The position numbers were made by a program, and so were the translations under genes. From Bacilli bacterium (GTDB lineage: Bacteria > Bacillota_I > Bacilli_A > Izemoplasmatales > Hujiaoplasmataceae): a DNA stretch of 35,754 nt. The DNA lies in the NCBI GenBank assembly GCA_016935815.1, contig JAFGQH010000061.1, positions 1-35,754 of the forward strand. The letters run 5' to 3'. The notes under the pieces are model-generated. The model worked only from the letters and a program-made list of their open reading frames with translations. It was not told where the DNA came from and did not search any database. Below, piece after piece: positions 1-35,754 of this stretch. Each line of letters begins with the position of its first letter. Positions within the stretch are counted from its first letter, which is position 1.

Positions 1-10
1 AGGTGATCGA

Positions 11-223
11 ATGAAAAACGTATCCATTAGAACTGAATACATCACATTGGGACAATTGTTAAAGCTAATCAGCGTGATACAGTCTGGCGGGGAAGCCAAG
101 ATGTATCTCATGATGAACGATGTGTTCGTCAATGGCGACAAAGAAGAGCGTCGCGGAAAAAAATTATTTCCCGGAGATCGAGTTGTCATTGATGAAGCAG
201 AGTTTCTAATTCAATCAAAATGA
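11..223 (+). CDS. yaaA: S4-domain RNA-binding protein YaaA
   Basis: A 70-residue protein that is essentially one S4 RNA-binding fold. It has a short N-terminal strand, the helix pair with the typical GGEAK segment (residues 26-30), then the basic RRGKKLFPGDRV stretch (47-58) that matches the family's 'G-x-K-L-x-x-G-D-x-V' pattern. Small S4 proteins of this type sit between dnaN and recF in many Bacillota; their exact role is poorly known and RNA or ribosome binding is the family expectation. The start is ATG with AGGTGA four bases upstream, right at the window edge. Its TGA stop overlaps the recF ATG (ATGA), so the two are translationally coupled. Any promoter lies outside the window. Confidence 0.9.
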   Translation: MKNVSIRTEYITLGQLLKLISVIQSGGEAKMYLMMNDVFVNGDKEERRGKKLFPGDRVVIDEAEFLIQSK

Positions 224-1314
224 AATTAGATAACATATCGCTATATAACTTCCGAAATTATCACAAACAGGAAGTAGAGCTTAACAAGGGTGTCAATTTT
301 TTTGTGGGTCAGAATGGCAGCGGAAAAACCAACCTACTAGAGGCAATTTACTTTCTAGCTTTCGCAAAATCCTATAAAACAAGCGAAAGTAACCTGATAC
401 GATTTCAACACCCTTTTGCGAGAATTCAAGCAAAAGCACAAGATAACCTTAGGTCATATACTTTGAAATTGATTGTATCGGAAAATGGGAAAAGAGCTTT
501 GATCAATAATGTTGAGATTAAGAAACTGAGCGATTATATCGGCAGTATCAATGTCTTGTCATTCTTGCCAGAGGATCTTGCAATCATCAAAGGTTCACCT
601 CGCGACAGAAGATACTACATTGATTTGATCTACGGTCAGATCGACCGACACTATTTGAATGAATTAGGTAACTATAAAGGCTTGTTAAAACAAAGAAACG
701 AACTGTTAAAACGACTGTCGGAATCTCAGAAGCCAGATTTGGTTTTGCTAGATGTCATAACAGAACAATTATCTGCATCCGCTAAACAAATTGTCAAGTT
801 TCGCAAGAGGTTTGTAGAACAAATCAACATGTCATTGAAAACCATGTATCAGTTCTTATCAGATAAAACAGAAACATTTGGGTTTGAGTATCATCCTTCA
901 GCAGAAGGAGATATTGAAAAGATATTGAAGTCCAAATATAAAACAGATCTTATATTGAAAACAACCAATTTAGGACCCCATCGAGATGATTACGATTTCA
1001 TCCTTGATTCCAAACCAGCCAAAGACACCGCATCTCAAGGGGAACAAAGAATCATGGTGTTGGCATTGGTGTTGGCGATTGCAGAGATGATCTACCATAT
1101 TCGAAAAGAAAGACCAATATTTTTGTTGGATGATGTATTTAGTGAGCTCGATTCCAAGAGACAAAATCGTTTGATCAAATATCTAATCAAGTTAAATGCT
1201 CAAACCATCATCACAACAACAAGTTTAGATCATATCGAATCATCGATATGGCACAATTCTAGTATCTATAACGTAACTAACAACAGCATTAGGGAGGAAC
1301 ATTACAATGGATAA
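220..1314 (+). CDS. recF: DNA replication/repair protein RecF
   Basis: RecF is an SMC-like ATPase that loads RecA at gaps with RecO and RecR. The 364-residue length is normal for the family. The N-terminal LxNFRNY segment and Walker A GQNGSGKT (residues 30-37) are intact. The ABC-type signature TASQGEQR lies near residue 270 and Walker [12 protein letters not shown] near 300, followed by the TTTSLDHI segment that normally closes the domain. It overlaps yaaA by four bases at its start and gyrB by eight bases at its end; the gyrB ribosome site AGGGAGGAAC lies inside the last recF codons. This is the classic oriC-proximal dnaA-dnaN-yaaA-recF-gyrB-gyrA context, of which the last four are seen here. 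Confidence 0.97.
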
Positions 1315-3214
1315 TTACAAAAAGTATGATGCCAGTAACATCCAGATCTTAGAGGGCTTAGAAGCCGTTAAAAAAAGACCCGGTATGTATATTGGTACAA
1401 CCAGTTCGAGAGGACTCCATCATTTGGTTTGGGAAATCGTAGATAACGCAGTCGATGAAGCATTGGCTGGTTTTTGCGATGATATTAATGTGGAAATATT
1501 GCCTGGAGACATCATCAAGGTGACCGATAATGGTCGTGGAATCCCAGTTGACATTCATCCGAAATCTGGAAGACCTTCCGTAGAAACAGTTTATACAACC
1601 TTGCATGCAGGGGGTAAGTTTGACCATAATTCGTATAAAGTATCAGGTGGGTTACATGGAGTTGGGGCTTCTGTTGTAAATGCATTGAGTACCTATATGA
1701 CAGTGGAAATTCACAAAGATGGAAAACAATATATGATCGAATTCGATCATGGTTTTTTGAAAAAAGAATTGGAAGTCATCGCCGACACTGACAAATCGGG
1801 AACTATAGTAACCTTCCTTCCGGATCCGGAAATATTCAAAGAATCTCAACATTTCGAAATGGAAATACTAAGAACCAGAATCCAACAATTGGCGTTTTTG
1901 AACAAAGGAATCAAGTTCTCTATCTCCGATCTTAGAGAAGAAGAAAAGATTGTTAGAAAAGATTATTGCTACGAAGGTGGAGTAAAGGAATACGTTGAAT
2001 TTCTTAATGAAGGAAAAGACGTTTTACATACTTCTGTGGCATATTTCGAAGGTCAGGTTGATGACATCATTGTTGAGATTGCAATGCAATACAATAACGG
2101 ATATGCGCAAAGCATTTATCCATTTACCAACAATATCAATAACTCAGAGGGAGGTACTCATGAAGAGGGATTCAAACGTACCTTAACTCTGGTCTTGAAC
2201 AACTACGGAAAAACATCCGGTATTTTTAAGAAAGACGATGCCTTAGCTGGAGAAGATACCAGAGAAGGTTTGGTGGCCATTTGTTCCATCAAGCATCCGG
2301 ACCCTCAATTTGAAGGACAAACGAAATCGAAACTTGGATCCAGTGATGCTAGAGCCGCAGTTTCTCAGATTATGAAAGAAGGATTGGAACGGTACTTGCT
2401 GGAAAATCCAAATGCTGCAAAAACCATTATTGAAAAAGCTTTGATGGCACAACGTGCTAGGATTGCCGCAAAAAAAGCAAGAGAAGCCACCAGAAGAAAA
2501 TCTCCTCTAGACGCACTGGGATTTGCATCCAAACTGGCGGATTGCCGCACTAAAGACGCCACCATTTCCGAAATCTATATCGTCGAAGGTGATTCCGCGG
2601 GAGGATCCGCTAAACAAGGTAGAGATTCTGAATACCAAGCGATTCTTCCATTGCGCGGAAAAGTATTGAACGTTGAAAAAACAAGATTGGACAAGGCGTT
2701 GCAAAACAAAGAAATTCTGTCCATGATTCAAGCATTTGGGGCAGGAATCGACGAAGAGTTTTCATTGGACAACCTTAGATATCATAAGATCATCATCATG
2801 ACCGATGCCGATGTCGACGGAGCGCATATCCGAACATTATTATTGACATTCTTCTTCCGTTATCTTCGTCCTTTGATTGAAAAAGGCTATGTCTTTATTG
2901 CACAGCCACCTCTATATAAAGTTCAATCCGGAAAAACAATTCGTTATGCATATGAAGAAAAAGAATTGGAACAAATCTTGACTGAATTCAATTCGAAACC
3001 AGTCATTCAACGATACAAAGGTCTTGGTGAAATGAACCCCGAACAATTATGGGAAACTACAATGGATCCAGATCAAAGAACACTACTCCAGGTTACATTA
3101 GAAGATGCTATGGAAGCAGATAGAATCTTTTCCATGTTAATGGGAGACGATGTGGCGAGCCGCCGTGAATTCATTCAAGAAAACGCGGAATATGTCAAGA
3201 ATCTAGACGTATAG
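1307..3214 (+). CDS. gyrB: DNA gyrase subunit B
   Basis: GyrB is the ATPase subunit of gyrase, which introduces negative supercoils together with GyrA. It is 635 residues, the short form typical of Gram-positives without the extra insert of E. coli. The GHKL ATPase motifs are complete: [11 protein letters not shown] with catalytic Glu43 and Mg-binding Asn47, [10 protein letters not shown] with Asp74, and [15 protein letters not shown] around 114-128. The TOPRIM metal site has EGDSAGG at Glu427 and DADVDG at 500-505. The GyrA-interaction segment [15 protein letters not shown] starts at 568. The start overlaps recF by eight bases and the stop is embedded in the gyrA ribosome site (TAGGAGG), so both subunits should be made from one message in balanced amounts. 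Confidence 0.98.
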
Positions 3215-3224
3215 GAGGGATATT

Positions 3225-5834
3225 ATGGCAGATAATTTTATCAGTGACAACACAGTAGAAAACGAAAACATCACCAATCGAGTTTTGGAAATCAACATTG
3301 CAAGCGAGATGAAAAGTTCCTTCTTATCCTATGCGATGAGTGTTATTGTAGCAAGAGCATTGCCAGACGTAAGAGATGGCTTGAAACCAGTTCATAGAAG
3401 AATTTTATACGGTATGGAGGAACTAGGAGTTTATCCTGACAAACAGTACAAAAAATCAGCTCGTATCGTCGGAGACGTTATGGGTAAATACCATCCTCAT
3501 GGGGACTCTGCTATTTATGATTCCATGGTGAGAATGGCTCAGGATTTCTCATATCGATATCCACTTGTCAATGGACACGGAAACTTTGGTTCTATTGATG
3601 GTGATCCAGCTGCGGCTATGCGTTATACCGAAGCGAAAATGGAAAAAATCACGCTGGAGATATTGAAAGATCTTAAGAAAAACACGGTTGATTTTATCGA
3701 TAACTACGACGGATCTGAACAAGAGCCAAAAGTCTTACCGGCAAAAATACCGAACCTATTGATTAACGGAACCACCGGTATCGCAGTCGGTATGGCAACC
3801 AACATTCCTCCACATAATCTAGTTGAAGTAATTGACGGATATGTTGCCTATATCAAAAATCCAAGTATTGAATTGGATGAGATGATGGAGTATATAAAAG
3901 GACCAGATTTCCCTACTGGTGGTGTGATTTTAGGCCAAAGCGGAACGGTTTCGGCTTATCAATCCGGAAGAGGAATCATTCGCGTTAAAGCAAAAACCGA
4001 AATCAAAGAAATGGCCAATGGCAAGAAACAAATCATTATCAAAGAAATTCCTTATCAAGTGAATAAGACGACTTTGATTGAGAGAATTGCGGATTTAGCA
4101 AAAGATAAAAAAATTGAAGGAATAACAGATTTAAGAGACGAATCCAATCTCAAAGGTATGAGAGTAGTCTTGGAACTTAGAAAAGACATCAATCCGGAAG
4201 TTCTTTTGAACAACCTTTACAAGAACTCGCAACTTCAAGTTTCTTTTGGCGCAAACATGCTTGCGCTTGTTAACGACAAACCTGAGGTTCTTGGATTGAT
4301 TGATATCATCAAACACTATTATCATCATCAGATTGAAGTATTGTTGCGAAGAACACAATATGACTTAGACAGAGCAATTCAAAGATTGCACCTCTTGGAA
4401 GGCTTCATCATTGCCTTGGACAATATCGAAGAAGTCATCAGAATCATCAGAAATTCCTATGATGATACCGAACAACAACTGATGGATGCATTCCAATTGA
4501 GCGACATTCAAGCAAAAGCGATTCTAGCAATGCAATTGCGCCGTTTGTCTGGTCTTGAAAGAGATAAGATCAACGCCGAAGTAACAGAATTGCATTCTCA
4601 AATAGATGACTTAAATGAAACTTTGGTCAATACCGAAAAACAAAACAACATCTTAATTGATGACGCAATCGAAATAAAAAACAAGTTTGGCGACGCAAGA
4701 CGCACAGAAATCGATTTGTTTGGTGACTATGATATCGAAGATGAAGACTTGATTCCTGTGGAAGATGTCATCATTGCAGTTACCACAAATGGGTATGTCA
4801 AACGCATGAATGTGGATGTCTATCGTTCTCAAAATCGTGGCGGTAGAGGAAAAACGGGAATCAACTTGAATGAAGATGACGTGATTGATTCCATCATTTC
4901 TGCTCAAACACATGATTATTTATTATTCTTTACAACTCTTGGTAGAGTATACAAGATGAAAGGGTATAAGATACCGAAATACGGACGCAACTCAAAAGGG
5001 TTGCCAATCGTTAACCTGTTGAATCTTGTTGAAGGAGAAGAACTCGCTACCGTTATGACATTGAAAGATTTCGAAAATGGATACCTATTCTTCACAACCT
5101 CAAATGGATTGGTAAAACGCACACAAGTATCCGACTTCCAAAATATTCGTGTCAATGGAATCAAAGCGATTAACTTGAGAGATGACGATTATCTACATTC
5201 AGTACGTCTGACTGATGGAACAAGGGACATTATTATTGGTGCTTCCAACGGAAAAGCAATCCGCTTCAAAGAGACAGATGTCAGAAGCATGGGGAGAACA
5301 GCCATGGGCGTTAAGGGTATTGATTTAGCCAATGGAGAACATGTTGTAGGAGTTACTTCTGTTACCGACGAAAGAAACTTGATTTTGGCAATTACCAAAT
5401 TCGGATATGGAAAACGTACAGAAGTGGACGAATATCGATGCCAAAACCGCGGAGGAAAAGGCGTTAAAACAATTAATGTCACCGAAAAGAATGGTGATTT
5501 GGCAAAATTGATTAGTGTGGAAGGAAACGAAGATTTATTAGTCGTATCCGACAAAGGAATCATTATCCGTACGCCAATTAATCAAATCTCAATCACCAAA
5601 AGATCCACTCAAGGCGTCAAAATAATCAACCTTATGGAAGATCATATCGTTTCTACAGTTGCTTTGATCGAAGCGAGTGAAGAAACCGAAGAAATACTAG
5701 ATACAGGTGAAACAAAAGTATTGGTTGAGGAACAACCTTTGTTGGAAGAATCACCGATCGAAGAGATAGAAGAGACAGAAAAAACTTCAGAAGAAGAGCA
5801 AACAGTCGATGATATTTTGAACGATACATTCTAA
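3225..5834 (+). CDS. gyrA: DNA gyrase subunit A
   Basis: GyrA is the DNA-cleaving subunit of gyrase. The active-site tyrosine is Tyr134 in [10 protein letters not shown]. The quinolone-determining region reads [10 protein letters not shown] with Ser95 and Asp99 at the positions of E. coli Ser83 and Asp87, so the usual resistance substitutions are not seen. The C-terminal beta-pinwheel carries the gyrase-specific box QNRGGRG at about 536 and a second box-like QNRGGKG at about 740, which argues for GyrA over ParC. At 869 residues it ends in a Glu-rich acidic tail (about the last 50 residues), which in other GyrA proteins modulates supercoiling. The ribosome site AGGAGG is six bases before ATG and overlaps the gyrB stop. 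A bidirectional terminator follows. Confidence 0.98.
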
Positions 5835-5836
5835 AT

Positions 5837-5876
5837 AAAAAAATAGCGAAACTCTTTCGAGAATCGCTATTTTTTT
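5837..5876. terminator. Bidirectional terminator between gyrA and the HIT gene
   Basis: A-rich left arm plus TAGCGA pairs with TCGCTA plus a T-run, so the hairpin has A/T tracts on both sides and can stop transcription from either direction. The T-run overlaps the TAA stop of the HIT gene on the minus strand. Confidence 0.85.
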
Positions 5877-6291
5877 ATTCATTCAATTGTTTGATGATTT
5901 CGTTTTTAATTTCTTCGTATTGTTCTTTGCTGGTATTGCCTTGATTGTTGATGAAGTCGATATCAACACCATCCAAATAATACCTTGGAATCAAATGCAT
6001 ATGAAAGTGGAATACTGTTTGCAATGGTTTTTCCGTATTAACCAATACATTTAGACCAATTGGATTAAATGCTCTTTTGATTGCGTTGGCAATCTTTGGA
6101 ACAACACGGAAAATATTGCCAGCCAACTCATCGTCAATGTCATAAAGATTCTTGTAATGCTCTTTTGCGATGATTAAAGTATGCCCCTTTGTTGCTTGAG
6201 AAATATCCAATATGGCAATGACATTCTCATCCTCATAAATCTTATAGGTAGGGATTTCTCCACTAACGATTTGACAAAAAACACAATTCAT
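5875..6291 (-). CDS. HIT-family nucleotide hydrolase
   Basis: A 138-residue histidine-triad protein. The triad FHFHMHLIPR has His95, His97 and His99, the last providing the nucleophile for phosphoramidate or nucleotidyl hydrolysis in Hint-type enzymes (adenosine phosphoramidates, Ap4A-like substrates). Cys3 and Cys6 (CVFC) with His46 look like the N-terminal zinc site found in bacterial HIT proteins. The start ATG overlaps the stop of the upstream HAD gene (ATGA), so it is the second gene of a two-gene minus-strand operon convergent with gyrA. The exact substrate cannot be read from the sequence. B. subtilis Hit is the closest familiar relative by pattern. Confidence 0.9.
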   Translation of the reverse strand: MNCVFCQIVSGEIPTYKIYEDENVIAILDISQATKGHTLIIAKEHYKNLYDIDDELAGNIFRVVPKIANAIKRAFNPIGLNVLVNTEKPLQTVFHFHMHLIPRYYLDGVDIDFINNQGNTSKEQYEEIKNEIIKQLNE

Positions 6292-6953
6292 GATGATACC
6301 TCCTCGTTATATTTATCTATCAACTGAATTAGTTCTAAAAAATCATGGATCCAAAAATCAGGCTTTGAGGATTTTATCAAATCTCTCTTGATTGACCATT
6401 CCACACCACAAGTCAAAATAGAAGCGTTTCGCCCTGCCATGATATCCGAAGTGTTATCTCCTACCATAACGACACCTTCGTAAAAAGGAATCTGTTTCAA
6501 GGCATAGAAAATAGGTTCCGGATGTGGTTTGTGTTCTTTGATATCATCCAAAAAGCAATTGGCAGTTAGGTACCGGTCCATTCCGTAACGTTCGATGGAT
6601 GGCATAGCAGATACTTTGAATTTTGTAGTGACAATTCCTAAATTGAATCCACGCGAGTGTAATTCTTCCAACATCATTAAGGTGTTTGGATAGATTTCGA
6701 TATAATCAAACTCAAGACGGACATATACTTCTCTGTAATAATCGATCATTTCCTGTATCACCTTAGGATCGGTTGTGGCGATTGAAAAAGTTTCCTTGAG
6801 TGGTGGACCGATCATATCAATCAATTCTATTCTCGAAAACTGCCTGTTTGGCATATATTTTTTTAAGGTTTCTTCAAACGATTTGAGTATCAGCTCGTTG
6901 GAATTGACCAACGTTCCATCCAAATCGAATAGTACAGTATCTATTTTGCGCAA
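6288..6953 (-). CDS. ppaX: HAD-superfamily phosphatase, PpaX-like
   Basis: A haloacid-dehalogenase-type phosphatase of 221 residues with motif I DLDGTLVNSNE (catalytic Asp10, Asp12 in this numbering), motif II GIVTTK and motif III MVGDNTSDIMAG. The segment MIGPPLKETF closely resembles B. subtilis PpaX, which hydrolyses the pyrophosphate released by HPr kinase/phosphorylase. Phosphoglycolate phosphatase is the alternative, and no hprK is in the window. I place the start at TTG 6953: GGTGA lies five bases before it, whereas the ATG at 6965 has no ribosome site and a predicted -10 box (6970-6975) would start transcription only about at 6963. The ATG form would add four residues. It overlaps the HIT gene by four bases. 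Confidence 0.85.
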   Translation of the reverse strand: MRKIDTVLFDLDGTLVNSNELILKSFEETLKKYMPNRQFSRIELIDMIGPPLKETFSIATTDPKVIQEMIDYYREVYVRLEFDYIEIYPNTLMMLEELHSRGFNLGIVTTKFKVSAMPSIERYGMDRYLTANCFLDDIKEHKPHPEPIFYALKQIPFYEGVVMVGDNTSDIMAGRNASILTCGVEWSIKRDLIKSSKPDFWIHDFLELIQLIDKYNEEVSS

Positions 6954-6969
6954 TTTTATCACCATTAAT

Positions 6970-6978
6970 ATTATATCA
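6970..6978 (-). promoter_or_regulatory. Extended -10 promoter of the HAD/HIT operon
   Basis: The minus strand reads TGATATAAT, a full -10 hexamer with the TGn extension. No good -35 is seen. The hexamer ends only six bases before the GGTGA ribosome site. Confidence 0.6.
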
Positions 6979-7061
6979 AATTTTTTTGATACGAATACCG
7001 GATTTTCTGTTTTTTCTATATTATAATGTCAAATTCAAATATTTAATTTTAAGGCTGGTTA

Positions 7062-7070
7062 TGCTATAAT
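7062..7070 (+). promoter_or_regulatory. Extended -10 promoter of the lipid kinase operon
   Basis: TGCTATAAT is a perfect extended -10 with no convincing -35. It ends five bases before the AGGTGA ribosome site at 7076-7081, so transcription would begin at or inside that site. Confidence 0.65.
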
Positions 7071-7085
7071 GAATTAGGTGATTTT

Positions 7086-8000
7086 TTGAAAAAAGTAATC
7101 CTTATTTTTAATCCGAAAAGTGGAAACCAGAAATTTGAACAGAAATTGGAATTCGTCATTAGCAAGTTAGAAGACAGCTATGGCGATGTTTTAGTTTGTC
7201 GTACCAATCACCCTGGTCACGCAACGGAATTGGCTTCTAAGGCTTGTCAGGAAAGGTACGATCTCATGGTGGTAGTCGGTGGAGACGGAACCTTTAACGA
7301 ATGTGTCAACGGAATTATGGAATATGAATACCGCCCAAGAATCGGATATATTCCAGCAGGTACTTGTTGCGACATTGGAATGAGTTTGGGCTTGTCTAAG
7401 AACGTTGAAAAATCATTGAACAATATTTTGCTTGATAATGCTGCAAAAATGGATGTTGCACGAGCAAATGATCGATATTTTTGTTACGTTTCAGGAAATG
7501 GAGCATTCATTGATATCAGCTATGTAACGGATTCAAATTTGAAAAAGAAAATTGGCTATCTTGCGTATCTAATCAAAGGGTTTGAAGAAATCTTCACAAT
7601 CCCTAAAATGAAGATGAAGATTCGACATGATAATGGAGATGAAAGAGGCCGTTTTTCTCTTGCATTAATTATCAACTCAAAACGTGTTGCGGGAATCAAT
7701 ATGATATATAAACCAACTTTAGACGATGGATTGGTCGATGTAGTCTTATATCGAAGTTTTCCTCCGTTTAACGCAATTATTTACGCCGTTTCAATGATTC
7801 TACCGTTCTGGTCAACATCCTTGATTCGCAGATTCAAGACCAGCAAACTTGAAATTAAAACAAATACAAAGGCGAGATGGAATATTGATGGCGAGTCCGG
7901 CGGGACTGGTAATCAGCATTTTGAAGTATGCCAAAAAGCGATTGAAATCATTATTCCTAAGAAGATTCAGCGAAGATACTTCCACCATCAAGATGAGTAG
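7086..8000 (+). CDS. Diacylglycerol/lipid kinase family protein
   Basis: A 304-residue soluble kinase of the DagK/YegS family, which phosphorylates diacylglycerol or a related lipid at the membrane. The N-terminal FNPKSG (residues 8-13) and catalytic-site VVGGDGTFNE (63-72) are intact, and GYIPAGT supplies the third conserved turn. In Bacillota, DgkB of this family recycles diacylglycerol left by lipoteichoic acid synthesis, which could be relevant to the glycosylation genes at 16043-20632, but the lipid used here is inference. The start is TTG with AGGTGA four bases upstream. It overlaps the RNase M5 gene by eight bases (ATGAGTAG), making it the first gene of a run reaching 11194. Confidence 0.92.
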   Translation: MKKVILIFNPKSGNQKFEQKLEFVISKLEDSYGDVLVCRTNHPGHATELASKACQERYDLMVVVGGDGTFNECVNGIMEYEYRPRIGYIPAGTCCDIGMSLGLSKNVEKSLNNILLDNAAKMDVARANDRYFCYVSGNGAFIDISYVTDSNLKKKIGYLAYLIKGFEEIFTIPKMKMKIRHDNGDERGRFSLALIINSKRVAGINMIYKPTLDDGLVDVVLYRSFPPFNAIIYAVSMILPFWSTSLIRRFKTSKLEIKTNTKARWNIDGESGGTGNQHFEVCQKAIEIIIPKKIQRRYFHHQDE

Positions 8001-8541
8001 AGAACAAGTCATCGTCGTGGAGGGGAAGCATGACGAGCAAAAACTGCAAAGTATTTTCCCTGGAATCACATGCATTGTAACAAATGGTAGCAGCGTTTCT
8101 CAAGAAACACTTCACTTGATAGAAGAAACCAGTTATCATCATGACGTTGTATTATTTTTAGATCCTGATTTTCCCGGAAAACAAATTACAAATAAGATTT
8201 TGGAAACAAATGGTCATTACCAAATCGCATTTCTTCCCAAAGCAAAAGCAATCAGTTCAAACGGAAGGAAAGTGGGTATTGAGCACGCTGATAAGCAAGA
8301 TATTATCAATAGTTTAACTATGATTCATAAAATCGAACATTTAGAAAAACCAATATCAACAATTCAATTGATAAGAAGGGGTTTAACAAATGCAACGGAT
8401 TCAAAAGCGAAAAGGGATTTGGTTTGCAAAGAATTGAAAATCCCTTTTATGAATGCGAAAGCGTTGGCAAAAACACTCTCTATGCTCAATATCTCTTTAG
8501 AAAGGATTGACGAAATCATTGGCGGATTATACGGACAATAG
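7993..8541 (+). CDS. rnmV: Ribonuclease M5
   Basis: RNase M5 trims 5S rRNA precursors in low-GC Gram-positives. This 182-residue protein has a TOPRIM domain with VEGKHD (Glu10) and LDPDFPG (Asp57, Asp59), the metal-binding acids, and a C-terminal helical part (EHADKQDI, then RRGLTN) as in B. subtilis RnmV (about 186 residues). The start is ATG 7993, which begins with the conserved sequence before VEGK. An in-frame longer reading from 7849 runs inside the kinase gene and is rejected. The ribosome site is weak, so translation is probably coupled to the kinase gene that it overlaps by eight bases. The familiar rnmV-ksgA pairing is kept. Confidence 0.93.
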   Translation: MSREQVIVVEGKHDEQKLQSIFPGITCIVTNGSSVSQETLHLIEETSYHHDVVLFLDPDFPGKQITNKILETNGHYQIAFLPKAKAISSNGRKVGIEHADKQDIINSLTMIHKIEHLEKPISTIQLIRRGLTNATDSKAKRDLVCKELKIPFMNAKALAKTLSMLNISLERIDEIIGGLYGQ

Positions 8542-9379
8542 TAAAAGAAAATCAATTGTCGATCAAGAAGGATTTACGATTAAGAAGAAATTCAGCCAGA
8601 ATTTTCTTCTTGATGAGAATATCATCCATAAAATTGTCGACAGTACAAATATTGATCAAAATACAGGTGTGATTGAAATCGGACCTGGTCTTGGGGCGTT
8701 GACAAAGCATATCGTAAAACAAGCTAAACAAGTGCTCGTTTATGAGGTCGATAACGACTTGATTCCTTATTTGAATGAGTTCTTTGCTGGACAAGATAAT
8801 TTTACTTTACTCCATCGCGACATCTTAAAAGCCGATATTCAAAATGATATCCATCAATATTTGTCAGATTGTGAGAGAATAGTCGTTATTAGCAACCTCC
8901 CATATCATATCACAACGCCAATCATCATGCGGTTTTTAGAGGATGTCAAAGGCATCCATTCCATGATTTTTATGATGCAATTGGAAGTAGCGAAGCGGAT
9001 CACATCCGAACCGGATACAAAAGATTACAATGCCTTATCTGTTATTATTCAACACCAAACTGAAGCGAAATACTTGTTCAAGGTTCCTAAGAAGGTTTTT
9101 CATCCTCAACCGAATGTTGATTCAGCCGTGATTCGTTTGGTCATAAAACCCGATACAATTGACAAAAACAACCACGGATTTTATGAATTTGTCCACAAAT
9201 GTTTTGCTCAACGCAGAAAAACTTTGATTAACAATCTTTCCAACGGTTATAATAAGTATACAAAGTCGGAATTAGCCGATATATTGGAAGAAAGTGGAAT
9301 CAATCCATTGACCAGAGCGGAAGCTTTGGATTTAGAATCTTTATTACAATTATATGAGGGTCATTTTAATCAACTATAA
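8507..9379 (+). CDS. rsmA: 16S rRNA dimethyladenosine transferase KsgA
   Basis: KsgA/RsmA uses S-adenosylmethionine to dimethylate two adjacent adenines near the 3' end of 16S rRNA and acts as a late checkpoint of 30S assembly. The motifs are [11 protein letters not shown] (residues 29-39), [12 protein letters not shown] (55-66) for the cofactor, and [11 protein letters not shown] from 129 for the target adenine. The length (290) fits the family. The start is uncertain: TTG 8507 has AAAGGA directly abutting it, while TTG 8519 has the same site 12 bases away, and there is no ATG before the conserved QNFL. Either start overlaps the RNase M5 gene by 23-35 bases, so translation is probably coupled. 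Confidence 0.94.
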
Positions 9380-9399
9380 AAAGGAGAATAAAAGCACAA

Positions 9400-10638
9400 A
9401 TGGAAATTAAACGCACTGATAATGATCTTTTTCAAATCATTGAAAGAGAATTGAAACGCCAACAATCACATATCGAGTTAATCGCTTCAGAGAACTTTGT
9501 TTCGAAAGCCGTGCTGGAAGTAGACGGAAGTGTGTTGACAAACAAATATGCTGAAGGCTACCCTGGCAAACGCTATTATGGCGGATGTGAATTTGTCGAT
9601 GAAACAGAAACCCTTGCGATTGAGCGTGTGAAAAAACTATTCAACGTTGCTTATGCCAATGTGCAACCACATTCTGGTTCAACTGCTAATATGGGGGCAT
9701 ATCGAGCGATATTAGAACCAGGAGATAAAGTCTTGGGAATGGCATTGGACCAAGGGGGACACTTGACACATGGGCACCCACTAAGTTTTAGTGGAATCGA
9801 CTATGAGTTCCATCCATATTATGTCAATAAAGAAACTGAGACCATCGATTATGATGAACTAGAACGACTTGCGATAGAAATCAAACCAAAACTGATTGTT
9901 GCTGGGGCGAGCGCATACCCAAGAATTTTGGATTTTAAAAGATTCAAAGAGATTTGTGATAAAGTAGGCTCTCTTTTCATGGTTGATATGGCTCATATTG
10001 CAGGTTTGGTTGCTGCAAATTTACATCCGAATCCTTGCGATTACGCAGATATTGTGACTTCTACAACGCATAAAACACTGCGCGGTCCTAGAGGTGGCAT
10101 CATTTTAACAAACAACGAAGAAATTGCAAAGAATGTAAATCGTGTAATCTTCCCGGGAATCCAAGGCGGGCCATTGATGCACATCATAGCAGCGAAAGCC
10201 GCCGCATTTGGAGAAGCGCTCAAAGATGATTTTCTAATCTATCAAAAACAAGTCGTTTCCAATTCCAAAGCCTTTGCAGCAAAATTTATGGAACTGGGAT
10301 ACCATGTGGTATCTAACGGAACAGATAATCATTTACTATTATTGGATGTATTGTCTAAAGCTGGTTTGACAGGTAAAAAAGCTGAAAACCTTTTGGATCT
10401 AGCTAACATCACATGTAATAAAAACACCATCCCATATGACACAAAGAAACCATTTATCACATCAGGAATTCGTTTGGGAACGCCGGCAATGACCACAAGA
10501 GGGTTTATAGAAACCGATTTTGAAGAAATCGCCGTATTGATCGATATGATTCTTAGCAATCCAGAAGACGAACAAGTACTAAGCGAAGTGAAAGAAAGGG
10601 TCATGGTCTTGACAGATAAGCACCCTTTACCATATTAA
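9400..10638 (+). CDS. glyA: Serine hydroxymethyltransferase
   Basis: GlyA is a pyridoxal-phosphate enzyme that converts serine and tetrahydrofolate to glycine and methylene-tetrahydrofolate, the main one-carbon source. At 412 residues it is full length. Signature segments are [36 protein letters not shown], and [13 protein letters not shown] with the cofactor-binding Lys225. The ribosome site AAGGAG is 13 bases from ATG, longer than elsewhere in the window. It lies 20 bases after ksgA and one base before the ANTAR gene, so the regulator should be made from the same message. No glycine riboswitch or PurR-like operator is visible upstream. Confidence 0.97.
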
Positions 10639-10639
10639 A

Positions 10640-11194
10640 ATGCCAAAGATTTTAGTATGTATCAATGACAACCTACTCAAACTAAGAATTCAAAGATTGT
10701 TATCAGAAAAAGCGTATGATTTTACGATTACAGATCGACCAATCAAGCGCACGGACCTAATTCAGTACGATATGGTATTGATACATTCAACCTATCATCT
10801 TACGGATTTGTTTCATTTCATCGAGAATGTGGTTTTACAACAAGTTACAACAATTGTGTATATTACCACGAATGTAAGTTCGAATCCATTTCGAAGATTC
10901 CACGAACATACAAACTTGATTTTCGTAGACGAACATAAAATGGACATTGAATTGATGTCAGTCATTCAAATGTTTGAAAAATACAACAAACAAGTAAGAA
11001 AGTTGAAAGAAGAGAATCAAAAACTATCCACTCAGTTGGAAGAAAACACTTTAATGAATCGCTGTAAAAGAACGCTAATGGAGCAAGGCCGCTCTGAAGA
11101 TCAAGCACATAAATATATCCTAAAATTTGCAATGGATCATCATATTAGTAAAATAGAAGCATGTAATAGGTTACTCGCAGACAATAGCGAGTAG
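10640..11194 (+). CDS. ANTAR-domain regulator with degenerate receiver
   Basis: A 184-residue protein with a receiver-like half (1-110), a coiled coil from about 118 (KLKEENQKLSTQLEEN) and a C-terminal ANTAR helix bundle (about 130-180: CKRTLMEQGRSEDQAHKYI, then KFAMDHH). ANTAR domains bind paired RNA hairpins with six-base loops and prevent termination. The receiver half lacks the phosphate-accepting aspartate: the position after strand 3 reads VLIHSTYHL where LLDIxMP is expected, so control is probably not by a histidine kinase; a pseudoreceiver as in AmiR is the model. It follows glyA by one base and lies directly before glnA, as ANTAR genes do near glnA in some Clostridia. Its last codons form a long hairpin. 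Confidence 0.82.
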   Translation: MPKILVCINDNLLKLRIQRLLSEKAYDFTITDRPIKRTDLIQYDMVLIHSTYHLTDLFHFIENVVLQQVTTIVYITTNVSSNPFRRFHEHTNLIFVDEHKMDIELMSVIQMFEKYNKQVRKLKEENQKLSTQLEENTLMNRCKRTLMEQGRSEDQAHKYILKFAMDHHISKIEACNRLLADNSE

Positions 11195-11209
11195 CCTATT
11201 GATTTTTTT
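11165..11209 (+). terminator. Long terminator overlapping the end of the ANTAR gene
   Basis: Left arm 11165-11178 (AATAGGTTACTCGC) pairs with right arm 11187-11200 (GCGAGTAGCCTATT): 14 pairs, one a G-T wobble, with an 8-base loop, followed by a T-run to 11209. The arms include the last codons and the TAG stop of the ANTAR gene. It separates the glyA operon from glnA. Confidence 0.88.
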
Positions 11210-11227
11210 ATAGATAATAGATATAAT
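11199..11227 (+). promoter_or_regulatory. Promoter of glnA
   Basis: TTGATT at 11199-11204, a 17-base spacer and TATAAT at 11222-11227, with the -35 inside the terminator tail. Transcription would start near 11234, giving a leader of about 90 bases. No clear GlnR box (TGTnA-n7-TnACA) is seen. Confidence 0.65.
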
Positions 11228-11231
11228 TACC

Positions 11232-11251
11232 TGAAAGCAATGGGGCTTACA
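11232..11251 (+). promoter_or_regulatory. Hexaloop hairpin at the start of the glnA leader, candidate ANTAR site
   Basis: AAGC (11235-11238) pairs with GCTT (11245-11248) around the six-base loop AATGGG, with TG/CA pairs outside one A-A mismatch. The loop has A at position 1 and G at position 4, the pattern of ANTAR-bound loops. A second, weaker candidate follows at 11257-11268 (ATG, loop AAAGGT, TAT). No terminator follows in the leader, so the function is unproven. Confidence 0.35.
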
Positions 11252-11321
11252 ATAAAATGAAAGGTTATAATTACGCAAAAGATGCATAGTATTGGTTCTG
11301 CGGATTATGAGAAAAAGAAAA

Positions 11322-12662
11322 ATGAAGAAATATACAAAAAGCGATATCCTTAAGATCGCAAAAGAGGAGAATGTCAGATATATCCGTTTGATGTTCACGG
11401 ACATTATGGGGACAATCAAAAGCGTTGAAATTCCCGTGACCCGCCTCGAAACTGCTTTGGATGGCAGAGTGATGTTTGACGGATCTTCCATAGAAGGTTT
11501 CGTTAGAATCATGGAAGCGGATATGTATTTAAGACCGGACTATGACACGTGGTTGATTCTAAGTTGGGAAGAAACCAGTTATGGTAAAGTCGCAAGATTG
11601 ATCTGTGATGTTTATACCCCACAAGGGAATCCTTCACCAGCAGACCCAAGGTCAAATCTAAAACGTGTCGCTAAAAAAATGGAAAAACTTGGTTTTTCCA
11701 CACTCAACATTGGCTTCGAACCTGAATTCTTCCTATTTAAGTTGGATGAAAACGGTGAAATCACAATGGATGTCAAAGACAATGGGGGGTATTTCGATCT
11801 CTCTCCAATTGACGGAGCAGGAGATTGTAGAAGAGACATCGTTTTGGAATTGGAAAGAATTGGATTTACTATGGAAGCAAGTCACCACGAAGTTGCACCT
11901 GGCCAAAATGAAATCAATTTCGAGTTTTCCAATATTATTGAAGCGGTTGACAATGTTCAAACATTCAAACTAGTGGTTAAGAACATTGCAAGAAGACATG
12001 GATTGCATGCGACATTCATGCCAAAACCAATTGCCAACATCAATGGTTCTGGTATGCATACGAACTGTTCATTGTCTGATTTGGAAGGAAATAATGCATT
12101 TGATGACCCAACTGATCCGCAAGGATTAAGTCATGTGTGCCGTCAATGGTTAACTGGTATATTAACTCATTCGAGATCTTTCTGCGCAATCACGAATCCG
12201 ACTGTAAACTCATATAAAAGACTAGTCCCAGGATATGAAGCACCGTGCTATGTTTCTTGGTCCGAACACAATCGATCTGTAATGGTTCGAATTCCCGCAA
12301 CAAGAGGAAGAACAACGAGAACGGAGATTCGTAGCGTTGACGTATCTGCCAATCCATATTTGGCTATCTCGGTCATTTTGGCTGCCGGACTTGACGGAAT
12401 CGAAAGAGATCTTCCATTGATCTCTTCGATCAATGAGAATCTGTTCGAACTTACGCAACAAGAAAGAACCGCTTTGGGAGTCAGCAGTTTACCTGACAAC
12501 CTAAAAGAAGCAATTGATGTATTGAAAGAATCGGAATTAATGAAAGAAGCACTTGGAGAGCATATCTTCAATAAGTTTATTGAATTGAAAAGCAAAGAGT
12601 GGGACGCATTCCGAACTGCAGTAACGGAGTGGGAAATCAACCGCTATATAAAATTGATATAG
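11322..12662 (+). CDS. glnA: Glutamine synthetase, type I-alpha
   Basis: GlnA makes glutamine from glutamate, ammonia and ATP as a dodecamer. At 446 residues it has [12 protein letters not shown] with Arg62, the feedback-inhibition residue of the Gram-positive I-alpha class, then [14 protein letters not shown] for ATP/glutamate, NSYKRLVPG and [12 protein letters not shown]. The region where type I-beta enzymes carry the adenylylated tyrosine reads [12 protein letters not shown], with Phe, so control should be by feedback and partner proteins instead of adenylylation. The start is placed at ATG 11322 by similarity to MAKYTREDI of B. subtilis; TTG 11292 or ATG 11307 would add a basic stub. The ribosome site is only a purine run. 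Its neighbour is the ANTAR regulator; no glnR is in the window. Confidence 0.96.
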
Positions 12663-12700
12663 AAAAAATCCCGGAGTATATTCTCCGGGATTATTTTTTT
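12663..12700. terminator. Bidirectional terminator between glnA and hslO
   Basis: AATCCCGGAG (12667-12676) pairs with CTCCGGGATT (12683-12692) around a six-base loop, with A-run and T-run on the two sides. It overlaps the hslO stop codon. Confidence 0.92.
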
Positions 12701-13563
12701 GCTAAATCAACTAAGTCTAAGATTTCTTGGATGGAAAATTCATAATGTTTCTTGCAAAATTGGCAAGTAATTTGAACGGGATGACCTTCATTCGACAACT
12801 GATCCAACTCTTTTTGTCCGAGAGATATCAAGCCTTTTTCAAATCGATTTCTTGAACAATCACAACGATATACGAGTGGCATTTCTTCGATAAACTCATG
12901 ATCACCTAGTGTAATCAATTGAATGATATCTTCTGGTTTTAATCCTTCGTTGATTAATTCGGATATTGGTTTCATTTCTTGAATATTGATTTCAATCTTG
13001 TTAATTGTTTCTTCTGTTGCGCCAGGCATTAACTGGAGTATAAACCCACCGCTGGCAAAGACTTCATTGTTTTCGTTTACGAGAACACCTAAACCTACGG
13101 ATGATGGAATTTGTTCGCTAGCAGCAAAATAATATGTAAAATCGTCTGCAATTTCTCCCGTTTGTAATTTTGCACTTGATGTGAAAGTATCACGGATCTT
13201 AATATCTTTGGTTACATGAATAAAACCATTAGTTCCGACAACCATTCCAACGGCTAACTTATCTTTTTGAGAGATATGCACTTCTGGATTTTCAATGGTA
13301 CCCTTGATGGTTCCATGGGCATCCACAACGGTTACCATTTCACCAATTGGGCCACCACCATCAATTCTAATTGTAAGCATTTGATCTTCTTTGTACATAG
13401 CACCCATAATTAATGATGCAGTCAGTAGCCGTCCGAAGGCAGCACTCGCTGCAGGCCATGTTCCGTGGATTTGTCTTGCTTCTTCCACGAGATTTGTGGT
13501 GGATGCTGCATATATTCTTACTGTTCCATTAAAGGCATATGCCTTAATAAGATAATCATTCAT
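12691..13563 (-). CDS. hslO: Redox-regulated chaperone Hsp33
   Basis: Hsp33 is a cytoplasmic holdase chaperone activated when oxidants and heat release zinc from four cysteines. The 290-residue length is normal. The zinc site is intact: CDC at Cys234/Cys236 and CQFC at Cys267/Cys270. The N-terminal domain shows the conserved GTWPAASAAFGRLLTAS stretch and IDGGGPIGEM. The start is ATG 13563 with AGGAG eight bases upstream. It is a single-gene unit, divergent from dusB and convergent with glnA, using a shared terminator. Its promoter is an extended -10 (13584-13592) placed only seven bases from the ribosome site. Confidence 0.96.
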   Translation of the reverse strand: MNDYLIKAYAFNGTVRIYAASTTNLVEEARQIHGTWPAASAAFGRLLTASLIMGAMYKEDQMLTIRIDGGGPIGEMVTVVDAHGTIKGTIENPEVHISQKDKLAVGMVVGTNGFIHVTKDIKIRDTFTSSAKLQTGEIADDFTYYFAASEQIPSSVGLGVLVNENNEVFASGGFILQLMPGATEETINKIEINIQEMKPISELINEGLKPEDIIQLITLGDHEFIEEMPLVYRCDCSRNRFEKGLISLGQKELDQLSNEGHPVQITCQFCKKHYEFSIQEILDLVDLAKK

Positions 13564-13583
13564 TCTATCAACTCCTGGATGGT

Positions 13584-13592
13584 ATTATAACA
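13584..13592 (-). promoter_or_regulatory. Extended -10 promoter of hslO
   Basis: The minus strand reads TGTTATAAT. The -35 region (near 13607-13612) is poor. The start of transcription would fall just before AGGAG. Confidence 0.6.
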
Positions 13593-13637
13593 CGTTGTAT
13601 AGATTTCTATTTGTTTTGTTTTTTGTTACAATTATTA

Positions 13638-13643
13638 TATAAT
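13638..13643 (+). promoter_or_regulatory. -10 box of dusB
   Basis: Perfect TATAAT in the 111-base hslO-dusB gap, preceded by T-rich sequence with no clear -35 at the right distance. It lies about 20 bases before AAGGAG. Confidence 0.5.
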
Positions 13644-13674
13644 ATTATCTGACTCATTGGAAAGGAGAATGCTT

Positions 13675-14661
13675 ATGAAATGGAAAATTGGCAATCTCGA
13701 AATTGAAAATCAAGTCGTCGTTGCTCCGATGGCGGGAGTTACAAACATAGCATTCAGATCGATTCTAAAAGAGTTTGGTGCGGGTTTGATTTTTACTGAG
13801 ATGATATCAGATAAAGGTTTGCTTTATGAAAACAATAGAACTCAGGATATGACTGAGATAGCAGAATTTGAACAGCCGATAGGATTGCAGCTATTTGGTA
13901 GCGAAGTGGAAACCATGACGAAAGCGGCTATCTATATCGATAGAAATACTTCGGCTCAAATCATTGACATCAATATGGGTTGTCCGGTACAAAAAGTTGT
14001 TAAAGCCGGAGCCGGAAGCAAACTGATGACAACACCTGATTTAGCCTTTAAAATCGTCAAAAATATTGTTGATCACGTATCAAAACCAGTTACTGTAAAA
14101 ATACGAAGTGGTTGGGATCATAAAAACATCAATGCAATCGAGTTTGCAAAATCAATGGAAATGGCTGGAGTAAGCGCTATTACAGTGCACGGAAGAACAC
14201 GGAGTGATATGTATTCTGGAAAGGCAAATTGGGACATAATCAAGCAAATTAAGCGAAATGTCACCATTCCAGTCATAGGGAACGGAGATATTACTACTCC
14301 TGAGGACGCGAAAAACATGATAGATTACACTGGTTGTGATGCGATTATGGTGGGTAGAGGATTGCTTGGAAACCCATTTTTGATACAACAAATCAGAGAT
14401 TACTTAGATACTGGAAACTACCGCAAGAATTTCTCCTTGTTAGAAAGAAAAAATGCGATTTTTTCTCATCTTTTGAAATTGATGGAATTGAAAGGAAATC
14501 ATGTTGCAACCCTAGAAATGCGTAATCATGGCGCTTGGTACATAAAAGGACTACCTGGATCAAGTAAAATCAAACCATTGATTGTTAACGCGAAAGATCC
14601 AGAAGATTTTCGTAAAATTATCTTAGATTACTTTAAAAAATTAGAACAAAGGCAGGAATAA
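13675..14661 (+). CDS. dusB: tRNA-dihydrouridine synthase DusB
   Basis: An FMN enzyme that reduces uridines in tRNA to dihydrouridine. The 328-residue protein has the TIM-barrel start VVVAPMAGVTNIAFR (about 15-29), the catalytic-cysteine loop INMGCPVQKV (Cys103), ITVHGRTR, the FMN phosphate loops VIGNGDITTPEDA and IMVGRGLLGNPF, and the small C-terminal helical domain with HGAWYIKGLPG. The start at ATG 13675 has AAGGAG seven bases upstream; the TTG at 13657 lies before the ribosome site and is rejected. In many Bacillota dusB lies near lysS or hslO; here it is divergent from hslO and convergent with hflX. Confidence 0.95.
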   Translation: MKWKIGNLEIENQVVVAPMAGVTNIAFRSILKEFGAGLIFTEMISDKGLLYENNRTQDMTEIAEFEQPIGLQLFGSEVETMTKAAIYIDRNTSAQIIDINMGCPVQKVVKAGAGSKLMTTPDLAFKIVKNIVDHVSKPVTVKIRSGWDHKNINAIEFAKSMEMAGVSAITVHGRTRSDMYSGKANWDIIKQIKRNVTIPVIGNGDITTPEDAKNMIDYTGCDAIMVGRGLLGNPFLIQQIRDYLDTGNYRKNFSLLERKNAIFSHLLKLMELKGNHVATLEMRNHGAWYIKGLPGSSKIKPLIVNAKDPEDFRKIILDYFKKLEQRQE

Positions 14662-14675
14662 TCCTGCCTTATTTT
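14649..14675 (+). terminator. Terminator of dusB, possibly shared with hflX
   Basis: AAGGCAGGA (14649-14657) pairs perfectly with TCCTGCCTT (14662-14670) around a four-base loop, followed by a T-rich but interrupted tail. It covers the dusB stop and touches the hflX stop. The minus-strand tail is weaker. Confidence 0.8.
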
Positions 14676-15910
14676 ATATATTTTTTGTATTTATTGTAGT
14701 GTTCTTCATTCAACTCTACTTCAACGGCGATTCCATCCGCTTGATATTCCGTAAAAAGAATGTTCGAGCTATCTTTTAACTCGGAATACACCTCTCCATC
14801 GGTAAACGGAATCATCATCCTTACAGTTGTCATGGTTTGATATAGTTCATTGTCAATTATAGTTAGCAAACGTTGGATATGGTAGTTCGTGATTGAAGAC
14901 ACAAAAACGGAATGTACTCTGGTTGTGATTGGAATATCATCCAGCAAATCACTTTTGTTATAAACATAGAAAATTGGAATATGATCTACACCGATTTCTT
15001 TAAGAACCTCTTCAACAGTATGGATTTGATTTTCGTGATTTGGGTTGGATACATCTATCACATGTAGAATCAAAGAGGCTTCCGATATTTCTTCCAAAGT
15101 AGACTTGAAGGCCTCGATCAAATGGTGAGGTAACTTATCAATGAATCCAACGGTATCGGTCAATAAGAATGTTCGATTGTTGTTTAAATGGATCTTTCGT
15201 GTTTTTGTTTCCAAAGTTGCGAACAACATATTCTTATTGAAAGCATAATGGTCTGTGTGAGTTGATGTAGTGTCGATAATTGCATTCATCAAAGATGATT
15301 TTCCGGCATTGGTATAACCAGTTAGTGCGACTGTGAAAATGTCGTTCTTTTTTCTTTTTTCTCTTTGGGTTCTACGCACCTTTACCACTTGAGCTAAGTC
15401 TTTTTTTAATTTGGATACACGATCTCTTAAGATACGTCGATCCAATTCCAATTGCTGTTCACCTGGTCCCTTCGAACCGGTTCCTGATTTTTGTCTTGAA
15501 AGATATTTATAAGCACCAACAATTCGCGGTAAAAAATATTTTGCCTGAGCCAGTTCAACTTGTAACATTGCTTCTTTTGTTTTCGCCCGTTTAGCGAATA
15601 TATCAAGAATCAGGACGGTTCGATCGATGACTTTGATATCCAAAGCCTGCTCAAGGTTCCTAATGTGACTTGGGCTCAATTCATCGTTGAATATGACTAA
15701 ATTTGCATCATATGTATCGATTGCTTGCTTGATCTCTTGTACTTTTCCTTCGCCAACAAAGAATTTTACATTTGGTTCTTCTCGTTTTTGCGTGATTACG
15801 TGTAAAACATTGACGTCACAAGCCAGAGCTAAATTCGCCAATTCAGACATTGATTGTTCAAATGTTTTGTCTGTGTTCAGGTCAAGACCGACCAATATCG
15901 CTTCTTCCAA
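14669..15910 (-). CDS. hflX: Ribosome-associated GTPase HflX
   Basis: HflX binds 50S subunits and splits stalled or hibernating ribosomes under stress. The protein (413 residues from TTG 15910) has the N-terminal HflX domain (EGKVQEI, then LSPSHIRNLEQ), the glycine-rich linker GTGSKGPGEQQLELDRR, a basic coiled coil, then the GTPase: G1 GYTNAGKSS (198-206), G3 DTVGF, G4 NKSD. I choose TTG 15910 because AAGGTGA lies five bases upstream and a -10 box at 15930-15935 lies downstream of the longer reading from 16018, whose extra 36 residues are hydrophobic and unlike the family. It stands alone, divergent from the yfhO-like gene. Confidence 0.93.
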   Translation of the reverse strand: MEEAILVGLDLNTDKTFEQSMSELANLALACDVNVLHVITQKREEPNVKFFVGEGKVQEIKQAIDTYDANLVIFNDELSPSHIRNLEQALDIKVIDRTVLILDIFAKRAKTKEAMLQVELAQAKYFLPRIVGAYKYLSRQKSGTGSKGPGEQQLELDRRILRDRVSKLKKDLAQVVKVRRTQREKRKKNDIFTVALTGYTNAGKSSLMNAIIDTTSTHTDHYAFNKNMLFATLETKTRKIHLNNNRTFLLTDTVGFIDKLPHHLIEAFKSTLEEISEASLILHVIDVSNPNHENQIHTVEEVLKEIGVDHIPIFYVYNKSDLLDDIPITTRVHSVFVSSITNYHIQRLLTIIDNELYQTMTTVRMMIPFTDGEVYSELKDSSNILFTEYQADGIAVEVELNEEHYNKYKKYIK

Positions 15911-15929
15911 TGGTATCACCTTGTTGAAT

Positions 15930-15935
15930 ATTATA
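15930..15935 (-). promoter_or_regulatory. -10 box of hflX
   Basis: The minus strand reads TATAAT, seven bases before AAGGTGA. No TGn extension and no clear -35. Confidence 0.5.
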
Positions 15936-15999
15936 ATATATAATCTCATTATTTGTATAATATATATGCAATTTCTGGCTTTTTTTGAGCGAAAACATG

Positions 16000-16008
16000 T
16001 GATATAAT
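16000..16008 (+). promoter_or_regulatory. Extended -10 promoter of the glycosylation operon
   Basis: TGATATAAT, predicted to start transcription near 16015. The -35 side is only T-rich. Confidence 0.6.
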
Positions 16009-16042
16009 AAAACGACAATGACTAAACATTCATGAGGTTACT

Positions 16043-19000
16043 ATGAGCAAGATAAAAACAGTTATTCAAAATATCAGAACTTGGTTCTCTGCTTTCACTG
16101 AGAGAACTTTTTCCGATCGTAAAAAAACATTTAAACTCATTGCATTGTTGGTATTTACGGTACTTTTCTTAATTCAAATGTATATTATCATTGTGCGCAA
16201 TAGTTTCTATAATTGCGTATCCGATGACATATTACAGTATTATACGGTGATTGTTGATTTCATAAGTGGATTAAAAGATGGTACGGTTTCTTGGTTTAAT
16301 CTCAACAATTATTTTGGAGCTTCCTTGTTCGCTGACGCTTATTATGTACCGATTGATATCTTTACTGGTATTACGTTCTTGTTGAGTTATGTAATGCCAA
16401 CAGAAGTGGCGTATTCTTCTACAGAATTATTTAAAATTCTAGCCAGTGTTATGATAATGGCATATTATCTAAATCTGAAAGGAATGAAGAATCGTACCAT
16501 ATTCTGGATGAGTATCTTGTATTTTATCAGTGGTGGTACTGTTAGTTTTATGGTTTTTCCGGTATTTTCAACTCTTTCAGTTTATATGCCTTTAGCCTTG
16601 ATAATCATTCATTTCTTTATTCGTAAAAAGAAGTGGTTGGTACCGCTATTTGCCTTTGCGATGGTTTTTTATGATTTCTATTTAGGCTATACAATGATGG
16701 CATTTACGGCTATGGCATTTTTGATTGAATACATTAAAGAACCCAACTTCAAGTTCTTCCGATTCGTCTTGGATTCATTGATATTTGTTGGTCTACTGGT
16801 CCTCGGAGTTCTTATGGCAGCGATTATCTTAGCCCCTTCTGTCATGTTTATTTTGGAAGATGCATACGTGACGTATCCTTCTTTTGATTCTTGGACGATA
16901 GCGATATTCGGACACGATTTAGAATTGTTTACTCCTAATATTTATATCCGAATCATAGCCAAAATATTTGCAGAGCAAATTCCAACCGGCTTCTATGGAT
17001 TGGAGAAACTCTATCCTTTTGAGCATTTCTCACTCTATATTTCCATTATTGGTTTTGTATATATGAATTACATCTTCTTTATGAAGGATAAGGTCAGTAG
17101 AATCTATAAGGTTGCAATATTGTTCGGAATCATTTTTATGATATTCCCGATTTTCTCTTATGTGTTCTCTGGATCTCTAGAATCTCCTTATACAAGATGG
17201 ATCAATATGTATTCAGTGTTCCAAATCATGATTTTGGCACATGTTTTTGATAAATTCGGCTTTGAAAACGTTAAAATGAAGTATATGACTAAAATCATAG
17301 TACCTTTATTGTTGATTCTTTCATTTGTGGTCTACTATTATATATTCCAATTAAGAGTGGACTCTTTATTAACGGCAGGCACACTCAATGCCGCGAATAT
17401 TAAAGATTACTATCTTGCAGATCCAATTCTATCAACACTATTTGGGGATGGCATGATTGATGAAATGATGATTGCCACTAGTGGATTGAATGCGAGACAA
17501 GCATTAACTGCCGACACAGTATTTATGGCAGTATCCGCTGTTTATATGTTGGTATTACTAATATTTGGCTGGCTTAAAAAATGGACTGTTATCAAAGGAA
17601 TCTTATGGGTTGAAATCATTTTAGCTATTGGCTATACCTTTGCAGTTTCGTTCAATGACATTAATCGTATTACAACATTCCAAAACGAACACGACATCCA
17701 AGAGTATTTGGATACTGTCTTAGATAACGAATCATTCTACAGAATCTACATTGATATCAATGGATTGGATGTTTCGAAAACAAATATCAATCGAATGACT
17801 GGTTATGCCACAAATTCTGGTGAAATATTCTTTTCCTGGAATGACAAAGAAACGGATGATTTCCCTGGGTTATTACTTGGTAAGTGGACAGAACCAAAGG
17901 CCTCTAAGAAAGTACTTAATTACTATAGCTACTATGTTACCAATTTCTTGGGATACAAATATATCTTGGTGGATGCAGAAAGCAATTACAGCTTTGATTC
18001 CATCTATTTTGATTTGATTGCAGGGAACGACACATATCGATTATATGAAATTGTCAATTCGTCACCTTTTATGGTTTATGAATCGTTTTTGACATACAAT
18101 GAATTTACTAGTTATCGGTTGATCAATAGCCAATCTGCTACAGAACAACTTCTTTTAGTAGCGGCTGTAATTGACACAGAAAGATACGCTGTGGAGGAAA
18201 TGAATCTTGAGCAAGCTACGACTTCAGATAATAACAACGTTTCCGAATCAGAAAGCTTCAATGTGATTGAGAATAGCACTATTGTGGAACGGGCCGGAGT
18301 GGAAGATGAAACTGTTCGAACCTTCTATCGATATTCGAATACAGATTTGAATATTGAGTATATCCTTGGTGCTGTATATTTCAACTCGTTTAGCGAAATA
18401 CACTATAACCTCTATGGAAATCTAGATTCCAATTACCTTCTTGATTTACTGGATTATGGAGAAGTATTTATGGAATTTGCTGATGGCTCGACAAAAGCAT
18501 GCTGGGTCCAACCAGGACAGTCTCATCAGATCAAGTGTGAATTCTTTGAGACTCCGATAGCTATTTATATCGAGGATACCAGTGCGATTGATGAAGCTCC
18601 TTCTTTGCAAATAAGACAAGAAGCGGCATTTAATGCAGCAGCGTATTTGGTCTATGATCTCAGCCAACTCAATTTATCTTCTGATTCCGGCGTCATTCAA
18701 TTTAGCTTCAATAATCTTACGATAGGAAAAGCTTTTGTTATGGATGAGTTCGGTAATAAATACAATTGTTTGGAAGGCTTTTATACTTTCAATACCATAC
18801 CTGAAAAATTGTATATTTTTAAGACATCTGATATGTATAATTACTCCAATTTATTTGATTTGACTCTGAAAGCGGCATTTGATGATTTGTCAGTTACGAA
18901 TGGACTATTGAATGAAGATTTCGTTTCCAGTAAATATATGACGATAAAGAATGGTATAATTACATTAGAATATACTAATACTAGTAATTCGACGTATGAT

Positions 19001-19261
19001 CAGGTTGTTATTGTTCCTGTTACTTATTCTGAAGAGTGGATTATCACTAGCCCAGTACAATATGAAACGATGAGTGTTAGTGGTGGTTTCTTAGGAATAG
19101 TGATTCCAAATGGTACGACCGAAATCAACATCACTTTGAAATTCATTCCAAAAGGTTTGGATGTTGGTGCTTTAGGTTCTGCAGCTGGAATTTTGATTTA
19201 TTTGGGTATTTTCTTGCCGGGTTGGATTAAAAAAAGAAAAAAAGGAGTTGATCCTGCATGA
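16043..19261 (+). CDS. YfhO-family membrane glycosyltransferase
   Basis: A 1072-residue polytopic membrane protein of the YfhO family, thought to be a GT-C-type enzyme that moves a sugar from a polyprenyl carrier to an acceptor outside the membrane. TM 1 lies at about 31-51, followed by a short outer loop with VSDDILQYY (Asp61, Asp62), the place of catalytic acids in GT-C folds. Many membrane segments run to about 540, then an extracytoplasmic domain (about 540-1035), a last TM (about 1039-1063) and a KKRKK tail. It is longer than B. subtilis YfhO (about 860), mostly in the outer domain. The stop overlaps the start of the glycosyltransferase gene (ATGA), and a flippase gene follows. Confidence 0.85.
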   Translation: MSKIKTVIQNIRTWFSAFTERTFSDRKKTFKLIALLVFTVLFLIQMYIIIVRNSFYNCVSDDILQYYTVIVDFISGLKDGTVSWFNLNNYFGASLFADAYYVPIDIFTGITFLLSYVMPTEVAYSSTELFKILASVMIMAYYLNLKGMKNRTIFWMSILYFISGGTVSFMVFPVFSTLSVYMPLALIIIHFFIRKKKWLVPLFAFAMVFYDFYLGYTMMAFTAMAFLIEYIKEPNFKFFRFVLDSLIFVGLLVLGVLMAAIILAPSVMFILEDAYVTYPSFDSWTIAIFGHDLELFTPNIYIRIIAKIFAEQIPTGFYGLEKLYPFEHFSLYISIIGFVYMNYIFFMKDKVSRIYKVAILFGIIFMIFPIFSYVFSGSLESPYTRWINMYSVFQIMILAHVFDKFGFENVKMKYMTKIIVPLLLILSFVVYYYIFQLRVDSLLTAGTLNAANIKDYYLADPILSTLFGDGMIDEMMIATSGLNARQALTADTVFMAVSAVYMLVLLIFGWLKKWTVIKGILWVEIILAIGYTFAVSFNDINRITTFQNEHDIQEYLDTVLDNESFYRIYIDINGLDVSKTNINRMTGYATNSGEIFFSWNDKETDDFPGLLLGKWTEPKASKKVLNYYSYYVTNFLGYKYILVDAESNYSFDSIYFDLIAGNDTYRLYEIVNSSPFMVYESFLTYNEFTSYRLINSQSATEQLLLVAAVIDTERYAVEEMNLEQATTSDNNNVSESESFNVIENSTIVERAGVEDETVRTFYRYSNTDLNIEYILGAVYFNSFSEIHYNLYGNLDSNYLLDLLDYGEVFMEFADGSTKACWVQPGQSHQIKCEFFETPIAIYIEDTSAIDEAPSLQIRQEAAFNAAAYLVYDLSQLNLSSDSGVIQFSFNNLTIGKAFVMDEFGNKYNCLEGFYTFNTIPEKLYIFKTSDMYNYSNLFDLTLKAAFDDLSVTNGLLNEDFVSSKYMTIKNGIITLEYTNTSNSTYDQVVIVPVTYSEEWIITSPVQYETMSVSGGFLGIVIPNGTTEINITLKFIPKGLDVGALGSAAGILIYLGIFLPGWIKKRKKGVDPA

Positions 19262-20184
19262 AACGAGGACGTATTATAGTTCCCGCATATAACGAAGAGA
19301 AAAACATTTCTTTGTTTTATGATGAAGTGACGAAATACATTAAGCAAGATGAATATGATATTGACATACTTTATGTAAATGATGGTTCCAAAGATAACAC
19401 TTTGGAAGAAATCAAAAAATTGGCAAAACGAGATAATAAAGTGAAGTACATTTCCTTATCTCGTAATTTTGGCAAGGAGTCCGCAATGCATGCTGGGTTG
19501 GTCAGCTCAAGAGATTTTGATTTTATCATTATGATCGACTGCGACTTGCAGCAACCTCCAAAATTGATTCCGGAAATGCTTGAATATTATGAAGAAGGAT
19601 ATAAAATTGTCTTTACGAAAGGGAAAACAAGAAAGAATGAACCGAAACTGAGAGCTTTTTTCGCGAACTGGTTCTATCGAATATATAATGCTTATACAGA
19701 AATGCCTTTGGAAAATGGTACGAAAGATTTTCAATTGTTGGACAAGGTTGTTGTCGAAGCATATTTGAAATTTAAAGATAATTACCGGTTTGTAAAAGGA
19801 ATGTTTTCATGGGTTGGATATTCCAGAAAGTGCATCGAATATGATTTCATTCCGCGACAACACGGAAAAGGCACTTGGAACTTCCGTTCTTTAATGAGAT
19901 ACGCTTTTAACGGGATGAATCAATTTTCAACAATCCTGTTAGTATTGCCTGTCATTATCGTATTCTTGGCGATCGCTCTAATTGTCATGGATGTAGTATT
20001 ATATTCTGCCAATACTTTCAGTTTGTCGGATTTGATTATTAGTTTACAGGTATCGTTCTTGTTGTTTGTATTTGGTGGTATCTCTTACGTTACGATCTAT
20101 TTGGTTTATCAAAACCGCAAACAGGTACTGAACAGACCGATTTACTTGGTAGAAGAAGCTTCGGGGGATTTAGATATTGAATAA
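19258..20184 (+). CDS. Polyprenyl-phosphate glycosyltransferase, CsbB/GtrB type
   Basis: A 308-residue family-2 glycosyltransferase that should load one sugar onto undecaprenyl phosphate at the inner membrane face. The GT-A domain shows VPAYNEEKNI (8-17), VNDGSKDNT, LSRNFGKESA and the metal-binding IDCDLQQPP with Asp94 and Asp96. RQHGKGTWNF is the GtrB/DPM1-type membrane-edge motif. Two TM segments end the protein (about 220-245 and 258-285), as in CsbB, GtrB and ArnC. It overlaps the YfhO gene by four bases and the GtrA-like gene by eight, so all three are translationally linked. The sugar cannot be predicted; GlcNAc is used by B. subtilis CsbB. Confidence 0.92.
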   Translation: MKRGRIIVPAYNEEKNISLFYDEVTKYIKQDEYDIDILYVNDGSKDNTLEEIKKLAKRDNKVKYISLSRNFGKESAMHAGLVSSRDFDFIIMIDCDLQQPPKLIPEMLEYYEEGYKIVFTKGKTRKNEPKLRAFFANWFYRIYNAYTEMPLENGTKDFQLLDKVVVEAYLKFKDNYRFVKGMFSWVGYSRKCIEYDFIPRQHGKGTWNFRSLMRYAFNGMNQFSTILLVLPVIIVFLAIALIVMDVVLYSANTFSLSDLIISLQVSFLLFVFGGISYVTIYLVYQNRKQVLNRPIYLVEEASGDLDIE

Positions 20185-20632
20185 GCTTTTTGCATTTATA
20201 AAGAAACATTTTTTAACTAGAAAATTCTTGACTTTCGGAATTATTGGAGTCGCAAATACCGGTATTGATGCACTGGTGTATTATTTGGTTTATTGGCATA
20301 TTAGTCCAAGTCCGTTTTGGTCAAAGACAGCGGCTTTTTTCGCAGCTTCTGTATTTTCCTATTTTGCAAATGTGATATTCACCTTTAAACCAAAGAAAAA
20401 GTCAACAGCACAATTTTCGATTGTCATGCTTGTCTTTGGATTGCGTTGGTTAATTAGTGCCGGGTTGGCCGTTGCCTTTGCGTATATCCTCCAAGATTTG
20501 ATGGGAATTGATTTTGAAGTATATAAATCAGTCAGTATTTTACCTACATTCTTAGCTTCTGCATTGCTGATACCGATAGCTTACTTCGCATTGGATTGGG
20601 TATTCCGCAAAACCGATGAGGAAAATAGTTAA
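20177..20632 (+). CDS. GtrA-family flippase
   Basis: A 151-residue protein with four TM segments and the GtrA start pattern FLTFGIIGVANTGIDALVYY. GtrA/GtcA proteins are believed to flip polyprenyl-phosphate-linked sugar across the membrane for O-antigen, teichoic acid or lipoglycan decoration. The start is TTG 20177 with GGGGGA eight bases upstream, overlapping the glycosyltransferase stop (TTGAATAA). It is the last gene of the glycosylation operon. No terminator is seen in the 59 bases before cdaA, so some read-through into cdaA is likely. Confidence 0.9.
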   Translation: MNKLFAFIKKHFLTRKFLTFGIIGVANTGIDALVYYLVYWHISPSPFWSKTAAFFAASVFSYFANVIFTFKPKKKSTAQFSIVMLVFGLRWLISAGLAVAFAYILQDLMGIDFEVYKSVSILPTFLASALLIPIAYFALDWVFRKTDEENS

Positions 20633-20656
20633 ATTGCCTTTTATTAATGAATTAAA

Positions 20657-20665
20657 TGATATAAA
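20657..20665 (+). promoter_or_regulatory. Extended -10 promoter of cdaA
   Basis: TGATATAAA (one mismatch to TATAAT) in the short gap before cdaA, with AAGGA ahead of the start codon. Confidence 0.45.
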
Positions 20666-20691
20666 ATAATGATAGATAAGGATGTGATAAG

Positions 20692-21432
20692 ATGGATGCA
20701 TATACCATCATAATTGTAATAACGTATTTATTTGCCTTGTTTTTGTTGATGTTGAGAATCAAAGTTTCTCATAAGACAATCAAACCATTCAAACTAATTT
20801 TGCTGTTATTTGCAGTTTCATCTCTAGTCTATTTGATCAATTATTCAGGTACAATGGATATCTATACCAGAATTCTGATCTTTTTACCTGTTCCTTATCT
20901 CGTAGTTATGACTTATATCATAGAAATCACAAACATTATGAAGAAAGCAGGCTTTAGCGGTTTCGCAAAAAAGCCTATGAAAATTGATAATGAATTATCC
21001 GAACAGTTGATGAGCGCAGTAGATTTTCTTTCAAAACGCAAAATCGGAGCTTTGATTACTGTGGAGCGCAATGTTAATTTGACACCATTTATCAACAAAG
21101 CTCTGTTGATTAACGCTGATGTTTCAAAGGAACTGCTAACTTCAATCTTTATACCTTCAACACCACTTCATGATGGGGCAGTCATTATTCGAGGAAACAA
21201 AATACTTTGTGCTAAAACGTACTATCCATCGACGGAAAGAACAGATCTCCCAATGACATATGGAACTAGACATAGAGCGGCAATTGGTATCTCTGAGCAA
21301 AGTGATGCTTTGACCATTGTCGTTTCAGAAGAAACCGGAAATGTAAGTGTTACAATAAATCGTCAAATGGAATATAATATCAGCAAAGAGACCCTTAGTC
21401 TTTATTTTGAAAAGTTCCTGAAAATGAATTAA
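20692..21432 (+). CDS. cdaA: Diadenylate cyclase CdaA
   Basis: CdaA joins two ATP into cyclic di-AMP, which controls potassium and osmolyte uptake and, in walled species, envelope balance. The 246-residue protein has three N-terminal membrane segments and the DAC domain with LTPFIN, HDGAV (Asp161-Gly162-Ala163) and TRHRAAIG (Arg193-His194-Arg195), plus VSEETG, so it should be active. In most Bacillota cdaA is followed by cdaR and glmM; here a terminator follows at once and neither partner is in the window. Its upstream neighbours are the glycosylation genes. Confidence 0.95.
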   Translation: MDAYTIIIVITYLFALFLLMLRIKVSHKTIKPFKLILLLFAVSSLVYLINYSGTMDIYTRILIFLPVPYLVVMTYIIEITNIMKKAGFSGFAKKPMKIDNELSEQLMSAVDFLSKRKIGALITVERNVNLTPFINKALLINADVSKELLTSIFIPSTPLHDGAVIIRGNKILCAKTYYPSTERTDLPMTYGTRHRAAIGISEQSDALTIVVSEETGNVSVTINRQMEYNISKETLSLYFEKFLKMN

Positions 21433-21455
21433 GCGCAGTCAGCGCTTTTCTTTTT
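21431..21455 (+). terminator. Terminator of cdaA
   Basis: AAGCGC (21431-21436) pairs with GCGCTT (21442-21447) around AGTCA, then TTCTTTTT. It overlaps the cdaA stop codon. Confidence 0.85.
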
Positions 21456-21481
21456 CATGAATGGAATTTTACGATTTTGTA

Positions 21482-21490
21482 TGTTATAAT
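21482..21490 (+). promoter_or_regulatory. Extended -10 promoter of the isoprenoid operon
   Basis: TGTTATAAT with no clear -35, 13 bases before TGGAGGTGA. Since cdaA is terminated upstream, this should drive the four genes to 26195. Confidence 0.65.
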
Positions 21491-21519
21491 TTCACTTGGA
21501 TTATGGAGGTGATATCTTG

Positions 21520-23865
21520 ATGAAATATGATTGCATTGTATATGGTAATGACATTTACGGGCTGACAATAGCACTCTTTTTGGCACGTAAGATGCGCAAA
21601 GTACTCGTCCTTCAAGATAACACAAAGCCCGAAGATAATTTCGAGACAATTGATATTGTTGATCCAGAAAATCGCAAATACCATTTTGATTACAATTCTT
21701 TAGGAATGTTGAGTGGATATTCTCATTCGGGATTGTTAAATGCTTACCTTGATGATTTGGGTTTAGAAAACGAGCTAGAAACCGTTGGCGTGAAAGAAGA
21801 AACGATTGTTTATCCAGATCATACATTGGTCAAACGCTTCAATACCACGAATCAATTCAAGGTTCATTTGATACGACATTATCCGAAACATCGGAATCAT
21901 ATTCATAAATTCTTTGTCGATTTAGATAGGATGTATCGTAACTATACCACTCAATATGTCAGTATGCTCCGAAATACAGAATACACATTGACATCCTTGA
22001 TGATTGAATGGGGAAATTATAGCCTTGAAGAATTGTTGGATAAGTATTTTACATCCGAAGAATTGAAACAAGAATTTTCACTTAATAGCCAGATTAACGG
22101 TTTGAATCGCTCCGATGTAAACTCCTATAATTTTTTCTCATCCTATTTTGTCGGTTTGATGAATGGATTTGATTACTTGGTTACTTCAGAGGCAAAACTA
22201 AGAGATATTATTATAGCTAAATTGAAACTGATTGATCCGAGAATCGTACATAAGACAAGAATTAAATCCATTGAAACGGATGACGGAGATAAGATTTTGT
22301 CCTTCACCGATAAGGATGATAAACAATATTCCGCAAAATACTATTTTGTTGAATCAGAACCGGAAGCATTTTACAGCAAGTACTTTAAAGAAAAGCAGGA
22401 TGATTTGGATAGCATCCACGGGTATTATCCGAACTTCAACAAAACACAAAAAATCAATACGATGTATTTGGCAATTAATGATCATCCGAAAAATCTTGGT
22501 TTGGAAGATATGATATATTATTTTTCCAATCGAGAAGAACAAATCAAAATCGTTAAACTATTCAATTATTCTCTGTTTGAAAATTCTGATAAACGTAGAA
22601 AACATGGATTGTTGTGTTTGGACTACACCTATGACGAAGCAACCAATTATCACAAAGATGATTTATTGCGTAGAGTGTATGACGTATTTCCAAAGTTGAA
22701 GAAAGCCGTGGTAGGAGTTCGTGAGGGGAAACCCAAACGATACCTAACAATGCTTCACGATACAAGAATCCGCAAGAATCTATCCATCAATGAGATGATT
22801 GAGATTGAATCCTTAGAGCATATACAAGTATTTGATAATTTATATCTAGGATCCAAATATATGCGTCCAGAAGCGGGATTATTCGGAATCTTCAATCAAG
22901 CAATCATATTTGCAGATAAGATTGAGGATCGTCTCTATTTCGGTGATGATGACGAACCACAAAGTTCTCTTAGCAATGAAGAAATCATGATGATGATTCG
23001 CCATAATTTCAATCATGAAGTGTTTGGCAATCAAGAACTTCACATTAATTTCCATATTGGAAAAAGCACTTATTTCATACGAACAAAAGGCAAGAACATT
23101 GTTATTCACCAAGGTAAATATGCCCATGCGGATCTTTCTATTTATACCAACAATGACAGGTTGTCCAATCTTTTGCTTAAGAAAACGACTTTCAATGAAG
23201 TACTGGAAGAGGGGTCTTTGAAATATCGAGGCGATAAGGATCTTCTATTCCAAGCAGTTGATGCATTTACTTTAGATGACTATCAAGAATATAATCCTTT
23301 GGATTTTATCACTTCTAGATTTAGCAACATGGGGGCCAAGATATTATTCATCTATTTCGGAATTTATTCCGCGTCCGCACTTTTGACCAATTACTTGAAT
23401 GGAGTATGGATTTATCCAATTGCATTTGGATTGACCTTGTTGACAACCATCTTAAAAATCAGAGCATATGAAAGGGTTTATTGGTTTGATATATTTATCA
23501 ATGTCATTTTCCTTGGAGCATCAATTGCCGCCTTTTCATCACCTTGGGTCAATCAGCTGCGCATGGATGATCCGCTGCTAGGCGTTATGGCGCTTGCGTT
23601 ATTGATTTCGGTATTCACAAATCATCCGGTTGTATATCATTATACTAAGTATGATCAGAATATTGATTATCGAGGGTCTGTTCTCTTTCGGGTTATTTGT
23701 AATGGTTTAACATTCTTCTGGGGATTCTTATTCTTAGCAATCCTTGTTGGAACTTATATTACTGGAGAACGGTATGTTTCAGTATTGTATTTCTTTTATT
23801 TCCTAGGAATTTTCTTGATGTATTACTATCCGATTATATATGTAAAGACAAATATCAAGAAGTAG
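21520..23865 (+). CDS. CrtI-like oxidoreductase fused to SCP2-like and membrane domains
   Basis: A 781-residue three-part protein I cannot assign to a named family. Residues 1-480 follow the plan of CrtI/phytoene-desaturase-type flavoenzymes: an N-terminal Rossmann start (YDCIVYGNDIYGLTIALFLA), a middle segment MNGFDYLVTSEAKL where 'GG...L' is expected, and an end NLYLGSKYMRPEAGLFGI like the family's 'NLYLAG...P' motif. The nucleotide loop reads GNDIYG where GxGxxG is normal, so cofactor binding may be altered or lost. About 495-585 resembles an SCP2 sterol/lipid-carrier domain (HINFHIG, ADLSIYTN, GSLKYRGDKDLL). About 603-780 has six hydrophobic segments. ATG 21520 follows GGAGGTGA by seven bases. 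It is first in an operon with ispD/ispF, so an isoprenoid or lipid substrate is inferred. Confidence 0.7.
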   Translation: MKYDCIVYGNDIYGLTIALFLARKMRKVLVLQDNTKPEDNFETIDIVDPENRKYHFDYNSLGMLSGYSHSGLLNAYLDDLGLENELETVGVKEETIVYPDHTLVKRFNTTNQFKVHLIRHYPKHRNHIHKFFVDLDRMYRNYTTQYVSMLRNTEYTLTSLMIEWGNYSLEELLDKYFTSEELKQEFSLNSQINGLNRSDVNSYNFFSSYFVGLMNGFDYLVTSEAKLRDIIIAKLKLIDPRIVHKTRIKSIETDDGDKILSFTDKDDKQYSAKYYFVESEPEAFYSKYFKEKQDDLDSIHGYYPNFNKTQKINTMYLAINDHPKNLGLEDMIYYFSNREEQIKIVKLFNYSLFENSDKRRKHGLLCLDYTYDEATNYHKDDLLRRVYDVFPKLKKAVVGVREGKPKRYLTMLHDTRIRKNLSINEMIEIESLEHIQVFDNLYLGSKYMRPEAGLFGIFNQAIIFADKIEDRLYFGDDDEPQSSLSNEEIMMMIRHNFNHEVFGNQELHINFHIGKSTYFIRTKGKNIVIHQGKYAHADLSIYTNNDRLSNLLLKKTTFNEVLEEGSLKYRGDKDLLFQAVDAFTLDDYQEYNPLDFITSRFSNMGAKILFIYFGIYSASALLTNYLNGVWIYPIAFGLTLLTTILKIRAYERVYWFDIFINVIFLGASIAAFSSPWVNQLRMDDPLLGVMALALLISVFTNHPVVYHYTKYDQNIDYRGSVLFRVICNGLTFFWGFLFLAILVGTYITGERYVSVLYFFYFLGIFLMYYYPIIYVKTNIKK

Positions 23866-23879
23866 AAGGTTGAGGGTTA

Positions 23880-25052
23880 ATGAACGAATTCTTTATTTAT
23901 CTATCATTAGCATTCATTCTGGTGCTATTCATTATCAGTTCGATTCTATATAAAAAGATGAGAATCTGGAAATTGGTGCTGATTGCTTTAACTTTGGCAA
24001 TCTATGCCATTATAAGATTCCTTCCACAATACATCACATTTATCGATTCGAACCTAGCTTTGGAATACTTTACGTATTTCCTTTTTGGTGTATTGATTCT
24101 ACTATCAGTAACCTTTAAGAATAAAATTAAGATTACCCAAAATCTCACCGATTATGATTTCTTCGAATTAGAAAAGGAATTGGAAAATATCAAAGATGTT
24201 TCAGACTTATTGCGATTGCGATTTATTAATACAATCGGCTTACTACATGAAGGATTGATTTTCTATAATCCGGACTTGGAAGGATTGTTCATAACGGAAC
24301 AAACATCCGAGATATTGGGTATAAAAGAAAATGATCTTACAATGGAAACGTATCAGGGTTATCTTCATGAAGAAGACCGATCAGAATATCTTAAAGCGCT
24401 GAGAGGAACAACTAAGAAAAATCCATCATATGAGATTAAATATCGGATTATTCGCAATAAAACATATGCTTGGGTCATTGAAAAGGGGAGATTATTTACT
24501 CACGGAAAAAAAGATTATCTTGTTTCGACAATCAAGGGAATTGATATGAAATTGTTTCCGGAGACAATGATACACGAACTCGATTCTCTCCCGGATGAAA
24601 ATCTATTGACTCAAATTCTGGTTCAAGCGAGAAAAGAAAAAGAAGCGTTTTATATGGTTTTGATGCATTTGACCAATATTCCGGATATTAACAGAAGATT
24701 TGGAAGAGATGTCGGTAATTTAATGATTGCCGAATACATTCGAAAGATGAGGTATCATTTTGCAAGAGACCTCAATTCCATTTTCCGAATCACGGGAATA
24801 GAATTTGCATTGATTATTCGTGAAGAACAAAAATATGAGGTTCTGAAACGAGCATTGACAAGCGGTGGGGATTTAATCAATCTAAGATTGAATGTTGGTG
24901 GAATTCAGCAAATCGTCTATCCGAATGTGGGCATCGTCAGACACGATCCGTGGTCGAATTATGAAGTGAATGATTTCATTAGTTTAGGTCATAAGGCTTT
25001 GGAAGAAGCGATTCGAAACAATAAAAAGAACTATTCTATTTTTGGAGAGTAA
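23880..25052 (+). CDS. Membrane PAS protein with degenerate GGDEF domain
   Basis: A 390-residue signalling-type protein. Three N-terminal membrane segments (about 5-24, 30-52, 62-82) lead to a PAS-like domain (about 115-230; EILGIKENDL, LHEEDRSEYLKAL, YEIKYRIIRN) and a C-terminal GGDEF-like fold (about 232-390; NRRFGRDVGNLMIAEYI). The active-site motif reads TGIEF (305-309) in place of GGDEF, so c-di-GMP synthesis is unlikely; it may bind nucleotide, act as a sensor, or work by protein contact. It starts 14 bases after the oxidoreductase fusion and ends one base before ispD, so it belongs to that operon. The ligand of the PAS domain is unknown. Confidence 0.78.
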   Translation: MNEFFIYLSLAFILVLFIISSILYKKMRIWKLVLIALTLAIYAIIRFLPQYITFIDSNLALEYFTYFLFGVLILLSVTFKNKIKITQNLTDYDFFELEKELENIKDVSDLLRLRFINTIGLLHEGLIFYNPDLEGLFITEQTSEILGIKENDLTMETYQGYLHEEDRSEYLKALRGTTKKNPSYEIKYRIIRNKTYAWVIEKGRLFTHGKKDYLVSTIKGIDMKLFPETMIHELDSLPDENLLTQILVQARKEKEAFYMVLMHLTNIPDINRRFGRDVGNLMIAEYIRKMRYHFARDLNSIFRITGIEFALIIREEQKYEVLKRALTSGGDLINLRLNVGGIQQIVYPNVGIVRHDPWSNYEVNDFISLGHKALEEAIRNNKKNYSIFGE

Positions 25053-25053
25053 T

Positions 25054-25707
25054 ATGTTTTCAGTTGTGATTGTTGCCGCAGGTAGCGCAAAGCGTACTGC
25101 ACTTGGGTATAATAAGATTTTCTATAGAATCAAAGGCAAAACATTGATTGAACATAGTGTTCAACCGTTTCTTGACGATCCAGATTTCAAAGAAATTGTG
25201 ATTGTACTTTCCAAAGAGGATATGCAAGAAGTAAGAGACCTATTTACCAAATCAAATGTGAAATATGTCATTGGTGGAGCGACGAGACAAAAATCCGTAT
25301 TCAATGGACTTAGCATCATCAATGAGGAATACGTCTTGATTCATGATAGTGCACGACCTAATCTCAAACCCGATACTTTGAATCAGATAAAAAAATCTGT
25401 TGTTGAACGAGGAGCTACGATTATGTACTCCCCTGTCAAGGATTCTGTGATAGAATATAGCGGGGAGAAAGTAAATCGATATCCAAGACGAGATGAAGTG
25501 GGATTGGTTCAAACGCCTCAAGCATTTTCAAGCGGAGCAATCAAAAAGGCTCATTCACTTGCTTTGAAACATAAACACAATTACACAGATGATGCCAGTT
25601 TGTATATGGCTGAAACAAACCAACCGGTATACCTTATTCAAGGGTATGATACAAATATCAAAGCTACAACAAAAACAGACTTAGCCTTATTGGAGGAAAT
25701 ATTATGA
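25054..25707 (+). CDS. ispD: 2-C-methyl-D-erythritol 4-phosphate cytidylyltransferase
   Basis: IspD transfers CMP to methylerythritol phosphate, the third step of the non-mevalonate isoprenoid pathway. The 217-residue protein has VVIVAAGSAKR (4-14), GGATRQKSVFNGL, LIHDSARP, LVQTPQAF, TDDASL and IKATTKTDL, all expected in the family. The start is ATG 25054 with GGAG six bases upstream; the TTG at 25042 is inside the ribosome site region and is rejected. Its TGA stop overlaps the ispF start. TarI, a close relative acting on ribitol phosphate, is the alternative, but the ispF neighbour settles the call. Confidence 0.95.
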   Translation: MFSVVIVAAGSAKRTALGYNKIFYRIKGKTLIEHSVQPFLDDPDFKEIVIVLSKEDMQEVRDLFTKSNVKYVIGGATRQKSVFNGLSIINEEYVLIHDSARPNLKPDTLNQIKKSVVERGATIMYSPVKDSVIEYSGEKVNRYPRRDEVGLVQTPQAFSSGAIKKAHSLALKHKHNYTDDASLYMAETNQPVYLIQGYDTNIKATTKTDLALLEEIL

Positions 25708-26195
25708 TCAAGATAGGATTTTCAAAAGATGTTCATCCACTAGAAGAAGGTAGACCATTCGTGCTTGGTGGAATCAAAATCGATCATCACAAGGGCTCTG
25801 TCGGACACTCTGACGGAGATTGTTTGTTGCACGCAATAGCAGAAGCGATACTTGGAGCTTTGGCGCTTGGAGATTTAGGGAAGTTCTTTCCTGATACAGA
25901 GCCTAAATATAAAGATTACGATTCTCAGTTGATTCTTAAAGAAGTGTTTGAATTTGTGTATAATCGGGGTTATGAGATTTCCAATCTGGATTGTATGATT
26001 TCTTTAGAAAGACCGAAACTAGCGCCATATATGAAAGAAATGAGGGAGAATATCGCAAGTATTTTAAAGTGTGATAAAGGACAAATATCAATCAAGGCAA
26101 CAACTCACGAAGGATTGGGATTCGTCGGAAGAGAAGAAGGAATCCTATGCGAAGCAATCGTTTTACTGGAAGGTTCTGACTATGGCATAGATTAA
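25704..26195 (+). CDS. ispF: 2-C-methyl-D-erythritol 2,4-cyclodiphosphate synthase
   Basis: IspF cyclises CDP-methylerythritol phosphate and releases CMP, step five of the MEP pathway, as a zinc-dependent trimer. The 163-residue protein has the metal ligands Asp9 and His11 (KDVHPLEEG), GHSDGDCLLHAIAEAILGA, and KATTHEGLGFVGREEGI. The last normally reads KATTTEGLGFTGRGEGI, so there are small changes but no lost ligand. It overlaps ispD by four bases and ends the four-gene operon at a terminator. Other MEP genes are not in the window. Confidence 0.96.
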   Translation: MIKIGFSKDVHPLEEGRPFVLGGIKIDHHKGSVGHSDGDCLLHAIAEAILGALALGDLGKFFPDTEPKYKDYDSQLILKEVFEFVYNRGYEISNLDCMISLERPKLAPYMKEMRENIASILKCDKGQISIKATTHEGLGFVGREEGILCEAIVLLEGSDYGID

Positions 26196-26222
26196 TCGGA
26201 CTGTTCTAGTCCGGTTTTTTTT
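26196..26222 (+). terminator. Terminator of the isoprenoid operon
   Basis: CGGACT (26197-26202) pairs with AGTCCG (26208-26213) around a five-base loop, followed by an eight-base T-run. Confidence 0.88.
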
Positions 26223-26234
26223 AGGTTATATTTC

Positions 26235-26262
26235 TTGGAAAAAACCAAAATTGTGATACAAT
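26235..26262 (+). promoter_or_regulatory. Promoter of the yutD-nifU-pgpA operon
   Basis: TTGGAA (26235-26240), a 16-base spacer and TACAAT (26257-26262) with a TGn extension; AGGAG follows ahead of ATG 26285. Confidence 0.65.
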
Positions 26263-26284
26263 TATATATACTAGGAGTAATGAT

Positions 26285-26557
26285 ATGTTAGAAACTGTTC
26301 ATGGCGAATTTGATTTGATTAAAAATTATAGAGAAGCGTTTATTATGGATGACTTCAACAAGCGATATATTGACATTTTGAATGTCTATCAATTTATTGT
26401 TGGAGATTACTCAGCAGGGATGCTGAGACTGAAAGGTTTCTCTAAAGATACATACAATCTGATTCCAGATTATCTTGTGGAATCCTGCGCACCAAATTGC
26501 GCTTATTTCATTTTGAACAATCCGAATTTCAATCCTAGTCAGAACAGAAAAGAATAG
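26285..26557 (+). CDS. yutD: YutD-family protein (DUF1027)
   Basis: A 90-residue protein that matches the YutD family of Bacillota: FDLIKNYREAF, RYIDILNVYQFIVGDYSAG (27-45), MLRLKGF and VESCAPNCAYFILN. Family members are conserved next to NifU-like and PgpA-like genes, as here (the B. subtilis yut cluster). The function is not established. It is the first gene of a three-gene operon; the ribosome site AGGAG is spaced eight bases before ATG. Its TAG stop lies inside the ribosome site of the next gene. Confidence 0.85.
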   Translation: MLETVHGEFDLIKNYREAFIMDDFNKRYIDILNVYQFIVGDYSAGMLRLKGFSKDTYNLIPDYLVESCAPNCAYFILNNPNFNPSQNRKE

Positions 26558-26570
26558 GAGCAAGCATACT

Positions 26571-26807
26571 ATGACTTACGAAGAGATCATCCAGGAAATC
26601 AAAGAAGTAATCGAAATGATTCGTCCATATATAAACAGAGACGGTGGAGATATCGAATTCGTGAAATTCGAAGATGGAATCGTCTTTGTTAAACTAAAAG
26701 GCGCATGTGTCGGTTGTGTTGGTTTCGAAAGCACGCTATCAGAACTTGTGGAAGATACATTGTTGGAACGAGTGCCTGGAGTCATTGGCGTCGAACATCT
26801 TTGGTAG
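26571..26807 (+). CDS. NifU-like iron-sulfur protein
   Basis: A 78-residue single NifU C-terminal domain, the type that carries or hands on iron-sulfur clusters (B. subtilis YutI, Nfu). The cluster cysteines are Cys46 and Cys49 in GACVGCVGF, and the helix start INRDGGDIEFV is typical. The second half of the motif is VGF where most relatives have PSS or MAS, a mild departure. TAGGAG precedes the ATG. Clients cannot be read from context; IspG and IspH of the MEP pathway are iron-sulfur enzymes elsewhere in such genomes, a loose link only. Confidence 0.93.
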   Translation: MTYEEIIQEIKEVIEMIRPYINRDGGDIEFVKFEDGIVFVKLKGACVGCVGFESTLSELVEDTLLERVPGVIGVEHLW

Positions 26808-26816
26808 GAGGATTAC

Positions 26817-27314
26817 ATGAATAAGACAACCCAAAATATGAAAGACATTTGCATTCAACTCTTAAATGATCGCGGGGTCACAATTGATGATATCATCGAT
26901 ATTGTTTATGATTTGCAAAAAAAATACGTACCTACTTTGACTCGTGACGTATGCGGTGAAGCTATTGATAGGGTCCTTGGTAAAAGAGAAGTACAAAATG
27001 CAATCTTAACGGGAATTGAATTGGATACTTTAGCGGAAAAAAATTTACTATCTGAACCATTGCAATCATTGATTAGTAATGACAATCCTTTGTATGGAAT
27101 TGATGAAATTCTGGTTCTGTCCATTTGTAACGTCTATGGTTCCATCGGATTAACGAATTTTGGTTACGTCGATAAAGTGAAACCCGGTATCATAGGGAAA
27201 TTGGATGCCATGGGTAAAGCAACGAACAAATGCCACACATTTATGGATGACATTATCGGGGCGGTGGCAGCTGCGGCTGCAAGCAGTGTTGCCCACAACG
27301 CGGAAGAAGATTAA
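26817..27314 (+). CDS. Phosphatidylglycerophosphatase A-related protein (YutG-like)
   Basis: A 165-residue protein of the PgpA/YutG family. It shows the Gram-positive soluble form: CIQLLNDRGVTIDDI at the N-terminus, GIELD, YGIDEIL, GSIGLTNFGYVDKVKPGI and the conserved HTFMDDIIGAVAAAAAS near the C-terminus. E. coli PgpA makes phosphatidylglycerol by dephosphorylation at the membrane; whether this membrane-free form does the same is uncertain. It is the last gene of the yutD operon, with TAGGAGG overlapping the NifU-like stop, and is followed by a shared terminator. Confidence 0.85.
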   Translation: MNKTTQNMKDICIQLLNDRGVTIDDIIDIVYDLQKKYVPTLTRDVCGEAIDRVLGKREVQNAILTGIELDTLAEKNLLSEPLQSLISNDNPLYGIDEILVLSICNVYGSIGLTNFGYVDKVKPGIIGKLDAMGKATNKCHTFMDDIIGAVAAAAASSVAHNAEED

Positions 27315-27315
27315 A

Positions 27316-27339
27316 AAAACAGGCTAATTTGCCTGTTTT
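27316..27339. terminator. Bidirectional terminator between the PgpA-like gene and corA
   Basis: AAAACAGGC (27316-27324) pairs with GCCTGTTTT (27331-27339) around a six-base loop, giving T-runs on both strands. Confidence 0.88.
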
Positions 27340-27345
27340 ATTTAT

Positions 27346-28368
27346 TTAGAACCATTTTTTAATTTTAAAGTACGTCAGCATCACGATCGGGATCAGAATG
27401 CTGATAAAAGCGAAGATCAATAATCCATAATGGTTTTGAAGAATTGGAAAATTGATAAAGTTCATTCCAAATATTCCCGCTAAGAAAGATAGTGGAATGA
27501 AAATTGCAGAGAATATGGTCAAGGTTTTCATGATTTCATTCGATTTGTTTGAAACGTTATTGGAATAGACATCATAAAGATTATTGACTTCTTCCAAAGC
27601 GGTAATCGTTTTTTCCTTTAAGTTGATGAGATGGTCTTCCAAATCATCGAGATATTTTTTTAGATACGCATTGAATAATGTGTTTTTCAATAATGCTTTT
27701 GGAGAAGCATTTTCCAAGCTGTTTATTGTTTGGTTCTTTAAGAACACCAAATGCTTGCGTATTGTGTATAAGTCAACTTGATCTTTTTTATCCAGACTAT
27801 GAATATTGCTTTCCAGTTGTTCCAATGATAAAGAAAGGTAATGATAGACATTGATTTCTTCATCGACAATCATATCATAGATTACGTAAAAGAGGTAATC
27901 CTCATGCAGTTTTGATATTTGTAGGTTTTTATCGTTCAACCGATTGATGATATCATTCTTGAACCGGTTGGATATTTCCGAGAATGTGATCATTTTGTTC
28001 TTGAATAGGAGAATGCTGATATAATCGGTATCTACTTTGTTATCGGAATCCAGATAATAAAATCGAATGGATGAGAAAAAATAATTTGGTAATATTTCAA
28101 ACTTGTTGCGTTGATTGGTATTGAAAATGTCTTCAATAATTAGATTATCCACTTCAAGATCCAAACAAAGGCGTTTGATTCTTTCTGTATCAGCTAATCC
28201 TTCTACGGATACCCAATCAATGTATTCATCAGAGAACGGCTTTAACGTCTCATGAATCATCACCTTTTGTTCTGAATACTGGATGTGGGTGATGGTCGTT
28301 GGATTTTGTTGTTTCCCCGTATACATGATTGTGCCGGGAGGTTTTCCTTTTTTGATGTGAAAATTCAT
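27346..28368 (-). CDS. corA: CorA-family divalent metal ion transporter
   Basis: A 340-residue CorA-type Mg2+ (or Co2+/Ni2+) channel. The large cytoplasmic N-terminal domain with long helices leads to two C-terminal membrane segments; the pore motif GMN is seen in LAGIFGMNF near the end of TM1, and the tail KIKKWF is basic as expected. The start is ATG 28366-28368 with AAAGGGG nine bases upstream; the longer reading from TTG 28392 spans that site and is rejected. It is a single gene, divergent from the 4TM protein and convergent with the yutD operon. No Mg riboswitch is visible in its short leader. Confidence 0.93.
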   Translation of the reverse strand: MNFHIKKGKPPGTIMYTGKQQNPTTITHIQYSEQKVMIHETLKPFSDEYIDWVSVEGLADTERIKRLCLDLEVDNLIIEDIFNTNQRNKFEILPNYFFSSIRFYYLDSDNKVDTDYISILLFKNKMITFSEISNRFKNDIINRLNDKNLQISKLHEDYLFYVIYDMIVDEEINVYHYLSLSLEQLESNIHSLDKKDQVDLYTIRKHLVFLKNQTINSLENASPKALLKNTLFNAYLKKYLDDLEDHLINLKEKTITALEEVNNLYDVYSNNVSNKSNEIMKTLTIFSAIFIPLSFLAGIFGMNFINFPILQNHYGLLIFAFISILIPIVMLTYFKIKKWF

Positions 28369-28411
28369 TTTACAATGCCCCTTTCCTATCAAAATAGCGT
28401 TTCATAAATTC

Positions 28412-28420
28412 ATTATATCA
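28412..28420 (-). promoter_or_regulatory. Extended -10 promoter of corA
   Basis: The minus strand reads TGATATAAT, predicted to start transcription near 28405, about 37 bases before the ATG. Confidence 0.55.
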
Positions 28421-28490
28421 CAACTGCACTTATCCGTATCGATTTGATTATGAAATTCAAAGTTTCGGATTTTCTTTTCGATAAAAATAG

Positions 28491-28496
28491 TATAAT
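28491..28496 (+). promoter_or_regulatory. -10 box of the 4TM gene
   Basis: Perfect TATAAT with no TGn extension and no clear -35. It ends four bases before the AGAGGTGA ribosome site. Confidence 0.55.
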
Positions 28497-28513
28497 AGAA
28501 AAGAGGTGACGAT

Positions 28514-29755
28514 ATGGAGAAAGAGAAACATCAACTCTGGAATCAGATTTCCAGATTCATTTTATTGAAACAGAATATCATCATATTTTTTTGTTTGCTG
28601 GCGTTGTTTATGGCATCCTATTTTTTTATGAATCTGAATACCAATGATAATAATGTAACATGGATATTTTCATCCTCTATGCAAACCTTGGCGGCATTAA
28701 TTGCATTACTACCTATTTCTTACAGTTATTACCTTCATAACATTGAAAATGCTAAGAAAGATGATTATGATAGTTATATTATTCGAAGGCTTCAAAAGGA
28801 CGTTTACTATGAAATGATGTTTGTCATCATTTACTCTCTCTTTGTCATCATTTTTAATCTATTTAATCTATATATGATTTACAGCATTAAAAATGCTTTA
28901 TTCACTGTATTTTTTACAGCCTTGGCTATCCAGTTCCTTGTCATCTATATCTATCGCCTATTTGATCCGGATCGAGTCAATAGTATTCTTAGGGACTTAG
29001 ATAAAAAAAGCGAGAAACAAAGCGATATCAAAGTTTCATTAGATGAATTCATTACTCAATACTTGAATTTGGAAACCGCAGTTAAAGACTATATTTCCAA
29101 CGAGAACGATAATGAGATGATCGATAAATTGCCATTGTACGATATCGTCGATAATCTCTCAAAAGACTTTGAAAACTTAAGTCGGCACTATGATACGTTC
29201 AAAGAAATCATTTATCATCGAAATAATCTAATTCATAACTATAATGTTGTAGAAGTAGATTACGAGAAATATGAAAAGATATTGGATCTGATTTCTGTAT
29301 TTGAGAAATACAATCAACACTTTATTACACAGCATGTATTTAGTGGGATTAATTCGGTCATGGAAACAATAGAAAAGACATTATCAGAATATTTATTAGA
29401 ATCGATTAGCTTAAGAGCGATGGATGAGAATTATTTAGCTGATTTGAAATCCGACATTTGTTCCTTGCTTCATTCTCACTTCGTCAGCAATTACTATATC
29501 ACTAAAAGTTTGAATGATGCTTCAGAAACAGACTTTGAAATCATCCAGAACAACTATTCCAACCGAAAGATTGTAGGGATAGATATTCGAACTGTGCATT
29601 CCAAACAATTGACAAAAGTATCTGAGCCATATTTTAAACGACTGAAAGAACGATTTTTATATCTGTTCTTGATTAATTACAACGTATCTAACAATGGGTT
29701 TGAGATCATATATAAGACGAGTGATAACAAAACCAAAATGAAGACAGTCCAATAG
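28514..29755 (+). CDS. Four-TM protein with HEPN-like cytoplasmic domain, function unknown
   Basis: A 413-residue protein I do not recognise. Four hydrophobic segments (about 17-41, 51-75, 101-121, 128-150) are followed by a helical cytoplasmic region of about 260 residues. That region holds the motif HRNNLIHNYN with Arg236 and His241, an R-x4-H pattern followed by a hydrophobic/acidic helix (DYEKYEKILDLI). It resembles the HEPN fold of RNases, toxins and abortive-infection proteins. One short motif is weak proof; an ion-channel-like or signalling protein is equally possible. ATG 28514 has AGAGGTGA five bases upstream. No partner antitoxin or nucleotidyltransferase gene lies beside it: corA is divergent and a YugI-like gene follows with its own promoter. 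Confidence 0.6.
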   Translation: MEKEKHQLWNQISRFILLKQNIIIFFCLLALFMASYFFMNLNTNDNNVTWIFSSSMQTLAALIALLPISYSYYLHNIENAKKDDYDSYIIRRLQKDVYYEMMFVIIYSLFVIIFNLFNLYMIYSIKNALFTVFFTALAIQFLVIYIYRLFDPDRVNSILRDLDKKSEKQSDIKVSLDEFITQYLNLETAVKDYISNENDNEMIDKLPLYDIVDNLSKDFENLSRHYDTFKEIIYHRNNLIHNYNVVEVDYEKYEKILDLISVFEKYNQHFITQHVFSGINSVMETIEKTLSEYLLESISLRAMDENYLADLKSDICSLLHSHFVSNYYITKSLNDASETDFEIIQNNYSNRKIVGIDIRTVHSKQLTKVSEPYFKRLKERFLYLFLINYNVSNNGFEIIYKTSDNKTKMKTVQ

Positions 29756-29805
29756 ATTTTCAATCCAATCTCAAGAACAAACGCCTTTATCTAAACCTTG
29801 AAGTA

Positions 29806-29814
29806 TGCTATAAT
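29806..29814 (+). promoter_or_regulatory. Extended -10 promoter of the S1-domain gene
   Basis: TGCTATAAT, 16 bases before GAGAGGTG. No good -35. Confidence 0.55.
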
Positions 29815-29843
29815 GGTTGTAGTTAACTTTGAGAGGTGTTAAT

Positions 29844-30173
29844 ATGAAAAAAGGAGACATCGTCAAAGGTCGGATTACCAGTATCAAACCGTATGGAGCT
29901 TTTGTAAAAGTGGACGATTCCATTGATGGATTGGTTCACATTTCTGAAGTGAATGATGGATTTGTAAGGAATATTGAAGACTATTTAAGTGTTGGAGATG
30001 TAGTTGATTTGGAGGTATTGAAAGCATCAGAAGATGGTAAACTATCTTTAAGCTACAAGAAATGCAACACAAAAGGACGAAAGAAACGAGAAACGATCAA
30101 TCTCAAACAAGGTTTTACCCCCTTGGCAGAACAACTGGATGAGTGGGTCAAAAATTATGGCAAAAAGCGATAG
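29844..30173 (+). CDS. S1-domain RNA-binding protein, YugI/CvfD-like
   Basis: A 109-residue protein with one S1 RNA-binding domain (about 1-75; KGRITSIKPYGAFVKV, then DGLVHISEV, and VLKASEDGKLSLSYKK) and a basic C-terminal tail (KGRKKRETINLKQGF). This plan matches B. subtilis YugI (general stress protein 13) and the CvfD regulators, which bind RNA or ribosomes. The start at ATG 29844 has GAGAGGTG five bases upstream; the TTG at 29829 lies before the ribosome site. It is a single-gene unit with its own promoter and terminator. Target RNAs are unknown. Confidence 0.88.
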   Translation: MKKGDIVKGRITSIKPYGAFVKVDDSIDGLVHISEVNDGFVRNIEDYLSVGDVVDLEVLKASEDGKLSLSYKKCNTKGRKKRETINLKQGFTPLAEQLDEWVKNYGKKR

Positions 30174-30191
30174 GATTTCCTTCGCTTTTTT
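30162..30191 (+). terminator. Terminator of the S1-domain gene
   Basis: AAAAAGCGA (30162-30170) pairs with TCGCTTTTT (30182-30190); the TAG stop lies in the loop, which can close further by GGA/TCC. Confidence 0.82.
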
Positions 30192-30209
30192 CATTTCAAT
30201 CTGAATTTA

Positions 30210-30218
30210 TGATATAAT
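30210..30218 (+). promoter_or_regulatory. Extended -10 promoter of galM
   Basis: TGATATAAT with a poor -35. The leader would be about 34 bases and holds AAGGAG at 30247-30252. Confidence 0.55.
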
Positions 30219-30258
30219 TGAACGTATAGAAATATGGAATGATTTTAAGGAGATTTGT

Positions 30259-31266
30259 ATGATTAAAATAGAAAATGATTTACATACAAAAATCGGCAAT
30301 ATTAAGCGCATCACAATGGAACGAAACAACCTAAAAGTAGTCCTTCTTTCATATGGGGCTTCGATCTTTTCCATTGAGTATAAAGGAAAAGAAATGACAT
30401 TAAAGCCAGACAATTTAGAGGATTTTTTATCTGCGAAATACTATTACGGGAAAACAGTTGGGAGAACATCAGGAAGATTAATGTGTCCTTCCTACTATAT
30501 TGACGATAAAGCTTATGTCATAAAACCGTATCCCGAAGATGAAATCACAAAACTGCATGGTGGTAAAAACGGTTTTTCATTTCAAGATTTTGAATTGGTA
30601 GAACATCACGAAGGAGAGAATGGGACTCATGTTGTTCTTCGCTATATAAGTCAGGATCAAGAAGAGGATTATCCTGGTGAATTGACACTGTATGTTACAT
30701 TCCAATTGTGTGATTGTGGCGAATTACGCTTGGAATTCTTAGCGAATACAACCAAGGATACGATATGCAATATTACCAACCACACTTATTTCAATCTAGC
30801 AAGCTCCGGAACCATCTTAAATCATGAGATGATGATCAAAGCGACTGACTATGTGGTGTTGGACGAACGCTTGATACCACAGAGAAAAGAGACAGTCACC
30901 GGAAAGGTATTCGATTTAAACAATTCAGATTTGCTAAAGAATAGGATCGAGGTACTGAAAGACACTCCGATATTAGGATATGATCATGCGTTCATGTTGC
31001 AAAAAAATGACAAGAGACTCAAGTTAAATGATTTGGATTCCAATGTCGAACTTACGATTACAACAGACTATCCTGCAGCAGTCGTATTTACTCATAATTT
31101 ATTATTTGTAGATTCTTTTGATTCAGCCTACGGAAACGGAATGTATGCTGGAGTAGCGGTTGAATGTCAGTTTGAACCATATGGTATCCACTTCAAAGAC
31201 TGGAATCAAGCGATTCTTCGAAAAGGAGATATCTATTCTCATTTTGTTTCCTATCAATTTAAATAA
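30259..31266 (+). CDS. galM: Aldose 1-epimerase
   Basis: GalM interconverts alpha and beta anomers of glucose, galactose and similar sugars. The 335-residue protein has KLHGGKNGF with His100, the catalytic acid NHTYFNL with His175, and the catalytic base VECQFEPYG with Glu302, all in the expected order. ATG 30259 has AAGGAG six bases upstream. It is convergent with the sugar ABC transporter genes and shares a terminator with them, which fits a role in handling the imported sugar, although the two sets have separate promoters. Confidence 0.93.
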   Translation: MIKIENDLHTKIGNIKRITMERNNLKVVLLSYGASIFSIEYKGKEMTLKPDNLEDFLSAKYYYGKTVGRTSGRLMCPSYYIDDKAYVIKPYPEDEITKLHGGKNGFSFQDFELVEHHEGENGTHVVLRYISQDQEEDYPGELTLYVTFQLCDCGELRLEFLANTTKDTICNITNHTYFNLASSGTILNHEMMIKATDYVVLDERLIPQRKETVTGKVFDLNNSDLLKNRIEVLKDTPILGYDHAFMLQKNDKRLKLNDLDSNVELTITTDYPAAVVFTHNLLFVDSFDSAYGNGMYAGVAVECQFEPYGIHFKDWNQAILRKGDIYSHFVSYQFK

Positions 31267-31281
31267 AAAAAGAATAACAGA

Positions 31282-31315
31282 AAAAAGACACCTTATAAAA
31301 ACAAGGTGTCTTTTT
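31282..31315. terminator. Bidirectional terminator between galM and the sugar ABC operon
   Basis: AAAAAGACACCTT (31282-31294) pairs with AAGGTGTCTTTTT (31303-31315) around an eight-base loop: 13 perfect pairs with A/T tracts on both sides. Confidence 0.9.
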
Positions 31316-31333
31316 GTTTATTCGCAATATGAA

Positions 31334-32518
31334 TTATTTGTATACTGAGAAATCGATATTGCTGAATGTTTCGTTTTCTTCGCTCTTGTATCCAGAAGCA
31401 AAGAGTGTGTCATAAGTCAATTGTTTGTTGTCAATTGTCAATGTGTCAATTGGTGAATAAGCTGTTTGAGCACCGTCAATTGAAGGTCCACTTGTCAATC
31501 CTGTAAGTCCAGGGTTTCCATCAACAATATTCTTAGCGATTGCTACAGAGTCAGCAACCAATTTAGAAACGTCTTTGAAAACTGTCATACTTTGTACGCC
31601 TTTACCTTTTGCAGTATCTCCAAGAAGACTTGCTACTGTTACGTCAGAAGCATCTTGTCCAGTAGTGTAATAAGTTTCATAAGGATGAGCCATCTTAGCG
31701 AATTCTTGTCTGATTGCTTGAGAAGTATCATCATTTGGAGCTAATACGAATACTGGTTGGCTTGATTTGTCAGCGTCTCCAAGTTGTGCTACGACTGCTG
31801 CTGCTTTTGTAGCTGCTGTGTCAGCGCTCCAGTCAGTGTCAACTGGTAACATAGCTGCTTGCAAAGCTGTTTTAGCTGCGTCATTGAATGTAGATTCTGT
31901 GTAAGCTGTCAATCCTGTGAAAGTATCTTGGATGTTGATGATGTTGAAGTGATCCAATACTGGAGTCAATTCTTGCATAGCACCACCGAAGAAATATGTT
32001 GCATTTGGCCAGTCAGCAACGCGTCCTGCGAAAATTGCAAGATCACATTTGTTAGTTGTTGAGCAACCTTCTTCATCAGCCATGTCAACTAAATGAGCAC
32101 CCATTGCGATACCAACATTCCAGCTATTGAATGTAGTATAGTAATCTGCATGGTCATCATCAGATTTAGCCATACGGTCATGAGCGATTAGAATGATTCC
32201 AGCGTCGTGAGCCGCTTGAACAGCACCAGCGCCGGAACCTTCAGCAGTTAAGATAACTACTTCAGCCCCTTTAGCGATCAAAGCTTCGACATTTTGAACT
32301 TCTTTAGACTCATCGCCTTCAGAGAACAAAATCTCATATTCATAACCTGCACCAAGAGCTGCTAAGTCTGCTTCAAAGAAAGCACCATCTTGGTTTGCCC
32401 ATCTTTCTTCTGAAGCATCCGGTAATACAACACCGATTTTAATGGTATTGGAAGTACCGCATGCTGCCAAGAATAAGACAAACATTGAAACTAGAGCAAA
32501 ACTAATAATTTTTTTCAT
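31334..32518 (-). CDS. Sugar-binding lipoprotein of ABC transporter (XylF/ChvE-like)
   Basis: A 394-residue solute-binding lipoprotein. The signal peptide ends in the lipobox LAAC with Cys20 as the lipid anchor. The mature part is a periplasmic-binding type 1 fold: IKIGVVLPD, NVEALIAKGAEVVIL, AHDAGIILIAHDRM and VFVLAPNDDTSQAI, close to XylF/ChvE-type xylose or multiple-sugar proteins. The gene is rich in GCT/GCA and other favoured codons, as expected for a highly made binding protein. AAGGAG precedes the ATG. It is the third gene of the ATPase-permease-binding protein order; the sugar (xylose, galactose or glucose) cannot be settled from sequence. Confidence 0.92.
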   Translation of the reverse strand: MKKIISFALVSMFVLFLAACGTSNTIKIGVVLPDASEERWANQDGAFFEADLAALGAGYEYEILFSEGDESKEVQNVEALIAKGAEVVILTAEGSGAGAVQAAHDAGIILIAHDRMAKSDDDHADYYTTFNSWNVGIAMGAHLVDMADEEGCSTTNKCDLAIFAGRVADWPNATYFFGGAMQELTPVLDHFNIINIQDTFTGLTAYTESTFNDAAKTALQAAMLPVDTDWSADTAATKAAAVVAQLGDADKSSQPVFVLAPNDDTSQAIRQEFAKMAHPYETYYTTGQDASDVTVASLLGDTAKGKGVQSMTVFKDVSKLVADSVAIAKNIVDGNPGLTGLTSGPSIDGAQTAYSPIDTLTIDNKQLTYDTLFASGYKSEENETFSNIDFSVYK

Positions 32519-32555
32519 CTTTTCTCTCCTTTATTATTTAAATACATATGATGTA

Positions 32556-34235
32556 TTAGTTTTCATTAAATAACAGTTTGTTAGGATTTTCGAAATCCTC
32601 TTCTTTGGAAGTGTGGATCTTATCTCTAACTTTATTGAAGTGACCAAGCGCGTTAGAAACTGCATATTCTCTTTCCAATAAAACTTTATTGTGTTCGTTG
32701 ATTTTGCTATTTATTGTTGCGCTGATCTTATCAAAATCAAGTTGAGCTTTTTTAGATTTTTCCAACATCGCTTTTTCGCTGATCAAGTTTTCTTTTTCTT
32801 CTTCTTTCAGTTGTTTTAAGGTTTTGATAAAATCATTTTTGGCGAGTATTAATTCTTTTTCTAAAACCCTGTGTTCCGCCAATACGACTTTCAATTCTGC
32901 CTTTCGAGCGTTATAAACCAACCTTTTTTCATTATATTCAGAAGCAAATTGGATTTTTGCATAATGAATACCTACTAGATCAACTGGACGAACGTTTCTT
33001 GTATAAATATCAAATACAACAGCCAATAATAGAACGGAACCTAGGATGATTGGTTCGATATTTGCATCGACACCAGCAAGGGCCATCCCGTTTTTCAAGG
33101 ACATGATAACGATCGAACCGACGACGGCATTGACAACTTTACCAACCCCTCCATTGAAACTAGAACCACCAATTGCCGCGGCGGCAATGGCATACAGTTC
33201 CCAGAAAGGACCGTGGTTTGGTGAAGCGTTCTGTAATCTAGAAACATACATCAAACCAGAAATCAAAGCCATTATACCCATCGAAATGAATACGAAAATC
33301 AAAATCTTTTCTACGCTGATACCGGATAACTCTGCAGCATCCGGATTACCACCGACAGCATAAATCCGTCTACCCAAAGTGGTCTTTGTGGTCATTAGGT
33401 GATAAATAATTACTACTACAATTGTAATTAATAACAGAGCTGAAATACCTTTGTAAGAAGCAAAAGTATAGATCAAGTAGAACAACACTCCTCCCATGAA
33501 TAATAATTTTGTAAGGAACAACTCTATTTTTTCATTTGGTATTCCTAGTTTTTTGTGTTTTTGACGAGTTAGGATACCACTTACAACCAAGAGTGCTAAA
33601 AGGACTAATCCAATACCAATGGTAATAAGGTCGAATCCTCCCACTTCAATTTTTGGCAAATATCCAACACCAATCCATTGGAAGAAATTGTTTGTTGTAG
33701 GAATCGTTCTGTTATCGGTTTCTAACATCAAGAATCCTTTGAATATAAACATACCTGCCAAAGTTACAACAAATGCTGGAACCTTAACTTTTGCAACAAA
33801 GTATCCTTTGATAAATCCAACCCCAATTGTGATTAGTAGAGCAAGTAATACAGCTGGTATTACCGGAATTCCTCTATTCTCTACAGAAACAACGAGGAAC
33901 GCACCTAAGAATGCCCCAATATAACCAACAGATAAGTCAATTTGTCTGGTAACGATGACAAGGGTCATACCAACAGCCAATACCGTAACGTAAGCAGTTT
34001 GGTTCAGCAAGTTAGTAAAGTTAATAGGCATTAGGAAGATCCATCCTGTCATCATGCCGAAGATGACAAAGATAACAGTCAACGCAATGAACATTCCGTA
34101 ATCACGAATGTTCGTCCGGAACATAGATGTGAGTGTCAAAAAGTACTTTTGAATGGTCCAAATAATCTTGCGAAAAACTAATGATAGTGATTTTTTTTCT
34201 TCTTTATTAGCATTTTTCTTAGTTTCTGTGCTCAC
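32556..34235 (-). CDS. Sugar ABC transporter permease with coiled-coil tail (XylH/GguB-like)
   Basis: The membrane subunit of the sugar importer. Residues 1-45 are cytoplasmic, then about ten membrane segments follow to about 410, including the family hallmarks RQIDLSVGYIGAFLGA, KVPAFVVTLAGM, YAVGGNPDAAELSGI and IGGSSFNGGVGKV. A tail of about 148 residues (412-559) is charged and helical (KELILAKNDF, LKEEEKENLISEKAMLEKSK), a predicted cytoplasmic coiled coil absent from ordinary XylH (about 393) or GguB. The start is GTG 34235 with AGGAGGA six bases upstream, overlapping the ATPase stop. Confidence 0.9.
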   Translation of the reverse strand: MSTETKKNANKEEKKSLSLVFRKIIWTIQKYFLTLTSMFRTNIRDYGMFIALTVIFVIFGMMTGWIFLMPINFTNLLNQTAYVTVLAVGMTLVIVTRQIDLSVGYIGAFLGAFLVVSVENRGIPVIPAVLLALLITIGVGFIKGYFVAKVKVPAFVVTLAGMFIFKGFLMLETDNRTIPTTNNFFQWIGVGYLPKIEVGGFDLITIGIGLVLLALLVVSGILTRQKHKKLGIPNEKIELFLTKLLFMGGVLFYLIYTFASYKGISALLLITIVVVIIYHLMTTKTTLGRRIYAVGGNPDAAELSGISVEKILIFVFISMGIMALISGLMYVSRLQNASPNHGPFWELYAIAAAAIGGSSFNGGVGKVVNAVVGSIVIMSLKNGMALAGVDANIEPIILGSVLLLAVVFDIYTRNVRPVDLVGIHYAKIQFASEYNEKRLVYNARKAELKVVLAEHRVLEKELILAKNDFIKTLKQLKEEEKENLISEKAMLEKSKKAQLDFDKISATINSKINEHNKVLLEREYAVSNALGHFNKVRDKIHTSKEEDFENPNKLLFNEN

Positions 34236-34245
34236 GATTTTCCTC

Positions 34246-35754
34246 CTATACCGTTGCGTGTTGCATTATTTTTTCTGGAGTAGCTTCATCAATGTTGAAT
34301 TCAGCGGTCTGTTGACCTTCAGCTATAACATAGATTCGATCACACATACCCAAGATTTCAGGAAGTTCGGATGAGATAATAATGATGCTCATTCCTTTAT
34401 TGATCAAATCGTTGATGATAGTGTAAATTTCATATTTAGCTCCAACATCGATTCCGCGAGTAGGTTCATCTAATATTAATATCTTAGGGTCTGCAAATAA
34501 CCCTTTACTAACTTGTACTTTTTGTTGATTACCACCACTTAGGTTTTTGACCTGCTGAAGAATAGAAGGAGTTTTGATTGAAATATCTTTCACATATTTT
34601 TCGGCATATTGGTTCTGCAATGAGTAATCGAGAATTCCCCATTTGGAGATTTTCTTCAAATCGGATACGGTGATATTCTGGCTGATGGTTTCTTGAAGAA
34701 TCAAACCATCCCCCTTTCGGTCTTCCGAAACATATGCAATCCCTAGATTCAATGCGGATCGTGGACTTGAAATGTTAACGGGCTTACCGAATACTATGAT
34801 TTTTCCGCTAATCTTATATTTCTTTGAATTTCCGAATATGCTGTGAGCTAATTCAGTTCTACCAGCCCCCATCAAACCTGCAATTCCGACAACTTCGCCT
34901 TTGCGTAATTTGATATTTGAGTCCGATACAATATAGCGATTCAAGGATTTGTCAAACGAATTGAGATGAACGGTTTCCAGGACGACTTCTCCGCCTTGAT
35001 AAGCTTGTCTTTTCGGGAAAATATCATCGATTTCTCTACCAACCATGTTACGAATGATTTCTTGCTCATTGATTTGGTCGCGTTCCATTCGAACAATTGT
35101 TTTACCATCTCGAAGCACCGTTAATGAATCCGCGATGGCTTCCACTTCCTTCAATTTATGAGAAATCATGATACAGGTGATTCCTTGTTTTTTTAGAGTG
35201 ACTAAAAGATTAAGAAGGTTTCTACTGTCGTCTTCGTTCAGGGAAGCTGTTGGTTCATCGAGAATTAATAACTTCACATTTTGACTGAGCGCTTTCGCAA
35301 TTTCAATCAATTGCTGAGTACCAACTCCAAGAGAATTAACGAGGCGGTAGATGTCAATGTTCAGGCCAACCATGTCGAGATATTTTTTGGCAAGTTTTTT
35401 TGTAGCGTCCCAATCGACTATACCGCTAATACTTTCTACCTCATGACCGACAAACACATTTTCATAAACTGTTAAGTTCGGAAAAAGTGCTAATTCTTGA
35501 TTGATGATGACAATACCATCCGCAACAGAATCTTTGATGCCATGAAATTTTTTAATTTCTCCATTAAAACCGATATCTCCATCATAGTCTCCGTGTGGGT
35601 AAATACCACTCAAGACTTTCATCAAAGTAGATTTCCCTGCTCCATTTTCTCCGACTATGAAATGGATTTCTCCGCGTTTTACATGGATATTGACATTATC
35701 CAGAGCTTTGACACCAGGGAATGTTTTTGTGATTGATTTCATTTCTAAGATATG
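34246..35754 (-). CDS. Sugar ABC transporter ATPase (XylG/GguA-like), start cut by the window
   Basis: The double ATP-binding subunit of a monosaccharide importer. First half: Walker A GENGAGKST, a degenerate signature LGVGTQQ and Walker B LLILDEPTAS. Second half: GLMGAGRTELAHSIFG in place of Walker A, YVSEDRKGDG, signature LSGGNQQKV and ILILDEPTRGIDVGA. This asymmetry is normal for the RbsA/MglA/XylG class. The reading frame stays open to the window end (codons for HILE before MKSITKTF), and no ribosome site precedes the ATG at 35742, so the true start lies outside. The TAG stop overlaps the permease ribosome site. Confidence 0.93.
   Translation of the reverse strand, partial: HILEMKSITKTFPGVKALDNVNIHVKRGEIHFIVGENGAGKSTLMKVLSGIYPHGDYDGDIGFNGEIKKFHGIKDSVADGIVIINQELALFPNLTVYENVFVGHEVESISGIVDWDATKKLAKKYLDMVGLNIDIYRLVNSLGVGTQQLIEIAKALSQNVKLLILDEPTASLNEDDSRNLLNLLVTLKKQGITCIMISHKLKEVEAIADSLTVLRDGKTIVRMERDQINEQEIIRNMVGREIDDIFPKRQAYQGGEVVLETVHLNSFDKSLNRYIVSDSNIKLRKGEVVGIAGLMGAGRTELAHSIFGNSKKYKISGKIIVFGKPVNISSPRSALNLGIAYVSEDRKGDGLILQETISQNITVSDLKKISKWGILDYSLQNQYAEKYVKDISIKTPSILQQVKNLSGGNQQKVQVSKGLFADPKILILDEPTRGIDVGAKYEIYTIINDLINKGMSIIIISSELPEILGMCDRIYVIAEGQQTAEFNIDEATPEKIMQHATV

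Follow-up and report, generated by a model that had tools for sequence, protein, structure and literature searches.

An ANTAR regulator gene and a candidate hairpin-bridged ribosome-binding site upstream of glnA in a little-known relative of Bacillus

How is glutamine synthesis controlled when a gene for an ANTAR protein without the phosphorylatable aspartate lies directly upstream of glnA? The window analysed here is a whole contig of 35,754 nucleotides (G000:C9) from a genome of 1.41 Mb in 79 contigs that is 79.94% complete. The host is a bacterium of a little-known branch akin to Bacillus and the mycoplasmas. An initial annotation, made from the letters of the DNA, placed a pseudoreceiver-ANTAR regulator between glyA and glnA and proposed that it acts on glnA at the RNA level. 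The features of the locus are as follows.

9400..10638, + strand: glyA (serine hydroxymethyltransferase, profile match PF00464), upstream neighbour of the ANTAR gene
10640..11194, + strand: ANTAR regulator gene, 184 aa (open reading frame and PF03861 match)
10784..10786, + strand: codon of His49, which stands where strand 3 of a receiver would end in the phosphorylatable Asp (from the translation)
11164..11209, + strand: intrinsic-terminator-like hairpin and T run overlapping the 3' end of the ANTAR gene (stem of 15 pairs, then ATTTTTTTAT)
11199..11227, + strand: sigma-70-type promoter of glnA, TTGATT - 17 - TATAAT (10 of 12 consensus matches)
11232..11251, + strand: P1, hairpin with an ANTAR-type hexaloop with A1 and G4 (core AAGC[AATGGG]GCTT at 11235-11248)
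11259..11264, + strand: GAAAGG, candidate for a Shine-Dalgarno sequence displaced from the AUG (complement of CCTTTC in the 16S tail)
11265..11310, + strand: P2, 46-nt hairpin between GAAAGG and AUG, with a conserved apex
11322..12662, + strand: glnA, type I glutamine synthetase, 446 aa (profile match TIGR00653; ATG at 11322)

The ANTAR reading frame begins 1 nt past the glyA stop codon and has no Shine-Dalgarno sequence of its own. The terminator-like hairpin at its 3' end precedes the glnA promoter and lies outside the glnA leader; because the ANTAR gene ends in this hairpin, glnA probably has a separate transcript. The order glyA-ANTAR-glnA is conserved across loci L002-L031, one locus per genome (the gene-order search missed the ANTAR genes of L028 and L031 because of their divergence, and separate searches identified them), and given this conservation the arrangement is more than chance.

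The domain assignment of the initial annotation was supported by the Pfam ANTAR profile PF03861, which matched residues 128-178 above its curated cut-off (31.9 versus 27.3 bits, E 1.1e-7) and had its sole match in the genome (79.94% complete) in this protein. No receiver family was reported for the protein by the Pfam search. The AlphaFold model, for which three sequences served as input (window, L145 and L146), had a mean pLDDT of 89.0 and a pTM of 0.67, and exhibited the expected alternation of strands (residues 3-7, 27-31, 45-49, 71-76 and 93-97) and helices of a receiver-type fold, together with two ANTAR helices. In this model the pseudoreceiver covers residues 1 to about 97, a helix residues 98-148 and the ANTAR helices residues 153-182. 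The top PDB matches in Foldseek were RNA-bound EutV (E 2.2e-8), EutV, Rv1626 and AmiR, and structural alignment to EutV gave a Z of 13.2 over 182 residues with an rmsd of 6.2. The predicted fold thus shares with EutV and AmiR a receiver-like domain, a coiled-coil helix and the ANTAR helices.

His49 occupies the place of EutV Asp54 (DMVLIHS in the window protein aligned to DLVLMD in EutV) and is invariant in all 17 proteins of the window's family f1, so that the loss of the phosphorylatable aspartate, also pointed out by the initial annotation, holds for the whole family. In the sister family f3 the position is taken by Ser, Thr or similar residues and never by Asp, as read from the alignment, and family f10 likewise has His (L179, L182). 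Since f3 is without Asp and f10 also carries His, the loss looks older than f1. Family f14, of the same class, retains Asp (VVIVDE, VVIIDE). Judged from its sequence, the f1 regulator is predicted to be phosphorylation-independent. Three of the residues with which EutV contacts RNA are retained (Lys149 as K143, Glu160 as E153 and Met172 as M165) and invariant in all 34 aligned proteins. EutV Tyr164, reported to stack on G4 of the hexaloop in the structure paper (PMC8934654), is replaced by His157, also invariant in the 34 proteins, and EutV Arg168 and Asn173 by Leu161 and Asp166. This partial conservation of the EutV contacts suggests that the window protein may bind RNA, which ANTAR proteins do as dimers.

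The candidate RNA target is P1, located just 3' of the promoter-like TTGATT-17-TATAAT. Under a strict rule (A-N-N-G hexaloop on a stem of at least four pairs, at least two of them GC, in the 170 nt before glnA) a P1-type hexaloop was found in 31 of 35 leaders with an ANTAR gene versus 1 of 29 without (Fisher p 1.7e-12, leaders counted without correction for relatedness), and the background rate was 15 in 420 tiles from both strands of the window. This association is consistent with the RNA-level control of glnA put forward in the initial annotation. The 35 leaders exclude genome G036, where the ANTAR gene lies downstream of a divergent glnA, and the 29 are drawn from 33 glnA genomes without ANTAR, G032, G044, G067 and G087 being left out for a fragmentary or divergent glnA. 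The one matching leader without an ANTAR gene, L111, has its hairpin at -167, on the distal edge of the scanned stretch. Among the four misses, L016 and L017 have a stem mismatch, the loop of L031 begins with G, and the element of L033 lies further upstream, where it was found separately.

Taken alone, the window P1 is weak (-3.6 kcal/mol) and the window P2 has a z of -1.6, and an Rfam scan of positions 9300-13700 gave nothing credible (best E 0.034, far under the gathering score). The complete f1 leader was also described by a covariance model (R1), trained on the 17 f1 genomes with ANTAR, which gave a single strong match in each of these training genomes, at glnA (63-86 bits). No match above 24.6 bits was obtained in any of the 17 ANTAR-less f1 genomes, nor elsewhere across the 34 genomes. 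When R1 was run on 296 genomes of the class, no genome outside f1 scored above 31.1 bits, and two from outside f1 reached 31.1 and 29.5 bits. The 29.5-bit match is the glnA leader of G288 (L177), with a P1 on an 8-pair stem and a terminator-like hairpin; the ANTAR gene of that genome (L188) is on a different contig, and a trans-acting version is possible.

The 17 f1 leaders share one order: P1, 4-11 nt of A-rich linker, GAAAGG or a close variant of it, P2 and AUG. The spacing is held in all of them, with 0-1 nt between GAAAGG and P2, 45-47 nt for P2 itself and 10-14 nt from P2 to AUG. RNAalifold predicted P1 and P2, and 15 of the 20 pairs are changed on both sides in some sequence. In the P1/P2 alignment 87.8% of the cells are paired; shuffled controls give 71.1% and slid ones 34-49%. 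Changes on both sides amount to 74 cells versus 26.1 in shuffles. Invariant columns lie in the P1 loop and in GAAAGG; P2 adds its closing C-G, an A and, three positions after that A, a bulged G. At its apex P2 has a short loop and a bulge, and the invariant A-N-N-G there matches the A1/G4 spacing; a canonical second hexaloop is not formed in P2 of the f1 leaders, L012 alone giving one. Terminator matches, all of them loose, occur in 3 of the 17 f1 leaders and not in the window leader, and P2 has no trailing T run.

Two alternative pairings in the f1 leaders were examined by co-variation and rejected: one between the 5' arm and loop of P1 and the 3' arm of P2 (692 of 3000 permutations as good), the other between the 3' arm of P1 and GAAAGG (2638 of 3000). 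The positive controls, the P1 stem and the P2 base, gave 0 of 3000. No alternative pairing for a pure RNA switch was thus found by co-variation in these leaders.

The f1 leaders also stand out in their ribosome-binding sites. The median anti-Shine-Dalgarno duplex near the AUG is -3.2 kcal/mol in f1 (n=17) versus -10.2 in f3 (n=17; p 1.4e-6) and -8.4 in ANTAR-less leaders (n=29; p 6.9e-7). Duplexes of -4 or better were present in 5/17, 17/17 and 27/29 leaders, respectively; 12 of the 17 f1 leaders are without a proper Shine-Dalgarno sequence near the AUG, and five have a moderate purine match of -5.0 to -6.2. The host itself uses Shine-Dalgarno sites, since 14 of 20 tested gene starts in the window reach -5 or better. 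GAAAGG would form a duplex of about -7.4 to -8.2 (in L003 and L010 a different stretch scored best). The 16S 3' end is CCTCCTTTCT in four f1 genomes; the window's own genome (80% complete) yielded no such end. With P2 as a bridge, the spacing between GAAAGG and AUG would fall from about 57 nt to an effective 10-14 nt in all 17 f1 leaders, and we read the f1 leader as a candidate hairpin-bridged, or split, ribosome-binding site for which the hairpin would be needed. Phage T4 offers a parallel: in gene 25 a hairpin is reported to shorten the spacing from 27 to 11 nt, and in genes 25 and 38, as in the f1 leader, a hairpin between Shine-Dalgarno and AUG restores the spacing, according to PMC3014915. 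In contrast to T4, the f1 hairpin is longer (45-47 nt), the gene is cellular, and the putative site of an RNA-binding protein lies just upstream.

The leaders of related families are built differently. That of the sister family f3 consists of P1, an intrinsic terminator and then a strong Shine-Dalgarno sequence; P1 and terminator were found in 17/17 by scan, although in L031 the reported stretch differs from the evident terminator. That of f14 has two hexaloops, the second overlapping a terminator, which is the textbook layout. As f3 would work by attenuation, a change of output must be assumed for f1, which counts against the split-site reading. We see an even chance that the lineage retained the ANTAR protein and P1 and swapped the terminator of an ancestral attenuator for the split-site hairpin, leaving translational control through a single canonical hexaloop. 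If true, this would be a cellular split ribosome-binding site governed by an RNA-binding protein. What the leader comparisons themselves back is P1, its tie to ANTAR, P2, the loss of the terminator and the loss of the usual Shine-Dalgarno sequence.

Taken together, we consider it fairly probable that a dedicated ANTAR regulator binds P1 and sets glnA translation at a split site. The regulator would be independent of phosphorylation, dedicated to the adjacent glnA and translated together with glyA. The glnA mRNA would start at its own promoter and the regulator would bind the P1 hexaloop at the mRNA 5' end, with GAAAGG, a few nucleotides 3' of P1 and far from the AUG, brought to a workable distance by P2. 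We infer binding of the protein to P1, the use of GAAAGG by the ribosome and the direction of control; that the regulator would set glnA translation is suggested because P1 lies just upstream of the P2-bridged GAAAGG. The bound protein might repress by crowding the ribosome site, which we hold to be about as probable as not and which is favoured by the geometry, with GAAAGG between P1 and P2, and by a mycobacterial precedent cited in PMC8164766. Activation of glnA translation, a possibility to be held more tentatively, is favoured by comparison with f3, whose ANTAR protein would turn glnA on. Third in rank, after these two, comes an influence on the stability of the mRNA. The pseudoreceiver would most likely respond to a partner protein, for example glutamine synthetase, or to a ligand, much as AmiR responds to AmiC.

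Other explanations of the locus have to be weighed against regulator-controlled translation at the split site. Ordinary antitermination, where the protein stabilises P1 and P2 and thereby blocks a terminator as in EutV and f3, would draw on the same P1 as in f3, which has P1 plus terminator throughout (17/17 by scan, the L031 stretch not being the evident terminator), and on other families of the class with dual hexaloops or P1 plus terminator. However, P2 of f1 is without a T run and only 3/17 leaders give loose terminator matches; what is fixed instead is the length of P2 and its distances to GAAAGG and AUG, and we regard antitermination as unlikely. Slightly more room is left, though it too is rather unlikely, for P1 being the ANTAR site and P2 an independent element, either a protein- or ligand-binding structure or a plain bridge, with ANTAR affecting mRNA stability at the 5' end. 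The apex of P2 conserves positions beyond the needs of a bridge (the invariant C, G, A and bulged G), and the promoter position predicts P1 at the very 5' end of the mRNA, but within f1 P1 and P2 co-occur, and only alongside the ANTAR gene.

Two further alternatives remain. Phosphorylation by a kinase, as in two-component response regulators, would agree with the receiver-like fold and with the Asp retained by the f14 relatives, but His49 in 17/17 f1 members and the missing Asp in f3 make it scarcely credible. Coupling of glycine or one-carbon status to nitrogen assimilation, suggested by the initial annotation, appears quite improbable and was not supported, even if the glyA-ANTAR-glnA order is conserved and one genome has glyA-ANTAR without glnA (L187). 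glyA is still upstream of glnA in 11 of the 29 ANTAR-less loci, the hexaloop precedes glyA in 2 of 28 leaders versus 15 of 420 background tiles and is thus not in excess, and in f14 and f10 loci ANTAR-glnA occurs with glyA absent from the examined stretch.

The initial annotation had also contrasted ANTAR control with control by GlnR. GlnR and TnrA are MerR-type regulators with the box TGTNA-N7-TNACA. In line with its expectation, no GlnR-type protein was seen, with no PF13411 match above the cut-off in the window's genome (80% complete), and no GlnR box within one mismatch is present in the glnA leader; in the window as a whole one-mismatch boxes number 17 versus 25 expected. A PF13411 match was found in 1 of 5 genomes of the genus. 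No canonical PII protein was seen in the window's genome (80% complete). The one weak PII-like match in this genome (27.9 bits, L099:3350-3990) was considered as GlnK and rejected, since a cation/proton-antiporter-like frame, named by eye, follows it and not an ammonium transporter; that protein is perhaps a regulator of the adjoining antiporter-like transporter. With neither GlnR nor canonical PII seen in a genome that is 80% complete, the f1 arrangement would give a simple nitrogen-assimilation switch.

The view of the initial annotation that this is a different circuit was not sustained. NitR of Clostridium saccharobutylicum is an ANTAR regulator of the glutamine synthetase and glutamate synthase genes, reported as an antiterminator in the review PMC6316151, and Ramesh 2012 counts the leaders of glutamine synthetase genes among the targets of ANTAR proteins (PMC3369931; PMC3369936). 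The ANTAR-glnA pairing is not new, because RNA-level ANTAR control of glnA is already known from these reports, and pseudo-receivers in ANTAR proteins are already known from AmiR. Translational ANTAR control and single-hexaloop sites as general ideas are published as well: Ramesh 2012 proposed translational control where leaders lack terminators (PMC3369931), the EutV structure paper describes one hexaloop as the minimal ANTAR site and proposes that single hexaloops may suffice (PMC8934654), and in actinobacteria ANTAR targets are reported to adjoin ribosome-binding sites, with translational control (PMC8164766). The changed output, from terminator to split site, is undescribed as far as searches of the open-access literature show, and no paper on ANTAR control in the host lineage was found there.

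The known systems differ from the window in several respects. NitR is like the window protein an ANTAR protein taken to control glnA at the RNA level, but it is described as an antiterminator, whereas the window glnA leader has no terminator. EutV of Enterococcus faecalis is the best structural match, recognises a hexaloop of the kind seen in P1 (A1, G4) and shares Lys149, Glu160 and Met172, but has the phosphorylated Asp54, dual hexaloops and a terminator; the window has His49 instead of the Asp and a single canonical hexaloop, and lacks the terminator. AmiR of Pseudomonas aeruginosa is also a pseudo-receiver ANTAR protein, with His at the place of EutV Tyr164 in the alignment; it works with AmiC and a terminator, whereas no AmiC-like gene adjoins the window ANTAR gene. 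The actinobacterial targets resemble the window in lying beside a ribosome-binding site, but there the site overlaps the hexaloop stems (PMC8164766), and in the window the candidate site lies between two hairpins, one of which separates it from the AUG. ANTAR leaders of Bacillota and proteobacteria have been described chiefly as transcription attenuators, and f1 would provide a clean natural case of translational control with a single hexaloop, with the f3 attenuator for comparison.

The ANTAR protein is present in 36 of 101 relatives. Profile matches occur in 36 of the 90 genomes of the order examined, including a weak one in G064 (E 1.2e-4) and one with a different gene order in G036, and in f1 the gene is found in 17 of 34 genomes. 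In an even draw across the class 37 of 296 genomes match at E 1e-10 or better, and outside the order ANTAR directly precedes glnA in 8 of 13 loci examined (L179-L186, out of L179-L191). In L187 (positions 229-3359) glyA-ANTAR is followed by an rnfC-like gene, named by eye, in place of glnA, and the ANTAR protein reads IHTSY where the window protein reads IHSTY.

Among leaders without ANTAR, cre-like operator cores (AACGTTT/AAACGTT) precede glnA in 11/29 versus 0/35 with ANTAR (L074-L076, L102-L105, L111-L114), as if a DNA-binding regulator stood in for the ANTAR circuit. With a less strict cre pattern the two groups were not separated (17/29 versus 15/35). L084 and L087, both without ANTAR and with glyA directly before glnA, share the leader ATTCGGA...ATGACC...CCGTTAAA.GTCATGGCATC, 100 nt before glnA and without a hexaloop. 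In G036 (L101:578-8303) a row of gltB, gltD, a glnA-like gene and ANTAR forms a nitrogen-assimilation cluster that closes with the ANTAR gene (gltB and gltD named by eye), and its ANTAR protein has Asn near the place of the phosphorylatable Asp.

Follow-up and report, generated by a model that had tools for sequence, protein, structure and literature searches.

This locus raises the question of what a protein does that joins a CrtI-like fold, an SCP2-like domain and six membrane segments in one chain, and that is encoded between cdaA, the gene of a membrane diadenylate cyclase, and the gene of a membrane PAS/pseudo-GGDEF protein. The window, that is, the whole stretch of 35,754 nucleotides that was analysed, belongs to a 1.41-Mb assembly of 79 contigs that is 80% complete. 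We label the protein TARGET, and call the family of the window f1 and the other two families of the same order f2 and f3.

Domains of the 781-residue protein

The features of TARGET in the window are as follows:

21520-23865, + strand: TARGET, 781-residue CrtI-like, SCP2-like, six-transmembrane protein (a TTG start at 21517 is also plausible)
21520-22959, + strand: CrtI/CrtISO-type flavoprotein fold, residues 1-480
21544-21561, + strand: altered dinucleotide loop GNDIYG, residues 9-14
21865-21888, + strand: near-invariant family motif YLxRHYPK, residues 116-123 (family alignment)
22864-22878, + strand: RPEAG, residues 449-453, replacing the CrtI C-terminal FAD motif (alignment; E451 in 48/48)
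23005-23274, + strand: SCP2-type lipid-carrier domain, residues 496-585 (Pfam, Foldseek)
23326-23859, + strand: six-helix membrane domain, residues 603-780, weakly YciB/VC0807-like (AlphaFold models, profile matches)

The reading frame is uninterrupted for 781 codons from the ATG at 21520, and the TTG at 21517 is no less likely as the start codon, given its spacing of 7 nt 3' of GGAGG and the orthologues that begin at the equivalent codon. The earlier note had claimed a single open reading frame with three regions, and this was confirmed: TARGET is one intact protein comprising a CrtI/CrtISO-type fold, an SCP2-type domain and six membrane helices, with the CrtI match obtained by hhalign and the SCP2 match by Pfam and Foldseek. 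Orthologues with less than 20% identity still have this architecture, which rules out an accidental fusion or an assembly error. Conservation is highest at the Rossmann start, around YLxRHYPK, in the C-terminal motif and in the SCP2 domain. The note knew of no such combination, and likewise we found none described in Pfam, NCBIfam, the PDB or the literature searched; as far as these searches reach, TARGET is a conserved, previously undescribed fusion.

The family profile aligned with CrtI-like proteins across residues 1-472 (hhalign, probability 100, E 6e-40), which, at the level of the fold, places these residues in the CrtI/CrtISO superfamily. The closest relative of this N-domain that we found is a single-domain CrtI-type protein from another family of the class (L143:5824-7278, genome G111), which matches the family profile at 2e-46 over model positions 3-468 (hmmsearch); it keeps the FAD motifs and matches TIGR02730, TIGR02733 and TIGR02734 at 6e-42 to 5e-49 as well as the solved CrtI-type enzymes 4rep and 4dgk. 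As a single sequence, TARGET reached at best TIGR02730, carotenoid isomerase (1.8e-5), at 23.8 bits vs. an equivalog cut-off of 586.9, and carotenoid isomerase is also the named sequence model that most members match.

The flavin motifs of the N-domain are altered, as the earlier note had recognized for the nucleotide loop. The second glycine of GxGxxG (position 11) is replaced in 29/29 f1 sequences, by Asp in 26 and by Asn in 3, so that the window protein reads GNDIYG at this site. Nearly all of the 19 f3 sequences have GGGLGS, with Glu or Asp after strand 2, and the GG doublet seen after strand 2 in CrtI-type enzymes is missing from both f1 and f3. No C-terminal flavin motif of PGxG type was found; RPEAG occupies the aligned position and is lost in the four divergent members of genus g18. 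In Rossmann flavoproteins, a charged residue at the second glycine is hard to reconcile with normal binding of the FAD diphosphate. We surmise from the loop that canonical FAD binding is probably gone from the f1 N-domain, and that f3 members may be true, FAD-carrying flavoenzymes since they keep GGGLGS and the acidic residue after strand 2. The full-length AlphaFold model, built from four sequences, has a mean pLDDT of 39 and is too poor for judging the FAD site. TARGET thus resembles the CrtISO/CrtI/CrtD superfamily (TIGR02730, TIGR02734, TIGR02733) in fold, in the alignment along the whole N-domain and in the position of the C-terminal flavin motif, but differs from it in that: 1) f1 members lack the second glycine and the GG doublet; 2) TARGET stays far under every equivalog cut-off; 3) it carries fused SCP2 and membrane domains; 4) its genome has no detected phytoene or squalene synthase.

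For the middle segment, the whole protein matched Pfam Alkyl_sulf_C (PF14864) at 1.5e-6, with 28.9 bits over a gathering score of 27, and PF02036 (SCP2) matched the segment alone at 0.022. With the AlphaFold model of residues 484-781, the top 46 PDB matches in Foldseek were all of SCP2 type (E 1.3e-6 to 1e-2), among them the C-terminal domain of the alkyl sulfatase SdsA1, SCP-2 and UbiJ. The predicted SCP2 fold, as the note had read it, is well supported by these matches. TARGET shares its fold with these carriers and differs from them in that the SCP2 domain sits internally, between the flavoprotein fold and the membrane domain. From the SCP2 and CrtI-type folds together, a putative lipid ligand can fairly be inferred, and this part of the proposal that TARGET acts on, senses or transports an isoprenoid lipid is reasonable; the isoprenoid part, drawn from ispD-ispF, is not well supported (see below).

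Two AlphaFold models agree on the six C-terminal helices that the note had counted (604-622, 628-650, 655-673, 683-700, 721-748 and 753-780); a family-averaged hydropathy scan marked segments between 601 and 748, including two that overlap at 601-631, and did not detect the last helix. Several members match NF041646 (VC0807 family) at about 620-745, the best at E 1e-6 to 1e-7 and under the 65-bit cut-off. In hhalign, the probabilities were 32% for E. coli YciB and 22% for VC0807 relatives, both weak, vs. 0.1-0.2% for five control membrane proteins. We take a possible kinship with YciB/VC0807 as a lead only, the similarity being weak and the domain of TARGET being fused, not free-standing. Free-standing VC0807/YciB-like membrane proteins of 223-227 residues, ending in PPYxGQxxGF or similar, are encoded in L158 (10874-11554), L159, L160, L161, L162 and L163. 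In L158 roughly 1.3 kb separates the VC0807-like gene from a CrtI-like one, and a Rosetta-stone search for separate CrtI, SCP2 and VC0807 genes in one operon found no SCP2 gene beside this pair.

Gene neighbourhood and distribution

The neighbouring genes and signals in the window are these:

20692-21432, + strand: cdaA, membrane diadenylate cyclase (PF02457 1.5e-39; TIGR00159 3.8e-52, 177 bits vs. cut-off 188.8)
21431-21447, + strand: terminator-like hairpin 3' of cdaA
21482-21490, + strand: extended -10 element TGTTATAAT, the likely TARGET promoter
23880-25052, + strand: membrane PAS/pseudo-GGDEF gene, 14 bp 3' of TARGET (domain matches)
25042-25707, + strand: ispD
25704-26195, + strand: ispF

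The order cdaA, TARGET, PAS/pseudo-GGDEF is constant in nearly all complete loci, across 24 genera and down to 13-22% identity. A hairpin occupies the gap between cdaA and TARGET in 41/45 loci (0.7 in shuffles), and TGnTATAAT occurs in 38/45 (0.5 expected from shuffles), mostly 22-38 bp upstream of the TARGET start codon. With a terminator and TARGET's own promoter lying between the two genes in most loci, cdaA and TARGET are probably not on one transcript, and we rejected a cdaA-TARGET operon as a general claim. Downstream, the PAS/pseudo-GGDEF gene follows within 0-30 bp in most loci, with a 4-bp overlap in g18, and ispD starts -53 to +24 bp from it in f1, which makes co-transcription of these two genes likely there, vs. 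230-370 bp in most f3 loci. As judged by these spacings and by the hairpin and promoter before TARGET, the closely packed unit consists of TARGET and PAS/pseudo-GGDEF and, in f1, ispD as well. The earlier note had placed TARGET before ispD-ispF; the nearest downstream gene is in fact PAS/pseudo-GGDEF, and ispD-ispF come after it.

Elsewhere in the window (16043-20632), a 1072-residue protein that has no Pfam or NCBIfam match and is conserved at 53-56% in L002/L003 is followed by a PgfS-like glycosyltransferase (NF047588, 4e-67) and by GtrA; the group may be a system for lipid-linked sugar transfer. A 413-residue ORF at 28514-29752, again with no match in Pfam or NCBIfam, is 78-91% conserved in L002 and L004, and a glutamine synthetase gene is directly preceded by one for an ANTAR-domain protein (10640-12662).

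TARGET was found in 62/90 genomes of the order, in 24/29 genera, and not outside the order among 392 genomes sampled across the phylum, where one further match covered the CrtI part only; a scan of viral contigs with the family profile gave no match. Distances among TARGET sequences correlate with those of CdaA, PAS/GGDEF and IspD (Spearman 0.81, 0.85 and 0.87), which fits vertical inheritance. All 62 TARGET genomes have CdaA, and TARGET is absent from all 12 genomes of the order that have no CdaA match (Fisher 1e-7, which overstates the association owing to kinship and, for five of the 12, to contig gaps that cdaA and TARGET may share). The seven f2 genomes keep PAS/pseudo-GGDEF-ispD-ispF-yutD and have lost both cdaA and TARGET, and this one clade is the basis for CdaA loss that assembly gaps do not explain. 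Conversely, 16 genomes have cdaA and no TARGET, so TARGET is not needed for c-di-AMP synthesis. In genera g16, g17, g20 and g27, TARGET is cleanly missing between cdaA and PAS/pseudo-GGDEF, which stand 15-36 bp apart, and this spacing means that TARGET, where present, stands within a pair of genes that otherwise forms a cdaA-PAS unit.

The association with ispDF is looser. The PAS/pseudo-GGDEF-ispD-ispF block also exists in genomes devoid of TARGET, both in relatives with cdaA (among the 16 genomes above) and in f2, and TARGET is kept in five genomes that have no IspD match at all (G048, G058, G062, G065 and G082), IspD being absent anywhere in g18 and G082; two further genomes with TARGET and unmatched IspD (G018, G088) probably reflect assembly gaps. 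No gene for squalene/phytoene synthase (SQS_PSY) was found in any f1 genome, and in f3 it is present in 16/18 TARGET-less vs. 9/31 TARGET-bearing genomes, a negative association confounded by kinship. The isoprenoid inference from ispD-ispF is therefore weak: PAS/pseudo-GGDEF intervenes, the two dissociate, and f1 lacks SQS_PSY. Taken together, the dissociations in f2, g18 and G082 and the CdaA and SQS_PSY patterns favour cdaA rather than ispDF as the functional neighbour of TARGET, on few independent events. Among the IspD proteins themselves, unusually long ORFs of 365-382 residues occur in G093, G098, G109 and G115, and a single ORF at L144:2837-4000 visibly joins IspD to IspF.

In other Firmicutes, CdaA is co-transcribed with, complexed with and regulated by CdaR and GlmM, and the manner in which CdaR regulates CdaA is still unclear (PMC8573169). 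None of the three families of the order has CdaR (YbbR), which in outgroup families is encoded after cdaA. We considered whether glmM had been lost together with cdaR; this was refuted by a GlmM-like gene elsewhere in the genome. TARGET resembles CdaR in position, as a membrane protein encoded just after cdaA, but it has no detected sequence relation to it (a Pfam search of TARGET itself gave no YbbR match), its bulk is predicted to be cytoplasmic and it has its own promoter. In the PAS/pseudo-GGDEF protein, GGDEF is replaced by GIxF in 75/75 homologues. Its gene directly follows cdaA in TARGET-less genera, and longer relatives of about 520 residues occur in outgroup families that lack CdaR: in genomes G091, G098, G103 and G109 the longer relative is present and YbbR absent, and in three of the four it lies downstream of cdaA. 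This protein may thus be a CdaR substitute in its own right. A GdpP-like identity was unsupported, no GdpP-specific model having matched, and in the literature we found no paper linking diadenylate cyclase with Acholeplasma.

Possible functions of TARGET

We tentatively favour, at somewhat less than even chances, the reading that TARGET binds lipid at the membrane as a sensor or adaptor and is linked to c-di-AMP signalling. This reading draws on its place between cdaA and PAS/pseudo-GGDEF, its loss together with cdaA in f2, the absence of CdaR and the SCP2 fold; neighbourhood is not proof of interaction. TARGET would be anchored in the membrane, bind lipid and, within this order, take over part of the role that CdaR has in other Firmicutes, perhaps by contacting CdaA and PAS/pseudo-GGDEF; the f1 N-domain would act as a binding module, its canonical FAD binding probably lost, and the f3 N-domain may still carry FAD. 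Sensing fits better than catalysis because the partner is a pseudo-enzyme and f1 TARGET lacks the second glycine and the GG doublet. A bolder form, in which, for this order of bacteria with small genomes, TARGET as flavoprotein-like, lipid-binding sensor and PAS/pseudo-GGDEF make up a two-protein membrane module that replaces CdaR and ties c-di-AMP synthesis to the state of membrane lipids, is conceivable but somewhat unlikely.

The main rival, which we also judge unlikely, is a working flavoenzyme that would isomerize, desaturate or reduce a lipid of the membrane, possibly an acyl or polyprenyl one; the SCP2 domain would present the lipid, the six helices would keep the enzyme membrane-bound, and FAD would be bound in an unusual way. 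The CrtI/CrtISO-type fold across 472 residues, the strong conservation of YLxRHYPK on the substrate side and of RPEAG at the flavin-side position, the GGGLGS and acidic residue retained in f3, and the company that SCP2 domains keep with lipid enzymes such as alkyl sulfatases all speak for catalysis; the altered second glycine throughout f1 and the lost doublet, the g18 members that have no RPEAG, and adjoining genes that are signalling genes speak against it. A degenerate FAD loop in a protein with an SCP2 domain would suit a non-catalytic carrier or chaperone that moves or stores a membrane lipid and has no signalling role, like Rab GDI/REP, which has a related two-domain fold and handles prenyl groups. 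The family profile does touch Rab GDI sequences (E 0.03), but this weak match involves the first 48 residues only, i.e. the dinucleotide loop, and a carrier leaves the fixed position between cdaA and PAS/pseudo-GGDEF and the joint loss with cdaA in f2 without a reason, so that we hold it to be the less probable of these two. Least probable, and in our judgement very unlikely, is the role in isoprenoid or carotenoid metabolism that the earlier note had read from ispD-ispF. The close packing of TARGET, PAS/pseudo-GGDEF and ispD in f1 and the preference of most members for the carotenoid isomerase model argue in its favour; that model is missed by a wide margin of bits, however, and a carotenoid pathway role is disfavoured by the lack of SQS_PSY in f1, the negative f3 association (confounded as above) and the retention of TARGET where IspD is absent (g18, G082).

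Conservation across the order through drift below 20% identity implies that TARGET does something that selection keeps. Were TARGET an enzyme, the carotenoid-isomerase-like flavoproteins would gain a new member that is bound to the membrane. Its setting makes the question of how CdaR acts on CdaA testable, with CdaR absent and two other membrane proteins in its place. If TARGET binds lipid and alters the activity of CdaA, membrane composition would be linked to c-di-AMP, which is known for potassium and osmotic control, and hence to that control in these organisms.
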